NCBI RefSeq assembly: GCF_000763575.1
Contig: NZ_CP009170.1
Coordinates: 1,203,501 to 1,267,500 of the forward strand
Direction: 5' to 3'
Origin: Thermoanaerobacter kivui
GTDB taxonomy: Bacteria; Bacillota; Thermoanaerobacteria; Thermoanaerobacterales; Thermoanaerobacteraceae
DNA: 64,000 nt
The notes below the pieces were generated by a model. It saw nothing but the letters and a program-made list of their open reading frames with translations. It was not told where the DNA came from and did no database searches. Position 1 is the stretch's first letter; every line of letters starts with the position of its first letter. The translations under genes were made by a program, and so were the position numbers. This document shows, one piece after another, positions 1 through 64,000 of the stretch.

Positions 1-29
1 AAAAAGTTTTTAAGAAAAGCGAGGATGGG

Positions 30-746
30 GTGTCCTGTATGATGCGCAGTCTGTTGACTGTGGATTGGGATTATTTCATACCCTCCAAAAGAGAATGGAT
101 GGCTTCTTACGCTGAAAACGAAAAAAACATGACACAGCTCTGGTATAAAAGGTATATAAAAAGCGCTTTGGTAAGAGAAAATTTAGAAGAAACAATAAAA
201 GTAGGGCCAATAGCGAAGGATTTTTGGAACAAAGTAAAAAAGCACTTCACATTTGCAAAAAACGTCAAAATATTTGTATCTGAGTCTCATAAGGTTGGAT
301 ATTATCTTGCAAAAAATTTTAACTGTGTTGAAGTATATTCTTTTGACGCCCACGCTGACTTGGGATATGGAGGTTTTTCTTCTTTGGATTTTGAACTTAA
401 CTGTGCCAATTGGCTTGGCAAACTTTTAAGAGAAGACATAATAAAGAAAGCTAATATAATCTACAGTCCATATACTTTTGAAAAACCTTCGGATTTTGAA
501 TACATTAACAAGGCGTATTGGGTAAGTTACTACACAAGCATTGAAAGTTTACCTCAAGATATTTTTATAGAAGTCATTCACATCTGCAGGTCAGGCATAT
601 GGACACCACCTTGGCTTGATGGCAAGTTTGAAAAATTTGTGATAGAATTAGGACTACCTTTCCGCAAGGTTGGCATAAAGGAAAGAGAATGGAATATTTC
701 AAAACTTTCTTATTCGGACCAAATTTTTTACCTCAATTTTGCATAA
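30..746 (+). CDS. Arginase-like (UPF0489-type) hypothetical protein
   Basis: About 235 residues, no signal peptide or membrane segment. I do not recognise a characterised family with confidence. Visible motifs are TVDWDYF near the N-terminus, SFDAHADLGYGG in the middle (the DAHAD metal-binding pattern seen in arginase and deacetylase folds) and an ICRSGIWTPPWLD block near the C-terminus. These recall the UPF0489 family, which is related to arginases, but this is inference. The first start is GTG at 30 just after GAGG; ATG codons at 39 and 42 give MMRSLLTVDWDYF and are equally possible. It lies 19 bp ahead of the histidine phosphatase, so the two are probably cotranscribed. The substrate is unknown. 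Confidence 0.6.
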   Translation: MSCMMRSLLTVDWDYFIPSKREWMASYAENEKNMTQLWYKRYIKSALVRENLEETIKVGPIAKDFWNKVKKHFTFAKNVKIFVSESHKVGYYLAKNFNCVEVYSFDAHADLGYGGFSSLDFELNCANWLGKLLREDIIKKANIIYSPYTFEKPSDFEYINKAYWVSYYTSIESLPQDIFIEVIHICRSGIWTPPWLDGKFEKFVIELGLPFRKVGIKEREWNISKLSYSDQIFYLNFA

Positions 747-765
747 AAGTTTAAGGAGGAATTAT

Positions 766-1386
766 ATGACAACACGCCTTTATATAGCGCGACACGGACA
801 ATCGGAGTGGAACCTAGAAAATAAAATTCAGGGAATACAAGATACAAATTTAACAGAAACAGGTATAAGACAGGCGCAATTGTTAGCCAAACGGTTAAAG
901 AGTGAAAAAATAGATTGTATATATTCCAGTGATTTGAAAAGAGCGCATGAAACGGCGCAAATAATTGCACAAGAGTTTGGACTTGAAGTTAAGAAAATTC
1001 CTGAGCTTAGAGAGATGTCTTTTGGCGTCTGGGAAGGACTCACTGCTGAAGAAATAAATAAATTGTATAAAGAAATATATCAGTTGTGGCGTATAAATCC
1101 AGATAAAGCCGTTATAGAAAAAGCAGAAACTTTAAAAGAAGTTCAAAAAAGAATTTTAATAGAAACTTACAACATAATTGAAGAAAACCGCGGGAAAAAT
1201 ATTTTGATAGTTTCCCATGGCACTTCGATAAAAGCATTAATTTTAGGTATTTTAGGTATAGATTTGAGTTTTTATCCTAAAATAAGACTTGACAACACTT
1301 CTCTTAACATAATAGACATTAAAGAGGACGGAAAAGCCGTTTTGGTATTACTAAACGATACTTGTCATTTAAGGAGCGATGTATAG
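766..1386 (+). CDS. Histidine phosphatase (phosphoglycerate mutase-like) family protein
   Basis: 206 residues. The phosphohistidine motif LYIARHGQSEWN lies at residues 4-15, and the second catalytic histidine is probably in VSHGTSIKAL near residue 150; an acidic residue in the FGVWEG region completes the usual pocket. Members of this branch include cofactor-dependent phosphoglycerate mutases, alpha-ribazole phosphatase (CobC) and broad-specificity sugar phosphatases, and the substrate cannot be told from sequence. An in-frame start exists at 739, but AAGGAGG at 754-760 sits six bases before the ATG at 766, which decides the start. It overlaps the upstream region of the next flavoprotein gene, so this is an operon. 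Confidence 0.85.
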   Translation: MTTRLYIARHGQSEWNLENKIQGIQDTNLTETGIRQAQLLAKRLKSEKIDCIYSSDLKRAHETAQIIAQEFGLEVKKIPELREMSFGVWEGLTAEEINKLYKEIYQLWRINPDKAVIEKAETLKEVQKRILIETYNIIEENRGKNILIVSHGTSIKALILGILGIDLSFYPKIRLDNTSLNIIDIKEDGKAVLVLLNDTCHLRSDV

Positions 1387-1391
1387 ACAAA

Positions 1392-2612
1392 ATGAAAAAA
1401 GTATTTGTAATAGGCGGCGGAGCAGCTGGAATGATGGCAGCATTATCTGCGGCAATGAAGGGGAAAGATGTAAGCATATTTGAAAGAAATAATATTTTAG
1501 GTAAGAAATTATTGGTTACAGGTAATGGAAGGTGCAACATAACCAACTTTGCTGATAAAGAAGAATTTTTTGAGAATGTTCCAGGTAATAGTAAGTTTTT
1601 GTACAGTGCTTTTAGCAAATTCTCCAACAAGGATTTAATAGAATTTTTAAATGCTTACGGTCTTAAAACAAAAGTAGAAATGGGGTTGAGGGTTTTCCCT
1701 GTATCTGACAAATCCGTCGAAGTGAGAGATTTTTTTGTTAATATGCTTAATAAATATCATGTGAAAATTAATTATAACTCCAGAGTAAGTGATATAAAAG
1801 TGGAAAATGGGTGTGTAAAAGGGATAGTTGTAAATGAGAAATTTCTTAGTTGTGATAGGGTGATATTAGCCACAGGAGGTCTGTCCTATCCTACTACAGG
1901 ATGTACAGGAGACGGGTATGAAATTGCAAGAAAGTTGGGCCATACCATTATCGAGCCTTTTCCTTCTTTAGTGCCAATGGTAACTGAGGAGGATGTAAAA
2001 GAACTTATGGGACTTACTTTAAAAAATGTCAAAGTGGCTGCTTATGCTGGTCAAAAACTTATAAAAGAAGAGTTTGGAGAGATGCTCTTTACTCATTTTG
2101 GATTATCAGGACCAGTGATATTGACTTTAAGCAGGTTCATCCATGATTATTTAAATAGAGATGATTTGATGATTAGAATAGATTTGAAACCAGCTTTGAG
2201 TTTAGAAAAATTAGAAGAGAGATTATTGAGAGATTTTAACAAAAATCTCAATAAAAACTTAAAAAACGCTTTAGAAGTCCTGTTGCCTCACTCTTTAATC
2301 CCTTGTATTATAACTAGATCTAACATAAGTCCTGACAAAAAAGTGAGAGATGTCACTAAAAAAGAGAGAAAAGAACTATTATACAATCTAAAAAACCTCA
2401 CTTTTAAAATAAAAAAGCTAAGGCCTATAAGGGAAGCTATAGTAACAGCAGGGGGTATAAGTACAAAAGAAATAAACCCCTCTACTATGGAATCAAAAAT
2501 AGTCAAAGGACTATTCTTTGCAGGAGAAATTATAGATGTTGATGGTTTGACAGGAGGTTTTAATCTTCAGATTGCTTTTTCTACAGGATATGTAGCTGGA
2601 ATAAATGCATAA
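1392..2612 (+). CDS. BaiN/HI0933-type NAD(P)/FAD-dependent oxidoreductase
   Basis: 406 residues. The N-terminus MKKVFVIGGGAAGMMAA is a dinucleotide-binding GxGxxG Rossmann motif for FAD. It is followed by GNGRCNITN, a second signature of the HI0933/YhiN (BaiN, RdsA) family, and the C-terminal GGISTKEI and GLFFAGEIIDVDGLTGGFNLQ blocks close the FAD site. Members are soluble flavoproteins; some reduce bile-acid enones, and the role in most bacteria is unknown. The frame is open upstream to a TTG at 1362, but ATG at 1392 starts exactly at the conserved N-terminus. AAGGAG lies at 1371-1376, which is a rather long spacer. The gene follows the phosphatase with no real gap and ends at a strong terminator. 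Confidence 0.9.
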   Translation: MKKVFVIGGGAAGMMAALSAAMKGKDVSIFERNNILGKKLLVTGNGRCNITNFADKEEFFENVPGNSKFLYSAFSKFSNKDLIEFLNAYGLKTKVEMGLRVFPVSDKSVEVRDFFVNMLNKYHVKINYNSRVSDIKVENGCVKGIVVNEKFLSCDRVILATGGLSYPTTGCTGDGYEIARKLGHTIIEPFPSLVPMVTEEDVKELMGLTLKNVKVAAYAGQKLIKEEFGEMLFTHFGLSGPVILTLSRFIHDYLNRDDLMIRIDLKPALSLEKLEERLLRDFNKNLNKNLKNALEVLLPHSLIPCIITRSNISPDKKVRDVTKKERKELLYNLKNLTFKIKKLRPIREAIVTAGGISTKEINPSTMESKIVKGLFFAGEIIDVDGLTGGFNLQIAFSTGYVAGINA

Positions 2613-2613
2613 A

Positions 2614-2642
2614 TAAAAAAATGCGGGAAACCGCATTTTTTT
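2614..2642 (+). terminator. Rho-independent terminator after the flavoprotein gene
   Basis: Stem AAAAAATGCGG / CCGCATTTTTT with a GAAA tetraloop, merging into a T-run. It begins directly after the stop codon at 2612. Confidence 0.9.
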
Positions 2643-2685
2643 ATTTATTTTGCATAATATATAATACAAGAAAAGGAGGATAAAT

Positions 2686-3147
2686 ATGGGAAGAAGAGCA
2701 AAAAGAAAAAAATATCGCTACATTTACAGTGAGACTATACTGGTGGTCTTGATAATGTTAGGGCTTTTAAGCATTGCCATAACGCAACTTTTGATGACAA
2801 ATGATGATATAAGAGTTTTTTTAAATTCTACGGAAAGATTAGAAGGTATCAATCTGAACTCCAATCTTTCAAAAGAAGGCAGTATCACAATAGAAGTTAT
2901 AGAAAAAGATAAAGCTTTGAATTCTTTTGTGTTGTTGGATGGTGAACCTGTGACAAATTTTCCTACAAAGTCTGTTAATGTCATTGTAAAGCCAAATCAA
3001 ATCCTTGAAATAGATGGTACTCAAGAAGACCAACCCTTGCATTTTAAAATTGTAAATACCAGTGACAATGTGATAGAGCCACAAAATACAGCCGTCGTGA
3101 AAGTCGATAGAAATATCCAGAAGATATGCATGGTAAAGCTAAAGTAA
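2686..3147 (+). CDS. Hypothetical single-pass membrane protein
   Basis: 153 residues. A basic N-terminus (RRAKRKKYRY) precedes one hydrophobic segment at about residues 18-40, followed by about 110 soluble residues. By the positive-inside rule the C-terminal domain should be outside the membrane. I recognise no domain. The tail is rich in beta-prone sequence and has no cysteine motif or catalytic signature. AAAGGAGG ends nine bases before the ATG at 2686, a strong ribosome binding site. It lies alone between the terminator at 2614-2642 and the aroH promoter, so it is probably its own transcription unit. A cell-envelope or sporulation accessory role would be a guess. Confidence 0.75.
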   Translation: MGRRAKRKKYRYIYSETILVVLIMLGLLSIAITQLLMTNDDIRVFLNSTERLEGINLNSNLSKEGSITIEVIEKDKALNSFVLLDGEPVTNFPTKSVNVIVKPNQILEIDGTQEDQPLHFKIVNTSDNVIEPQNTAVVKVDRNIQKICMVKLK

Positions 3148-3156
3148 AATAAAATA

Positions 3157-3185
3157 TTGTTATATGTCTTATTATGCTATATAAT
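3157..3185 (+). promoter_or_regulatory. Sigma-A-type promoter for the aroH operon
   Basis: TTGTTA at 3157-3162, a 17-base spacer and TATAAT at 3180-3185, about 40 bases before the aroH start. Confidence 0.65.
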
Positions 3186-3224
3186 ATTTAACAAAGGACA
3201 AACAAAAAGAGAGGAGAATGCCAT

Positions 3225-3572
3225 ATTAAAACCATAAGAGGAGCAATTACTACTAAAAATACGAGGGAAGATATTTTAACTGACACTACCATCCTCATCA
3301 AAGAAATTATTGAAGTTAACAAACTTAAAGAAAGGGACATAATCTCTATTTTTTTTAGTGCTACTAAAGATTTAGACGCAGCGTATCCTGCTGAAGCAGT
3401 GAGAAATATGGGAATTACTTCTGTTCCTATGATGTGTTTCCAAGAGATGGACGTAAAAGGAAGTCTTTCTCACTGCATAAGGGTAATGCTCCTTATAAAC
3501 TGCGATGAGGAAAAAGAAATAAAGCATGTTTACTTAAAAGATACCAAAAAATTAAGACCGGATTTAGTTTGA
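3225..3572 (+). CDS. aroH: Chorismate mutase, AroH class, with apparent ATT start
   Basis: 115 residues if started at ATT 3225. It converts chorismate to prephenate for Phe/Tyr synthesis and works as a cytosolic trimer. The protein opens (M)KTIRGAITTKNT and carries CFQEMDVKGSL, HCIRVM, HVYL and LRPDL. These match Bacillus AroH and include the active-site Arg near residue 5, Glu in QEMDV, Arg in CIRVM and Tyr in HVYL. No ATG, GTG or TTG lies in frame between the stop at 3189 and the conserved N-terminus; the ATG at 3218 is out of frame and stops after three codons. AGAGGAG at 3210-3216 is eight bases before ATT 3225, so ATT is the most economical start. A sequencing error is the alternative. 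First gene of the aroH-cmk-plsC-ispH-rpsA run. Confidence 0.88.
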   Translation: MKTIRGAITTKNTREDILTDTTILIKEIIEVNKLKERDIISIFFSATKDLDAAYPAEAVRNMGITSVPMMCFQEMDVKGSLSHCIRVMLLINCDEEKEIKHVYLKDTKKLRPDLV

Positions 3573-3582
3573 GGTGAGAGAT

Positions 3583-4248
3583 TTGACGATAAAAATTGCA
3601 ATAGACGGACCTGCAGGAGCTGGTAAAAGTACAGTCGCCAAAAAATTAGCCAATCTTTTAAATTTCACTTATATTGACACAGGAGCTATGTATAGAGCCA
3701 TTACTTATAAAGTTATAAAAGAAGGAATTGACTTAAAAGAGGAAGACAAAATAGCTGAAATTGCGAAAAATTCTAGTATAACTTTGGAAGGAGAAAAAAT
3801 CTTTTTGGATGGGAAAGACGTTTCCTATGAAATAAGAAGGCCTGAAGTTTCTGAAAAAGTTTCTTATGTCTCTAAAATAAAAAAAGTAAGGGAAATTCTA
3901 GTAGAAAAACAAAGAGCTATTGCTGAAGGTAAAAATGTAGTTATGGACGGAAGAGACATAGCTACTGTTGTGTTGCCAGATGCCCAATTTAAATTTTTTT
4001 TGACAGCCTCTTTAGCAGAGAGAGCCAAAAGGCGATATAATGAACTTAAATCTAAAAATTTACAAATTGACTATCTTAAGGTACTGGAAGACATAAAAAA
4101 CCGCGATAAAATGGACTCTCAACGAAAAGAATCACCTCTTAAACACACTGATGAATCTATAGTTATTGACACTACCTATCTTTCAGAACAACAAGTTTTA
4201 GATAAACTTTACAATATCGTAAAGGAAGGATTAAAAGGGGATATTTGA
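3583..4248 (+). CDS. cmk: Cytidylate kinase
   Basis: 221 residues; phosphorylates CMP and dCMP with ATP in the cytosol. The P-loop IAIDGPAGAGKSTVAKKLA lies at the N-terminus, followed by FTYIDTGAMYRAIT, DGRDIATVVLPDA and the lid region RAKRRYNEL, all typical of bacterial Cmk. The frame opens at GTG 3574, but that codon lies inside the Shine-Dalgarno GAGGTGA (3571-3577); TTG at 3583, five bases downstream, is the better start. It follows aroH by ten bases and its stop overlaps the start region of plsC. The order cmk-plsC-ispH-rpsA is usual in clostridia. Confidence 0.95.
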   Translation: MTIKIAIDGPAGAGKSTVAKKLANLLNFTYIDTGAMYRAITYKVIKEGIDLKEEDKIAEIAKNSSITLEGEKIFLDGKDVSYEIRRPEVSEKVSYVSKIKKVREILVEKQRAIAEGKNVVMDGRDIATVVLPDAQFKFFLTASLAERAKRRYNELKSKNLQIDYLKVLEDIKNRDKMDSQRKESPLKHTDESIVIDTTYLSEQQVLDKLYNIVKEGLKGDI

Positions 4249-4250
4249 CT

Positions 4251-4829
4251 ATGTTTTACTATATTGCCAAGTACATAGTGCGCTTCATTATAAAAATAAT
4301 TTTTAGAATAGAAGTCAAAGGACTTGAAAATATACCTAAAAAAGGTCCAGTAATCATATGTCCAAACCACATAAGTCTGCTGGACCCACCTGTTATAGGA
4401 GCGCTGTTGAATAGACGAATATATTTTATGGCTAAAGAAGAGCTTTTTAGAAACCCTTTTTTAAAGCTTCTTTTAGGTAAAGGTTTAGGGGCTTTCCCTG
4501 TAAAAAGAGGTACAGCGGATTTATCAGCTATTAAAACTGCCTTAAATTATTTAAAGAAAGGCCAAGCTGTTGGAATTTTTCCTGAAGGGACAAGGAGCAA
4601 AACGGGGAAGCTTCAAAAAGCTGAATCAGGAGTTTCTCTTTTGGCAGTAAAAGGACATGCTGTAGTTGTCCCTGTTGGGATAAAAGGGAAATATCGTCTT
4701 TTTTCTAAAATAACTATAAGCATTGGAAAGCCTATAAGCTTTGAAAAATACGCTGGTTCAAAACTTTCTTCACAAGAACTTTCTTTGATTGGGGAAGAAA
4801 TAATGAAAGAAATTGCCAAGTTACTGTAG
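4251..4829 (+). CDS. plsC: 1-acyl-sn-glycerol-3-phosphate acyltransferase
   Basis: 192 residues. It adds the second acyl chain to lysophosphatidic acid at the inner face of the membrane. The catalytic HxxxxD box is CPNHISLLDPP (about residues 38-48), and the substrate-binding FPEGTRS block lies near residue 110. The hydrophobic, basic N-terminus (YIAKYIVRFIIKIIF) suits membrane association. Length is normal for the short PlsC form. Start choice is uncertain: TTG 4245 overlaps the cmk stop, four bases after AAGGGG, while ATG 4251 is ten bases away. Translational coupling with cmk is likely either way. Confidence 0.93.
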   Translation: MFYYIAKYIVRFIIKIIFRIEVKGLENIPKKGPVIICPNHISLLDPPVIGALLNRRIYFMAKEELFRNPFLKLLLGKGLGAFPVKRGTADLSAIKTALNYLKKGQAVGIFPEGTRSKTGKLQKAESGVSLLAVKGHAVVVPVGIKGKYRLFSKITISIGKPISFEKYAGSKLSSQELSLIGEEIMKEIAKLL

Positions 4830-4839
4830 GAGGTCAAAA

Positions 4840-5706
4840 ATGAAAATATTGATTGCTGAGTATGCAGGGTTTTGCTTTGGGGTAAAAAGAGCCATTGAAA
4901 CTGCATACCAAGAAATTGAAAAAAATAAAAAAGGTAAAATTTATACTTTAGGAGAAATCATACACAATCCTCTGGTAATAGATGACTTATTTAAAAAAGG
5001 TGTTAAAGTCATTGAAGAAAAGGATTTAGAAAAACTATCAAAGGGAGATAAACTAATAATCCGCACTCATGGAGTTTCAAAGAAGTTATACGATTTCTTA
5101 ACTGAGAGAGAAGTAGAAATTATAGATGTGACATGTCCTTTTGTAAAAAAAGTTCAAAATATAGTGTACGAGTATTATAACAAAGGATATTCTATTATAA
5201 TAGTAGGCGACAAAAATCATCCAGAAGTGATAGGTGTAAATGGATGGTGTGATAATACGGCTTATGTGTTAAATTCAATTGAAGAGGCGAAAAAAATGCC
5301 TCAACTAAAAAAAGCTTGTGCTGTCGCACAGACCACTCTTATTGAAAAACACTGGGAAAAAATTTTAGAAGTTATTAACACAAAAGTTGAAGACCTTATT
5401 TTTTTTAATACCATTTGTGATGCTACTCAAAAAAGGCAAAGTGCAGCAGAAGAATTGGCTAAAAAAGTGGAAGTAATGTTGGTAATTGGGGGAAAACACA
5501 GTTCAAATACCCAAAAGCTTAAAAAAATCTGTGAAAGAAATTGTAAAAATACTTTTCACATAGAGGCCCCAAAGGAATTGACTTTGGATATGATAAAAGA
5601 GCATGAAATTATCGGTGTTACAGCAGGGGCTTCCACACCGGATTATGTCATAGAAGATGTTCTAAAAAGAATTAAAATTTTAAAAGGGGAAGATAAAAAT
5701 GAGTGA
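4840..5706 (+). CDS. ispH: 4-hydroxy-3-methylbut-2-enyl diphosphate reductase (IspH/LytB)
   Basis: 288 residues. It catalyses the last step of the MEP isoprenoid pathway, reducing HMBPP to IPP and DMAPP with a 4Fe-4S cluster. The three cluster cysteines are visible in GFCFGVKRA, DVTCPFVKK and NTICDATQKRQ; the catalytic Glu region HSSNTQKL and the C-terminal TAGASTPDYVIE are also present. ATG 4840 follows AGGAGG closely, so the longer frame from 4813 is rejected. In many clostridia IspH is fused to ribosomal protein S1; here the two are separate, but the stop codon overlaps the rpsA start. dxr and ispG of the same pathway lie at the other end of the window. Confidence 0.96.
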   Translation: MKILIAEYAGFCFGVKRAIETAYQEIEKNKKGKIYTLGEIIHNPLVIDDLFKKGVKVIEEKDLEKLSKGDKLIIRTHGVSKKLYDFLTEREVEIIDVTCPFVKKVQNIVYEYYNKGYSIIIVGDKNHPEVIGVNGWCDNTAYVLNSIEEAKKMPQLKKACAVAQTTLIEKHWEKILEVINTKVEDLIFFNTICDATQKRQSAAEELAKKVEVMLVIGGKHSSNTQKLKKICERNCKNTFHIEAPKELTLDMIKEHEIIGVTAGASTPDYVIEDVLKRIKILKGEDKNE

Positions 5707-6796
5707 TTTTTTAGAAGATTATAGTTTTAAAATTGTGCGAACTGGCGACATTGTAAAAGGAAAAGTCATAAGAGTTTCTGATGAGGGAGTTATCGCAAAC
5801 ATCGGTTACAAATCTGACGCATTTGTTCCTAAAAATGAACTGTCATTGAATCCTAATTTTGATGTTAAAAAAGTCTTTAATATTGACGACGAGTTAGATT
5901 TGTATATAATAAATGTGGAAAATGAAGAAGGAAATGTGTTGGCTTCTAAAGTCATGGCAGATCAACAGCTTAGTAAAGAAAAACTTCAAAAAGCCTATGA
6001 AAATAGCGATATTTTAGAAGGGGAAGTTATTGAAGTAGTAAAAGGCGGTGTTATTGCTTATATATTAGGAGTAAAAGTTTTTATTCCAGCTTCTCAACTG
6101 GAACTACATTATGTCGATAATTTAGATGAATATTTAGGTAAAACTGTGCGCATTAAAATAATTGAATACATTCCAAATAAAAAGATAATAGCTTCTCAAA
6201 AAGAAGTGCTAAAATCAGAAAAAGAGGAAGCCAAAAAGCGCTTACTGTCTACTTTGAAAGAAGGAGATATTGTAGAAGGTGTAGTAAAAAATGTTGTAAA
6301 TTACGGTACTTTTGTTGATATCGGCGGTTTTGAAGGACTTATCCCTTTAAGAGAAATGGCATGGGGAAAAATTAAAGACCCGAATGAAATATTAAAAGTT
6401 GGCGATAAAGTTTCAACTTATGTGCTGGGTGTGGATGAAAAAAATGAAAAAGTCACTTTAAGCCTTAGAAAAGTAATGCCTGACCCCTGGGAGGAAGTAG
6501 AACAAAAATACAATGTGGGAGATGTTTTAAAAGGCACGATAACTAACATTACACACTTTGGAGTATTTGTTCAAATAGAGCCAGGAGTAGAAGGATTAGT
6601 TCATAAGAACAATTTAGAAAATAGTATCAAAAAGTATGCAATAAATGATATTATGAATGTAGAGATACTGTCTATAAATCCTAAGGAAAAGAAAATAAGT
6701 TTTAGGGAAGTGCCTCTAGAAGAAGAAGATATTCCAGAAATTGAGCATCAAGAGCTTACTATAAGACTGGGAGAAATAATCAATAAAAATATTTAA
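5699..6796 (+). CDS. rpsA: S1-domain RNA-binding protein (ribosomal protein S1 homologue)
   Basis: 365 residues made of four S1/OB repeats, roughly at residues 14-84, 101-166, 187-255 and 272-340. Each has the G(x)VxGxV opening and the later GGFEGLIPL or PGVEGLVH turn, for example GTFVDIGGFEGLI and GVFVQIEPGVEGLV. It is shorter than the six-repeat proteobacterial S1 and matches the Firmicute form, which may help load mRNA or act in RNA turnover. The ATG overlaps the end of ispH by eight bases, so translation is probably coupled. The last two repeats are the most canonical. Confidence 0.9.
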   Translation: MSDFLEDYSFKIVRTGDIVKGKVIRVSDEGVIANIGYKSDAFVPKNELSLNPNFDVKKVFNIDDELDLYIINVENEEGNVLASKVMADQQLSKEKLQKAYENSDILEGEVIEVVKGGVIAYILGVKVFIPASQLELHYVDNLDEYLGKTVRIKIIEYIPNKKIIASQKEVLKSEKEEAKKRLLSTLKEGDIVEGVVKNVVNYGTFVDIGGFEGLIPLREMAWGKIKDPNEILKVGDKVSTYVLGVDEKNEKVTLSLRKVMPDPWEEVEQKYNVGDVLKGTITNITHFGVFVQIEPGVEGLVHKNNLENSIKKYAINDIMNVEILSINPKEKKISFREVPLEEEDIPEIEHQELTIRLGEIINKNI

Positions 6797-6815
6797 ATCT
6801 GTCATGTAAAAAACC

Positions 6816-6843
6816 TTGACAAAAGAAAAAAATCTGATAAAAT
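6816..6843 (+). promoter_or_regulatory. Strong extended -10 promoter for speD
   Basis: TTGACA at 6816-6821, a 16-base spacer and TAAAAT at 6838-6843 preceded by TGA, the extended -10 TGn element. The speD start is about 50 bases downstream of the -10 element. Confidence 0.8.
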
Positions 6844-6896
6844 TTAAATCATTGAATGTATACAATTATTTTTAGTAAAGGAGGCAGGATACCAGA

Positions 6897-7271
6897 ATGA
6901 ATGCTTTGGGTCGCCATATTTTGGCAGAAATTTATGGGTGCGATAGCGACATACTAGACAACTTGGAATTAATTGAAGACATAATGGTACAATCTGCAAT
7001 AGTTACAGGTGCAGAAATACGAGAAGTTGCTTTCCATAAATTTAGCCCCCAGGGCGTAAGCGGAGTAGTAGTCATATCAGAATCGCATATAACAATCCAT
7101 ACCTGGCCTGAATTAGGCTATGCCGCGGTTGATGTATTCACTTGTGGAGATAATGTTAATCCGTGGGATGCCTGCAATTATATAGCTAAAATGTTGAAAG
7201 CAAAGAACATGACAGCTACAGAAGTTAAACGAGGAGTATTTGAAAAACCTGTTAAGGTGGTAAACTTCTAA
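6897..7271 (+). CDS. speD: S-adenosylmethionine decarboxylase proenzyme, class 1B
   Basis: 124 residues. It decarboxylates AdoMet to give the aminopropyl donor for spermidine synthesis. The proenzyme self-cleaves between Glu62 and Ser63 in the SESHITIHTWPE motif, turning Ser63 into the pyruvoyl cofactor; His68 and Cys83 (in DVFTCGDN) are the usual processing and catalytic residues. Length is standard for the short Gram-positive and archaeal form. AAAGGAGG lies upstream of the ATG. It has its own promoter (6816-6843) and terminator (7362-7386), so it is monocistronic; no speE lies in the window. Confidence 0.97.
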   Translation: MNALGRHILAEIYGCDSDILDNLELIEDIMVQSAIVTGAEIREVAFHKFSPQGVSGVVVISESHITIHTWPELGYAAVDVFTCGDNVNPWDACNYIAKMLKAKNMTATEVKRGVFEKPVKVVNF

Positions 7272-7361
7272 TATTTTAAAGATTACAATGAATAATTACC
7301 ATAGATAAAGGCGAAAATATCATATGAACCTCACATATATAAAACCCCTTGACTCATCTTT

Positions 7362-7386
7362 GTGGCTTTTAAAAGCCACTTTTTTC
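7362..7386 (+). terminator. Terminator after speD
   Basis: Palindrome GTGGCTTTTAAAAGCCAC at 7362-7379 followed by a T-run. It separates speD from cheR. Confidence 0.85.
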
Positions 7387-7409
7387 TATAATTAGAGGTG
7401 AACATATTT

Positions 7410-8219
7410 ATGGTAGGTTATGAGGACTTTGTAAGAAAAATACATAAATTAACTGGAATAGATTTGTCACTGTACAAAGAGAAACAGATGAAGAGAAGAT
7501 TGGAATCTTTGATATCCAGCTATAAATTTAAATCTTACGATGAGTACTTTAACGAACTGTCTGTTAATAAAACATTATATGAAGAATTTTTAAATTATAT
7601 AACGATAAATGTTACAGAATTTTTTAGAAATTCTTCTCAGTGGGAGATTTTAGAAAAGGAAATATTGCCTAACATTATAAAAAAGGGATTTAGAGTTTGG
7701 AGTGCTGCTTGTTCCACTGGAGAAGAGCCTTATTCTGTTGCAATGCTTTTAACAAAATTTATCGATCTAAAAGATGTGACTATCATTGCCACTGATATAG
7801 ATAAAAGGGTATTAGAAAAAGCAAAAAAAGGAGCATATACCATAGAAAGTGTTAAAAAGGTTCCGGAAGAGTATTTTAAAAAGTTTTTTAGAAAATTCGA
7901 TGATAAAAACTATCAAATAAGTGAAGAAATTAGAAATAGTGTGCGCTTTGAAAGACATGATTTATTAAACGATGAATATCCACAAAATATAGATTTATTA
8001 ATTTGCAGAAATGTGTTAATATATTTTAATGATACTGCTAAAGATAAAATATACAAAAAATTTTATGATTCTTTAACCGATAATGGCATATTTTTTGTGG
8101 GAAGTACAGAGCAGATAATACTGCCTTATCGATACAATTTTGAACCTGTAAAGACGTTTTTTTATAGAAAAATTGTAAAACAAAATAGTCCTTCTGATAA
8201 AAAATCTGATAAAAAATAA
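7410..8219 (+). CDS. cheR: CheR-type chemoreceptor glutamate O-methyltransferase
   Basis: 269 residues. It transfers methyl from AdoMet to receptor glutamates in chemotaxis adaptation. The N-terminal helical CheR domain (about residues 1-70, KMKRRLESLISSY region) is followed by ITINVTEFFRN, the AdoMet-binding VWSAACSTGEEPYSVAML, TIIATDID and the catalytic-domain LLICRNVLIYF. The ORF opens at GTG 7398, but that codon is part of the Shine-Dalgarno GAGGTG (7395-7400); ATG 7410 is nine bases away. No other chemotaxis gene is nearby, so it is an orphan cheR. It sits 30 bases before miaB and is probably cotranscribed with it. Confidence 0.92.
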   Translation: MVGYEDFVRKIHKLTGIDLSLYKEKQMKRRLESLISSYKFKSYDEYFNELSVNKTLYEEFLNYITINVTEFFRNSSQWEILEKEILPNIIKKGFRVWSAACSTGEEPYSVAMLLTKFIDLKDVTIIATDIDKRVLEKAKKGAYTIESVKKVPEEYFKKFFRKFDDKNYQISEEIRNSVRFERHDLLNDEYPQNIDLLICRNVLIYFNDTAKDKIYKKFYDSLTDNGIFFVGSTEQIILPYRYNFEPVKTFFYRKIVKQNSPSDKKSDKK

Positions 8220-8249
8220 GTTACAGATTTAAGCGAAGAGGTGTAAAAT

Positions 8250-9665
8250 ATGCCTAATAGCATTTTGGTAACAGAGAATGAATTAAAAAAACAAGAGAAA
8301 ATAATGAAAGAGATTGCTGAGCTAAACAAGAATAAAAATCTCTTTTATCATATTGAGACTTATGGTTGTCAGATGAATGTGCACGATTCCGAAAAACTCG
8401 CAGGCATGTTAGAAAAAATGGGGTATAAGTACACTGAAAACATTGAAGAAGCAGATGTTTTACTTTTCAATACTTGTGCTGTGAGAGAACATGCAGAAAT
8501 AAGAGTAATGGGAAGGGTGTCCCAATTAAAAGAATTAAAAACTAAAAATCCAAACTTAATAATAGGTCTATCTGGATGTATGATGCAGCAAAAAACCATG
8601 GTAGAAGCAATAAGAGAAAAATATCCTTTTGTAGATATTATTTTTGGGACTCATAATATTTATAAATTTCCACAGCTTTTATGGGAAGCTATAAATTCTC
8701 AAACTACAATTGTGGATATTTTGGAGGATACTAAAAACGTCATTGAGAATCTGCCAATAAAAAGAGATAATAATTTAAAAGCTTGGGTCAATATCATTTA
8801 CGGATGCAACAATTTTTGCACGTACTGTATAGTTCCTTACACCAGAGGTAGAGAAAAAAGTAGAAAACCTCAAGATATAATAGATGAGGTAAAAGAATTA
8901 GCGCAAAAAGGCTATAAAGAGATAACTCTATTAGGACAGAATGTAAATTCTTATGGCAATGACCTGGATGAAGATATAACTTTTGCAAAGTTGCTTTATA
9001 AACTCAATGATATTGAAGGAATAGAAAGAATAAGGTTTATGACATCACACCCTAAAGACATTTCAGATGAGCTAATATATGCCATGAGAGACTTAGATAA
9101 AGTTTGTGAGCATTTGCACCTCCCTGTTCAATCAGGAAGCAATAAAATTTTACAGAGAATGAACAGAAAGTACACAAGAGAACATTACTTAGAAATCATT
9201 GATAAAGCAAGAGCAAATATTCCTGATATTGCTATTACAACAGATATAATCGTAGGATTTCCTGGAGAAACAGAGGAAGATTTTAATGAAACATTAGATT
9301 TGGCTGAAAAAGTGAGATTTGATGCAGCATACACTTTCATCTACTCTAAAAGGGTGGGGACTATCGCAGCAAACATGCCAGACCAAGTAGATGAAAAAAT
9401 AAAGCATGAGAGATTAGAAAAGCTTATAGAATTACAAAACAAAATAAGCATAGAAAAAAGTGCAAAACTAAAAGGCAAAACTGTAGAAGTATTGGTGGAA
9501 AGTATAAGTAAGCGAGACAAAAATAAATTGACCTCCAGAACTCGCACCAACAAAGTAGTCCATTTTGTAGGGGATGAAGACCTGATTGGGAAGCTGGCAA
9601 ATGTGAAAATTACAGACACAAAAGCTTGGACGATGCAAGGAGAATTAGTAGAAGTCATAAGGTAA
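8250..9665 (+). CDS. miaB: tRNA (i6A37) methylthiotransferase MiaB
   Basis: 471 residues; a radical-SAM enzyme that converts i6A37 in tRNA to ms2i6A. The N-terminal UPF0004 domain shows its three cluster cysteines in [15 protein letters not shown] and LSGCMMQ. The radical-SAM CxxxCxxC is [17 protein letters not shown], and a TRAM domain fills the last 65 residues or so. An N-terminal extension of about 30 charged residues precedes the UPF0004 domain. The substrate is made by MiaA, encoded 4.5 kb downstream in the same orientation. A rimO paralogue with the same architecture lies at 32.4 kb. Confidence 0.96.
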
Positions 9666-9668
9666 AGT

Positions 9669-9690
9669 GCGCCTATATAGGCGCTAATTT
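9669..9690 (+). terminator. Possible weak terminator between miaB and mutS
   Basis: Perfect palindrome GCGCCTATATAGGCGC (9669-9684) followed by TAATTTTTA. The T-run is interrupted, so read-through into mutS is likely. Confidence 0.4.
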
Positions 9691-9727
9691 TTATGATATA
9701 ATAAAAGGAGTCGGAGGTGCAAAGAAT

Positions 9728-12331
9728 ATGGCTCTTACTCCAATGATGGAACAATACCTTAAGATAAAAGAAAATTACAAAGATGCAATATTGTTTTTCC
9801 GATTGGGAGATTTTTATGAGATGTTTTATGAAGATGCAGAGATTGCCGCTAAAGAGCTTGAAATCGCTTTAACAGGGAAAGACTGCGGTTTAGAGGAAAG
9901 AGCTCCAATGGCCGGTGTTCCTTACCACGCAGCGGACTTTTACATAGATAAATTAATAAAAAAGGGATATAAAGTTGCAATTTGCGAACAATTAGAAGAC
10001 CCAGCCAAAGCAAAAGGGTTGGTAAAAAGAGATGTAGTGAGAATATATACACCGGGAACGATAATAAACCCTGAATCAATGGATGAAAAGAGCAACAATT
10101 ACCTTATTTCTGTTTTTAAAGAAAAGGATAATTACGGAATTTGCGCTGTAGATGTGACAACAGGGGATTTGTACGCGACAGAGATTAAAAATTGCAAAGA
10201 ACCTAAAAGGATATACGATGAAATAATGAAATATGCTCCTTCAGAAATAATTGCAAATGAAGAATTTTTTAAAAGCAACAAGTACATAAAAGTTTTTAAA
10301 AACAATAACTGTGCTGTCAATAGGTATGAAAAGCAGCTTAAAGATGAAGAAAAAATTGAATTGATAGAATTTCAATTTGACAAAAAATCTGAAGAATTAG
10401 GCGTAAAAGACAAACCCTATGTCATTAATTCTTTAGCGAGTCTTTTTTGTTATTTGCAAGACCTTCAAAAGACTGCGTTAAAGCACATAAACAGACTTTT
10501 GCTGTATGAAGACAACTCTTATATGGCGATAGACAGCAATTCAATAAGAAATTTGGAAATAGTTGAATCCAATCGAAATAAGTCTAAAAAAGGATCTTTA
10601 TTAGGAGTTTTAGACAAAACTGTAACTCCTATGGGGGGTAGACTTTTAAGAAAATGGTTGGAAGAACCGCTTCTCAACAAAGACCAGATTGATGCAAGGT
10701 TGGATGCAGTAGAGGAGCTTTTTAAGGATTATAAAAGTCGCAAAGAATTAAAGCAGGTTTTAAATAAAATTTACGATTTAGAGAGATTAGCCAGCAAGAT
10801 TGTATATCAAAGCATTAATCCAAAAGATTTTATCTCTATAAAGCTATCTCTTGAAAACTTGCCACATATGAAAGAGATATTAAAGAGATTTAATTCTAAG
10901 CTTTTGAGAAAGATACATGAGAAATTTGATGTGCTGGCGGATATATATGATTTGATAGACAAATCAATAAAGGATGACCCTTCTACCCAATTAAAAGAGG
11001 GAAATATCATAAAAGACGGTTATAATGAAACGGTAGATAAATTGAGAAAAGCTTCAATAGAGGGAAAAAATTGGATTGCAAATCTTGAAGCTGAAGAAAG
11101 AGAAAAGACGGGAATAAAAAACTTAAGAATTGGATACAATAAAGTCTTTGGTTATTATATTGAAGTGACAAAGTCTAATATACCACAAGTCCCTGATAGA
11201 TACATGAGAAAACAGACTTTAGCAAACGCAGAAAGGTATGTGACGCCTGAACTTAAAGAAATAGAGGAAAACATTTTAGGTGCGGAGGAAAAACTCATTG
11301 AACTGGAAAATCAGCTTTTTAACGAAATAAGAGAAAAGGTGGAGTTACAAATTATAAGAATACAGAATACTGCCAAATATATCGCTATGATAGATGTTTT
11401 GGTTTCATTTGCTGAAGTTGCAGAGACAAATAGATATGTAAAACCGATGGTAGATTACGATGATAGAATAGTCATAAAAGAAGGAAGACATCCTGTAATA
11501 GAGACTATCTCTGAAGAATCTTTTGTAGCAAATGACATCGACATAGGGCCTGACAATCCTATCATGATAATAACAGGTCCTAATATGGCAGGTAAGTCCA
11601 CTTATATGAGACAAATTGCCTTGATTGTGTTGATGGCACAGGTAGGTTCATTTGTCCCTGCTTCTTATGCAAAAATCGGAATTGTGGACAAAATTTTTAC
11701 AAGGGTAGGGGCTTCTGACGATTTATTTGCAGGTCAAAGCACTTTTATGGTAGAAATGTCAGAAGTGGCGAATATTTTAAAATCTGCCACCAGCAAAAGC
11801 TTGATAATATTAGACGAAGTAGGAAGAGGCACGAGCACTTACGACGGCATGAGCATAGCCCATGCGGTGATTGAATACATTCATGAAAATATTAAAGCAA
11901 AAACTCTATTTGCTACTCATTATCATGAGCTAACCAAACTTGAAAATAAAATGAAAGGCGTTAAAAACTACAATGTTTCTGTGGAAGAAAGAGAAGATGA
12001 CATAATATTTTTACGGAAAATAGTACCTGGCGGTGCCGACAAAAGCTATGGAATACAAGTTTCAAAGTTGGCAGGTTTGCCCTATAGTGTTGTGGAAAGA
12101 GCGAAAGAAATATTAAATAGCTTAGAGAATGACAAACTTAGTAAAAATGAGTTCGAAAAAGCTGCCCACGAGCTTGCTTTTACACAGATAGATATATTTT
12201 CAACTGCCAAGGACGCTTTAATCGAAAGCATAGCGAATTGTGATGTAGATAACATGACTCCACTTAAGGCTTTAAATTATTTGTACGAATTAAAAGAAAA
12301 GGCAATGTCCTTGAGGAGTGGAGCATTATGA
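9728..12331 (+). CDS. mutS: DNA mismatch repair protein MutS
   Basis: 867 residues; recognises mismatches and recruits MutL. The N-terminal mismatch-contacting motif is FFRLGDFYEMF, with the Phe-x-Glu pair that stacks on the mismatch. The ATPase has Walker A GPNMAGKSTYMRQIA, the DEVGRGTSTYDG Walker B/signature and THYHEL. Length is normal for MutS1. The frame is open to 9626, inside miaB, but GGAGG at 9713-9717 and the conserved MALTPMMEQYLKIK start favour ATG 9728. The last four bases (ATGA) overlap mutL. Confidence 0.97.
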   Translation: MALTPMMEQYLKIKENYKDAILFFRLGDFYEMFYEDAEIAAKELEIALTGKDCGLEERAPMAGVPYHAADFYIDKLIKKGYKVAICEQLEDPAKAKGLVKRDVVRIYTPGTIINPESMDEKSNNYLISVFKEKDNYGICAVDVTTGDLYATEIKNCKEPKRIYDEIMKYAPSEIIANEEFFKSNKYIKVFKNNNCAVNRYEKQLKDEEKIELIEFQFDKKSEELGVKDKPYVINSLASLFCYLQDLQKTALKHINRLLLYEDNSYMAIDSNSIRNLEIVESNRNKSKKGSLLGVLDKTVTPMGGRLLRKWLEEPLLNKDQIDARLDAVEELFKDYKSRKELKQVLNKIYDLERLASKIVYQSINPKDFISIKLSLENLPHMKEILKRFNSKLLRKIHEKFDVLADIYDLIDKSIKDDPSTQLKEGNIIKDGYNETVDKLRKASIEGKNWIANLEAEEREKTGIKNLRIGYNKVFGYYIEVTKSNIPQVPDRYMRKQTLANAERYVTPELKEIEENILGAEEKLIELENQLFNEIREKVELQIIRIQNTAKYIAMIDVLVSFAEVAETNRYVKPMVDYDDRIVIKEGRHPVIETISEESFVANDIDIGPDNPIMIITGPNMAGKSTYMRQIALIVLMAQVGSFVPASYAKIGIVDKIFTRVGASDDLFAGQSTFMVEMSEVANILKSATSKSLIILDEVGRGTSTYDGMSIAHAVIEYIHENIKAKTLFATHYHELTKLENKMKGVKNYNVSVEEREDDIIFLRKIVPGGADKSYGIQVSKLAGLPYSVVERAKEILNSLENDKLSKNEFEKAAHELAFTQIDIFSTAKDALIESIANCDVDNMTPLKALNYLYELKEKAMSLRSGAL

Positions 12332-14148
12332 ATAAAATAGTTCTTTTGGATGAAAAGACGATAAACAAGATATCAGCAGGAGAAGTCGTAGAAAGACCTG
12401 CTTCTATAGTGAAAGAGTTAATCGAAAATTCTATTGATGCAGGGAGCAAAAATATCACAGTAGAGATCTTAGAAGGTGGTATATCATTTATTAAAGTATC
12501 AGACGATGGCTGTGGAATGAACGAAATAGATGCTATCTTAGCCTTTGAGAGACATGCTACAAGCAAAATAAAATCTGATAATGACCTTTACAACATAGGG
12601 ACATTGGGTTTCAGAGGAGAAGCTTTGGCTAGCATTGCTGCAGTATCTCATGTGGTCATGCAAACAAAAGAAGAAGATGCTTTGTTTGGTACTAAGGTAC
12701 TCGTAGAAGGTGGCAAAGTCATAGAAAAGAGTACTTGTGGCTGTGCAAAAGGCTGCAGTATTGAGGTAAGAGATGTTTTTTTTAATACGCCTGCGCGGAG
12801 AAAGTTTCTAAAGCGGCCTTCAACAGAAGCCATGTATATAACAGATGTAGTGACTAAACTGTGCCTTTCTCACCCTGAAGTGTCCTTTAAATATGTGAAG
12901 GATAGGAAAGTGCAGTTTATAACCTCTGGCAGTGGAAAAGTTGAAGATGTGATTTTGAGGTTATTTGGAAATGAGGTTTATTCTTCTCTTATGTCTGCTT
13001 CTTTTGAAAGTGAATATTTGAAATTGAAGATTTATGCAGGTAAAAATTCTTTGACGCGATCCAACAGAAATATGCAATTTTTCTATGTAAACGGACGGTA
13101 TGTAAAAAATAAAACCCTCTCCGCTGCAGTAGAAGAGGCTTTTAAAACTTATATACCAGTAAATCGATATCCTGTAGTTTTTTTGTATATGACAATAGAT
13201 CCAAGGCAAATTGATGTAAACATACACCCTTCAAAATTAGAGATAAAATTTTCAGATGAAAGAGATGTCTTTGAAGCAGTTTATAAAACGATAAAAACTA
13301 GCCTTCACAACTATAACTTAATACCAAAGGTTAAAATTGAAGAAAAGAAAAGTCCCTTTAAAATGGATACTCCGACTGTTTCAGTTGAACAGACAAGACT
13401 TATTTTAACTTCATCAGAAAAAGATGATAAAAAAGAGTTTGTTACTAGGGCTAAAGAAGATATTTTTTTAAAAGACAATATATCCTTTGAAGAAAACACA
13501 GCAGATCATTTAAATGTCTATGAAAAGTACGAAGAAGAGAAAAGGACAGTAGAGGAAAATAACATTGTTAAAAAAATAAGCGATATAAGAATAGTGGGGA
13601 CGTTGTTTTCAACGTATATAATTGTCGAAAAAGAAGATGTATTTTACATTATTGACCAACACGCAGCTCACGAAAGGATTTTGTATGAAAAATTTACTTC
13701 CCAATATGAAAAAGTACAAACGAGACAAGTTACTTTTCCTATTGTAGTGGAATTACAGCCAGGGGATTTAGAAATTGTCAATCAAGAAAAAGACCTTTTA
13801 AATAAATTGGGATATGTTTTTGAGGAATTTGGAAGCAACTCCATATTACTAAGAGAAGTGCCTGTAATTTTGGGACAACCAGAAGCTAAGCAGCTATTTG
13901 TAGACATAGTGGAAAAACTTAAAGACAAAGAACTTACTAATAAAATATCTTTAAAAGAAGAGAATATTATAATGATGGCTTGCAAAGCTGCAGTGAAAGC
14001 TATGGATAAATTATCTGAGAAAGAAATCTATAAATTATTTGAAGACCTAAAAATCACAGAAAACCCCTATACTTGTCCTCATGGAAGGCCTGTTATAATT
14101 TCTATCACTAAAACCCAATTAGAAAAAATGTTTAAAAGAATTATATAA
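12328..14148 (+). CDS. mutL: DNA mismatch repair protein MutL with endonuclease motif
   Basis: 606 residues. It has an N-terminal GHKL ATPase (ELIENSIDAGSKN, VSDDGCGM, RHATSKI, GFRGEALASI), a linker rich in charged residues at about 340-420 and a C-terminal dimerisation domain. The C-terminal domain contains DQHAAHERILYE, the DQHA(x)2E(x)4E metal-binding motif of nicking MutL proteins, and CPHGRP near the end. So this MutL should be an endonuclease, as expected in bacteria without MutH. Its start overlaps the mutS stop (ATGA), implying coupled translation. Confidence 0.97.
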   Translation: MNKIVLLDEKTINKISAGEVVERPASIVKELIENSIDAGSKNITVEILEGGISFIKVSDDGCGMNEIDAILAFERHATSKIKSDNDLYNIGTLGFRGEALASIAAVSHVVMQTKEEDALFGTKVLVEGGKVIEKSTCGCAKGCSIEVRDVFFNTPARRKFLKRPSTEAMYITDVVTKLCLSHPEVSFKYVKDRKVQFITSGSGKVEDVILRLFGNEVYSSLMSASFESEYLKLKIYAGKNSLTRSNRNMQFFYVNGRYVKNKTLSAAVEEAFKTYIPVNRYPVVFLYMTIDPRQIDVNIHPSKLEIKFSDERDVFEAVYKTIKTSLHNYNLIPKVKIEEKKSPFKMDTPTVSVEQTRLILTSSEKDDKKEFVTRAKEDIFLKDNISFEENTADHLNVYEKYEEEKRTVEENNIVKKISDIRIVGTLFSTYIIVEKEDVFYIIDQHAAHERILYEKFTSQYEKVQTRQVTFPIVVELQPGDLEIVNQEKDLLNKLGYVFEEFGSNSILLREVPVILGQPEAKQLFVDIVEKLKDKELTNKISLKEENIIMMACKAAVKAMDKLSEKEIYKLFEDLKITENPYTCPHGRPVIISITKTQLEKMFKRII

Positions 14149-14166
14149 GTTATAAAGGGTGATTAA

Positions 14167-15114
14167 ATGGCAATTCAAATTGTACTCATTATAGGTCCTA
14201 CTGCTTCAGGCAAATCGAAATTGGCAGTGGATGTGGCAAAAGAATTTAACGGAGAAATTGTTTCTGCCGATTCCATGCAAATTTATAAGTATATGGATGT
14301 GGGTACAGCTAAAATCACAAAAGAAGAAATGCAAGGGATTCCTCATTACTTAATCGACGTAGTAGACCCTGACCAAGAATTCAGTGTCGCGGAATACGAA
14401 AAAAGAGCTAAAGAAGCTATAAAAGATATTCATAAAAGAGGTAAGCTTCCTATAATTGTTGGCGGGACGGGGCTTTACATAAATTCAATAGTGTATATCA
14501 TGAATTTTTCTGATTTTGAGGGAAGCAAAGAATTTAGAGAGAGAATGAAGGAATTAGCAGACATTCACGGTAGCAAATATCTCTACGACAGATTAAAAAT
14601 TATAGACCCGGATGCAGCAAAAAAAATACATCCCAACGATGTAAGAAGAATTATAAGAGCTTTAGAAGTTTATGAATTCACAGGAAAACCCATTTCCCAC
14701 TATCAAAAAATGAGTGGAATGCGTTTAAATCCGGAATATCAACCTATAATGATAGGCCTTAATTTTAGAAATAGACAAATCTTATACGACAGAATCAATA
14801 AAAGAGTAGATGAAATGATAAAAAATAATTTGATTAAAGAAGTGGTAAACTTACTAAAAATAGGGTATAATAAAGACAGTACTGCAATGCAGGCTTTAGG
14901 ATATAAAGAAATTGTCGAATATTTAAATGGAGGAATTTCTTTAGAGGAAGCTGTTGAAAAAATTAAAAAAGGGACAAGGAGGTATGCTAAAAGACAGATT
15001 ACGTGGTTTAAAAGCTATGACTTTATTAAATGGTTTTTTGTGGATGACTACAACAATTACGAAGAATTTAAAAAAAATATTATTGAATACTTAGCAGGAA
15101 AATTAAATTTTTGA
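14167..15114 (+). CDS. miaA: tRNA dimethylallyltransferase
   Basis: 315 residues; transfers the dimethylallyl group from DMAPP to N6 of A37 in tRNAs reading UNN codons. P-loop IGPTASGKSKLAVDVA, the SADSMQIYKYMDVGTAK block, the HYLIDVVDP motif and IVGGTGLYINS are all present, as is RRYAKRQITWF near the C-terminus. It lies 18 bases after mutL; mutL-miaA-hfq is a conserved order shared even with enterobacteria. Its product is the substrate of MiaB, encoded upstream. Confidence 0.97.
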   Translation: MAIQIVLIIGPTASGKSKLAVDVAKEFNGEIVSADSMQIYKYMDVGTAKITKEEMQGIPHYLIDVVDPDQEFSVAEYEKRAKEAIKDIHKRGKLPIIVGGTGLYINSIVYIMNFSDFEGSKEFRERMKELADIHGSKYLYDRLKIIDPDAAKKIHPNDVRRIIRALEVYEFTGKPISHYQKMSGMRLNPEYQPIMIGLNFRNRQILYDRINKRVDEMIKNNLIKEVVNLLKIGYNKDSTAMQALGYKEIVEYLNGGISLEEAVEKIKKGTRRYAKRQITWFKSYDFIKWFFVDDYNNYEEFKKNIIEYLAGKLNF

Positions 15115-15156
15115 TAGAATATAACTAATGATACATCTTAAAGAAGGGGGATAACG

Positions 15157-15417
15157 ATGGCAAGTTCAAAAGCAGCTATTAATTTACAGGATATCTTTTT
15201 AAATCAAGTGAGAAAAGAGCATGTAGGAGTCACAGTTTACTTAATTAACGGATTTCAATTAAAGGGGTTGGTTAAAGGGTTTGATAATTTTACGGTAGTG
15301 TTAGAATCAGAGAACAAGCAGCAACTCCTAATTTACAAGCATGCAATATCGACAATTACACCTCAAAAGCCTGTAATCTTCTCTGCTTCTGATAAAGATG
15401 AAAAGAGAGAAGAGTGA
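15157..15417 (+). CDS. hfq: RNA chaperone Hfq
   Basis: 86 residues; Sm-like hexameric RNA-binding protein. Sm1 motif [20 protein letters not shown] and Sm2 motif with the YKHAIST signature (the KH step that binds the U-rich 3' end in the proximal pore). N-terminal [13 protein letters not shown] is the typical alpha-helix. The charged tail after Sm2 is short. AAGGGGG precedes the ATG. It follows miaA by 42 bases and is closed by a terminator directly after its stop. Confidence 0.97.
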
Positions 15418-15423
15418 AAAATA

Positions 15424-15459
15424 AAAAAACAGTATTAGGATTAACTAATACTGTTTTTT
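15424..15459 (+). terminator. Terminator after hfq
   Basis: Stem AAAAAACAGTATTAG / CTAATACTGTTTTTT with a six-base loop, starting seven bases after the hfq stop. It ends the mutS-mutL-miaA-hfq unit. Confidence 0.9.
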
Positions 15460-15482
15460 CAAATAAAAAAGAGGAGAGATTC

Positions 15483-16280
15483 ATGATGAAAATTGGCTTT
15501 ATAGGCGTCGGCAATATGGGCCTTGCTCTTATTAAAGGCATATTAAAGTCAGATTTTATAGACGCTAAGGATTTAATTCTTTATGATCCGGTGAAAGAAA
15601 AAACAGCGGGATTAGAAAAAGAATTTGGTGTTATTGTTGCAAAAGACAATATTGACCTAACTGAAAAGTCAGATATTATCATTTTAGCAGTAAAACCCAA
15701 TATTTACGATGCTGTATTAGAAGAAATAAAAGTAAAAGTAACTGATAAAAAAATAATAATTACTATAGCTCCAGGTATAACTATAAGTCATGTCAAAGAT
15801 ATTTTAAAAGCAGGAAAAATTGTCAGAACAATACCTAATACTCCTGCTTTAATAGGCGAAGGCATTACAGCCATAAGCTATTCACCAGAAATACAACAAG
15901 AGGATAAAAAAATCGTGGAAGATATTTTTAAAACTTGTGGCGAAATTGTAGAAGTAGAAGAGAAATTAATTGACGTAGCAATGGCTGTCTCTAGCTGTAG
16001 TCCAGCATTTGTGTACATGTTTATTGAAGCATTAGCAGATGGTGGTGTACTATTGGGATTACCAAGAGATGTTGCGTATAAATTAGCCTCAAAGGCTGTA
16101 GCTGGTGCAGGTAACATGGTATTAAAAACAGGTTTTCATCCTGGCCAATTAAAAGACATGGTAACATCTCCAGGTGGTACAACTATTGAAGGTTTAAGGA
16201 TTTTGGAAAAAAATGCAATGAGAAGTGCAGTGATTGAAGCAGCTTCAGCCGCATATCAAAAAACAAAAGGATTGAAGTAA
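15483..16280 (+). CDS. proC: Pyrroline-5-carboxylate reductase
   Basis: 265 residues; reduces P5C to proline with NAD(P)H. The N-terminal Rossmann motif is IGFIGVGNMGLALIKG and the C-terminal signature DMVTSPGGTTIEGL lies near residue 230. Between them, VRTIPNTPALIGEGITAI and SSCSPAFVYMFIEALADGG mark the family. The open frame extends to 15414, but that stretch is the hfq terminator; GAGGAG at 15471-15476 sets ATG 15483, or the adjacent ATG 15486. rnhA follows after two bases. Confidence 0.96.
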   Translation: MMKIGFIGVGNMGLALIKGILKSDFIDAKDLILYDPVKEKTAGLEKEFGVIVAKDNIDLTEKSDIIILAVKPNIYDAVLEEIKVKVTDKKIIITIAPGITISHVKDILKAGKIVRTIPNTPALIGEGITAISYSPEIQQEDKKIVEDIFKTCGEIVEVEEKLIDVAMAVSSCSPAFVYMFIEALADGGVLLGLPRDVAYKLASKAVAGAGNMVLKTGFHPGQLKDMVTSPGGTTIEGLRILEKNAMRSAVIEAASAAYQKTKGLK

Positions 16281-16282
16281 AG

Positions 16283-16741
16283 ATGGAAAATAATAACGAT
16301 GTTGTAGAAATATACACAGATGGAGCTTGTAGTGGTAATCCTGGTCCAGGTGGCTGGGCAGCAGTTTTACTGTACAAAAGAACAAAAAAAGAAATATCAG
16401 GATTTGAAGAAAACACTACAAATAATAAAATGGAATTAAAAGCAGCTCTTGAGGCTTTAAAAGCTCTTAAAAGGCCTTGTAAGGTCAATTTATACAGTGA
16501 CAGCAGTTATTTGATAAACGCTTTTAATCAAGGTTGGATTGAAAAATGGCAAAAGAACAATTGGCTAAAATCAGATAAAACTCCCGTAGAAAATCAAGAC
16601 TTATGGAAAGAGCTGTTGGAGGTTTTAAAAAAGCATCAAGTCAATTGGATTAAAGTAAAAGGACATGCAGACAATGAATACAACAATTTATGTGACAAAC
16701 TTGCAACTGACGAGATAAAAAAGAATACTAAAAAATCATAA
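16283..16741 (+). CDS. rnhA: Ribonuclease HI
   Basis: 152 residues; cuts RNA in RNA-DNA hybrids. It starts directly in the fold: EIYTDGACSGNPGPGGWA carries the first catalytic Asp, NKMELKAALEAL the Glu, YSDSSYLINAF the second Asp, and the C-terminal VKGHADNEYNNLCDKLA the His and last Asp. It has no N-terminal hybrid-binding domain. It starts two bases after proC, so it is cotranscribed. A hairpin at 16765-16807 closes the unit. Confidence 0.96.
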   Translation: MENNNDVVEIYTDGACSGNPGPGGWAAVLLYKRTKKEISGFEENTTNNKMELKAALEALKALKRPCKVNLYSDSSYLINAFNQGWIEKWQKNNWLKSDKTPVENQDLWKELLEVLKKHQVNWIKVKGHADNEYNNLCDKLATDEIKKNTKKS

Positions 16742-16764
16742 GGATCTTTTTAAAGCCGCAGTTT

Positions 16765-16807
16765 AAGCTCAAGGAGTTCATTAAATCCAGAATTCCTTGA
16801 GCTTTTG
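16765..16807 (+). terminator. Probable terminator after rnhA
   Basis: Eleven-bp stem AAGCTCAAGGA / TCCTTGAGCTT with an 18-base loop, followed by a short TTT. The T-run is weak. Confidence 0.55.
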
Positions 16808-16892
16808 ATAATTCTGATGTTAGCTTTAAATGGCTTAAATTATAAGAAACAGCTTGATTTAAGCTTAATATCTGTGTTATTATATAAATAAG

Positions 16893-16924
16893 TAATTATA
16901 CGAAATAACTATTTCGTATAATTA
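16893..16924. promoter_or_regulatory. Perfect 32-bp palindrome upstream of the recombinase gene
   Basis: Fourteen-bp arms TAATTATACGAAAT and ATTTCGTATAATTA around AACT, 30 bases before the recombinase ATG. No T-run follows, so it is not a simple terminator. A possible promoter (TTGATT 16854-16859, TATTAT 16878-16883) would place it just downstream of the transcript start, where an operator would act. A recombination site for the adjacent recombinase is the other reading. Confidence 0.6.
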
Positions 16925-16954
16925 GAGTTATATAATTTAGAAAGGAGTTTTTAT

Positions 16955-17956
16955 ATGTCAAATCAAAATGTTGACAATAGCTCTATTAAATACCCACCCC
17001 TACTTGAAGAGTTTTTGAATTACTTCTCTACTGTAAAAGCCCGGTCTTATAATACGATAAAGGCTTATAGTTACGATTTGGTTTTGTTTTTACGCTTTTT
17101 AAAACAAAGGCGTGGAAAAGTTGACCCTAATGTTGAATTTGATGAAATAGACATTTCTGATGTTGATGTAGACTTAATAGAATCCGTCGATTTAAATGAC
17201 TTATACGCCTACCTTAATTTCGTCACTCATGAGAGGTCAAATACTCCCCCTGCTCGTGCTCGAAAAGTAGCAAGTTTAAGGTCTTTTTATAACTACCTTT
17301 ATAAAAAGGCTAAAGTAATAAATAAAAACCCTACACAAGAGTTAGAAGCTCCAAAGTTATCTGTAAGACAACCTATTTATCTCACCCTTGAGGAAAGCAA
17401 AAAACTTTTAAACTCTATAGATGGACCTTTTAAAGAAAGAGATTATGCCATTATAACCTTGTTTTTAAATTGTGGCCTCAGAGTTTCCGAATTGGTAAAT
17501 ATAAATATAGACGACATAAAAGATGACAAACTTACTGTCATAGGAAAAGGAAACAAGCAGCGAATAGTTTATTTAAACGATGCTTGTATTGACGCTATAA
17601 ATACTTATTTGAAAGTAAGGCCTAAAGAAGGGGTCAAAGATAAAAAGGCTCTATTTTTAAGCAAAAGGCTTAAACGCATAAGTGTAAAAACTGTCCAGTA
17701 CACTGTAAAAAAACATTTAAAAAAAGCTAATTTAGAAGGGAAAAAATATTCCGCCCATAAATTGCGCCATACAGCCGCGACTTTGATGTACAGATATGGT
17801 AATGTAGATATAAGGACTTTACAAAAGCTCCTGGGGCATTCTAACGTGTCTACCACCCAAATTTACACCCATGTTGATGATTCGCAATTAAAAGAAGCAG
17901 TAAATAAAAATCCTCTTTCTCAAAAAAACAAAGACAATGAGGAAAATAAAAGATGA
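16955..17956 (+). CDS. XerC/D-like tyrosine recombinase
   Basis: 333 residues. The N-terminal SAM-like core-binding domain (about residues 10-130, with YNTIKAYSYDLVLFLRFL) is followed by the catalytic domain. Catalytic residues are visible: Arg in CGLRVSEL, Lys in GKGNKQR, His-x-x-Arg in HKLRHTAATL, His in LGHSNVSTTQ and the Tyr nucleophile in IYTHV. It is longer than typical XerC/D (about 300) because of an acidic insertion around residues 50-75. A role in chromosome dimer resolution or in another site-specific inversion or excision cannot be decided. AAAGGAG precedes the ATG. Its last codons lie inside a bidirectional terminator shared with the convergent gene. Confidence 0.88.
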   Translation: MSNQNVDNSSIKYPPLLEEFLNYFSTVKARSYNTIKAYSYDLVLFLRFLKQRRGKVDPNVEFDEIDISDVDVDLIESVDLNDLYAYLNFVTHERSNTPPARARKVASLRSFYNYLYKKAKVINKNPTQELEAPKLSVRQPIYLTLEESKKLLNSIDGPFKERDYAIITLFLNCGLRVSELVNINIDDIKDDKLTVIGKGNKQRIVYLNDACIDAINTYLKVRPKEGVKDKKALFLSKRLKRISVKTVQYTVKKHLKKANLEGKKYSAHKLRHTAATLMYRYGNVDIRTLQKLLGHSNVSTTQIYTHVDDSQLKEAVNKNPLSQKNKDNEENKR

Positions 17957-17987
17957 AATAAAAGAAACTATCTTTTATTTCATCTTT
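17948..17987. terminator. Bidirectional terminator between convergent genes
   Basis: Seventeen-bp perfect stem AAAGATGAAATAAAAGA / TCTTTTATTTCATCTTT with a five-base loop. The stop codon of the recombinase gene and the stop region of the lyase-like gene both lie inside the stem. Confidence 0.8.
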
Positions 17988-19264
17988 ATAAAACCTTTTT
18001 CATAGAGGTTATTTAAAGCGACAGCTATTGCGAGTTTTACCTGAGGATAAGTAAGACCTCCTTGAACATAAGCGATATAAGGCTCTCTTATAGGAGCATC
18101 TGCACTTAATTCTATTGACGAACCTTGAATAAATCCTCCTGCTGCCATTATCACTTTGTCTTGGTATCCTGGCATGTCCCAGGGCTCAGGAATTACATGA
18201 GAATCCACAGGAGAGCCCATTTGTATTCCTTGAATAAAGGTGATCAATTCTTGTGGGTTTTTAAACTTTACTGCCTGTACTATATCTGTTCTTTCTTCGT
18301 CGTATGTTGGAGTAACTTCATAACCTAACTCTGCCATCACTTTAGACAATAAAACAGCTCCTTTTAGTGCTTGTCCTACTACTTGCGGTGCGAAAAACAG
18401 CCCCTGCAAAATTAGTCTGTTTAAGCCTAAAGAAGGCCCTACTTCTTTCCCTATGCCAGGGGCATATAATCTGTAAGAAGCATTTTCCACTAATTCTTTT
18501 TTCCCTACTACGTAGCCTCCTGTAGGTGCTATTCCCCCACCTATGTTTTTAATGAGAGAACCTGCAACAATGTCAGCTCCTGCTTCTATCGGCTCTTTTG
18601 TTTCTGTGAACTCTCCATAGCAATTATCTACAAATACTATTACATCTTCTTTAACACTTTTAATTTCGCGAATGGTTTTTTTTATATCTTCTATTTTTAA
18701 GGATTTTCTGTAGTCATAGCCTTTAGAACGCTGTATCAACACCATTTTAGTTTTTTGAGATACTGCCTTTTTTACATTTTCTATGTCAATTTCTCCATCA
18801 TTAATGAGGGGGACTTCTTCGTATATAACGCCATAGTCTTTTAGACTCCCCCTCCCCTTCCCTTTTATGCCTATTATCTCTTCTAAAGTATCATAAGGTC
18901 TACCACAAGCCGATATTAGCTCTTCATTTGGCTTTAAATTTGAGAATAGGCATAATGATATTGCATGAGTTCCAGAAACGATTTGAGGCCTTACTAAGGC
19001 GTCCTCTGCGCCAAAAATACCGGCATATATCTTTTCAATTGTTTCTCTTCCTATATCTCCATACCCATAGCCTGTTGTGCCGTTAAAATGAATGTCACTC
19101 AGTTTATTTTTTTGAAAATGGTATAAAACTTTATACTGGTTGTATTCAACAATTTTATCTATTTTTTTAAAAACTTCAAGACACTTATTTTCTGCCTTTT
19201 CTAATAAATCAATTATATTTCCGTGAATTTTGAAATTGTCTTGTAAAAATTTTTTTGCCTCCAT
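17975..19264 (-). CDS. Methionine gamma-lyase-like PLP enzyme (YnbB family)
   Basis: 429 residues; a PLP-dependent fold-type I protein of the family once called aluminium-resistance protein (B. subtilis YnbB). The probable PLP lysine is in AGSLIKNIGGG, with VFVDNCYGEF supplying the Asp that contacts the pyridine nitrogen; RPQIVSGTHAISL is the phosphate-loop region. The true substrate of these proteins is not settled; a cystathionine or methionine lyase activity is inferred from fold. It sits four bases after spoVK, the same pairing as spoVK-ynbB in B. subtilis. Confidence 0.88.
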   Translation of the reverse strand: MEAKKFLQDNFKIHGNIIDLLEKAENKCLEVFKKIDKIVEYNQYKVLYHFQKNKLSDIHFNGTTGYGYGDIGRETIEKIYAGIFGAEDALVRPQIVSGTHAISLCLFSNLKPNEELISACGRPYDTLEEIIGIKGKGRGSLKDYGVIYEEVPLINDGEIDIENVKKAVSQKTKMVLIQRSKGYDYRKSLKIEDIKKTIREIKSVKEDVIVFVDNCYGEFTETKEPIEAGADIVAGSLIKNIGGGIAPTGGYVVGKKELVENASYRLYAPGIGKEVGPSLGLNRLILQGLFFAPQVVGQALKGAVLLSKVMAELGYEVTPTYDEERTDIVQAVKFKNPQELITFIQGIQMGSPVDSHVIPEPWDMPGYQDKVIMAAGGFIQGSSIELSADAPIREPYIAYVQGGLTYPQVKLAIAVALNNLYEKGFIKMK

Positions 19265-19268
19265 ATTT

Positions 19269-20165
19269 TCAGTCCTCTCTAATATCTATACTGTCTATTG
19301 TGATCAAGTCTTCTTTGGTTATGTTAGCTTTATTCAAAACCCTTACTGCATGCTTTCTTATAGCTCTTTCTATAATATTTCTTACAAGCCTTGCATTACC
19401 CATTTCTCTTGAATTGTCATCGTAAATTAAAAACTTCATCAGCTTCTTTTTTGCACTTTCTGTAAGTTTATACTGTCTGCTTTTGACCATTACCTCAGCA
19501 ATTTGTAGAAGTTCGTCCACAGTATAGTCTGGAAAATCTATTTGTATAGGAAATCTTGAGTGAAGTCCTGGATTTGTGCTCAAAAAATACTCCATTTCGT
19601 GTTTATAACCTGCCAATATTAGAATAAATTTATTTCTGTTATCCTCCATTTCTTTGACAAGAGTATCGATGGCTTCTTTTCCAAAATCTTTTTCACCACC
19701 TCTTGCCAAAGAATATGCCTCATCTACAAATAGGATGCCTCCTAATGCTTTTTTGACATTTTCGCGAACTCTATGGGCAGTATGTCCTATATATTCTCCT
19801 ACTAAATCTGCTCTTTCAACTTCTACAACATGGCCTTTTTCTAATACCCCTATGCTTTTTAAAAGTTTTCCAAGGATTCTTGCTACGGTTGTCTTTCCAG
19901 TACCTGGATTTCCCTTAAATATCATATGTAACACAATAGGATCTGTTGACAAGCCTTCTTTTTTGCGCCTTATTTGAAGTTGTGAAAGAGCGTAAAGTTC
20001 ACGGATAATCTCTTTAACTTTGTTAAGTCCAATTAAAGAGTTTAGTTCTTTTAAAGCTTCTTCTTGCAGTGCTTTGTTATCAATTTGCTGAAAGTTTTCT
20101 ACTGCTTTATCTTCTGATTTTTTTTCTAATCTGTATCCATCAAAAAATACAGGCCATATCCCCAT
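19269..20165 (-). CDS. spoVK: AAA+ ATPase, stage V sporulation protein K-like (CbxX/CfxQ family)
   Basis: 298 residues. Walker A GNPGTGKTTVARILG, Walker B GGILFVDEAYSLA, sensor-type ILILAGY and the arginine-finger region NPGLHSRFP are all visible; the N-terminal LNSLIGLNKVKEIIREL is typical of SpoVK and CbxX. SpoVK is needed for spore maturation in B. subtilis, where the gene also lies near hfq and next to ynbB; here hfq is 4 kb away. The open frame begins at TTG 20180, but ATG 20165 has the better upstream sequence, though the Shine-Dalgarno is poor. The start region is part of an inverted repeat (20172-20216). Confidence 0.9.
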   Translation of the reverse strand: MGIWPVFFDGYRLEKKSEDKAVENFQQIDNKALQEEALKELNSLIGLNKVKEIIRELYALSQLQIRRKKEGLSTDPIVLHMIFKGNPGTGKTTVARILGKLLKSIGVLEKGHVVEVERADLVGEYIGHTAHRVRENVKKALGGILFVDEAYSLARGGEKDFGKEAIDTLVKEMEDNRNKFILILAGYKHEMEYFLSTNPGLHSRFPIQIDFPDYTVDELLQIAEVMVKSRQYKLTESAKKKLMKFLIYDDNSREMGNARLVRNIIERAIRKHAVRVLNKANITKEDLITIDSIDIRED

Positions 20166-20171
20166 ACAACC

Positions 20172-20216
20172 ACATCCCAATACTATTTTTGTTTTTATTT
20201 TATGATATTGGGATGT
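20172..20216 (-). promoter_or_regulatory. Inverted repeat in the spoVK leader
   Basis: Arms ACATCCCAATA and TATTGGGATGT with a 23-base AT-rich loop. On the - strand the downstream arm contains GGGATG, the only purine-rich element before the spoVK ATG, so folding would hide it. The loop contains CATAAAATA, which fits a late mother-cell sigma -10 pattern (CATAnnnTA); that assignment is weak. Confidence 0.4.
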
Positions 20217-20232
20217 AAAAAGTGAATAAAAT

Positions 20233-21657
20233 TTACACTTCTACTTTTGCTTCTATCCCCTCATCTTTAAAATCTGACAAAATGGGGTTTACAACCTCTT
20301 TAACAAATTCTTCTGTTTGGCTTATAGCTCTTCCAGTGAATTTTACAGGGTCAACTAGTTTTTTAATCTCCTCTTCTGAAAGCTTAAACCTTTCGTCATT
20401 TTGTATATAATATAGCAGTTTATTTTCTTCTCCATTTTTAACTTCTTCTGCTGCCCTTAGAGAGTACACTCTTATGGCTTCATGTAACTCTTGTCTGTCT
20501 CCACCTTTAAGTACAGCTTCCATTAAAATCTTTTCTGTAGCCATAAAAGGCAATTCCTTCATCACATTTTTTTCAATCACTTTTTTATTTACTTTTAAAC
20601 CAGACGCAATGTTTATATAGAGATTTAATATAGCGTCTGTCGCAAGAAACATTTCAGGAATTACAATTCGCCTGTTGGCAGAATCGTCCAATGTCCTTTC
20701 AAACCATTGAGCAGAAGAAGTAATCGCAGAATTGAGCAATGTCACAATAACATATCTGCTTAGAGCTGCCATTCTTTCACTTCTCATGGGATTTCTTTTA
20801 TAGGCCATAGCAGAAGACCCTATTTGTTTTTCCTCAAAAGGCTCTTCAATTTCTCTTAAATGTTGCAACAATCTTATGTCATTGCTGAACTTGTGAGCAC
20901 TTTGGGCAATACCGCTTAACACAGACAAAAGCATGAAGTCGTATTTTCTTGTATAAGTTTGCCCAGTGACATCAAATGACTTTTTATATCCCATCTTTTC
21001 TACTACTAATCTGTCCAATTCCTTAACTTTTTCTTCATCTCCATTAAAGAGCTCCATAAAACTCGCTTGCGTGCCAGTGGTACCTTTTACTCCCCTTAAA
21101 GTTATGTTTTCGGTTCTGTATCTTAAATCTTTCAAATCGAGAATTAAATCCTGTATCCAAAGGCAAGCTCTTTTTCCCACTGTGGTAAGTTGAGCCGGTT
21201 GAAAGTGGGTATAACCTAAAGTAGGTAAATCTTTATATTTTAAGGCGAAGTCAGATAGAACTTTTATTACCTTAAGAAGCTTCTTTTCAATTAATTTAAA
21301 GGCTTTATCCATCAAAATAATGTCAGTATTGTCATCTACAAAAGCGGAAGTAGCTCCTAAATGAATTATAGGCTTTGCTTTTGGGCACAAAAGTCCGTAG
21401 GCATGTATGTGAGCCATTACATCATGTCTAAACTCTTTTTCAAACTTTTCTGCGTCTTCATAATTTATGTTGTCTATGTTATCTTCCATTTCTTTGATCT
21501 GTTCATCTGTAATATTAACGCCTAATTCTTTTTGGCTTTTTGCCAAAGCTACCCATAACTTTCTCCAGGTTTTAAATTTTTCATCATCAGAAAATATTTG
21601 AGCCATTTCTTTACTAGCATATCTTGTTATTAATGGATTTTGATAAGTATCTCGCAT
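20233..21657 (-). CDS. purB: Adenylosuccinate lyase
   Basis: 474 residues; fumarase/aspartase superfamily enzyme that releases fumarate from SAICAR and from adenylosuccinate in purine synthesis. The superfamily signature [17 protein letters not shown] is present at about residues 283-299, with [14 protein letters not shown] and [15 protein letters not shown] as the other two active-site regions. Length matches the longer clostridial PurB form. AGGAGG precedes the ATG. It is separated from aspB by 13 bases, so aspB-purB is an operon linking aspartate supply with its use in purine synthesis; no other pur gene is near. Confidence 0.95.
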
Positions 21658-21670
21658 ATTTACCTCCTGC

Positions 21671-22858
21671 TTATATGTTATTTAAAAATTCTTCAATTCT
21701 GCTTAAACCTTTTTCAATGTTTTCAATTGAAGTAGCATAAGAAATTCTGATGTAATTATCCATTCCAAAAGGCAAAGCTGGAACAACAGCGACATTTGCA
21801 CCTTCAATCAAAGCATTTGCAAAATCTATAGAACCTCTGATAACTTTTCCGTTTATCTCTTTTCCGATGTATTCATCTATATTCACCATTACATAAAAAG
21901 CTCCTTTAGGCTTATTTGATTTCAAGCCTTTTATTTTGTTAATCCTTTCAACCATGTAAATTCTTCTTTTATTAAATTCTTCCGCCATCTTTTTAATAAT
22001 AGTCTCGTCTCCTGATAAAGCAGCTACACTAGCATATTGAGCAATTGAATTAGGGTTTGAAGTGGTATGGCTCTGGATATTTGACATAACTTTTGCGATT
22101 TCGCGGGAAGAAGCTGTATATCCGATTCTCCAACCAGTCATAGCATAGGCTTTAGACATGCCATTTACTACAATAGTCAGTTCTTTAATTTTTTCATTTA
22201 GAGAAGCAATGCTGACATGACTTCCTTCATAGATTAATTTTTCGTATATTTCATCTGAAATCACAAAAATATTTGCTTCTACGATGACTTTTGCAATCTC
22301 CTCTAATTCTTCCTTAGTGTAAACAGAACCTGTAGGATTATTTGGACTGTTTAAGATCAAAGCTTTTGTTTTTTTGGTAATTGAATTTTTTAATTCCTTC
22401 CCTGTAATCTTAAAGTCATTTTCTTCTTTGGTTTTTATAAAAACAGGTTTACCGTTTGCCAGCCTTACCATTTCCGGGTAACTTAGCCAGTAAGGTACAG
22501 GTATGATTACTTCGTCTTCAGGATTTAGGATGGCACAGAGAGCATTGTAAATAGAATGTTTTGCACCGTTTGATACGACGATCTGTTCTGGTTCATATGA
22601 AAGCCTATTATCTCTCAAAAGTTTGGCGCATATTGCTTTTTTTAACTCAATTATACCAGAGGAAGGAGTATATTTTGTATAACCTTTTTTTATAGCATCA
22701 ATTGCAGCATCTTTTATGTAATCCGGAGTGTCAAAATCAGGTTCCCCAACACCAAAGTCTACTACATCGATTCCTTGAGATTTTAATTGTTTTGCTTTTG
22801 CAGTTATTTCTAATGTCATAGAAGAAGTTATTTGCAGAGCATTTTGAGATAAATCCAC
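21671..22858 (-). CDS. aspB: Aspartate aminotransferase (class I, PLP)
   Basis: 395 residues; interconverts aspartate and 2-oxoglutarate with oxaloacetate and glutamate. The PLP lysine is in [16 protein letters not shown], the [14 protein letters not shown] block binds the cofactor, and [12 protein letters not shown] near the N-terminus is typical of the Ib subgroup (Bacillus AspB, Thermus AspAT). The start is GTG at 22858, preceded by GGAGGTG nine bases upstream. It lies just ahead of purB. Confidence 0.93.
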
Positions 22859-22914
22859 TTTTTACACCTCCATAAAGGCTCGTTAGATATATCACAATTA
22901 CTATTTTAGCTTAA

Positions 22915-23748
22915 TTATTTTGATATTTCTACATTTTTTGCTTTACTTTTTAAAATTTCAACATACTCACACTCAAGTTTGATGGTACCCAAAAGGTCTC
23001 TGCCATCAACTTCTATGCCGTGAAAGTCCGTACCTCCAGTTATAATAAGATTATATTCCTTAGCTTTTTTCAAATATTTTTCTACATCATGACTGGTGTG
23101 CTTAGAATGATAAACTTCTATACCAACCAATCCGTTGTTTACCAGCTCTTTAATAATGGCGTCTTCCTGCAGTAAACCAGGGTGGGCTAGGACGGGAACT
23201 GCGCCATTTTCTAAAATATATTCGATTGCTTTAAAAGGAGTTATTCTATACCTTTCAACATAAGCGGGAGCTCCAACTCCTATGTATTTGTCAAAAGCTT
23301 CTTTAACACTTTCTACATAATTTTTTTTGATCATAGCTCTTGCTATATGAGGTCTTCCTATAAACTTTTCACTTGTAAACTCTAACACATCTTCTTTTGT
23401 AATTTTAATTCCTAATTCGTTTAGTTTTTTTATAATTGCCATAGCTCTGTCGTTTCTCAATTTCTTCATTTCATCCAACTTTTCTGTGAATTTTTGGTCC
23501 CTGTAGTTTATAAAGTATCCTAAAATATGCACCTCTTGCTCTTTATAATAACAATTAAATTCAATACCAGGGATAACCTCAATCTGATATTTGAAAGAAG
23601 CCTCTATAGCCTCTTCAAGTCCCTCTACTGTATCGTGGTCTGTCAATGAAATACAGCTGAGGCCATGTTCTTTTGCTAAGCGAACTACTACAGAAGGTGA
23701 ATTTGTCCCGTCAGAAGCTTTTGAATGCATATGTAAATCTGCAAACAT
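22915..23748 (-). CDS. PHP-domain metal-dependent phosphoesterase (YciV/RNase AM-like)
   Basis: 277 residues. PHP motifs I-IV are visible: ADLHMHSKASDGTNSP, SLTDHDTVEG, VIPGIEFNC and, at the end, TGGTDFHG. The YciV/TrpH family includes 3',5'-nucleotide bisphosphate phosphatases and the 5'-3' exonuclease RNase AM, so a nucleotide or RNA substrate is likely. ATG 23748 gives MFADLHMHS and follows AAAGG by eight bases; the in-frame TTG at 23757 is rejected. It stands between the spoVS terminator and aspB. The exact substrate is not determinable here. Confidence 0.88.
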   Translation of the reverse strand: MFADLHMHSKASDGTNSPSVVVRLAKEHGLSCISLTDHDTVEGLEEAIEASFKYQIEVIPGIEFNCYYKEQEVHILGYFINYRDQKFTEKLDEMKKLRNDRAMAIIKKLNELGIKITKEDVLEFTSEKFIGRPHIARAMIKKNYVESVKEAFDKYIGVGAPAYVERYRITPFKAIEYILENGAVPVLAHPGLLQEDAIIKELVNNGLVGIEVYHSKHTSHDVEKYLKKAKEYNLIITGGTDFHGIEVDGRDLLGTIKLECEYVEILKSKAKNVEISK

Positions 23749-23787
23749 TGCAACCAACCTTTCTTTAATTTTATTTTGTCAACACAA

Positions 23788-23818
23788 TAAAATAACCTGC
23801 AAATGCAGGTTATTTTTT
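23788..23818. terminator. Terminator after spoVS
   Basis: Eleven-bp stem AATAACCTGCA / TGCAGGTTATT with a two-base loop, flanked by A- and T-rich tracts so that it could work in both directions. It touches the spoVS stop codon. Confidence 0.8.
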
Positions 23819-24077
23819 ATCTCGGTTCTACGATTAATTTTATAGCAGTTCTTTCTTCGCCATCTATTTCAATGTCCGTAAAAGCGGGGATGCATATTAA
23901 ATCAATTCCACTAGGAGCCACAAATCCTCTTGCAATTGCAACAGCTTTTACAGCTTGATTTATAGCACCTGCACCTATAGCTTGTACTTCTGCACCTCCA
24001 CGTTCCCTCAATACCCCTGCCAGCGCACCTGCTACAGAATTTGGATTAGACTTTGCTGAAACTTTTAACACTTCCAT
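23817..24077 (-). CDS. spoVS: Stage V sporulation protein S
   Basis: 86 residues, nearly identical in length to B. subtilis SpoVS. Recognised from EVLKVSAKSNPNSVAGALAG, VQAIGAGAINQAVKAVAIARG and the C-terminal ERTAIKLIVEPR. SpoVS is a small Alba-like-fold protein controlled by sigma-H that affects spore coat assembly and septation. A GGGGG-type ribosome binding site precedes the ATG. Order rny-ymdB-spoVS matches B. subtilis, except that an IS element now lies between rny and ymdB. Confidence 0.96.
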   Translation of the reverse strand: MEVLKVSAKSNPNSVAGALAGVLRERGGAEVQAIGAGAINQAVKAVAIARGFVAPSGIDLICIPAFTDIEIDGEERTAIKLIVEPR

Positions 24078-24148
24078 TGTTTTTCCCCCTTAAAAACAAA
24101 TGTTCTTTTCTCTGTTAATATTCTACATTTGTTTTAAAAATCCTTCTT

Positions 24149-24928
24149 TTATGCATAATTTTTATTAATGCGCTTTATGCTATTGCATTTTCCTGTGGCT
24201 TCATCAACAGAAATTACAATGGCGTTTATTTGGGTGGAGCCTTTTGCCACTTCAAACCGTACAGGTATAGAAGATATAAATTTTTTAATAATTAATTCTT
24301 TGTCAATTCCCAATATAGATTCACTGGGTCCAGTCATTCCCACATCCGTAATATAAGCTGTCCCTTGAGGAAGAATTTTTTCGTCTGCTGTTTGCACATG
24401 AGTGTGAGTTCCATATACACAGCTTACTTTTCCATCCAAAAAATATCCCATTGCTATCTTTTCAGAAGTGGCTTCTGCATGAAAATCCACTAATATTGTG
24501 TTTGTTTCTTTTTTTAATTTTTCTATTTCTTCCAAAGCTACGAAAAAAGGATTTCTGTTACAAGGCATAAAAGTAGTACCTTGTAAATTTATAATGCCTA
24601 TTTTAGCATTTCTAAAAGTAAGTACTACAGAGCCTCTGCCAGGAGTACCTTCTAAATAATTGGCAGGCCTTACTATTCTAACTTCTTCATCGATGAATTT
24701 CAGTATTTCTTTTTGGTCCCACACGTGATTTCCCATCGTTAAAGCTAAAATTCCCATTTCAAAAAGCTCATCAGCAACTTTGCGAGTAATGCCATTCCCC
24801 CCTGCAGCATTTTCTCCATTAGCAATGACTGCATCAACACTGTACTCCGAAATCAATTCATTTAAGTGCTCTTTTAATACATTTCTTCCTGGTCTTCCTA
24901 CAATATCTCCAATTATAAGTATATTCAT
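24149..24928 (-). CDS. ymdB: YmdB-type metallophosphoesterase
   Basis: 259 residues. Calcineurin-like motifs: IIGDIVGRPGRN, VIANGENAAGGNG, LTMGNHVWDQKE, VDFHAEATSEKIAMG and GTHTHVQTAD, all of the TIGR00282 family. B. subtilis YmdB hydrolyses 2',3'-cyclic nucleotides and controls the motility/biofilm switch. The ATG is directly preceded by AAGG with almost no spacer, and the transposable element ends only about 12-15 bases upstream, so the native leader has probably been replaced by the insertion. It would normally be cotranscribed with rny. Confidence 0.94.
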   Translation of the reverse strand: MNILIIGDIVGRPGRNVLKEHLNELISEYSVDAVIANGENAAGGNGITRKVADELFEMGILALTMGNHVWDQKEILKFIDEEVRIVRPANYLEGTPGRGSVVLTFRNAKIGIINLQGTTFMPCNRNPFFVALEEIEKLKKETNTILVDFHAEATSEKIAMGYFLDGKVSCVYGTHTHVQTADEKILPQGTAYITDVGMTGPSESILGIDKELIIKKFISSIPVRFEVAKGSTQINAIVISVDEATGKCNSIKRINKNYA

Positions 24929-24942
24929 CCTTAACCTGGTTA

Positions 24943-25075
24943 CCCAAACTGTGCAAAACTGTGCAGTTTGGGCAGCTAGGGTATTTGTAGTCCGCCCTTC
25001 AGACTTTCCCAGCCCCAGCAGGCGGTTTTTGGGAAAGCCATAGCCCCTGCCCCAAGAAGCAGGAACTCACGCCCT
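24943..25075 (-). ncRNA. Probable omega/reRNA at the right end of the IS607 element
   Basis: About 130 bases downstream of the tnpB stop, much richer in G and C than the surroundings, with no ORF. On the - strand it offers nested pairings: CCTGC/GCAGG, CTTTCCCA/TGGGAAAG, CCGCC/GGCGG (possible pseudoknot) and a terminal hairpin CCCAAACTG/CAGTTTGGG at 24943-24972. TnpB systems make a guide RNA from exactly this position, with the guide taken from the flanking DNA. Here the flank is the start of ymdB. Confidence 0.5.
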
Positions 25076-26511
25076 TACGGGTCTCCCCACTTGCCCTGAA
25101 TTAATAATCCTTTCAGGGCAGAGAAGTCTCTTGGCACCTTCTCAGGGGAGAGTGGCGTTACCACCGCTACCTTGAGAACTCGCCAGAAATCATGGGCACT
25201 AAAACTTGTTCCATCCAGAGGTTTTAGTACCCTTCCTGGCTCACTCTCAAGGCTTTGTAAAATTTCTATTGCTTTATTTATCTCTTTTAAGTGTTTTTTC
25301 TTCAACTGCTTGTTCCTGACTGTTTTCTTTACATGCTCTTTTAATTCTTCTAATTCATCTATAGTTAGTGCGTTAAGAAACTTTATATAATTGTCTGGTA
25401 TCTTTTCTTCTCTGCCTAATCCTCTTCTTGCTATTACATAAGCTGCTGCTATGTCTTTTGTTATCATATACTGCGGCGCATATTTTAACATGCCTATTAT
25501 TGAGGTGTAAGAAGGATTGACTTCTATTACTTCTATTCCTTCCTTTTTTGCTAAAATTTTTATCTTTTTTAAAAGGGATTTGTAGCTAAAGTTATGTCTT
25601 ATTCTCCTTGACTTTTTGCCTGAAAAGTCTCCTTTTTCTCCTTTGTTTTTTATGTCTAATTTTTCAATTACTATTGCTTTTCTTTTTTCTTTTGCTATCT
25701 TTACTATCTCATGAGCATACTGCCATCTGAAATACTCTCTTTTATCTGAATTGCCGCTTGCAAGTTCCGGCATCGGTATACTGCCATAGCTTATTAGATT
25801 TCCTTTTTCATCTACCTCTGCCCATGATATGTTGTCCGGATATGCGTTCACATCTATTCCTATGATTCCTTTTTCTTTTGTTATTTTTATTTCTGGATAT
25901 TGTTCTTCAATAGCAAAATAGGCGCATATGCTGCCATTTTTGAGTTTTAGTTCTACAGAGTATGGTATGTTTGATTGGGCAATTTCCTGCAGGAGTTCTT
26001 TTCTTTTTTTATTCTTTTTGTAGCCTGCTTCTATTTTGGCGTATACATATTTTCTTTCCCCTACATTTATCCTTAAGAAAGTGCCGTTTTTTCTTACTTC
26101 TATTCTTGTGTTGAGATTTCCTTTTTTGCTTTTATCCCCTCTTGAATAGAGATTTCCTTTTCTTTTCTCCTGCCACCTAATTTTTAATTTTTTATATGCT
26201 TTACCATTTAAATGATGTTTTTGAAGTTTTCTAAACAGTTTTTTCCCGCCAAAAATGACTTTTCTTGGACTTTTACCTAGTTCTTTCGCAGATTCCAGTG
26301 TACTCCTTGCTTTCATTATTGCATCATCTACATACCTTGAGTTTAAGTCAAATATTCCCTGAAGGTCTCTTTTTAATGTTTTTCTATCATAACCTTCTAG
26401 AAGCCTTTTGTATGCGTATCTTACGCAGGATGACCATCTTCTCATTAAGTCTAATACTATTTGTTTGTCTTGTTGATTTGGAAAAATGAGTTTAGCCTGT
26501 ATCACTATCAT
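25075..26511 (-). CDS. tnpB: TnpB-family RNA-guided nuclease (IS607-associated)
   Basis: 478 residues from ATG 26511; an in-frame GTG at 26523 lies inside the Shine-Dalgarno GAGGTG. RuvC-like residues appear intact: Asp220 in IGIDVNAYPD, Glu283 in AIVIEKLDIK and Asp353 in MITKDIAAAYVIARRG. The protein has only two cysteines (about 29 and 196), so the CxxC zinc finger usually found between RuvC II and III is absent. About 125 residues follow the last RuvC motif, including an Arg/Lys-rich helix. TnpB proteins cut donor DNA under guidance of an RNA from the element's end. The start overlaps tnpA by about 20 bases, so translation is coupled. Confidence 0.9.
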   Translation of the reverse strand: MIVIQAKLIFPNQQDKQIVLDLMRRWSSCVRYAYKRLLEGYDRKTLKRDLQGIFDLNSRYVDDAIMKARSTLESAKELGKSPRKVIFGGKKLFRKLQKHHLNGKAYKKLKIRWQEKRKGNLYSRGDKSKKGNLNTRIEVRKNGTFLRINVGERKYVYAKIEAGYKKNKKRKELLQEIAQSNIPYSVELKLKNGSICAYFAIEEQYPEIKITKEKGIIGIDVNAYPDNISWAEVDEKGNLISYGSIPMPELASGNSDKREYFRWQYAHEIVKIAKEKRKAIVIEKLDIKNKGEKGDFSGKKSRRIRHNFSYKSLLKKIKILAKKEGIEVIEVNPSYTSIIGMLKYAPQYMITKDIAAAYVIARRGLGREEKIPDNYIKFLNALTIDELEELKEHVKKTVRNKQLKKKHLKEINKAIEILQSLESEPGRVLKPLDGTSFSAHDFWRVLKVAVVTPLSPEKVPRDFSALKGLLIQGKWGDP

Positions 26512-27085
26512 GTTTTTTGCCACCTCTTTGTCCGTAAATTCTTGCTGCGAAAGATGTTACTATTGCTATTAAGTCCTCTGCTAGTTCTTTATTTGTATCT
26601 TCTTTATTCTCTTCTCCATTTAAAACTATAAGTTCTACCCCAAAACTTTCCATGAAAAATTTGAGATATTCAAAGCCAAATCTCGCTAGTCTATCAGGAT
26701 ATTCTATTACAACTTTTTCAACCTCTCCTCTTTTTATCTTGTTCAAAAGCTTTAATAAGCCTCTTCTATTTTCATTTACCCCACTTGCTATCTCATGTAT
26801 GACTTCATACTGCCATCCTTTGGAATTAGCGTATTCTTCAAGCCTTCTAATTTGATTCTTAAGATATTCTTCTTGTTTCTTTGTGGACACTCTTGCATAC
26901 AAAACTACTTTAGGTTTTGGTTTTTCTTCAACCATGCCCAGCAGCTTCTCTATATCTTCTTTTTTATACCTTCTGATGCCTTTTGGAGTTCTCACAGGTG
27001 TTATTAATCCTTCCTTTTCCCAGTTTATAAGTGTTCTTCGACTAATTGAGTACATTTCCTTTACTTTTTGCATGCTTAGTAACAT
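26492..27085 (-). CDS. tnpA: IS607-family serine recombinase (transposase TnpA)
   Basis: 197 residues. An N-terminal MerR-type helix-turn-helix (residues 1-50, with ISRRTLINWEKEGLI and GIRRYKKEDIEKLLG) is fused to a serine recombinase catalytic domain. YARVSTKKQEEYLKNQIRRL carries the nucleophilic Ser, and EYPDRLARFGFEYL and SFAARIYGQRGGKK follow. This N-terminal-HTH order is diagnostic of IS607. Such enzymes move the element through a circular intermediate with little target specificity. It reads as intact. A GGGTGAT-type ribosome binding site precedes the ATG. Confidence 0.92.
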   Translation of the reverse strand: MLLSMQKVKEMYSISRRTLINWEKEGLITPVRTPKGIRRYKKEDIEKLLGMVEEKPKPKVVLYARVSTKKQEEYLKNQIRRLEEYANSKGWQYEVIHEIASGVNENRRGLLKLLNKIKRGEVEKVVIEYPDRLARFGFEYLKFFMESFGVELIVLNGEENKEDTNKELAEDLIAIVTSFAARIYGQRGGKKHDSDTG

Positions 27086-27234
27086 TTGTTATCACCCAAT
27101 TAAAATTATACCACTTTGCATGACTATCTTCAACTGTTACCTACCTTCAAAATTAATTTTTACAAATTTATTATTGCACAAAGTCACTAAATAAAACAAT
27201 AGGTTTTGAAAATTTATTCTTAATAAAACTTTTT

Positions 27235-27260
27235 AAAGCGTGCACAAAGCACGCTTTTTT
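27235..27260. terminator. Hairpin after rny
   Basis: Stem AAAGCGTGC / GCACGCTTT with a five-base loop between the rny stop and the IS607 left end. The longer T-run is on the + strand; on the - strand the rny transcript would end in a shorter T-run followed by TTTT a few bases on. Confidence 0.55.
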
Positions 27261-27272
27261 TCAAAACCTTAT

Positions 27273-28799
27273 TTATTTAGCATAATCAATCGCTATTGTC
27301 TCTCTTATTACAATTACTTTTATTTGACCTGGATATTCAACTTCTTCTTCAATCTTTTTACTTATGTTTCGAGCCAAAATCACAATATCTTCATCACTAA
27401 TCATTTCAGGTTTTACCATAATCCTGATTTCACGTCCTGCCTGTATAGCATAGGATTTTTCTACACCTTCAAAAGAATTTGCAATTTCCTCTAATTTGTT
27501 CAACCTTTTGATATAAGCTTCTAAAGCTTCCCTTCTCGCACCTGGTCGCGCAGCCGAAATTGCATCAGCTGCTTGAACCAAAACTGCTTCTACAGTTTGA
27601 GGCTCAACATCGTTATGATGAGCCATTATAGCGTGAATGACAGCATCAGACTCGTGATACTTTTTTGCCAGTTCTGCACCTATCATGACATGTGGTCCTT
27701 CTATTTCGTGGTCCACAGCTTTACCAATATCATGTAAGAGCCCTGCTCTTTTTGCAATTGCCGCATCAGCACGTAATTCATAAGCCATAAGTCCTGCTAA
27801 GTGGGCAACTTCAATAGAATGTTTTAACACGTTTTGACCGTAACTGGTTCTAAATTTAAGCCTTCCAAGCAATTTGATTAGTTCGGGATGTAAACCGTGA
27901 ACTCCTACTTCAAAAGCAGCTTCCTCTCCCGCTTTGCTTATCATATTGTCTACTTCTTTTTTAGCTTTTTCCACCATTTCTTCTATTCTGGCGGGATGTA
28001 TTCTCCCGTCTTCAATCAATTTTTCCAATGCAATTCGCGCTATTTCCCTGCGTATTGGGTCAAAGCCAGAAATAACAACAGCTTCAGGAGTATCATCTAT
28101 AATAAGGTCAATTCCTGTCAATGTCTCTAATGTTCTTATATTTCTACCTTCCCTTCCGATTATTCGACCTTTCATTTCATCATTGGGAAGGGTAACAACA
28201 GAGACAGTTGTTTCTGCAGCGTGGTCTGCTGCGCATCTTTGAATAGCGCTGCTTATTATCTCTCTTGCTTTTATCTCTGCTTCTTCTCTTGCCTTATTTT
28301 CTATCTCTTTAATCATTATTGCCATTTCATGTTTTATGTCTTTTTGTACGTCTTCTAACAAAATGGCTTTTGCTTCCTCACGGCTTAAACCCGAAATTCT
28401 CTCTAATTCTTCTATTTCTTTTTGATGAAGCACTGAAATTTGTTCTTCTAACTGTTGAATTTCTTTCTGTTTTTGTTCTAAAAAACTTTCTTTTTGCTCT
28501 AAAGTTTCAGCTCTTCTGTCAAGAGTTTCTTCTTTTTGAATAAGCCTTCTTTCTAACCTCTGCAGCTCGCCTCTGCGGTCTCTTATTTCCTTTTCAAGGT
28601 CGGAGCGCATTTTATGAATTTCTTCTTTTGCCTCTAATAACAGCTCTCTTTTTTTATTTTCACCATCTCGTTTTGCAGTTTCCAAGATGGTTCGCGCTAA
28701 GTCTTCGGCACTTTTTATTTTGGACTCAGCAATGGTCTTTCTTGCAAAATAGCCAATTAAAAGACCGACTACTGTTGTAATAAGTGCTGTGATTATCAA
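27273..28799 (-). CDS. rny: Ribonuclease Y
   Basis: 508 residues from TTG 28799. A membrane anchor ([13 protein letters not shown]) is followed by a long Glu/Arg/Gln-rich coiled coil (about residues 30-190), a KH domain with [15 protein letters not shown] and an HD domain with [17 protein letters not shown]. It is the main endonuclease initiating mRNA decay in many Firmicutes, held at the membrane. A perfect AAGGAGG lies at 28824-28830, 24 bases from the TTG but nine bases from an in-frame ATT at 28812-28814, which would add SYVGL to the membrane segment. The true start may therefore be ATT. Confidence 0.96.
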
Positions 28800-28878
28800 T
28801 CCAACATAGCTAATATTCTTACACCTCCTTAGTTGATATTCATATTTTATTTTAGACCCTTTTCAAAATTATGTCAAG

Positions 28879-29481
28879 TTATAAATCCTCTTTCCTAAAG
28901 GCACTGTTGATGCTTTCTATTTGAAATCCATTTCTGTAAAGATAACTTTTGAACTTTCTGATATCATCTCCTGGCTTTAATTTTTTTTGAGCTATCTTTT
29001 TTATCACTTCTATTTCTATTTCATCTGTATAAATATTATTTAAATTTTGCTGTATTAATTCCTTGTACACTCCTCTTTTTAAAAGTTCATTAAAAATTCT
29101 CAATTTGCTGTAATGTTGATTCATTTTTTGTTCAATAAATAGTTTGGTATACATTTCATCATTGAGATAGTTGTATTCCTTGAGTTTTTCAATCACTTTT
29201 TCTATTATTGCATCAGGAAATTGTTTTAGTTTTAATTTTTGAAGTAGTTCATGTTCTGTCAACATTCTTCGTGACAATAATTTAAATGCATATTCTTTAG
29301 CCTGTTTTTCAGCAAAATAGTTTACATAATAATTATACTGTTTACTATCTATTTCCATGCCTTCCTCAATACCTAAATGGTTTAAATCCTGCAAAGTACA
29401 GCTAAAAGCGTATTTCCCATCTATATAAATATTGTATTTATTAAGATTTTTCTTTTGCTTTTCTATCAATGTTATAACCAT
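28879..29481 (-). CDS. recX: Regulatory protein RecX
   Basis: 200 residues, made of three-helix repeats: KEYAFKLLSRRMLTEHELLQKL, AIIEKVIEKLKEYNYLNDEMYTKLF and the ELLKRGV repeat are visible. RecX binds along the RecA filament and modulates recombinase activity. Its position 48 bases after recA in the same orientation supports the call. A short GC hairpin between the two (29515-29530) may lower recX expression relative to recA. Confidence 0.92.
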   Translation of the reverse strand: MVITLIEKQKKNLNKYNIYIDGKYAFSCTLQDLNHLGIEEGMEIDSKQYNYYVNYFAEKQAKEYAFKLLSRRMLTEHELLQKLKLKQFPDAIIEKVIEKLKEYNYLNDEMYTKLFIEQKMNQHYSKLRIFNELLKRGVYKELIQQNLNNIYTDEIEIEVIKKIAQKKLKPGDDIRKFKSYLYRNGFQIESINSAFRKEDL

Positions 29482-29514
29482 ATGCTTTTCTTCTCCTTCT
29501 CTTTAACAAAATAA

Positions 29515-29530
29515 ACCCCACAAAAGGGGT
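29515..29530 (-). terminator. Weak hairpin between recA and recX
   Basis: ACCCC/GGGGT stem with a short loop, followed on the - strand by TTATTTTG. It overlaps the recA stop and is likely a partial terminator or attenuator. Confidence 0.4.
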
Positions 29531-30555
29531 CATTCGATGTCGCTATCACCGGAAGATTTTATCTTATTGTAAGCAAGATTGAAATTTTCTCTGATTTTTC
29601 TTTCAATCTCATCGGCAATTTCTTTGTTTTCTTTTAAAAATTGCTTAGCATTTTCTCTCCCTTGGCCTAATCTTATATCTCCATAAGAATACCAAGCTCC
29701 ACTTTTTTCTATGATATCTATGCTTGTTCCTATATCTAGAAGACTTCCCTCTCTCGAAATTCCTTCACCGTACATTATATCAAATTCCGCTTGTTTAAAA
29801 GGAGGGGCGACTTTGTTTTTTACCACTCTTACCCGTGTCCTATTACCGACTATTTCATTTCCTTGTTTTATTGCATCTACTTTTCTCACGTCTAACCTGA
29901 TTGTGGCATAAAATTTCAATGCTCTTCCACCTGGAGTTGTCTCAGGATTTCCAAACATAACTCCAACCTTTTCTCTAAGCTGATTTATAAAAACGACTAT
30001 AGTCTTCGATTTGCTTGTAACCCCTGATAATTTTCTCAATGCTTGAGACATTAACCTGGCTTGTAATCCCACATGGCTATCACCCATGTCACCATCAATT
30101 TCTGCTTTAGGTACCAAAGCGGCGACTGAGTCTATGACTATGATGTCAACAGCACCACTCCTTACAAGAGCTTCCGCAATTTCCAATGCCTGTTCTCCTG
30201 TATCAGGCTGAGCTACCAATAATTCATCTACATTTACCCCAAGATTTTTTGCATATACAGGGTCAAGGGCATGTTCTGCATCTATAAAAGCTCCTGTTCC
30301 TCCCATTTTTTGAGCTTCTGCTATCATATGTAAAGCTAAAGTAGTCTTTCCTGAGGATTCCGGTCCAAAAATTTCTATTATCCTGCCTCTTGGTATACCG
30401 CCGACGCCTAATGCAATATCTAACTCAAGTGAACCACTGGGTATTACTTCTACATTTAACTTTGCAGCATCTCCCAATCGCATTATTGAACCTTTGCCAA
30501 ACTGCCTCTCTATTTGACTTAAAGCTATTTCTAATGCCTTTTGCTTTTCAATCAT
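29530..30555 (-). CDS. recA: Recombinase RecA
   Basis: 341 residues; ATP-dependent strand exchange and SOS co-protease. Walker [16 protein letters not shown], the [26 protein letters not shown] region, loop L2 [18 protein letters not shown] and the C-terminal domain are all canonical. AGGAGG precedes the ATG. The upstream 70 bases hold a consensus promoter (30606-30634) and an AAACCT-CTGA-AGGTTT palindrome (30573-30588) that could be an operator. cinA-recA order is the same as in Bacillus and Streptococcus. Confidence 0.98.
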
Positions 30556-30572
30556 CCATTATTTACCTCCTA

Positions 30573-30588
30573 AAACCTCTGAAGGTTT
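30573..30588. promoter_or_regulatory. Palindrome between the recA promoter and start
   Basis: AAACCT-CTGA-AGGTTT, located between the -10 element and the ribosome binding site of recA. It does not match the Bacillus LexA box GAACnnnnGTTC; an operator role is inferred from position only. Confidence 0.35.
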
Positions 30589-30605
30589 GTTAATTTGTTA
30601 AATTA

Positions 30606-30634
30606 ATTATATATTAACCGATAGAACTAGTCAA
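30606..30634 (-). promoter_or_regulatory. recA promoter
   Basis: On the - strand TTGACT (30634-30629), a 17-base spacer and TATAAT (30611-30606). The -35 overlaps the cinA stop codon, so recA can be transcribed apart from cinA. Confidence 0.8.
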
Positions 30635-31868
30635 TTTTTATTCCTAATAAGTATTTTCTTACAATATCTAAAGCGTGCAATACTGTTCGCGCTCTTATTC
30701 GACTTCTATTTCCCCTTAGCATAAATTTTTTTACATACACATCTTTGTTAGTGGCAAAACCAACATACACTAAGCCTACAGGTTTTTCGGGGGTACCGCC
30801 AGTAGGTCCCGCAATTCCTGTAGTAGATATGCCAAAATCTGAATGTGCAATTTTTCTTACATTCTGTGCCATTTCTTTTGCGGTCTCTAAACTCACCGCT
30901 CCATAATTTTCAAGGGTTGATTTTTTTACTCCTAATATGCTTTCTTTTGCTTCATTGCTATAGGATACTACACCTAATTTAAATACTTTTGAAGCGCCAG
31001 GCACGTCTGTAATTTTACCGGATAGTTGTCCACCTGTACAAGATTCAGCAGTTGCTAGAGTTAGGTTATTTTTTTGAAGTAATTTCACCACCACATCTTC
31101 CATATTTTCCTTATCAACAGCGTATATATATTCTCCAAGAATGCCTCGCATTTTTGATTCCATATCTTCTATCATCTTTAAGGTTTCATCCTCATTATGA
31201 CCTTTTGCAGTGATTCTCAAAGTCACATAGCCATCTCCTAGAAGAGGAGCAACAGTTGGATTGGAATTAAAAAGCAGAGGTTTTACTAATTCTTCTACTT
31301 TTGATTCTCCCAAGCCAAATATTTTAAGAACTCTAGACTTTATGATTTCACTGGTTTTGCTTTTTAAGTAAGGATAAACTGCTTCTTCAAACATTGGGAT
31401 AAGTTCAGAAGGAGGTCCAGGCAAAATAACTATAATCTTATTATCTTTTTCTATAATACATCCAGGAGCTGTTCCATTTTTGTTTGGCAAAATATTTGCT
31501 CCTTCAGGAAAAAGCGCTTGTTTATAATTATTTGGGGTGGGCTTTTGACCCAATCTTTCAAAGAATTTTTCTATCCAGTCTTTCGCTTCTTTGTTTTCAA
31601 TGAGAGGAAGCCTCAAAAAAGAAGCCACTGTTTCTTTGGTGATATCATCTGCAGTAGGGCCTAATCCTCCTGTTGTTATGATAAGGTCAGACCGCTTAAA
31701 AGCAATATTTAAACACTCTTTTAATCTTCCTTCGTTATCTCCAACATTTGTGTGAAAATAAATATCTATTCCCAAAAGTGCAAGCTTTTCAGATAAATAC
31801 TTAGCATTAGTATTGACAATTTGACCCAATAAAAGTTCAGTTCCGACTGAAATGATTTCTCCTTTCAA
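30627..31868 (-). CDS. cinA: CinA-family competence/damage-inducible protein (NMN amidohydrolase)
   Basis: 413 residues, two domains. The N-terminal MoaB/MogA-like domain has ISVGTELLLGQIVNTN and TTGGLGPTADDITKE. The C-terminal CinA domain has TAESCTGGQLSGKITDVPG and STTGIAGPTGGTPEKPVGLV, with the Ser and Lys of the NMN deamidase site. Such proteins recycle nicotinamide mononucleotide or ADP-ribose. Start is TTG 31868 after GAGGTG. It lies between pgsA and recA. Confidence 0.94.
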   Translation of the reverse strand: MKGEIISVGTELLLGQIVNTNAKYLSEKLALLGIDIYFHTNVGDNEGRLKECLNIAFKRSDLIITTGGLGPTADDITKETVASFLRLPLIENKEAKDWIEKFFERLGQKPTPNNYKQALFPEGANILPNKNGTAPGCIIEKDNKIIVILPGPPSELIPMFEEAVYPYLKSKTSEIIKSRVLKIFGLGESKVEELVKPLLFNSNPTVAPLLGDGYVTLRITAKGHNEDETLKMIEDMESKMRGILGEYIYAVDKENMEDVVVKLLQKNNLTLATAESCTGGQLSGKITDVPGASKVFKLGVVSYSNEAKESILGVKKSTLENYGAVSLETAKEMAQNVRKIAHSDFGISTTGIAGPTGGTPEKPVGLVYVGFATNKDVYVKKFMLRGNRSRIRARTVLHALDIVRKYLLGIKID

Positions 31869-31884
31869 TTAAAACACCTCTATT

Positions 31885-32421
31885 TCAATTTACAAATAGA
31901 TCTTTAGATTTTACAAGATAATCTACACCTGAGTATATTGTTAAAATTAAAGCGATATAGACCATAATAGTGGCAAAAGGGAAATTTATAAGACTAAAAG
32001 GATAGTTATTAAGCATTAAAGTGATGACTGCTATCATTTGAAAAGTAGTTTTATATTTTCCGTAATTACTGGCAGCAATGACAACTCCTTTGTCAGCTGC
32101 AACTGTCCGTATGCCTGTTATTAAAAATTCCCTTGCTAATATAACTACTACAATCCAACTTTGAATGCGTCCCATTTGAACAAGTGCTACTAAAGCAGAT
32201 GAAACCATTATTTTATCTACCAAAGGGTCCATGAACTTACCAAAATTAGTTATTTGGTTAAATCTTCGAGCTATATATCCGTCAATTTTGTCAGTCAGTG
32301 CAGCAAAAGCAAACACAGTGGCTGCTACAACGTCCTTATAAGGTAAATTGGTAAACATAAAAAACATAAATATAGGTATTAAAAAAAGCCTTAGCATTGT
32401 AATTTTGTTTGCTAAATTCAT
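31885..32421 (-). CDS. pgsA: CDP-diacylglycerol--glycerol-3-phosphate 3-phosphatidyltransferase
   Basis: 178 residues, about four to five membrane segments. It makes phosphatidylglycerophosphate for anionic phospholipids. The CDP-alcohol transferase motif D(x)2DG(x)2AR(x)8G(x)3D(x)3D is visible as LTDKIDGYIARRF then NFGKFMDPLVDK. ATG 32421 gives [18 protein letters not shown], the usual N-terminus, about eight bases after GGTGGGGG; an upstream in-frame ATG at 32427 is too close. The start overlaps the rimO stop (TGATG), so coupling is likely. Confidence 0.95.
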   Translation of the reverse strand: MNLANKITMLRLFLIPIFMFFMFTNLPYKDVVAATVFAFAALTDKIDGYIARRFNQITNFGKFMDPLVDKIMVSSALVALVQMGRIQSWIVVVILAREFLITGIRTVAADKGVVIAASNYGKYKTTFQMIAVITLMLNNYPFSLINFPFATIMVYIALILTIYSGVDYLVKSKDLFVN

Positions 32422-33731
32422 CAACATTCCCCCACCAAATCGTACTCATAAGCATCTGTTACCGTGACTGTAACAAAGTGGCCTGGCATAAGCTTTTTGT
32501 CACTTTTTACATAGACGTTTCCGTCAATTTCAGGGGCATCCATATAACTTCTGCCATAATATATTCCGTCTTCATATCCTTCAATTAACACTTCTAATTG
32601 AGTTCCAATTTTTGAAAGATTATTTTGGTAAGAAATGTCCTTTTGTATTTCCATGATTTCTTGTTGTCTTTTAATTTTAACACTTTTTTTAATTTGGGGT
32701 TTCATGTTATAAGATTTAGTCCCTTCTTCTCTGGAATAAATGAACACACCTACCCTTTCAAACTTTTTATCTTTTATAAACTGTTTTAAGTCTTCAAATT
32801 CTTCTTCTGTTTCTCCTGGAAAACCTACTATAAAAGTTGTGCGTATGACCATGCCTGGAATACTGCGAAGTTTATTTATAACCTCCTCTATTTTTTGTCT
32901 ATTGGTATTTCTGTTCATTCTTTTAAGCACGTCATTATGAGAGTGCTGCAGTGGAATATCTATATATTTTACAACTTTTTCGTTTGCCCTCATTTCTTCT
33001 ACAAGTTCATCTGTCACACTATCGGGATACGCATAAAGTAGTCTTATCCACTTTAAACCTTCAATTTGTGAAAGCTCTCTTAGAAGCTGTGGAAGCATAA
33101 ATTGTTTATAAATATCTATACCGTACTTTGTGGTGTCTTGAGCAATCAATATAAGTTCTTTTACTCCTATTTTTGCAAGGTCTTGCGCTTCTTCTATTAT
33201 ATCTTCCATTTTACGGCTTTTATACCGCCCTCTGAGTTTTGGTATTATGCAAAAAGAACAGGAATTACTACAACCCTCCGCAATTTTTAAATAAGCATAA
33301 TAATGGGGGGTACTCAACACTCGCTTTATACCTTCATCCTTTAACAAATTTGCATGGCCATACTCTAAAACAATTTTCCCTTTTTCTACCTCTTCGATTA
33401 CTTCCGCAATTTTAGTAAAATCTCCTGTCCCTATGACAGCATCTAATTCTGGCAATTCTTTTAACAGTTCCTTGTTGTATCTTTCTGATAGACATCCAGT
33501 AGCTATGAGATATTTTAACCTGCGATTTTTCAATTTTCCCATTTCAATTATATACTGTATTGATTCTCTTTTTGCTTCCTCTATAAAACCGCAGGTGTTT
33601 ATAATGAGTATATCGGCTTTGCTTTCTTCACTTACAATGTTATAGCCTTTCTCCTTTAAAATCCCTATCATTTTTTCAGAATCAACAGTGTTTTTTGGAC
33701 AGCCAAGAGAAATTATTCCTACATTTTTCAT
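32421..33731 (-). CDS. rimO: Ribosomal protein S12 methylthiotransferase RimO
   Basis: 436 residues; radical-SAM enzyme that methylthiolates an Asp of ribosomal protein S12. UPF0004 cysteines are in [23 protein letters not shown] and ATGCLSERY, the radical-SAM CxxxCxxC in [20 protein letters not shown], and a TRAM domain lies at the end. [12 protein letters not shown] distinguishes it from the MiaB paralogue at 8250-9665. Its stop codon overlaps the pgsA start, and the run rimO-pgsA-cinA-recA looks like one unit with an internal recA promoter. Confidence 0.96.
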
Positions 33732-33756
33732 TTCAGTTCCCCTTCTACGTCAAGAT

Positions 33757-35889
33757 TTAATTTTCCAGCAGTTTTTTTATTTCTTCTTTAGATAAAAGAA
33801 TTTGCCGAGGTTTAGAACCATCATAACCACTTATGATTCCCTTTTGTTCTAATTGGTCTATGATACGGGCAGCTCTTGCATAACCGATTCTCAGCCTTCT
33901 TTGCAACATGGAAATAGAAGCCTGTCCTGTTTCTAAAATTACAGAAATAGCATCTTGTAAGAGTTCATCCTCTTGTTGTTCATAGGATTTAGTATCGTTT
34001 TTTGATTCAATCTCTATTCTTTCGTACTGTGGCTGGGAATGAGTCTTTAAAAAGTTGACAACAGCTTCTACTTCTTCTTCCGATATAAAAGCCCCTTGAA
34101 CTCTTATTGGTTTTGATTCTCCAATAGGATTAAAAAGCATATCCCCTTTCCCTAAAAGTTTTTCTGCTCCTGCCATGTCGAGAATAGTTCGAGAATCAAT
34201 TTGAGAAGATACCGCAAAAGAAATTCTGGAAGGTATATTTGCCTTAATAACCCCTGTAATTACATCAACAGAAGGCCTTTGTGTAGCAATTACAAGATGG
34301 ATACCGGCTGCTCTTGCCATTTGTGCTAGTCTAAATATATACTCTTCTACCTCTGCTGGTGATACCATCATTAGGTCAGAAAGCTCATCTATTATAATTA
34401 CTATTTTATATAAGCTGTTTTCCTTGTATTTTTCGTTAAAACTGTCTATGTCTCTTACCCCATGTTCTGCAAACAAAGTATATCTTTTAGTCATTTCTTG
34501 AACAGCCCAATTTAAAACTCCAGCAGCTTTTTTTGGATCTGTAACAACAGGGGTGAGAAGGTGAGGAATTCCATTGTAAATATTTAATTCAACAACCTTA
34601 GGGTCAATCAATATCATCTTTACTCCTTGAGGTGAAGCTTTGTATAAAAGGCTTACTATAAGGGAATTAATGCAAACACTTTTACCTGAGCCCGTCGCAC
34701 CAGCTATAAGCAAGTGAGGCATTTTAGCTAAATCTGCTATAACTATATTACCTGCAATGTCTTTTCCTAAAGCAATCGCTAAATTGGATTTAAAGTTTCT
34801 AAACTTTTTGCTATCTATCACTTCCCTAAGATAAACAGGAGAAATCTTTTCATTTGGTACTTCTATACCTACAGCTGACTTTCCAGGAATAGGAGCTTCT
34901 ATTCTTACAGAAGGAGCTGCAAGGCTTAAAGCGATGTCGTCAGTGAGACTCACAATTCTGCTAACTTTGACTCCTGCACTTGGTTGTAATTCGAAGCGAG
35001 TAATAGCAGGTCCTTTTGTGACCTGAATGACTTTTGCATCTACTCCAAAATTTTGAAGAGTCTCTTCTATTTTTCTGACTTTTTCCATTAAAAGTTCGTT
35101 TTTTATTTTAGGTGGTGGTATAGCTTCTCTTAAAAGAGTTATAGGAGGACGCATGTATTCGCTTTTTAATTCCTCTTCATCTTTTATACTTTTTTCATAG
35201 ACTTTTCTCTCTTCATCCACATGCTCTATTATGTCATTTTTTTTATTTTCAACCAAGTCTTCTTCTGGAATTCTTTCCTCCTCCAATTCAGGAGAAAGTT
35301 CTTCTTTTTTTATAGCTAACATTTCATTATCTGTCTCTTTTCTTTTCTTTAACTTTGTGGTTTTGTTTTTTACGTTATTATATATTATCTTAGTGAGGGT
35401 AACAAAAGACACATCAGTAATAAGCACTATGAAAATAATGAGAGAAGATATTATTAATATATAACTTCCTGTAATTCCTAAAAATTTCATTAAAAAATAT
35501 ACAAAAAATGCTGCAACTGCTCCACCACCCATATTATTTATGCCACTTTTATAAGCCTCTAAAAGGTATTCCTTTAGTCCTTTTTCAAAAGCAAAATAGT
35601 ATAGGTGGTCTAAACTGATAAGTGCCAAAAAAAGCCCGAATAGTGCTATCCCTTTATGTAATTTTATAAAATTTTGATTTTTAAAAAGGAACATCAAGGC
35701 AAATACAAAAATAAGAGCAGATATCACATAAGAACCTATGCCAAAAAAACCTTTTAAAAATATAGCTATGCTTTTTCCAAATGCACCTGTGGTATCAGTG
35801 TACAAACTGAGCAAAGAAATAAGAGTAAAAGCTAAAAATATAATTCCAATGACCTCGTTTTTAAGAGACTTTTGTTTTTTATCAATCAT
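33757..35889 (-). CDS. ftsK: DNA translocase FtsK/SpoIIIE
   Basis: 710 residues. Four hydrophobic segments fill about residues 1-165, a charged linker follows ([17 protein letters not shown] region, about 185-250), then the motor. Walker A is [17 protein letters not shown], with Walker [14 protein letters not shown], and the C-terminal winged-helix gamma domain includes [24 protein letters not shown]. The protein pumps chromosomal DNA through the division or sporulation septum. Its location matches B. subtilis spoIIIE next to ylzJ-tepA, and in a spore former it may serve both roles. It has its own promoter (35921-35949). Confidence 0.96.
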
Positions 35890-35920
35890 AATACCACCTG
35901 TTTTTTATTTCTCTATAAAA

Positions 35921-35949
35921 ATTTTAGTATTAACCAAGCAAAATATCAA
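35921..35949 (-). promoter_or_regulatory. ftsK promoter
   Basis: On the - strand TTGATA (35949-35944), 17 bases, TAAAAT (35926-35921), about 30 bases before the ftsK start and just after the tepA-ylzJ terminator. Confidence 0.65.
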
Positions 35950-35980
35950 TAAAAAATAGATGTGTCCAAACACATCTATT
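35949..35980 (-). terminator. Terminator after ylzJ
   Basis: Stem AATAGATGTGT / ACACATCTATT with a four-base loop and a T-run on the - strand. The end of the T-run overlaps the ftsK -35 element. Confidence 0.85.
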
Positions 35981-35996
35981 ATAACACAAAGTTAGC

Positions 35997-36209
35997 TTAA
36001 TGTATATTTATTATACTTCCGGGACCATATCGTTTGTCAAGATAATCAAAAGGATTTGTAGAATACAACCTTTGGACCATAAAACTGCCATTTGGCAATC
36101 TTTCTACTAATAAGTGTTTGTTGTCCATCTTTAATTCTATATACTCACTTTTTATATCCTCTCGATGCCCAAAAATTAGTTCATAGGGAATTATGGTGTA
36201 CAGCATCAT
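35997..36209 (-). CDS. ylzJ: YlzJ-like small protein
   Basis: 70 residues, soluble, no known catalytic motif. [12 protein letters not shown] at the start and [24 protein letters not shown] fit the YlzJ family, found directly downstream of tepA in B. subtilis and other spore formers. The start overlaps the tepA stop (ATGATG). The function is unknown; the constant pairing with TepA suggests a related role. Confidence 0.82.
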
Positions 36210-36910
36210 TTCTCCCCTTCCCTTTCTTTAATCATGGTATGTAGCCTTTTTAATGCCTCTTTAATACCTCCTATTTCGTCTATCAACCCATAATCCACTG
36301 CTTCTTTACCCACTAAAATAGTTCCTATGTCATTGGCCAATTCTCCGGTTTTAAGCATCAACTTCATAAAAACTTCTCTTTTTACTTTTGAATTTCTCAC
36401 TATGAATTCTACTATTCTGTCTTGCATTTTATTAAAATAATCAAAAGTCTGAGGGACTCCAACTACTAGCCCTGTCATTCTTATAGGGTGAATCGTCATT
36501 GTAGCACTGGGGACTATATAAGAATAATTTGCAGAGACTGCCAAAGGCACTCCAATACTGTGGCCTCCTCCTAATACTATTGATACTGTCGGTTTAGAAA
36601 GGCTTGCTATCATTTCAGAGATAGCTAGTCCCGCTTCTACATCTCCTCCTACAGTGTTAAGCAAAATCAGTACTCCTTTTATGTTAGGATTTTCCTCTAT
36701 AGCCACTAACTGAGGTATTATGTGCTCATACTTCGTAGTCTTGTTCTGCGGCGGCAATATCATGTGTCCCTCAATTTGCCCTATTATGGTAAGACAGTGA
36801 ATATCACTTTCAAAATTTGGAATATTTGTTTGTCCAAAATTTTTTAAGTTATCTTGTACTGGAGGAATAGCCTGAGGCTGCCCTGTTTCTTCGTTTTTTA
36901 AAAAATCCAT
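36206..36910 (-). CDS. tepA: ClpP-class serine protease TepA (translocation-enhancing protein)
   Basis: 234 residues, ClpP/SppA fold. The catalytic Ser is probably in [15 protein letters not shown], preceded by [22 protein letters not shown], with His in [15 protein letters not shown]. subtilis TepA (YmfB) supports protein export and SASP degradation in spores. GTG 36919 is in frame but overlaps the ribosome binding site; ATG 36910, ten bases from GGGAG, is preferred. Between dapG and ylzJ-ftsK, as in B. subtilis. Confidence 0.9.
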
Positions 36911-36936
36911 GTCAATCACACTCCCACAATATAGTA

Positions 36937-36962
36937 TAAAAAAAAAAGCGCATAATATGCGC
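36937..36962 (-). terminator. Terminator after dapG
   Basis: Palindrome GCGCATATTATGCGC on the - strand followed by about ten T residues. Confidence 0.9.
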
Positions 36963-36967
36963 CTCGC

Positions 36968-38176
36968 CTATTCTATCTCTTCTAATTTAAATTCATCGTG
37001 AAGTACTCTTACAGCTTCTTCTGCTTTATCTTGACTTACAAGACAAGATATAGTGTTGTGGGAGTCAGCAGTTTGGTAAATTTCGATATTGTGCTTAGAT
37101 AATACTTTTATTATTCTTGCCATGACACCAGGAACGCCTCTTATTCTGTTTCCTATGATAGACACTTTAGAGCAATTCGTCCTACAAGAATATTTTATAT
37201 TGTTTTCCTCAAATATTCTCTTTAATTTGTCAAAATCAGCAGCCGAAATTGTAAATACTTGTTTTTCAGGGAAAATATTAATGAGGTCTATGCTTATTTT
37301 GTGGTCAGCGATCTTTTCAAAAATACCTTCTGTATTCTCGCCGTTTTCTATTGAAATTTGGACTCTGTTGTCCATATTGGCAATTCCAGTTACCAATTTG
37401 TCAATATCGTATATATTATCATAGGCTTCGTTGTATTGAGTAATGATAGTACCCGGACTGTCTGACAGAGTGTTTTTTATGACAAGAGGTATATTACCTC
37501 TCATAGCTATTTCAACTGCCCGAGGATGTACAACTTTTGCACCTTGTTCCGCAAATTGAAAAACTTCGTTATAGCTTATTTTCTTTAAGATGTGTGCTTT
37601 AGAGACAATACGGGGGTCTGCTGTCATTATCCCGTCTACATCTGTGTATATTTCTACCGCAGAAGCTTTCAAAGCTTCCCCTAAGAGGGCAGCTGTTGTA
37701 TCGCTTCCACCCCTGCCTAAAGTAGTCACGTCTCCTTCTCTTGTCATCCCTTGGAAACCAGCAACTATTGGAATGATTCCTTCAGATAAGCTTTCTAAAA
37801 GCCTTGTTGGTTCTACTTTTATGATTTCTGCATTGCCAAAATTATCATCAGTTATAATTCCTGCTTGTCCTCCTGTAAATACTTTTGCTTTATATCCTTT
37901 GCTGGACAAAGTAGCTGCAAAAATTACACTGGAGATGATTTCTCCACAGGTCATCAATAAGTCCAATTCCCTTTTGGACATATCTTCATTTATGGACTTA
38001 GCCATATTTATTAAGGTATCTGTAGCGTATGGGTCTCCATTTCGTCCCATAGCAGAAACTACAACTACCACACTAAATCCATTTTCTACTGCTTTAATTA
38101 CCTTTGATACAGCCATCTCTCTTCTTTCAGGTGTTGATACAGAAGTTCCTCCGAATTTTTGAACTAATATATTCAC
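36968..38176 (-). CDS. dapG: Aspartate kinase (aspartokinase I type)
   Basis: 402 residues; phosphorylates aspartate, the first step to lysine, diaminopimelate and threonine. N-terminal VQKFGGTSVSTPERR binds the nucleotide, TDTLINMAK and MTCGEIISS line the site, VTTLGRGGSDTTAA is the aspartate loop, and two ACT domains fill about residues 265-402, so allosteric inhibition is expected. GTG 38176 starts the protein after a GGATGAG-type site. The position between tepA and ymxH matches B. subtilis dapG, which serves spore dipicolinate and DAP synthesis. It appears monocistronic with a terminator; no asd or dapA is adjacent. Confidence 0.94.
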   Translation of the reverse strand: MNILVQKFGGTSVSTPERREMAVSKVIKAVENGFSVVVVVSAMGRNGDPYATDTLINMAKSINEDMSKRELDLLMTCGEIISSVIFAATLSSKGYKAKVFTGGQAGIITDDNFGNAEIIKVEPTRLLESLSEGIIPIVAGFQGMTREGDVTTLGRGGSDTTAALLGEALKASAVEIYTDVDGIMTADPRIVSKAHILKKISYNEVFQFAEQGAKVVHPRAVEIAMRGNIPLVIKNTLSDSPGTIITQYNEAYDNIYDIDKLVTGIANMDNRVQISIENGENTEGIFEKIADHKISIDLINIFPEKQVFTISAADFDKLKRIFEENNIKYSCRTNCSKVSIIGNRIRGVPGVMARIIKVLSKHNIEIYQTADSHNTISCLVSQDKAEEAVRVLHDEFKLEEIE

Positions 38177-38256
38177 ATTCTCATCCTTTCATATTAAAGA
38201 TGATATTATATTCTCTAATATTATACTTCATTAAAGCGATAAAGAGAAGTGTATTT

Positions 38257-38508
38257 TTAATAAAAACGCCTTTTACCATCCTCAAACTCTACAATAAGCA
38301 TATCATCTCCAATTTTTCTAATAGAATCCCAACTTATTTCAAAATAACCAGACCTACCTCTAAATAATCCCCTTGATTCGTACACGATTATAGAAAGAAT
38401 TTTTCCTGTTTCTTCGTCTATCACCAAATCCGAATCCTCTACCAATCCCCATCTTCTGCCATCTGTTAGATTTACAATCTCTTTGTTGCCAAATTCACTT
38501 AACCTCAT
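38257..38508 (-). CDS. YlmC/YmxH-family PRC-barrel sporulation protein
   Basis: 83 residues from ATG 38508, nine bases after GAGGGGG; the longer frame to 38553 runs into dut. MRLSEFGNKEIVNLTDGRRWG and IIVYESRGLFRGRSGYFEISWDSIRKIGDDMLIV are typical of the PRC-barrel YlmC/YmxH group. B. subtilis ymxH lies at the same place after mlpA. Function unknown; expression during sporulation is known for relatives. Confidence 0.88.
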   Translation of the reverse strand: MRLSEFGNKEIVNLTDGRRWGLVEDSDLVIDEETGKILSIIVYESRGLFRGRSGYFEISWDSIRKIGDDMLIVEFEDGKRRFY

Positions 38509-38521
38509 TAAAAATTCCCCC

Positions 38522-38968
38522 TCATATTCCGGTATGGCCAAATCCTCCAACATCCCTTTCAGTTTCAGAGAGATTATCGACTTCTACGATTTTAGGCCTT
38601 GTTATTTGATTTATCACCATCTGGGCTACTCTTTGTCCTCTTTTTATTATAAATTCTTCTTTTCCCAAATTGATCATAATAAGTTTTATTTCACCTCTAT
38701 AATCAGAATCAATAGTACCTGGGGTATTTAAAAGAGTTATACCATAGTTTAATGCCAAACCGCTTCTTGGCCTTATTTGGGCTTCATAATTTTTTGGCAG
38801 TTCAATTTTTATACCAGTCGGTATTAGCTTTATATCTCCAGGTTTTAATACAACATCTTCCTTAACATTTGCATATAAATCCATGCCTGCTGCTCCCTCA
38901 CTCATATACTGCGGAAGAGGTAAATCCTTTGCATCTTCAGTTCTTTTTATTTTAAGTACCTCTGACAT
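38522..38968 (-). CDS. dut: dUTP diphosphatase
   Basis: 148 residues; hydrolyses dUTP to dUMP. The five trimeric dUTPase motifs are seen: [48 protein letters not shown] and, at the C-terminus, [10 protein letters not shown] with the Phe that closes over the base. It overlaps the 3' end of mlpA by 17 bases and precedes ymxH by 13, so all three are one operon. Confidence 0.96.
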
Positions 38969-40208
38969 TTTCCAACCACCCTTTATCTTTTTTGTTTAGT
39001 CTTCCTACTACGGCAATACTCATTTCAGTAGGATTTATAATTTCTTTAGCTAATTCATTTATCTCTTCATAAGTCAGTCTATCTATAGTCTCTAAAATTT
39101 CTTCTACAGAGTATACTCTATTAAATAAAAGCACAGACTTACCCATGGAACTCATTCGACTGCTTATGCTATCTAAATCCATTAAAATATTAATCCTTAA
39201 TTGTTCTCTAAATTTGTCAATTTCTGTTTTTGTAAATCCATTTGCATTTATGTCATTTATCTCTTCTAAAATTAGGTCATACACTTTTCTGAGATTGTTA
39301 GGGGTCATACTTGAAAAAATAGAAAAAACGCCTGCATGGACGTAAGTAGAAGGGTAAGAATAGATAGAATAAACCAGTCCTTTATCTTCTCTTATTTTTT
39401 GGAAAAGTCTTGAACTCATTCCTCCCCCAAAAGCATTGTTTATTATTGCTAAAGCATATACTTTTTTAAAGTCATACGTTATGCTGGGTAATCCTATACA
39501 TAAATTCACCTGTTCAAAATCTTTTTCGTATAAAGCTACATCTTTATGCCATGTAGGAGAAATTAATTGGGAAGTATTTGTACCATTCTTTATTTTTGAC
39601 AAATGCTTCTGAAGTATTTCAAAAATATCCTCATTAAAATTGCCTGCTATAGTAATGACTATATTTTCTTTGTTATAGTGTTTTACATAATAATCCATAA
39701 TGCCTTTTTTATTTAACCTTTTGACAGAAGAAAAAGTACCTAAAACCGGTAAAGCCAAAGAATTTCCCTTCCATATTGTCTTAGCCAAAAGGTTATATGC
39801 TATGTCTTCTGGAGAATCCAGTTCTGTCAGTATTTCTTCGAAAACTACTCTTTTTTCTTTTGCTATATCTTCCTCTTTAAAAGCGGGATTAAAAACCATG
39901 TCAAACAGTATATCAATAGCTTTCTCTACATGAGTATTTAATACTTTTATATAAAAACAGGTACTTTCTTTTTCTGTAAATCCGTTTAGCTGACCTCCTA
40001 TGCTGTCTGTTTCTTCTGCAATCTGCTTTGCACTCCTTAAATTTGACCCCTTAAAAACCATGTGTTCTATAAAATGAGATATGCCGTTAATATTTTTACT
40101 TTCGTACATAGAGCCAGCTTTTATCCACGTACCTATATAGACAGAGTGTACATGAGGAGTTTTATATGCTACAACATTAACACCTTCAATGGTCTTTTGT
40201 ATGTACAT
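38952..40208 (-). CDS. M16-family zinc metallopeptidase (MlpA-like)
   Basis: 418 residues, one M16 peptidase domain pair. The inverted zinc motif HxxEH is [10 protein letters not shown] at about residues 46-55; the distal Glu is likely in the following helix region (ESTCFYIKV downstream). The R/Y motif of the C-terminal half is in [18 protein letters not shown]. subtilis MlpA (YmxG) is encoded at the same place and affects extracellular proteases. AAAGGAGG precedes the ATG. Confidence 0.92.
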
Positions 40209-40248
40209 TTTATCCTCCTTTGCAAACTAATTATTATTATAACACAAG

Positions 40249-40965
40249 TTAGCCGTTGTCTACAATTACTTCTGATACTTTGGTTATTTTATACCCCTTT
40301 TCTTTTAACTGTTTTATTATCTCTGGTAATGCTTCTACAGTATTTTTAGTAGGATGCATCAAAACAATAGCATCATTGTGATGTTTGCTCATAACCCTAT
40401 GTACAATTGTCTCCGGGCTGGGATTGTTCCAATCTATAGTATCTAAACTCCATAAAATAACTTTATAGCCTTGCTGCTCTGCTACTTTCACTACTTCCTC
40501 ATTAAAATCGCCATAAGGAGGGGCAAAAAGAGTAGGTTTAGTGCCAGTAATTTTTTCTAATAACTCTCCACACTTCCTTATGTCCTCTTCGTACTGTTGC
40601 CTGCTAAGACTAGTATATTTGACATGGGTATATCCATGGCTTCCTACTTCATGGCCTTTTTGAAAAATTTCTTTGATTACATCTGGATTTTTTTCAGCCC
40701 ATTTTCCTTCAAAAAAAAATGTAATGTTAATGTCGTTGTCTTTAAAAATCTCTAACATTTTGGGTATGTATTCGTCTCCCCATGCTACATTGCAAGCAAA
40801 AGCAATCTTTTTTTCGTTTGTATTTCCCTTGTAGATAGGTTCATTTACATTGAAAGTAGAAACAGAACTAGTAATTATGTAAGCTAAAAATATAATTGCT
40901 AATATGGCTATAATTAGAGCAATCAAAAAAGACTTTTTTGGATATTTTATATAATATATTTTCAT
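40249..40965 (-). CDS. YlxY-like polysaccharide deacetylase-family protein
   Basis: 238 residues with an N-terminal signal-anchor (FLIALIIAILAIIFLAYIIT, about 13-32), so it acts outside the membrane. NodB-fold motifs: the first is ACNVAWGDEYIPKML, where the usual TFDDGP is replaced and the catalytic-base position reads Asn; SHGYTH supplies the two zinc histidines; FAPPYGDFN and LWSLDTIDW follow, and LMHPTKNT holds the late His. The changed first motif, also seen in PdaB/YlxY relatives as I recall them, questions deacetylase activity. The frame is open to 41106 inside pnp, but ATG 40965 begins the anchor. Located between pnp and mlpA as in B. subtilis. Confidence 0.87.
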   Translation of the reverse strand: MKIYYIKYPKKSFLIALIIAILAIIFLAYIITSSVSTFNVNEPIYKGNTNEKKIAFACNVAWGDEYIPKMLEIFKDNDINITFFFEGKWAEKNPDVIKEIFQKGHEVGSHGYTHVKYTSLSRQQYEEDIRKCGELLEKITGTKPTLFAPPYGDFNEEVVKVAEQQGYKVILWSLDTIDWNNPSPETIVHRVMSKHHNDAIVLMHPTKNTVEALPEIIKQLKEKGYKITKVSEVIVDNG

Positions 40966-41029
40966 TATAACACCACCCGTTGATATTCTCACTTTAATTT
41001 TATTCAACCACGAAGCGAATATATTACTA

Positions 41030-41065
41030 AAAAATAAAAAACATAAACCGTGCAGTCGGTTTATG
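41030..41065 (-). terminator. Terminator after pnp
   Basis: Stem CATAAACCG / CGGTTTATG with a six-base loop; the - strand continues into a long T-rich tract. Confidence 0.88.
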
Positions 41066-41068
41066 CCT

Positions 41069-43171
41069 TTATTTCTTTTTATCATCCTCTTCATCGGGCA
41101 GTGCATCTTTCCTTGAAAGGGTTATTCTTCCTTGTTTATCTATATCTGTAACTTTTACTAGTATATCATCGCCAACTTTTACTACATCTTCTACTCTTTG
41201 TACACGTTTTTTAGAAAGTTTGGAAATGTGTACAAGTCCTTCTTTACCTGGAGCAATCTCCACAAATGCCCCAAAAGAAGTTATCCTTAACACTTTGCCT
41301 AAATATATTCCTCCTACTTCTATATCCCTTGTTATAGCTTCAATCATTTGTTTTGCCCTTTCACCAGACTTTAAATCTGATGCAGTTATAAAAAGTCTTC
41401 CGTCTTCTTCGATATCGATTTTTACTCCTGTTTCTGCAATAATTTTACTTATAGTTTTGCCACCAGGACCGATGATTTCTCTGATTTTTTCAGGGTCAAC
41501 AAGCATTCTTATTACTCGTGGAGCATAGATTGACAGCTCTTTTCTGGGTTCTTTTATGACTTCCAGCATTTTGTTGAGTATATAAAGTCTCCCTTTTCTT
41601 GCTTTTTCTAAAGCCATCTTTAAAATTTCTTTGTCGATCCCAGGTATCTTTATGTCCATTTGTATCGCTGTGATTCCTTTTTCTGTACCAGCCACTTTAA
41701 AATCCATGTCTCCAAGAAAATCTTCTATCCCCTGTATATCTGTAAGAACAGATACCACATCTCCTTCTTTGATAAGTCCCATTGCTACTCCTGCTACTGG
41801 TGCTTTTATGGGAACTCCTGCATCCATCAAAGCCAAGGTACTTCCACACACACTGGCTTGAGAAGTAGAACCGTTAGAACTTAAAACTTCCGACACCAAC
41901 CTTATGGTGTAAGGAAACTCGTCCTCAGAAGGAATCATGGGTTCCAATGCTCTTTCAGCTAAAGCACCATGACCAATTTCTCTTCTACCTGGACCTCTTA
42001 AAGGCCTTACTTCTCCTACGCTGTAAGGCGGGAAATTGTAATGGTGCATATACCTTTTAGATTCTTCGTCTCCTAAACCATCGAGAATTTGAATATCCCC
42101 CAATGCTCCCAACGTAGCAACTGTAAGCACTTGAGTTTGTCCTCTTGTAAAAATTGCAGAACCATGGGTTCTTGGCAGTACCCCTACTTCGCACCATATT
42201 GGTCGGATGTCATCAAGTCCTCTTCCGTCTACCCTTATTTTTTCTTCTGTTATCATCTTTCTCATTTGTTCTTTTGTTATGTTATAAAGTATTTCATCGA
42301 TATCAGCTAGATTATCAGGATATTCGTCTTTGAAGTGCTCTAATACTTCTTGCTCTACCTTGTCGATATTGTCGTTTCTCTCTTTCTTTTCCTCTGTCCT
42401 CAAAGCGTTGTATATTTTCTCTGTTGCAAAAGCGCGAACTTTTTCCTCTAGCTCTTTGTCTATTTCATGTAAAATTACTTCACTCTTAGGAACACCTACT
42501 TCTTGGACGATTCCTTCGATAAATTCTACAATTTGTTTTATATATTCATGAGCATACATTATAGCATCCAACATAGTTTCTTCTGGAACTTCTTTTGCGC
42601 CTGCTTCTACCATTACAATAGCATCTTTTGTACCTGAAACTACTAAATGCATTAAGCTCTTTTCTCTCTGCTGCTGATTTGGATTTATTATAAATTCCCC
42701 GTCAACTAAGCCTACAGCTACCGCACCAGTGGGACCATTAAATGGTATGTCTGAAATTGAAAGAGCAACTGAAGAACCAATCATTGCTACAATTTCTGGC
42801 TGTACATCTGGGTCTACTGACAAAACTGTAGCTATTATCTGTACATCGTTTCTGTAGCCATCAGGAAACAAAGGTCTTATAGGCCTGTCAATAAGTCGCG
42901 CCGAAAGTATCGCTTTTTCACTAGGTTTTCCTTCTCTTTTTATAAAGCCTCCAGGAATTTTTCCAACGGAATACAGCCTTTCTTCGTATTCAACAGTCAG
43001 AGGGAAAAAGTCAATTCCTTCACGTGGCTCTTTGGAAGCGCATGCAGTAACCAAAACAACAGTATCGCCATATTTTACCCACACAGCACCATTAGCCTGT
43101 TGCGCTACTCTTCCCGTCTGTACTACTAATTTTCTTCCGGCTAATTCCATTTCAAAAGTTCGTTCTTCCAT
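41069..43171 (-). CDS. pnp: Polyribonucleotide nucleotidyltransferase
   Basis: 700 residues; phosphorolytic 3'-5' exoribonuclease. Two RNase PH domains (second with [19 protein letters not shown] and [15 protein letters not shown]), a KH domain ([16 protein letters not shown]) and an S1 domain ([20 protein letters not shown]) in order. Length is normal. GGGAGG precedes the ATG. It follows rpsO with a strong hairpin between them, the same arrangement as in most bacteria. With rny it forms the core of the RNA-decay enzymes in this window. Confidence 0.97.
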
Positions 43172-43200
43172 ATTATCCTCCCTTCGTAAAATTTTTTATA

Positions 43201-43232
43201 GAAAATAGAGCGAGGTATCTCGCTCTATTTTC
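43201..43232 (-). terminator. Hairpin between rpsO and pnp, containing the rpsO stop
   Basis: Perfect 14-bp stem GAAAATAGAGCGAG / CTCGCTCTATTTTC, four-base loop. The rpsO stop codon (43225-43227) lies in the stem. The downstream T-run on the - strand is broken, so it may attenuate or serve as a processing site. Confidence 0.7.
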
Positions 43233-43491
43233 TCAGATCCAATTTTTTAATAATGGCACGATACCTCTCCATATCTGTTTTCATTAAATAGTTTAACAAT
43301 GCCCTTCTTTGACCTACCATCTTAAGAAGACCTCTTCTTGAGTGATTGTCCTTTTTGTGAACTTGTAAATGGGCATTTAAGTTGTTAATTCTCTCCGTCA
43401 AAAGGGCAATCTGTACTTCTGGAGAACCCGTGTCGGTATCGTGAAGCTTAAACTTGTTGATTATTTCTGCCTTTTTTTCTTTGTCTAGCAT
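43225..43491 (-). CDS. rpsO: 30S ribosomal protein S15
   Basis: 88 residues, standard length. [42 protein letters not shown] is spread across the two RNA-binding helices: [21 protein letters not shown] and HSRRGLL are diagnostic. It binds the three-way junction of 16S rRNA. ATG 43491 follows GGAGGTG; the frame to 43506 is not the start. A folded leader (43502-43566) precedes it. Confidence 0.97.
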
Positions 43492-43501
43492 AAATTTCAC
43501 C

Positions 43502-43566
43502 TCCACATTTTAGGATACGCCTTACGCTTAGATACCGCCGGAGATACGAATATCAAAGCATAAGGT
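43502..43566 (-). promoter_or_regulatory. Candidate S15 autoregulatory leader RNA
   Basis: On the - strand CCTTATGC (43565-43558) can pair with GCGTAAGG (43527-43520), enclosing a GATA-TTCG-TATC hairpin with a UUCG loop (43554-43543) and a TCCGGCGGTATC stretch. It lies directly before the rpsO ribosome binding site. Firmicute rpsO mRNAs are known to carry S15-binding junctions there; the match is by position and fold only. Confidence 0.5.
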
Positions 43567-43578
43567 AAATTTGCTATT

Positions 43579-44529
43579 TTATTTTATCATATAAAGTTTC
43601 TCTTGTAAAATATTTTTAAATTTTTTAGCGTAGTTAATATCTTTAAAAACTTGTTTTTTCAGGTCTCCAATGCTGTCAAATTTTATTTCATCGCGAATTC
43701 TTTTTACAAACTCTACTTCTATGTGTTTGCCGTATAAATTCTCATTGCAATCCAAAAGATATGATTCAATAGAAACGTCTTTTCCTTCAAAAGTTGGTTT
43801 AAAGCCGATGTTCGTTACTCCTAAATACAATTTATCCATTACTTTGACCCGAGTGACATAAACACCTGTCTTAGGAAGGACTATGTTATCTTTAATTTGT
43901 AAATTGGCAGTAGGAAAGCCTAATTTTCTACCTACTTCTCTTCCGTGTACTACTTCACCTTCTAAGGAGAAAAAACGTCCTAAAAATTTATTAGCTCTTT
44001 CAATTTCTCCTGACTTTATTAATTGCCTTATATAACTGCTGCTCACAACTACCCCTTCTAATGTAACAGGTGGTACCACATGTACTTCAAAATAATAAAC
44101 TTTTGAATATTTTTGCAAACTTTCCATATTTCCCAAGGCTTTATAACCAAATCTGTAATTATATCCCACTACAATTATTTTAGCCTTTAATTTCTCTACT
44201 AAAACTTTTTTTACAAATTCTTCAGGAGTCAACTGTGAAAACTCCCTGCTAAAGTTAAAAAATATTCCATAGTCAAGGCTAAATTGCTTTAAAACTTCCA
44301 ATTTCTTTTGCTGACTCATTATGAGTTCAGGTTTTTGATTTGGAGACAATATTTCCAACGTGTGCTGTTTAAAAGTAAAAACAGCACTTTTTAAATTATG
44401 ACTTTGTGAAAGGGAAATCGCCCTTTTTATTAACTCTTGGTGTCCCAAGTGAATGCCATCAAAATTTCCCAATGCTATTCCTTTATAATCGTCGAATTGT
44501 AATATATTAGTTTCATCAATGACTTGCAA
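43579..44529 (-). CDS. ribF: Bifunctional riboflavin kinase / FAD synthetase
   Basis: 316 residues. The N-terminal FAD synthetase domain has LGNFDGIHLGHQELI (the HxGH nucleotidyltransferase motif) and VVGYNYRFGYKALG. The C-terminal flavokinase domain has GRKLGFPTANLQI, GVYVTRVKV and VEFVKRIRDEIKF. It makes FMN and FAD from riboflavin. TTG 44529 is the start, after GGGGGAAAT. Between truB and rpsO, as in B. subtilis (ribC). Confidence 0.95.
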   Translation of the reverse strand: MQVIDETNILQFDDYKGIALGNFDGIHLGHQELIKRAISLSQSHNLKSAVFTFKQHTLEILSPNQKPELIMSQQKKLEVLKQFSLDYGIFFNFSREFSQLTPEEFVKKVLVEKLKAKIIVVGYNYRFGYKALGNMESLQKYSKVYYFEVHVVPPVTLEGVVVSSSYIRQLIKSGEIERANKFLGRFFSLEGEVVHGREVGRKLGFPTANLQIKDNIVLPKTGVYVTRVKVMDKLYLGVTNIGFKPTFEGKDVSIESYLLDCNENLYGKHIEVEFVKRIRDEIKFDSIGDLKKQVFKDINYAKKFKNILQEKLYMIK

Positions 44530-44532
44530 TCA

Positions 44533-45396
44533 CTATTTCCCCCTCAATAGTATCCTTTTGGGGCGAATTTTGTCTTGATGTAACACCCCTATGCCAATAA
44601 ATTTACCATTATTATCATACAACTTAAAGGGCGATGTTTCAATACCATAGCTGTTTTTGATAAATTGTCCTTTGAGGATTCTATCAGAATCTAAAGCAGT
44701 TAATTTTGCAGAAGGCATGTCAAGAAAGATATCTACTGGTTGTATTTTTGCTTTACCTTCCTTGACCTCTTCAATGGTATAGGACTCCTCTATCCTAAAA
44801 GGTCCTACTTGCGTCCTTATGAGCATAGACATATAACCTGGCATATTTAGTTCTTCACATATATCTCTTACCAATGACCTTACGTAAGTTCCTTTGGAAC
44901 ACTCTACATCTATTAAAAGTTGGTATGGAGGTTTGTACTCTATCAATTCTATATTGTAAATTGTAACTTCTATAGGAGGAATATCAATTGTCTTTCCTTC
45001 CCTTGCGTATTCGTATAATTTTTTTCCTTTGATTTTTTTTGCAGAGTACATTGGAGGAACTTGTTTTATATTTCCTTTAAACTTATTTAACACTTGGAAT
45101 AGCTCTTCATCCTTTATAAGCACTACCGGTCCGCTATCAATAATTTTTCCGCTTTTGTCTAAAGTGTCTGTAGAAAAACCAAAGGTTATTTCAAATCTAT
45201 ACCTCTTTTTTTGTTCCATTAGATATGATGTAAATTTAGTGGCGTAACCAATGCATATAGGTAAAACTCCTGCTGCATCCGGGTCTAATGTACCCGTATG
45301 GCCAACTTTTTTAATTTTGAAAGTTTTTCTTATAAAGTCTACGACATTGTGAGAAGTCATGCCAGGAGGTTTTAAAACGTTTAGTATGCCCTCCAC
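44533..45396 (-). CDS. truB: tRNA pseudouridine(55) synthase
   Basis: 287 residues; makes pseudouridine 55 in the T-loop of tRNAs. The catalytic Asp is in VGHTGTLDPDAAGVLPI; NVLKPPGMTSHNVVDFIR at the N-terminus and CSKGTYVRSLVRDICE are also typical. A PUA-like C-terminal domain follows. GTG 45396 is the start, after GAGGGAT. Three bases separate it from nrnA and from ribF. Confidence 0.96.
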   Translation of the reverse strand: MEGILNVLKPPGMTSHNVVDFIRKTFKIKKVGHTGTLDPDAAGVLPICIGYATKFTSYLMEQKKRYRFEITFGFSTDTLDKSGKIIDSGPVVLIKDEELFQVLNKFKGNIKQVPPMYSAKKIKGKKLYEYAREGKTIDIPPIEVTIYNIELIEYKPPYQLLIDVECSKGTYVRSLVRDICEELNMPGYMSMLIRTQVGPFRIEESYTIEEVKEGKAKIQPVDIFLDMPSAKLTALDSDRILKGQFIKNSYGIETSPFKLYDNNGKFIGIGVLHQDKIRPKRILLRGK

Positions 45397-45399
45397 TTT

Positions 45400-46353
45400 T
45401 TATCCCTCAAACTCTTTAAATATTGCTTGTAAAATTTTTTCTTTTGCTTCATCAATATTTCCTTTAATGCTACAACCAGAAGCTCTTATATGGCCTCCTC
45501 CACCAAAAATGTTTGCAATTTTATTTACATCAACCTTTTCCTTGGAACGCAAACTTATTTTTACTTCGTCTTCTTTTTCTATCAAAAGTACTGCTACTTC
45601 TACTCCTTCAACATTTCTGCCGTAATTAATGATATTTTCAATTTGAGTCAAATCTGTGTTGGTTTCTTCAAAATCTCGCTTTAAGATTTCCATATAGGCA
45701 ATTTTCCCTTCACCATACAGAGTGAGACTGTCTAATGCTCTACCTAAAAGTTTTGCTTTGTTAAATTTAATGCTGTTGAATACTTTGTCTCCAACTTCTT
45801 TAAATTTGGCGCCATTATTTATCAAATCTCCTGCTATCTGGTGAGTTATAGAAGTTGTAGACTCATACATAAACCCACCTGTATCTGTCAAAATTGCTGT
45901 ATAGAAACTGGTAGATATTTCCTCGTCAAAATCTACTCCCAAAAGTTTTACTATTTGATAAGCTATTTCCGCAGTTGCAGCTGCATTAGTATCCACATAG
46001 TTCATCTTTGCGTATAGAGTGTTTGAAATGTGATGGTCTATGTTGATAGTTGCAGCCTTCGACTTTAACAGCTCTTTTGCTCTACCCAATCTCTCTTCAT
46101 CAGCACAATCAAAAATCAAAACCACATCCGCCTCTTTGAAAAAAGGTTTAGATATTTTATCAATATTGGGAACAAAACTGTACATATCTGGGATTTCATC
46201 ATCTACAAAAGCATCTACTTCTTTTCCCATCTTTTTAAAAACTTTATACATTCCCGTGACAGTTCCCAAAGCATCTCCGTCAGGAGCAATGTGTGTTGTT
46301 AAGATTATTTTCTGCGCTTCTTTTATGTGATTTATTGCGTCTATTAAAATCAA
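45400..46353 (-). CDS. nrnA: DHH-family bifunctional oligoribonuclease / pAp phosphatase
   Basis: 317 residues. DHH motifs: HIAPDGDALGTVTG, LIFDCADEERLG, the DHH itself in NIDHHISNTLYAK and AILTDTGGFMYEST. The C-terminal DHHA1 domain has GGGGHIRASGCSIKG. NrnA degrades nano-RNAs and pAp, linking RNA turnover and sulfur metabolism. TTG 46353 overlaps the end of rbfA by four bases. The position between rbfA and truB is common in clostridia. Confidence 0.93.
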   Translation of the reverse strand: MILIDAINHIKEAQKIILTTHIAPDGDALGTVTGMYKVFKKMGKEVDAFVDDEIPDMYSFVPNIDKISKPFFKEADVVLIFDCADEERLGRAKELLKSKAATINIDHHISNTLYAKMNYVDTNAAATAEIAYQIVKLLGVDFDEEISTSFYTAILTDTGGFMYESTTSITHQIAGDLINNGAKFKEVGDKVFNSIKFNKAKLLGRALDSLTLYGEGKIAYMEILKRDFEETNTDLTQIENIINYGRNVEGVEVAVLLIEKEDEVKISLRSKEKVDVNKIANIFGGGGHIRASGCSIKGNIDEAKEKILQAIFKEFEG

Positions 46354-46709
46354 TTATCATCACCCTCTTGCTTTTTTAATTCCTTTAAAATTTCAGAAAT
46401 GTGAGCTCCATATTCTATAGAAGGATCTAATTCAAAGATGATTTCTGGAGTATATCTCATTTTTATTCTTCTGCCAATTTCATGCCTTATATAACCAGCT
46501 GCGCTTTTTAAACCCTCAAAAGTTTCTTTTTTGTCTTCTTCACTGCCAAATATGCTCACATATACTTTTGCATATCTTAAATCCTTTGTGACTTCTATGT
46601 CAGTAATGCTGACCATAGCCTTAATTCTGGGGTCTTTTATTTCCTCTAAAATCATTTTGCTTATTTCTCTTTTCATCTCTTCTGAAAGTCTGCCACTTCT
46701 GTACTGCAT
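46350..46709 (-). CDS. rbfA: Ribosome-binding factor A
   Basis: 119 residues; a KH-like-fold factor needed for 16S rRNA maturation at the 30S head. Recognised by RSGRLSEEMKREISKMI, VSITDIEVTKDLRYAKVYVS and GYIRHEIGRRIKMRYTPEI. ATG 46709 is nine bases after AAAGG; the in-frame ATG at 46718 directly touches that site. It lies 13 bases after infB. Confidence 0.94.
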   Translation of the reverse strand: MQYRSGRLSEEMKREISKMILEEIKDPRIKAMVSITDIEVTKDLRYAKVYVSIFGSEEDKKETFEGLKSAAGYIRHEIGRRIKMRYTPEIIFELDPSIEYGAHISEILKELKKQEGDDN

Positions 46710-46722
46710 TATAATCATCCTT

Positions 46723-48807
46723 TCAACGAGGAATTTCTTCCATTTGATATGCTTCTATTATATCCCCCTCTTTGATGTCATTAAATTTATCAATGCCAAT
46801 ACCACACTCAAAACCCTGCTGGACTTCTCTTACGTCATCTTTAAACCTCTTTAAAGAAGCAATTTTACCTTCATATACTACTATTCCATCTCTTATTACT
46901 CTTATATCAGCATTTCTCAAAATTTTTCCACTTACGACGTAACAACCGGCAACATTTCCTACACCAGGTACTCTAAACACAGCTCTTACTTCTGCTCTTC
47001 CTAACTCCACTTCCTTATACTTAGGCTCTAATAAACCTTTTATAGCGGCTTTTATGTCTTCAATAGCGTCATATATAATTCTGTATAGTCTAACATCAAC
47101 ATTTTCTTTTTCGGCTAAACTTTTTGCATTAGTTTCTGGCCTTACATTGAATCCTATTATAATAGCATTTGAAGCAGATGCCAACATAACGTCTGTTTCA
47201 GTGATAGCTCCTACTGCGCCGTGTATGACTTTTATTCTTACTTCTTCATTGCTGAGCTCTTCTACTGATTTTTTGAGAGCTTCTACCGATCCTTGTACAT
47301 CTGCTTTTATAATGATATTTAATTCTTTTACATTTCCTTCTTTTATTTGATTAAATAACTCTTCAAGAGAAATCTTTTGCTTGCGTTTGAGTTCCATTTC
47401 TTTTTGAAGTTCTTTGCGCTTCTCTGCCAATATTCTCGCTTTTTTATCGTCCTCTAATACTATAAACTTGTCTCCTGCCTCTGGAACCTCAGAAAAACCT
47501 AAAACTTCTACTGGCATAGAGAGTCCTGCTTTTTTAATCCTTTTGCCTTTATCGTCAAACATAGCTCTCACTTTTCCGTAAACAGTACCAGCTAAAATTA
47601 CATCTCCAACCTGCAAGGTTCCGCTTTGGACAATTACGGTTGCAACAGGACCTTTTCCTTTTTCTAATTTTGCTTCTATTATGGTACCTCTTGCAGGTTT
47701 ATTAGGATTAGCTTTTAAATCTTCCATTTCTGCTACCAACAAAATCATTTCTAAGAGATTATCTATACCTATGTTCTTTTTAGCGGATACATTTACACAT
47801 ATAGTATTTCCGCCCCATTCTTCTGGCACAAGCCCTAATTCACTTAGTTCTGTCTTTACTTTGTCTGGATTTGCAGTAGGCAAATCTATTTTATTTATGG
47901 CTACAATAATAGGAACATTAGCAGCTTTTACATGGTTTATCGCTTCAACCGTTTGGGGCATCACGCCATCATCAGCTGCTACCACCAATACTACTATATC
48001 AGTTATGCTGGCACCTCTTGCCCTCATAGCTGTAAAAGCCTCATGTCCAGGAGTATCTAAGAAAACTATTTTTTTGTCGTTTATTTCAACTACTGAAGCG
48101 CCAATATGCTGAGTGATTCCACCAGTTTCTTTCATGGTTACATTAGTTTTTCTGATAGCATCTAATAGAGAAGTTTTACCGTGGTCTACGTGTCCCATTA
48201 CTGTAACAATTGGAGGCCGTGGTTGCAAATCTCTTTCATCGTCTGGCGTATCCTCAAGCAATAACTCGAATTCGTCTTTTACTTCTTCTTTATCTACTAA
48301 AAATCCGTATTCTTCCGCAATTTTTGCCGCATTTTCAAAATCTATTTGCTGGTTTACTGTGACCATTATGCCTTTTGCTATTAATTTTTTTATTATTTCC
48401 GTAGGATTGATTTTCATTTTTTCTGACAATTCTTTGACAGTCAAAAATTCTGGAATGGTTATTATTTTTATCTCGTCTTCTTTTTTCTCTTCTTCAATAT
48501 TTTTAGCAAAAGCTTTTTTGTTGTTCTTTTTATTTTTTTTGCCGCCTTTTTTGCCACTCTTTTTATAAGTTCTTTCTTCTTCTAAATCTTCCATATCATC
48601 AATAAAAGTGTTCTCAACTTCTTCTTTAGTTTCCTCTGTTTCTTTAGGCTTGTCGGTCAATATATCTAATATTAATTCTACATCTTCATCTTCTAAAGTA
48701 CTCATGTGGTTTTTTACCTTGATGTCTAAGTCGTTTAATTTAGATATAAGGTCTTTACTGGATAAATTTAATTCTTTTGCCAGCTCATACACTCTCATTT
48801 TAGACAT
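46723..48807 (-). CDS. infB: Translation initiation factor IF-2
   Basis: 694 residues from ATG 48807, which follows GGAGGTG; upstream codons to 48843 belong to ylxQ. IF2_N domain at the start ([20 protein letters not shown]), a lysine-rich low-complexity linker (about 80-115), a second IF2_N ([20 protein letters not shown]), and the G domain with [34 protein letters not shown] and AINKID. Then come domain II and the C-terminal fMet-tRNA-binding domain. The linker is short compared with enterobacterial IF-2. Confidence 0.97.
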
Positions 48808-48808
48808 A

Positions 48809-49132
48809 TTATTCACCTCCATAATTTTCTTCCTTTGCCGCATCTAATAATACTTTAGCTAGTCCCTCATCTGTTATACCAATTACTCCAACTTGCTCTC
48901 TGCCTATAGCTCTTGCCAATAACTCTTTTGTAGAATGGACAATATAAGGAATATTTCTAAACTCACACATTCTTGAAAATTTTTTATAGGTGTTTTTTGA
49001 AACATCCCTTGCTAAAATTACTAAAAAAACCTTCTTTAATTTGAGATATTTATCTACACTATAGGTTCCAGAAACCAGTTTACCCGCTTTTTTAGAGATC
49101 CCAAGTATGGAATGAAACCTGTCATTCTTCAT
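48809..49132 (-). CDS. ylxQ: YlxQ, L7Ae-type ribosomal-protein-like RNA-binding protein
   Basis: 107 residues, L7Ae/L30e fold: [31 protein letters not shown] and [16 protein letters not shown] are the conserved blocks. Relatives bind K-turn RNA. GGAGGT overlaps the ylxR 3' end, and the start overlaps the ylxR stop by 11 bases. The stop is one base from the infB start, so ylxR-ylxQ-infB are tightly coupled. Confidence 0.88.
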
Positions 49133-49397
49133 CTTGGACCTCCCTCTTTAATTGCTGGTAAATTTCTTCTGAGATAGGTATTTCCAACGCTTTTTCTATT
49201 CTTTTAAGCTTCACAGCCTTTTCAAAACAGTCTACGTTTCTACAAATATAACATCCTCTCCCCGCCACTTTACCCGTTAAATCTACCTGTACACCCGAAT
49301 CTTTTGCCCTTCTTACAATTCGTATTAACTCTTTTTTAGGTTTCATTTGCTGGCAACCCAAACACATCCTCATGGGGACCTTTTTTGTCTTCATCAT
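49122..49397 (-). CDS. rnpM: YlxR / RnpM family nucleic-acid-binding protein
   Basis: 91 residues. The family signature is RMCLGCQQMKPKKELIRIVR followed by GKVAGRGCYICRNVDCFEKA, with four cysteines that may bind metal or RNA. The B. subtilis homologue, encoded at the same nusA-infB location, has been described as an RNase P modulator. GAGGTGAA precedes a double ATG. It sits 10 bases downstream of nusA. Confidence 0.9.
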   Translation of the reverse strand: MMKTKKVPMRMCLGCQQMKPKKELIRIVRRAKDSGVQVDLTGKVAGRGCYICRNVDCFEKAVKLKRIEKALEIPISEEIYQQLKREVQDEE

Positions 49398-49407
49398 TTC
49401 ACCTCAC

Positions 49408-50448
49408 TTAGCTTTTTACCATGGACTCGCTTTTTATATCTATTTTCCACCCCGTAAGTTTTGCCGCCAATCTAGCATTTTGTCCTTCTTTTCCAATTGC
49501 CAAGGATAATTGATAATCAGGAACAATAACCTGTGCAACTTTTTCCTTTTCATCTAAAATCTCAATGCTTAAAGCCTTTGCTGGACTTAATGCATTCATT
49601 ATAAATTCTTGAGGCTTTGAACTCCATTTCACTATGTCTATTTTTTCACCTTTTAATTCATTGACAACAGCTTGTACTCTACTGCCTTTATACCCAACAC
49701 AGGCTCCAACTGGATCTACATTTTCGTCTCTGCTAAAAACAGCCATCTTCGTCCTTGACCCTGCTTCTCTCGCAATACTTCGGATTTCAACTATTCCCTG
49801 CTGAATTTCAGGGACTTCTAATTCAAATAACCTCTTCACAAGTCCTGGATGAGACCGTGAAATTAAAATTTGGGGTCCTTTGGTAGTCTTTTTTACTTCA
49901 ACGATGTACACTTTAATTCTATCGCCAGGAGTAAAAGTCTCTCCTGGAATTTGTTCAGTAGGCCCTAATACTGCTTCTATTCTTCCTAAATTGACCAATA
50001 CAGTTTTTTTATCAACCCTTGTCACTATTCCCGTTACAACTTCTGTCTCTTTGCTTAAAAATTCCTCATAAATTACGTTTCGTTCAGCTTCTCTAATCCT
50101 TTGGATTACAACTTGCTTGGCATTTTGGGCTGCAATTCTGCCAAAAGTCTTAGGAGTTACTTCTATATCGACTATATCTCCCACTTGATATTTTTTGTTT
50201 ATTTTTCTTGCATCTTCCAAACTAATTTCTAATAAATCGTTATACACATTTTCCACCACAGTTTTTTGTGCATAAACTTTTACATCGCCTGTTTCTCTAT
50301 CCATCACAACTTTAACATTTTGAGAAGAACCATAATTTTTTTTATACGCTGAAACCAAAGCAGCTTCTATTGCTTCAAACATGATATCTTTTGATATTCC
50401 TTTTTCCTCACAAATAGAATTTAAAGCTTCGATGAATTCTGCGTTCAT
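49408..50448 (-). CDS. nusA: Transcription termination/antitermination factor NusA
   Basis: 346 residues. The N-terminal RNA polymerase-binding domain (EFIEALNSICEEKGISKDIM) is followed by S1 (VVTGIVTRVDKKTVLVNLG) and two KH domains, with GACVGYKGSRVQAVVNELKGE and SLAIGKEGQNARLAAKLTGWKI. The short form without acidic repeats is usual in Firmicutes. It lies 21 bases after rimP in the rimP-nusA-ylxR-ylxQ-infB-rbfA operon. Confidence 0.97.
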   Translation of the reverse strand: MNAEFIEALNSICEEKGISKDIMFEAIEAALVSAYKKNYGSSQNVKVVMDRETGDVKVYAQKTVVENVYNDLLEISLEDARKINKKYQVGDIVDIEVTPKTFGRIAAQNAKQVVIQRIREAERNVIYEEFLSKETEVVTGIVTRVDKKTVLVNLGRIEAVLGPTEQIPGETFTPGDRIKVYIVEVKKTTKGPQILISRSHPGLVKRLFELEVPEIQQGIVEIRSIAREAGSRTKMAVFSRDENVDPVGACVGYKGSRVQAVVNELKGEKIDIVKWSSKPQEFIMNALSPAKALSIEILDEKEKVAQVIVPDYQLSLAIGKEGQNARLAAKLTGWKIDIKSESMVKS

Positions 50449-50469
50449 ACTATTGCTCCCTCCTTAATT

Positions 50470-50925
50470 TTAAAACTTTATGACTGGTTTAACAAGACTT
50501 ACATTTTTCATGTCGAATTCTTTTCTTGCGCCGTTGTACAAAATGCAGACTTTATCTCCAGTAAACTCTAAAAGTTCCCCTTCAAATTTTTTCTTTTTAT
50601 CAACAGGAGCGTACAAAGATACCTCTACTTCTGCGCCAATGTGCTTTTCAAAGTCTCGAGGTGTTTTAAGAGGCCTGTCAATGCCAGGGGAAGACACTTC
50701 TAAAATGTAACTGTGTTCTATTGGGTCAACCTCATCAAGTCTATCACTTAGATATTCACTTACCAATTGACAATCATCTAATGTTATACCACCCTCTTTA
50801 TCTATATAAACCCGTAAATACCAGTGACTGCCTTCTTTTTTGTATTCCACATCTACCAATTCAAAATTGTTTTTTTCTAAGATGGGCATAACTAAATCCC
50901 TTGTAAGTTGTTCAATTTTAGACAT
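50470..50925 (-). CDS. rimP: Ribosome maturation factor RimP
   Basis: 151 residues, two small domains. Recognised by DLVMPILEKNNFELVDVEYKKEG, RVYIDKEGGITLDDCQLVSEYLSDRLDE and LEVSSPGIDRPLKTPRDFEKHIG. It helps early 30S assembly. AGGAGG precedes the ATG. It is the first gene of the nusA-infB operon, with a promoter (51022-51050) and a hairpin in its leader. Confidence 0.94.
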   Translation of the reverse strand: MSKIEQLTRDLVMPILEKNNFELVDVEYKKEGSHWYLRVYIDKEGGITLDDCQLVSEYLSDRLDEVDPIEHSYILEVSSPGIDRPLKTPRDFEKHIGAEVEVSLYAPVDKKKKFEGELLEFTGDKVCILYNGARKEFDMKNVSLVKPVIKF

Positions 50926-50970
50926 ACACTTTTCCTCCTATATTTAATTTTTCAAATTTATATATAAACT

Positions 50971-50994
50971 AAAGAGTGGGAATACCCACTCTTT
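50971..50994 (-). terminator. Hairpin between the nusA-operon promoter and rimP (polC terminator or attenuator)
   Basis: Perfect ten-bp stem AAAGAGTGGG / CCCACTCTTT with a four-base loop. No clean T-run follows on the - strand. It lies downstream of the promoter at 51022-51050, so it is in the rimP leader as well as behind polC. Confidence 0.6.
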
Positions 50995-51021
50995 GAGTAA
51001 AGCATTATATTGACATAATAA

Positions 51022-51050
51022 TTATAGCATACACCTTTTACCAATGCAAC
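51022..51050 (-). promoter_or_regulatory. Promoter of the rimP-nusA-infB operon
   Basis: On the - strand TTGCAT (51050-51045), 17 bases, TATAAT (51027-51022) with an extended TGC just before it. It begins three bases past the polC stop. Confidence 0.8.
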
Positions 51051-51052
51051 AT

Positions 51053-54000
51053 TTAAAACAAACTTAATTGATTAGATTCTGGCAAATCGGTTAAACAGCC
51101 ATACTGTTTTAATATTTCTATAACTGTTTTACTGACCTTTGTTCTGTTTCTAAAATCTTCAACAGATAGAAATTTGCCATTTTCTCTTTCTTGTGCAATT
51201 GCTTTGGCTGCTTGTATTCCTACTCCCTCTAAAGAATTAAGAGGTGGTAGCAATCCTTCTTCAGTAATCAAAAATTTGACTGCATCAGATTTATATAAGT
51301 CTACATTTATAAACTTAAATCCTCTTAGGTACATCTCTAAAGCTACTTCTAATACTGTTAAAAGGCTTTTTTCTTTAGGACTAGCATTATTTCCTTTCGC
51401 TTCTATCTCTTTTATAGCATTTTTTATGCTGTCTTTCCCTTTTAATACAATATCCAAATTAAAGTCATCTGCTCTAACGGTAAAGTAAGTAGCATAAAAG
51501 GCTTCTGGATAATGAACTTTAAAATAAGCAATTCGAAATGCCATTATTACGTATGCCACAGCATGGGCCTTAGGAAACATATATTTTATTTTTTGGCAAG
51601 ACTCAATAAACCAATTTGGAACACCGTGTTTTCTCATTTCTTCTATTTCTTCTTGTGTTACACCTTTGCCTTTCCTCACATTTTCCATTATTTTGAAAGA
51701 CAATTTTTTGTCCATACCTTTGCTTATCAAATAAAGCATTATGTCATCTCTTGTAGATATTACTTCTTTTAATGTAGCTATTCCTTCTCTTATTATATCC
51801 TGAGCATTGTTAAGCCATACATCAGTGCCGTGAGAAAGTCCACTTATGCGTACTAGTTCTGCAAAAGTAGTAGGACAAGTGTCAATAAGCATTTGTCTTA
51901 CAAACTTTGTACCAAACTCAGGTAATCCTAAAGTACCCACAGGAGTATTTAGCTCTTCAGGGTCTATTCCCAATGCTTCTACACTGGTAAATAAACTCAT
52001 AGTTTTTTTATCATCTAAAGGAATTTCTCTTGCATTAATGCCGGTTAAATCCTCCAGCATTCTTATAACTGTAGGGTCATCATGCCCTAAAATATCCAGT
52101 TTTAAAAGCCTTCCGCTTATTGAATGGTAGTCAAAATGAGTTGTTATAACATCGGTGTCTTCTGCATCTGCAGGATGCTGTATAGGAGTAAAATCGTAAA
52201 TGCTTTTATCTTTAGGGACAACCATAATTCCACCTGGATGTTGTCCTGTAGTTCTTTTCACTCCTGTACAGCCCATTGTCAACCTTTTAATTTCAGATTT
52301 ATGAACTACCAAATTACGCTCTTCAAAATATTTTTTGACGTAACCAAACGCGGTTTTGTCTGCAAGAGTTCCAATAGTACCTGCTCTGAAAACATGCCCT
52401 TTACCAAAAAGTTCTTCCGTGTATTTGTGAGCGACGGGCTGATATTCTCCTGAGAAATTAAGGTCTATGTCTGGTTCTTTGTCTCCTTCAAACCCTAAAA
52501 ACACCTCAAAAGGTATGTCAAAACCGTCTTTTTTCATTAACGTTCCACAAGAAGGGCAAACTTTGTCGGGCATGTCTACTCCGCAACCATAGCTGCCATC
52601 AGTTATAAATTCAGAGTGTTTGCAATTAGGACAAACATAATGGGGTGGAAGTGGATTAACCTCTGTTATTCCACTCATAGTAGCAACTAAAGAAGAACCT
52701 ACAGAACCTCTTGACCCCACTAAGTAACCATCTTTTAACGACTTAGAAACTAATTTTTGCGCTATTATATACATTACCGCATAACCGTTGTTGATTATAG
52801 AATTCAACTCTCTATCAAGGCGACTTTGAACTATTTCAGGTAGAGGGTTACCATATATCTCATGAGCTTTCGTGAGTGTAAGCCTTCTTAATTCTTCCTC
52901 TGCCCCCTCAATAACAGGCGGAAAAGTACCATCTGGAATGGGTTTAACCTCTTCAATTGAATCCGCAATTTTATTTGGATTATCAATTACAATTTCTTTT
53001 GCTACTTCTTCTCCCAAGTATTCAAATTCTTTTAACATCTCATCAGTAGTCTTAAAATACAGAGGCGGTTGCCTATCTGCATCTTTATATCCTTTACCTA
53101 CCATTAAAATCTTTCGGTATATATCATCCCATGGGTCTAAAAAGTGTACGTCTCCAGTTGCCACTACAAGTTTGTTGTATTTTTTCCCTAATTGATAAAT
53201 CTTTTTGTTTATTTCCTTTAAATCTTCTATACTTTTGACTTCACCTTTTTCAATCAAAAATTCATTATTGCCAATTGGCTGTACTTCTAAATAATCGTAA
53301 AATGCTATGATACTTTCTAATTTGTTTTCTTCTAAGTTAGAAACAATCGCTCTAAAAACTTCTCCTTGTTCGCAAGCAGAACCTATTATAAGCCCTTCTC
53401 TCATGCTGATGAGCAAACTTTTAGGGATTCGAGGTGTTCTATGAAAGTATTCCAAATTAGATTTAGATATTATTTCGTATAAATTTCTCAGTCCTCTTTG
53501 GTCTTTAACTAGTACAGTGACATGATAAACAGGAAGTTTTTTTATGTCTACTTGGCTTTCTTTCAAAACTGTGTTTATTTCACTTACTTTTTTTATGTTT
53601 AATTCTTTCAATTTATCAAGAGATTTTATAAATATCTCTGCTGTAGCCATTGCGTCATCTACAGCTCTGTGGTGATGTTCTAATTTTACTTGAAGATGTT
53701 CCGCTACTGTGTCTAACTTATAATTTTTTAATTCTTTAAAAAGGTGTCTACTCAATTCCAAAGTGTCTAACACAGCATTTTTAATGTTCAAATTCAATCT
53801 TTTAGCTTTAGACTTTATAAAAGATACGTCAAAATTTGCATTGTGAGCTACCAAAACGCTGTTTGATGCAAATTCTAAAAACTTTGGCAGAACTTTTTCT
53901 ATGGTAGGAGCATCTTTCACCATCGATTCGTTGATTCCTGTAAGCTTTGTTATAAAAGAAGAAATGGGTACACGCGGATTTACAAATGTCTCAAAGGTGT

Positions 54001-55258
54001 CTACTATTTTTCCTCCTTTTATTTTTACTGCCCCAATTTCTATTATTTCATCATTTATATTTGAAAGGCCAGTAGTTTCTATATCAAAGACAGTAAATTC
54101 ATCCTCTAAAGTTAAATCTGTTTCACCTGTTACAATTGGTATACCATCATCTACTAAGTATCCTTCTACCCCGTATATAACTTTTACGCCGTACTTTTGA
54201 GACGCTTCCATGGCTTCAGGGAATGCCTGAACAACAGCATGGTCTGTTACGGCAATAGCCTTGTGCCCCCACTCTGCTGCTCTTTTAACCAAATCAGTTA
54301 TGGAAGCTACAGCGTCCATACTGCTCATTTGAGTGTGAAGGTGCAATTCTACCCTCTTTTCTTTGCTTAAATCTTCTCTAACTCTTGGTGCAACCAATTG
54401 CAAATCTTTTAAGTTGATTATCAAGTCCCCTTCATATTTATCGTATATCACTGTTCCTCTCACTTTTACAAAAGCGTCAATATCAATAACTTCTTTTAAA
54501 GAAGAGTATTTGTCTTCTGTCAAAAAAGCCTTCACAGCTATAGAAGAAGTGTAATCAGTAATATCAAAGGTCATCAAAATCTTGGACTTCAATTCTTTGA
54601 AATCGACAGAAAATATTTTACCCTCAATTACAACCTCTTCGCTTTCTGCAGAAATATCTTTTATAGGTATTGCTGCTTCTTTTATTTCTTTTCCCACCAG
54701 CACTTTCAAATCTTTTTGCTTTTCTATCTTGTCAGTAATTTCTTTGCTATTTCTAGTAACTTCCTCTATAATTTTTGTATCTTCTTCTATTATTTTTCCC
54801 AAGGTATTCTCAAACTCTTCATTTAAAACCACATCTATATCAACTGAAAAATCATATTCTTCTTTTAAAAGCTCTTTAATGGCAAAGGCTATTTTATTAG
54901 CTTTGATAAATTCATATACAACTTCATTAGGAGCTTCCAGAACTAATCTGTTTTCTCTAAGATTTATGTTGCAGGTCTTTAAAAAACTAAGAGCAGAAGT
55001 AAAATTTTCACTTACGCGAATAACTATAGATTCAAAATTGTCTATAACATCTTGTAAGTTATTCAAAGTTTTAGGTTTTTCTATTACTATATCGATGTCT
55101 TTAACTAAAGGAAGTTTTGTTAAAATAAAGCTTTTAAGCTTTTGCATTTCTGCAGTTTTTTTGTTATCACCTATAACATTAAGTATCAATTTTCTCTCTT
55201 TTTTTATCAATTTAACTCTCTTGATGTGAAATTCATTTTGCAAAAAAGACGGAATCAT
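51053..55258 (-). CDS. polC: DNA polymerase III alpha subunit, PolC type
   Basis: 1401 residues; the replicative polymerase of Gram-positive bacteria. In order: N-terminal region, OB domain (about 210-310), PHP domain part 1 (KRVELHLHTQMSSMD), the inserted 3'-5' proofreading exonuclease (TVFDIETTGLSNINDEIIE with the DEDDh residues), PHP part 2, and a zinc-binding stretch (CPNCKHSEF and CPSCGTLMKK). The palm follows with EPDIDLNFSGEYQP, and C-terminal helix-hairpin-helix and beta-binding regions end the protein. Length is normal. ATG 55258 is five bases from GAGGG; the TTG before it is too close. Confidence 0.97.
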   Translation of the reverse strand: MIPSFLQNEFHIKRVKLIKKERKLILNVIGDNKKTAEMQKLKSFILTKLPLVKDIDIVIEKPKTLNNLQDVIDNFESIVIRVSENFTSALSFLKTCNINLRENRLVLEAPNEVVYEFIKANKIAFAIKELLKEEYDFSVDIDVVLNEEFENTLGKIIEEDTKIIEEVTRNSKEITDKIEKQKDLKVLVGKEIKEAAIPIKDISAESEEVVIEGKIFSVDFKELKSKILMTFDITDYTSSIAVKAFLTEDKYSSLKEVIDIDAFVKVRGTVIYDKYEGDLIINLKDLQLVAPRVREDLSKEKRVELHLHTQMSSMDAVASITDLVKRAAEWGHKAIAVTDHAVVQAFPEAMEASQKYGVKVIYGVEGYLVDDGIPIVTGETDLTLEDEFTVFDIETTGLSNINDEIIEIGAVKIKGGKIVDTFETFVNPRVPISSFITKLTGINESMVKDAPTIEKVLPKFLEFASNSVLVAHNANFDVSFIKSKAKRLNLNIKNAVLDTLELSRHLFKELKNYKLDTVAEHLQVKLEHHHRAVDDAMATAEIFIKSLDKLKELNIKKVSEINTVLKESQVDIKKLPVYHVTVLVKDQRGLRNLYEIISKSNLEYFHRTPRIPKSLLISMREGLIIGSACEQGEVFRAIVSNLEENKLESIIAFYDYLEVQPIGNNEFLIEKGEVKSIEDLKEINKKIYQLGKKYNKLVVATGDVHFLDPWDDIYRKILMVGKGYKDADRQPPLYFKTTDEMLKEFEYLGEEVAKEIVIDNPNKIADSIEEVKPIPDGTFPPVIEGAEEELRRLTLTKAHEIYGNPLPEIVQSRLDRELNSIINNGYAVMYIIAQKLVSKSLKDGYLVGSRGSVGSSLVATMSGITEVNPLPPHYVCPNCKHSEFITDGSYGCGVDMPDKVCPSCGTLMKKDGFDIPFEVFLGFEGDKEPDIDLNFSGEYQPVAHKYTEELFGKGHVFRAGTIGTLADKTAFGYVKKYFEERNLVVHKSEIKRLTMGCTGVKRTTGQHPGGIMVVPKDKSIYDFTPIQHPADAEDTDVITTHFDYHSISGRLLKLDILGHDDPTVIRMLEDLTGINAREIPLDDKKTMSLFTSVEALGIDPEELNTPVGTLGLPEFGTKFVRQMLIDTCPTTFAELVRISGLSHGTDVWLNNAQDIIREGIATLKEVISTRDDIMLYLISKGMDKKLSFKIMENVRKGKGVTQEEIEEMRKHGVPNWFIESCQKIKYMFPKAHAVAYVIMAFRIAYFKVHYPEAFYATYFTVRADDFNLDIVLKGKDSIKNAIKEIEAKGNNASPKEKSLLTVLEVALEMYLRGFKFINVDLYKSDAVKFLITEEGLLPPLNSLEGVGIQAAKAIAQERENGKFLSVEDFRNRTKVSKTVIEILKQYGCLTDLPESNQLSLF

Positions 55259-55271
55259 CAAATCCCTCTTT

Positions 55272-55892
55272 CTATACCCACATTTTTATAATATCAAAAT
55301 ACATTCTAAGGCGCGCATAAAATCCTCTAAAAAATCCTAATTTTTCCTCTTTCATTACGTGAGTCATATTTTCTAAAGGCACATTCACAATCCGCAGATT
55401 GTTTTTTATTGCGTGCCTATTCAAAGCAATTTCTACGCCAAATCTGCTCATTTCCATCTCCTGTATGTTTTCTAGGAATTTTCTTTTTATCGCTCTTTGA
55501 CCTGATAAAAAAGGAGCAACTTTTTGTGCAAAATCTGTAAATTTTCTTCCTCCAGCAAAAATTCCGATTGTCATATCTGCTTCATCTTTTAAAACAGGAT
55601 TTACAAGACTTAAAAAGTGCTTTTCTGTAAGTCCAATTAAATCCGCATCTAACATTACGATAATATCGCCTTTTGAGTTTTCTATTCCTGCTTTTAAAGC
55701 CTTGCCTTTCCCTGAATTTTCTTCTAAATCAAACACCTTTACATTATATTTAAGAGCTTGTTCTTTTGTATCATCAGTAGAGCCGTCATTGACTACTATG
55801 ATTTCATCAATAATATCTATCTTTTCTAACACAGATAAAACCCTGCCTATGTTTTTGCCTTCATTAAAAGCAGGTACTATGACAGAAATCAT
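55272..55892 (-). CDS. Family 2 glycosyltransferase
   Basis: 206 residues, GT-A fold: SVIVPAFNEGKNIGRVLSVLE, IIVVNDGSTDDT and VMLDADLIGL (the DxD metal site) are plain, and EMEMSRFGVEIALNRHA resembles the dolichyl-phosphate-mannose synthase-like group. There is no membrane segment apart from a hydrophobic C-terminal end. The acceptor is unknown; a lipid carrier is a reasonable guess. AAGGAGG precedes the ATG, which overlaps the ispG stop, and polC follows after 13 bases, so it is in the ispG-GT2-polC unit. Confidence 0.85.
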   Translation of the reverse strand: MISVIVPAFNEGKNIGRVLSVLEKIDIIDEIIVVNDGSTDDTKEQALKYNVKVFDLEENSGKGKALKAGIENSKGDIIVMLDADLIGLTEKHFLSLVNPVLKDEADMTIGIFAGGRKFTDFAQKVAPFLSGQRAIKRKFLENIQEMEMSRFGVEIALNRHAIKNNLRIVNVPLENMTHVMKEEKLGFFRGFYARLRMYFDIIKMWV

Positions 55893-56953
55893 TAAAAATC
55901 CTCCTTAACTAACCTCTCAATTTCCTTCATCAACTCATCTACAAGGTCTTTTTCTTTTACCTTTTTATACACTTTGCCTTTTTTAAAAATCAACCCTTCT
56001 CCATCTCCACCTGCTATACCGATATCCGCTTCTTTTGCTTCACCCGGTCCATTTACTGCACATCCCATAACAGCAACCTTTAAGGGCTTTTTAATATGCA
56101 TCGTCCTTTTTTCTACTTCTTCTGCTAACTTTATCAAGTCAATTTTTGTTCTGCCGCAGGTAGGGCAAGAAATAATTTCTACTCCTTCTTTTAGAAGGCC
56201 TAAAGAACGTAAAATCTGTTTTCCTACTCTTATCTCATGGACTGGGTCACCTGTTAGAGAAACTCGTATTGTGTCTCCTATTCCTAAATAAAGTAATGTT
56301 CCTATTCCTATAGCAGATTTTATAGTACCAGCTTCAATAGTCCCCGCCTCCGTTATACCTACGTGCAATGGATAATTTACTTTTGAAGAAGCAAGTTTAT
56401 AAGCTTCTATAGTAAGTGGTACATTTGGAGTTTTCAACGAAATAACTATATCATAAAAGCCTAACTTTTCTAAAATTAAAACATTTTTTAAAGCGCTTTC
56501 CACAACTGCTTCGGCAGTTACTCCCTTGTATTTGTTTAATATTTCTTTTTTCAACGATCCAGAATTTACCCCTATTCTAATAGGAATGCCTCTTTCCTTT
56601 GCCATTTCTACCACTTTTTTGATATTTTCTTCTTTTCCTATGTTTCCGGGATTAATTCTTATTTTGTCCGCTCCATTTTCAATTGATTTTATTGCGAGGC
56701 GATAGTCAAAATGAATATCTGCTACCAAAGGAATATTTATATTTTTCTTTATTTCTTTTATTGCTTCAGCCGCTTTCATATCTGGAACAGCAACTCTTAT
56801 AATATCACAGCCTTCAGCTTCTAGTCTTTTTATCTGCTCAATTGTTTTTTCAATATCGTGGGTATCCGTGTTAGTCATAGACTGAACCAAAATTGGATTA
56901 TTTCCTCCAATTTTTTTATTGCCTATTTTGACCTCACAAGTAATTTTTCTCAT
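55892..56953 (-). CDS. ispG: 4-hydroxy-3-methylbut-2-enyl diphosphate synthase (IspG/GcpE)
   Basis: 353 residues; the penultimate MEP-pathway enzyme, with a TIM barrel and a C-terminal 4Fe-4S domain. The cluster ligands are in [13 protein letters not shown] and [17 protein letters not shown]-terminal [15 protein letters not shown] is typical. GTG 56962 is in frame but forms part of AAAGGTG; ATG 56953 is preferred. The decayed rseP copy ends 12 bases upstream, so the native promoter route from uppS-cdsA-dxr-rseP is now interrupted by 3.4 kb. Confidence 0.96.
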
Positions 56954-56965
56954 TTTTATCACCTT

Positions 56966-57660
56966 TTAAAAAATACGTAAAATATCCCTATAGGTTGCAA
57001 AAATCAACAAAGCAATCAACAATAAAAAACCTAAATAATGAATATAGCCTTCTTTTTCAGGTGGCAAGGGTTTACCTCTTACTGCTTCTGCTAACACAAA
57101 CAGAATCCTTCCACCGTCTAAAGCCGGTAGGGGCAATAGATTAAAAAGGCCTAAATTTACACTTATTATACCAACTGCCTGTACAATGCCAACTGGACCC
57201 ATAATATCATTTGCAGAAACTTTACCTGTAATCAAATAACAAGTGATAATATTATCATTTTTGAGAAATATAAGGTCTGATAAATGGAAATTTTAAAAGC
57301 GAAGTAACATAATCTTTAATATTCTGGTACTATCCCTATCATTTTATTCGAGGTTTTATTATCAAAAATAGCCTTTATTTCTTTTGTTAAAATAATATCA
57401 TCTCTTTCTATTTTTAAACTGATAACTCTATTATTTAAATTTATAATTTTTTCTAATTCATTCCATTAATTTATTTTGGTATTATTAACCATAATAATTT
57501 TATCAGCAGATAAAATTCTCGCTTTTGTGCTGGATATCCGTTTATTACAGATTTTACTTGAGGTATTTGACCACCAATATTGTAAAACGCTATAAAAAGC
57601 AGAAAAAAAGCTAAAATTACATTCATAACGGGACCGACTGCAAAAAACCATTGTTCTTTG
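56966..57660 (-). pseudogene. Decayed second copy of rseP (site-2 protease)
   Basis: The last 89 codons are open and read GKVSANDIMGPVGIVQAVG, NLGLFNLLPLPALDGGR and KEGYIHYLGFLLL, clearly RseP. Compared with the intact copy at 60402-61400 they have lost about 15 residues after GPVGIV. Farther upstream, WFFAVGPVMNVILAFF, QIPQVKSVINGYPA and DKIIMVNNTKIN are recognisable, but in two frames with several stops. Homology ends near 57660, corresponding to about residue 85; the HEFGH active-site half is missing. The two copies differ at many positions, so the duplication is not recent or the second copy came from a relative. Confidence 0.9.
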
Positions 57661-57689
57661 CAATATTTTTATTTTACACTAAACAAACA

Positions 57690-57878
57690 TTAAATAGTTC
57701 TTTTAATGATTGTATAAAGGTCTATGACAGATTGAATATTGTTTTCACTAGTGAAACTTTTTAATTGTTCTTTTAGCAATAGTAACATTTTTTAAAACCT
57801 CCTTCTTGGTTTAGGTTATAATCCAATTTTTCACCAAGAAGGAGGTTTTAAACAGTCTATACATTTTTTTACAGTATC
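57690..57878 (-). mobile_element. Remnant of a mutator-type (IS256-like) element: end, leader hairpin and 32-codon start of transposase
   Basis: On the - strand GATACTGTAAAAAAATG (from 57878) looks like an IS terminus. It is followed by a 20-bp perfect inverted repeat, AAGGAGG and an ATG at 57788. The frame encodes 32 residues (KEQLKSFTSENNIQSVIDLY visible) and stops at 57690, where the decayed rseP begins within 30 bases. The resemblance to mutator transposase N-termini is from memory and weak. Confidence 0.45.
57791..57852. repeat. 20-bp perfect inverted repeat covering a ribosome binding site
   Basis: Arms TTTAAAACCTCCTTCTTGGT (57791-57810) and its exact complement (57833-57852) with a 22-base spacer. 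On the - strand the second arm contains AAGGAGG directly ahead of the ATG at 57788. Confidence 0.95.
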
Positions 57879-58000
57879 TTTATGCCACATCATAAGGTGG
57901 TAAAGGCAATGGTGTAGTTATGTAATTAGTCAATGCTTTTAAAAACCAAATCAATTGCATTTTTATCCATCCCCCTTTTCTTAAAATTATTTAGGTCTTT

Positions 58001-58038
58001 GCAGAATCCCAAAATCCTTATGGAGTAAGGGATTCTGC
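58001..58038. repeat. Inverted repeat in the leader of the DDE transposase remnant
   Basis: GCAGAATCCC (58001-58010) and GGGATTCTGC (58029-58038), with inner CTTA/TAAG pairing. It may be an IS end or a read-through-blocking hairpin. Confidence 0.7.
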
Positions 58039-58119
58039 TGTATATTTTCAAAGGAATTACCCCGCTTTCGTCGAATTTATATAAAAGACCAAATCACGAA
58101 AAGAAAGGGAGGAACTCCT

Positions 58120-59392
58120 ATCAAAACCAAAGCTAAACAACTTTCTCTCTCCGATATTTACGTTGATGTTCAATCCTTCTTTGAAGAAGATAAAACCAAT
58201 TTGTTTATCCAAAAAATTCTCTCTATCCCTACTGTTCAACTCCTTGTCATTAAGAGAGCTTTGTGGCTTTAAAAGAGTTCCTCATCCTTCTCAATTCTCT
58301 AGATTTAAATCCATTTTCCTCAAAGATTTGGAGAATTTCTTCAATAATCTTGTTAATTTAACTGAATCTATTTGTCAGGCTATTAATCCTTCACTTTCTA
58401 ATATCCTCATCGCTGATACTATTGGTTTTGAACCTTATGTCAGAGAAAATAATCCTAAGTTCTTTGATTCCCTTTATAGAAATATTAAAAAGTTCTCTAA
58501 ATCTAATCCTGATTTTGATGCTCACTCTTATGCTTGTTCTAAAATGCCTAAGTTCGCTCACTCTAATCCTGATGCCAAATTCTCTTATATTAATGGCCAT
58601 TATTGTTACTCTATCAAAGCTACCATCCTCACTAATGGCTTAGGCATTATTCAGCATATTAGTTTCTATGACGATGATTCTTTAGATGTTAATACTGCTA
58701 AATCTGCTGCCGAGTCTAAAGATTTATATGATTCTAAAACTTTAATCCCTTCTCTTAAGGAATTCTTTAATTTACATCCTATTTTCTCTTATAGATACTT
58801 CTTAGGTGACGCCGGGTTTGATTCTTTTGATAATTATAAATACTTGTTCTCAAAGCTTGGCATAATACCTATTATCCCTATTAACCCTCGAAATTCTAAA
58901 AACTTACTTCAACCTACTTTTAACTCTGATGGTATCCCTACCTGCCCCCGTGACCCTTCTCTTAAAATGTCCTATGATGGCATCGTTCGGGAAAAAGGTA
59001 GAACTACCAGAATTAAATGGCTTTGCCCTATGTCCAAAAAAGTTAGACTAAACGGTAAAACTACTTATATCCTTCAATGTGATAACCCCTGTACCTCTTC
59101 TAAATGCGGCAGAATATTCTATACTACCCTTAATATTGATTTTAGAAAAAATACTGTTGTCCCTCGTAACTCTAAAAAGTGGTCCAAACTTTATGAAAAA
59201 CGCCCTATTATTGAAAAATCTATTTCTCTTTTAAAAAGTTCTATCGCTGTTGATAGCTTTAAACTCATAAATACTAGGTCTATCAAAGCTGATGTTTTTC
59301 TTGGGGCTATCACTCAACATATTGGTTTAATTATTACTGCAAAGCTTGGTACTTTTGAACATCCTTTATCTTTAAAAAAACTTTTGGCTTGA
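58120..59392 (+). pseudogene. Broken DDE transposase (IS4/IS5/IS1182-like)
   Basis: A 409-codon frame (58163-59392) carries ILIADTIGFEPY, FLGDAGFDSFDNYKY and YEKRPIIEKSISLLKSS, which fit the D, D and Y-R-E-K motifs of IS4-type DDE transposases, plus a CxxxxxC cysteine stretch. Its first 30 or so residues look like an out-of-frame translation. The natural N-terminus (KAKQLSLSDIYVDVQSFFEEDKTNL, seen in the frame from 58120) joins by a frameshift near 58245-58260. After GGGAGG the expected start reads ATC AAA ACC rather than ATG. It is therefore probably dead. It is the only CDS-like feature on the + strand in this half of the window. Confidence 0.8.
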
Positions 59393-59874
59393 TGACTTGT
59401 TCTTATGGTTTGATTCGTTTGTCACCTTCTTACATTAAAAAGGTGTGTTAAGTTTTGTCTTTTGGGGATTTGTATCTTTCTTCCATTTCTCTTTTTTTAC
59501 TTTGAGTCTTAAATTAACATGTAATTTTCCTCTTTTACCCCTAATAATGTAACTTTTTTACTTTGATATTTACTTCATTTTGCAATCACCTAGTAAAATT
59601 TTTTGTTCTTTTATTCTCATGTCTGCTCCCAAACTCTATAGTATAGCAAAATAGTTTAAGAAATTTCATTTATATTTTACCATATATTTATAACTTGTCA
59701 ATATCTTCTTGGCAAAATGATAGTGTTCATTTACTGTATAAAAATAAATTGTATTTGTCAAGTGAAAAGTACTTCAAATTTCAAATGAATTTACCTTCAC
59801 TTATGATATAAAAACCATGCAATATTTTAACTCTTTATCTATTCCTCCATTTGGAGGGTTATTTTATTTTAAAA
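59393..59874. other. Gene-free AT-rich stretch between two transposase remnants
   Basis: No ORF, tRNA or clear promoter. A small hairpin CCTCC-ATTT-GGAGG lies at 59844-59857, just upstream of the IS110-like remnant. The stretch presumably holds the end of the DDE element and the left end of the IS110-like element, but I cannot place the boundaries. Confidence 0.6.
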
Positions 59875-60239
59875 ATTGTTCACTCTATCTGCTGTTGTAT
59901 AGACGTTCGCAAAAAGTTTGTGGTAGCTGCTATTCCTATTACTGATTCTAATAATGTTACTACTTATGTTAAACGGCGCTTTTCTACCTTTAACTCTGAC
60001 CTTATAAACTAAAAGATTGGCTTCTTAGTTACAATTGTTTTGAAGTTTGCATGGAGTCTACAGGTAAGTATTGGCTCTACATTTTTAATGTTCCTGAAAA
60101 ATTCTGTCATGTTATTATTGCTAACCCTAAGTATCTCGATGCTATTAAAGGCCAAAAAGATGATACGGATACTCCCTGGATTGCCGATTCGTTCAAATTC
60201 GGATTCGGAACTGTTCCTTCTGTGATGTTAGTATATTAA
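59875..60239 (+). pseudogene. N-terminal fragment of an IS110-family transposase
   Basis: In the first frame IVHSICCCIDVRKKFVVAA (first Asp of the RuvC-like DEDD site) runs to TAA at 60010. After a frameshift, KDWLLSYNCFEVCMESTGKYW (the Glu) and CHVIIANPKYLDAIKGQKDD, then PWIADSFKFGFGTVP, continue to a stop at 60239. The usual DxxD (DKKDA-like) step reads DDTDT, so even the catalytic end is damaged. The C-terminal Tnp domain with its serine is missing. Confidence 0.8.
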
Positions 60240-60401
60240 AAAAGCAATTAAGTTTTTGGAAAAAGAAGGCTGTACTATTATCATTCCGGCAACAATATAA
60301 TAGCTCTCATTATTCCATCACTTACTACTGGCAGCCTCTTATAGGATGCTCTTATTGGTGTGCATAAATTCCAAAATTTTACTTTTATACTACCACCTTA
60401 T
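60240..60401. other. Short non-coding stretch, probable transposon debris
   Basis: No intact ORF. A few short in-frame pieces (for example KFLEKEGCTIIIPAT) may be further transposase debris. The boundary with intact rseP is at its stop, 60402. Confidence 0.4.
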
Positions 60402-61400
60402 TTAAAACATACGTAAAACATCTCGGTAAGTAACAAAAAGTATTAATGCAATTAGAATCATAAAACCAATATAGTGTATATAACCTTCTTTTTCGGGGGT
60501 AACTGGTTCACCTCTTACAGCTTCTATTAAAACAAAAAGTATCCTCCCGCCATCAAGAGCAGGAAATGGTAAAAGATTAAAAAGCCCCAAGTATGCACTT
60601 ATAAAAGCAGAAAAAGTCATTAAATTTAATAAACCTGTTTTTGCTACAGTACCAATTGTATATACAATACCAACAGGTCCCATTATATCATTCGCAGATA
60701 CTTTGCCACCTATAAGCATACCAAGTGTTATCACAATCATTTTTAAAAAATATACAGTTTTATCTATCGCATTTGTAAAAGCCCAAGGCAGTGACCTCTT
60801 ATACTCTGGTATAATTCCTATCATGTTTTTAGAGGATTGTTTATCAAAAACAGGTTTTATATCTTTTGTTATAATATTTGAATCTCTTTCAATAGTTATT
60901 TGTATTTCTTTATCTTTTGTAGAACTTATGGCTTTTTCTAACTCCTCCCATGTATTTATCTTTGTATTATTTACCATTACAATTTTGTCCCCCGGCAAAA
61001 TTCCTGCTTTTTCAGCGGGATAGCCTTCCATTACGGATTTTATTTGGGGAATAGGCCTACCTATGCTAAAAAATACAATAAAAAGCAATAAAAAAGCTAA
61101 TAGTATATTCATTAAAGGACCTGCAGCAAAGACAGCTAACCTTACAGGCCAAGGCTTATTTACTATAGCCAGCGGGTCATTAGATTTTTCATCTTCACCT
61201 TCTAAAGCAACATAACCACCGAATAGCAATGCTCTAAAAGAATACTCTGTTTCTCCGTATTTCTTTTTAAAAAGTCGTGGACCAAAGCCAATAGAAAATT
61301 CATTTACTCTAGCTCCAGAAAGTTTTGCAACGATAAAATGTCCAAATTCGTGAAACATTACTAAAACGCTTAAAACAATTATACTTATCAGTATTGTCAA
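60402..61400 (-). CDS. rseP: RseP/RasP-type site-2 zinc metalloprotease (intact copy)
   Basis: 332 residues. The zinc motif HEFGH is at residues 17-21 in the first membrane segment. It is followed by NEFSIGFGPRLF, a PDZ domain (about 115-190, with GYPAEKAGILPGDKIVMVNN) and the third-ligand motif NLLPFPALDGGRI in a later membrane segment. It cleaves anti-sigma factors and signal-peptide remnants within the membrane. TTG 61400 follows GAGGTG in the dxr end region. dxr-rseP is the conserved order; ispG would normally follow but lies 3.4 kb away beyond a decayed second copy. Confidence 0.95.
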   Translation of the reverse strand: MTILISIIVLSVLVMFHEFGHFIVAKLSGARVNEFSIGFGPRLFKKKYGETEYSFRALLFGGYVALEGEDEKSNDPLAIVNKPWPVRLAVFAAGPLMNILLAFLLLFIVFFSIGRPIPQIKSVMEGYPAEKAGILPGDKIVMVNNTKINTWEELEKAISSTKDKEIQITIERDSNIITKDIKPVFDKQSSKNMIGIIPEYKRSLPWAFTNAIDKTVYFLKMIVITLGMLIGGKVSANDIMGPVGIVYTIGTVAKTGLLNLMTFSAFISAYLGLFNLLPFPALDGGRILFVLIEAVRGEPVTPEKEGYIHYIGFMILIALILFVTYRDVLRMF

Positions 61401-61406
61401 AATGTA

Positions 61407-62555
61407 TCACCTCATATATTTTTTTGCTATTTTTTCCTTAACCTCTTTATCCACATTTATTATATCATCTAAAGTTGGATTTTGTATATTATTATGTTCT
61501 TTCATGCTCTCCTCTATGATTTCAGCTATTTGTAAAAATTCTATTTTTTTATTTAAAAACAGTGACACAGCTATTTCATCAGCCGCATTTAATACGGTAG
61601 TCATAGTTCCGCCAATTTTTAAAGCCTCATATGCTAACGACAAACATCTAAAAGTTTCTAAATCGGGTTTTTCAAAAGTTAGCTGAGTCGTAATAGAAAA
61701 ATCCAAAAAATTTATTCCATTTATGTAATTGCGAGTAGGATAATTTAATGCATACTGAATAGGTATCCTCATATCGGCAGTAGCCAATTGTGCAATTACA
61801 CTACCATCTATATATTCTACCATTGAGTGAATTATACTCTGGGGATGCACAATCACATCAATTTTATCTTCAGAAATGTCAAAGAGCCATTTTGCTTCTA
61901 TTACTTCAAACCCTTTATTCATCAAAGTTGCAGAATCAACAGTGATTTTTTTCCCCATTTTCCAATTAGGATGCCTTAATGTTTGCTCGACCGTCACTTT
62001 TTTTAAATCCTCGTATTTCATTCCTCTAAAGGGTCCGCCAGAAGCAGTCAAAATCAAGCGAGATATTTCTTTTTTATCATTTCCTCTTAAACACTGTAGT
62101 ATTGCTGAATGTTCACTGTCAACAGGTAAAAAATTTATTTTCTTTTTTTTGGCCAAATCCATTACAATTTTCCCAGCTGTTACTAATACTTCTTTATTAG
62201 CCAGTGCTATGTCTTTTCCTCTTTCAATAGCCTTTACAGTAGGTAAAAGCCCTGCAATCCCTTCTACTGCAACTACTACTAAATCAGCTTCATACTCTAC
62301 TATATTTTGAAGTCCTTTTTGTCCTGTCAAAATTTCAATATTTTTATTTATCTTTGCTTTTAGTTTATAGGCTTTATTCTCATCTTTTACTGCAACAACT
62401 TCAGGATTAAATTCTTCAATCTGTTGGGCCAATAGGTCTACATTGTTATAAGCAGTGAGACCAACTACTTTGAAATTATCTCTGAAATTTTTTATCACAT
62501 CTAAAGTTTGCGTTCCTATAGAACCGGTTGCCCCTAAAATTATTACTCTTTTCAT
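61407..62555 (-). CDS. dxr: 1-deoxy-D-xylulose 5-phosphate reductoisomerase
   Basis: 382 residues; makes MEP from DXP with NADPH, the committed step of the MEP pathway. IILGATGSIGTQTLDVI is the NADPH motif, LANKEVLVTAG and PVDSEHSAILQCL carry metal and substrate ligands, and LRHPNWKMGKKITVDSATL the flexible loop. ATG 62555 is nine bases after AAAGG; the in-frame ATG at 62564 overlaps that site. With ispG and ispH in this window, three MEP-pathway genes are present. Confidence 0.96.
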   Translation of the reverse strand: MKRVIILGATGSIGTQTLDVIKNFRDNFKVVGLTAYNNVDLLAQQIEEFNPEVVAVKDENKAYKLKAKINKNIEILTGQKGLQNIVEYEADLVVVAVEGIAGLLPTVKAIERGKDIALANKEVLVTAGKIVMDLAKKKKINFLPVDSEHSAILQCLRGNDKKEISRLILTASGGPFRGMKYEDLKKVTVEQTLRHPNWKMGKKITVDSATLMNKGFEVIEAKWLFDISEDKIDVIVHPQSIIHSMVEYIDGSVIAQLATADMRIPIQYALNYPTRNYINGINFLDFSITTQLTFEKPDLETFRCLSLAYEALKIGGTMTTVLNAADEIAVSLFLNKKIEFLQIAEIIEESMKEHNNIQNPTLDDIINVDKEVKEKIAKKYMR

Positions 62556-62574
62556 CAGTTGCATCCTTTCTCAC

Positions 62575-63354
62575 TCAGATTATATATTGAAAAAAGAAAT
62601 ATATAAAAGGAGAAACAAATAAAATGCTGTCAAATCTGTCTAAAATTCCACCATGGCCGGGAATTATTTTTCCAAAGTCTTTAATGTAACAATTTCGTTT
62701 TATAGCTGAAGCAACTAAATCCCCAATTTGTGCAACTAAACTTCCTAATAAGCCTATCACTACACCAAGGTACAAGCTGACATTTGATTGTGGGAAAAGC
62801 AATGCAAAGATTACGCAGCCTACAATTGAACCTATAATACCTCCAATTGCCCCTTCTACTGTCTTTTTAGGACTTATTGAAGGAATAAGCTTATGATTGC
62901 CAAAAAACCTACCAGTAAAATACGCAAAAGTATCTGTCATCCAAGACACGATAAATATAAACCATACTATGTACATTCCATTTGGTATTTCCCTAATTTT
63001 TTCTATGTACAAAAAAAACACGGGAATATATATAATACCCATCAAAGTTAAAGCATAATCCTTAATCGTGTATTTTCTATTAGTAAGCAACAATAAAAGC
63101 AATATCATGCTAATTATGACTAATATATCAAAATTCCACAGTTTGTTTTCCAAAAAATATATAACCAATACTGATAAATATCCAAAAATTTTAACAGGTC
63201 GTATACCAATTTGTTTAGTAGCATTGTAAAACTCATTAAGTCCTATAATACTTAAAATTATCAAAGCTGCTGTTAAAAAAGCTCCCCCTTTTATTAAGAC
63301 AAAAAACAAAATCGGCAAACCAACTATAGCACTTATAACCCTTATTTTTAGCAT
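62575..63354 (-). CDS. cdsA: Phosphatidate cytidylyltransferase
   Basis: 259 residues with about seven to eight membrane segments; makes CDP-diacylglycerol from phosphatidate and CTP. The signature SAIKRNCYIKDFGKIIPGHGG followed by LDRFDS is complete near the C-terminus. Its product is the substrate of PgsA (31885-32421), and its own substrate is made by PlsC (4251-4829). It follows uppS by 15 bases and precedes dxr by 19. Confidence 0.95.
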   Translation of the reverse strand: MLKIRVISAIVGLPILFFVLIKGGAFLTAALIILSIIGLNEFYNATKQIGIRPVKIFGYLSVLVIYFLENKLWNFDILVIISMILLLLLLTNRKYTIKDYALTLMGIIYIPVFFLYIEKIREIPNGMYIVWFIFIVSWMTDTFAYFTGRFFGNHKLIPSISPKKTVEGAIGGIIGSIVGCVIFALLFPQSNVSLYLGVVIGLLGSLVAQIGDLVASAIKRNCYIKDFGKIIPGHGGILDRFDSILFVSPFIYFFFQYII

Positions 63355-63369
63355 ATTTATCTCTCCCTT

Positions 63370-64000
63370 TTATATTCCCCCAAACCTTCTCTTTCGAGTC
63401 TGATAGTATAATATTGCTTCTATCAGGTGTTTTTTATTAAAATCTGGCCATAAAACATCTGTAAACCACAACTCAGAATATGCCGACTGCCATAACAGGA
63501 AATTGCTCAACCTTTTTTCACCACTGGTTCTTATTATCAAATCAGGGTCTGGCTGATTTTGAGTATAAAGATTTTCACTTACAATTTGTTCTGTAATAGC
63601 ATCAATTGACAGTTCTTTGTTTACAACCTTATGACAAATTTTTTTTACTGCTTTTACTATTTCGTCCCTTCCTCCATAGTTTAATGCTATATTTAATACA
63701 AGTCCATCATTTTCCTTTGTTATATTTTGAGCACGATCTATTTCAACTTTACATTTTTTAGGTAAAAATGAAATATCACCTATAAAATTAATTTTCACAT
63801 TGTTTTTGTTAAGCTCATTTACTTCTTTCGACAAATACTCTACCAGTAAATCCATTAAAAAATTTACTTCTTCCAGTGGTCTTTTCCAGTTTTCTGTAGA
63901 AAATGCGTATAAAGTTAGATATTTTATCCCTAATTCGCTACAGGCTTTTACAATTTCTCTTACTGTCTTGACACCAGCCTTATGGCCGTAAATCCTCATC
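63370..64000 (-). CDS. uppS: Isoprenyl transferase (undecaprenyl diphosphate synthase), 5' end outside the window
   Basis: About 210 C-terminal residues are present. [25 protein letters not shown] and [18 protein letters not shown] are family motifs, and [13 protein letters not shown] ends the site. The N-terminal MDGNGRWA-type motif with the catalytic Asp lies beyond position 64000. The Met at 63999 is internal and not the start. It makes the C55 lipid carrier for cell-wall synthesis. It opens the uppS-cdsA-dxr-rseP operon. Confidence 0.95.

Follow-up and report, generated by a model that had tools for sequence, protein, structure and literature searches.

Initiation at a non-AUG codon on a strong Shine-Dalgarno (SD) sequence is a known kind of translation start, described for infC, ccpN, cvfC1, and sigR. 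In S. aureus, ribosome profiling showed that infC and ccpN start at AUA and cvfC1 at AUU, each with an extended SD sequence. Relatives share the near-cognate starts of ccpN and cvfC1, which are proposed to keep expression low, and AUA and AUU starts of this kind give about 10 to 30% of the reporter output of AUG (PMC13009471). The GTC start of Streptomyces sigR is repressed by IF3 (PMC5472188). Where two starts lie under one strong SD, short spacing excludes the 5' start and sends initiation to the 3' one, and spacers of 2–3 nt are sufficient for this (PMC9841429). In a laboratory case, a single-base deletion beside a start codon was rescued by a non-standard start (PMC6397469).

The locus described here lies in a 64,000-nt stretch of Thermoanaerobacter kivui DNA, which we call the window. 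A first-pass annotation, made from the letters alone, had proposed that aroH begins there at an ATT codon, giving (M)KTIRGAIT. A literature search found no paper on aroH start codons in Thermoanaerobacter. The features of the start region are as follows.

3189..3191, + strand: in-frame stop TAA 5' of aroH, from translation
3208..3216, + strand: strong SD sequence AGAGAGGAG, 8 nt from AUU and 1 nt from AUG
3218..3229, + strand: out-of-frame ATG CCA TAT TAA (MPY-stop), with ATG at 3218–3220, 7 nt before ATT
3224..3228, + strand: start codon context T-ATT-A (U at −1, A at +4), invariant in the family as T-ATW-A
3225..3572, + strand: aroH, monofunctional chorismate mutase, 115 codons, with start ATT at 3225–3227 and stop TGA at 3570–3572

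The protein encoded by this frame is a complete AroH, the type I, monofunctional chorismate mutase. It matches profile TIGR01796 over positions 1–117 of 117 (E = 4e-36; 124 bits against a cut-off of 82) and Pfam CM_1 (1.5e-43; 148 bits against a cut-off of 27), and B. subtilis AroH (3zop/1com) can be aligned with it over the whole length. The alignment with 3zop shows that the residues equivalent to R7, C75, E78, R90, Y108, and R116, the active-site residues in B. subtilis AroH numbering, are all present. Both profiles and the alignment agree with the original description of the gene as a full AroH with all active-site residues. Chorismate mutase is required for the synthesis of tyrosine and phenylalanine. 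The single AroH match is the only chorismate mutase gene found in the window genome, and a search of the family genomes for an AroQ-type enzyme did not reveal a second chorismate mutase. Upstream of aroH, at 2686–3147 of the window, is an ORF of 153 aa; Pfam and NCBIfam gave no match for it, and its product probably has a single membrane segment.

Translation of the aroH frame confirmed that there is no ATG, GTG, or TTG between the stop at 3189–3191 and the conserved N-terminus. After this stop the frame reads QRTNKKRGEC-H-I(3225)KTIRGAIT, and the first canonical codon comes 69 codons after the stop, far within the protein. That codon would be the choice of a gene caller limited to ATG, GTG, and TTG, but the shorter protein is hardly credible as the real product, since it would begin about 58 codons inside and lose the N-terminal strand together with the active-site Arg (the R7 equivalent) that every relative retains. 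AGAGGAG ends at 3216, which gives the eight bases to ATT 3225–3227 that the annotation had counted; candidate ATG starts in the window have SD spacings that cluster at 6–11 nt. The SD duplex of aroH is −13.5 kcal/mol, and the best SD sites of the other window genes have a median of −10.75 kcal/mol, both with an assumed 16S tail, GAUCACCUCCUUUCU, which is the usual one in Bacillota. The other near-cognate codons in the stretch are AGG 3195, AAG 3207, and ATA 3234. The first two lie upstream of or within the SD region, while the third is 17 nt from the SD and would remove N-terminal residues; all three are poor candidates.

The aroH start was then compared in 20 genomes of the family, which cover three genera and about six deep lineages. 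Each has one AroH gene, which in a single genome, G008, is split in two pieces. An in-frame canonical start is absent from all 20. At the start position 17 have ATA and three have ATT, always as T-ATW-A; GGAG lies 8 nt from AUW in 12 of the genomes and 11 nt from it in the other eight. Eight of the nine Thermoanaerobacterium-type genomes have an in-frame stop only two codons before ATA, with only TGT and CTT or CCT between; because of this stop, a hidden canonical start is impossible in these eight. Among homologues from outside the family, 56 have a canonical in-frame start (40/40 sampled genomes of the phylum and 16 others). The sole exception is the metagenome-assembled genome Clostridiaceae bacterium BRH_c20a, which lacks one. 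Its aroH (L016:1985-2010) has ATT codons in a similar context, AGGAGAATTTATATTATTAAG, and may be a second occurrence outside the family.

Substitutions were counted on a tree of the aroH-cmk region of the family genomes. The T at −1, the A and T of the start codon, and the A at +4 show zero changes, while third codon positions have a mean of 2.9 changes and only 2.9% of them are unchanged. A one-base insertion would formally explain a displaced AUG, and one might suspect gene decay or an error made in sequencing or assembly. However, the arrangement is identical in 20 separate assemblies from three genera, and the body of this sole chorismate mutase gene is intact under purifying selection. 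These family genomes rule out the suspicion, whose probability is close to negligible. The frameshift near codon 78 that splits aroH in G008 (L010/L011) is in a draft genome with about 6% contamination and is possibly an assembly error. Alignment with the relatives bears directly on the ATT proposal: all 19 carry AUA or AUU in place of a normal start, which strongly supports it. From this comparison, aroH very probably begins at AUU, and the AUW start appears to be an old, selected arrangement and not an error.

The gene that follows aroH bears on the same point.

3583..4248, + strand: cmk (cytidylate kinase), next gene, with a probable TTG start

In eight of the nine Thermoanaerobacterium-type relatives, aroH and cmk are fused in frame to a single frame of about 330 codons. 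Each family genome has one cmk above the family cut-off, and no second cmk was found in any of them. Because this frame encodes the sole chorismate mutase and, in the eight fusions, the sole cytidylate kinase, it must be translated if the organisms use these enzymes. The fusion loci are L013, L014, L022–L025, and L027–L030; the fusion also occurs in two order-level genomes (L031 and L032), with a normal ATG.

The first-pass annotation had drawn a parallel to the AUU start of infC, and this parallel holds within the same genomes.

L084–L102: infC loci of the family, with start AUU, AGGAGGTGCGTATTTATTAAC

All 19 family genomes in which infC could be read have T-ATT-A and no usable canonical start. 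The start region is AGGAGG-TGCGTATTT-ATT-AAC, which places AUU about 10 nt from AGGAG.

The most unusual feature, absent from the first-pass annotation, is the out-of-frame ATG at 3218–3220, placed after the SD and before the ATT. In 20/20 family genomes it occurs exactly 7 nt before ATW, and its three positions have no substitution on the aroH-cmk tree. The triplet that follows varies (CCA, CCC, CTC, TGC, TCT, TCC, or TTC; 1, 3, and 4 changes at its positions) and is in turn followed by T-ATW. With about six deep lineages in the sample, the case for selection on this AUG(−7) is good but not overwhelming. In other clostridia the start of aroH is very often at −6, two codons ahead of the AUW position, so AUG(−7) looks like the old start, and it is probably the ancestral start codon put out of frame by one inserted base.

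What, then, could the displaced AUG do? The distance from GGAG to AUG(−7) is 1 nt in 12 genomes and 4 nt in the eight Thermoanaerobacterium-type genomes. Because of the spacing principle for strong SDs, an AUG 1 nt from GGAG is expected to be kept out of the P site (PMC9841429). At 4 nt from the SD, AUG(−7) could compete with AUA in the eight. A role as a competing or decoy start is the likeliest one. In the AUA genomes, the AUG(−7) frame ends after 6, 12, or 27 codons, while in the three ATT genomes its stop, TAA, overlaps ATT (MxY-stop). In the Thermoanaerobacter clade, it is an open ORF of 27 codons with 6–7 Tyr, a content of 7 that none of 1684 control stretches reaches; the mean for the family is 5.6 Tyr, compared with 2.6 in AT-rich controls, and in other lineages the Tyr-rich frame is interrupted by stops. 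Examples that overlap aroH are L002:1494-1577, MPYKSHKRCYNFQKYKRRYFKGYYYSH, and other Thermoanaerobacter loci.

These features can be read as signs of a programmed +1 frameshift, in which ribosomes would start at AUG(−7) and shift into aroH while the A site, holding UAU (Tyr), waits empty. Tyrosine would be the signal, as in the logic of prfB: a shortage of Tyr-tRNA would turn chorismate mutase on, and the product would begin M-x-I-K-. All 20 genomes have the AUG at the same 7-nt distance and UAU as the third codon of its frame, and the Tyr-rich 27-codon ORF of the Thermoanaerobacter clade also speaks for this reading. The stimulator of prfB is an SD-like element 4 nt from the codon, and in Thermoanaerobacter-type leaders GGAG is likewise 4 nt from the second codon. 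However, the 1-nt spacing in 12/20 genomes is expected to exclude initiation at the AUG itself. A slippery site is not conserved at the aroH start in the 20 family genomes, as the second codon is any of seven (CCA, CCC, CUC, UGC, UCU, UCC, or UUC), most of which are non-slippery. Furthermore, UAU never changes to UAC, although Thr (ACN) is found at that residue in other AroH proteins and third positions average 2.9 changes. Stops close the Tyr-rich frame in the other lineages, and the Ile/Thr-rich beginning of AroH accounts for part of the Tyr richness. We consider a frameshift improbable.

The overlap of TAA and ATT in the three ATT genomes suggests termination–reinitiation instead, with AUG(−7) opening a tiny upstream ORF (Met-Pro-Tyr in the window) and ribosomes that end at UAA reinitiating at the overlapping AUU. 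Start–stop reinitiation at overlapping starts is known for E. coli narQ (PMC9841429). In the AUA genomes, however, two of the three ORF lengths, 12 and 27 codons, place the stop too far into aroH, and the 1-nt SD spacing puts initiation at AUG itself in doubt. We regard reinitiation as quite improbable.

A genome-wide search for the motif RGGAG-N(1–6)-ATG-NNN-TATWA gave four matches, the same number as in the reversed control, and revealed no other gene with this arrangement. One match (G000:C1:1065494-1065510, L104) lies ahead of a transposase-like frame, which is preceded by the same AGGAGAATG-NNN-TATTA string, either by chance or as a frameshift signal of its own. Elsewhere in the window, at 24930–25200 on the − strand, a GC-richer, repeat-like stretch lies directly upstream of ymdB (frame 24152–25066). 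It is open in the ymdB frame but unlike coding sequence, has no Rfam match, and is possibly the end of a mobile element.

The transcription of aroH probably starts close to the gene.

3157..3185, + strand: probable aroH promoter, TTGTTA, 17 nt, TATAAT (consensus scan, 10/12 matches)

A TATAAT-like block is found at the same place in the relatives, and the putative promoter implies a leader that is probably only about 35–40 nt long. An Rfam search of window positions 2500–7000 gave nothing beyond noise. T-box or riboswitch control of aroH was rejected, since there is no Rfam match and the leader of about 40 nt is too short. Five leaders were folded and compared with shuffled sequences; four folded no better, and the fifth had z = −1.48. 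The AUGUCUU/AAGACAU pairing of this fifth leader is absent from the window and from Thermoanaerobacter leaders. A conserved RNA structure at the start was rejected. Because no riboswitch, T-box, or fold was found and a promoter-like site lies about 40 nt upstream, any aroH-specific control most likely acts at transcription or at start codon selection.

We favor, with good confidence, the proposal that aroH is translated by direct initiation at AUU/AUA on a strong SD. AUU 3225, or AUA in most relatives, would be read as methionine by fMet-tRNA to give M-K-T-I-R-G-A-I-T. An SD helix of 8–9 bp, normally spaced from AUW, would keep this codon in the P site, and the flanking U (−1) and A (+4) may extend the pairing to the initiator tRNA. 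AUG(−7), the presumed ancestral start, would have lost its frame when a single base was gained between this codon and the rest of the gene; with the SD too close for its efficient use in most lineages, it would be no more than a weak site for competition or positioning. Chorismate mutase would probably be expressed at a low level, which the activity of IF3 may set as for infC. Three points count against direct initiation. It does not need a conserved AUG(−7), although in a weaker form of the regulatory idea this AUG may be a competing start that sets the amount of aroH product. The SD of the Thermoanaerobacterium-type genomes is 4 nt from AUG and 11 nt from AUA, which favors AUG more than elsewhere. 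Finally, the anti-SD had to be assumed, as a pattern search did not find the 16S 3' end of the window genome.

If direct initiation is correct, the few genes with evolutionarily stable AUU or AUA starts would include one for a core biosynthetic enzyme, shared by a whole family. In Thermoanaerobacterium, where the sole cytidylate kinase lies within the fused frame, a protein that seems important would rely on AUA for its initiation. The displaced AUG, which never varies, is also a natural experiment on how ribosomes select a start: one codon is good but badly spaced, the other poor but well spaced. Gene-finding programs that accept only ATG, GTG, and TTG would either overlook aroH or shorten it across the family. 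Were the tyrosine-sensing frameshift true, synthesis of an enzyme of the tyrosine pathway would require a shift of frame at the very start of its gene.

The AUU/AUA starts of infC resemble that of aroH in being non-AUG on a strong SD with U at −1 and A at +4, in the same genomes. However, the product of infC is itself the factor that selects against the infC start codon, whereas aroH encodes a biosynthetic enzyme and has a conserved out-of-frame AUG. The AUA start of ccpN in S. aureus and B. subtilis and the AUU start of staphylococcal cvfC1 share with aroH a conserved codon and an extended SD; they are other genes, and their starts were mapped experimentally, while that of aroH is derived from sequence. 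A conserved displaced AUG is a feature of aroH that is not mentioned for ccpN and cvfC1 in the parts of the report drawn on here (PMC13009471). Like aroH, sigR has a non-canonical start across a genus, which serves translational control; its start is GTC and not AUW, and IF3 control has been demonstrated for sigR, whereas aroH is known from its sequence (PMC5472188). The AUGUG/GUGUG sites of E. coli also place two out-of-frame starts under one SD, with spacing deciding between them, but those starts overlap and are both canonical, while the aroH pair is 7 nt apart and the one apparently used is AUW (PMC9841429). The programmed +1 frameshift of prfB resembles aroH in that a short ORF, closely preceded by an SD-like element, is offset by +1 from the main frame. 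Unlike prfB, aroH has no conserved slippery codon, and it has a stop at the would-be shift site only in the ATT genomes.
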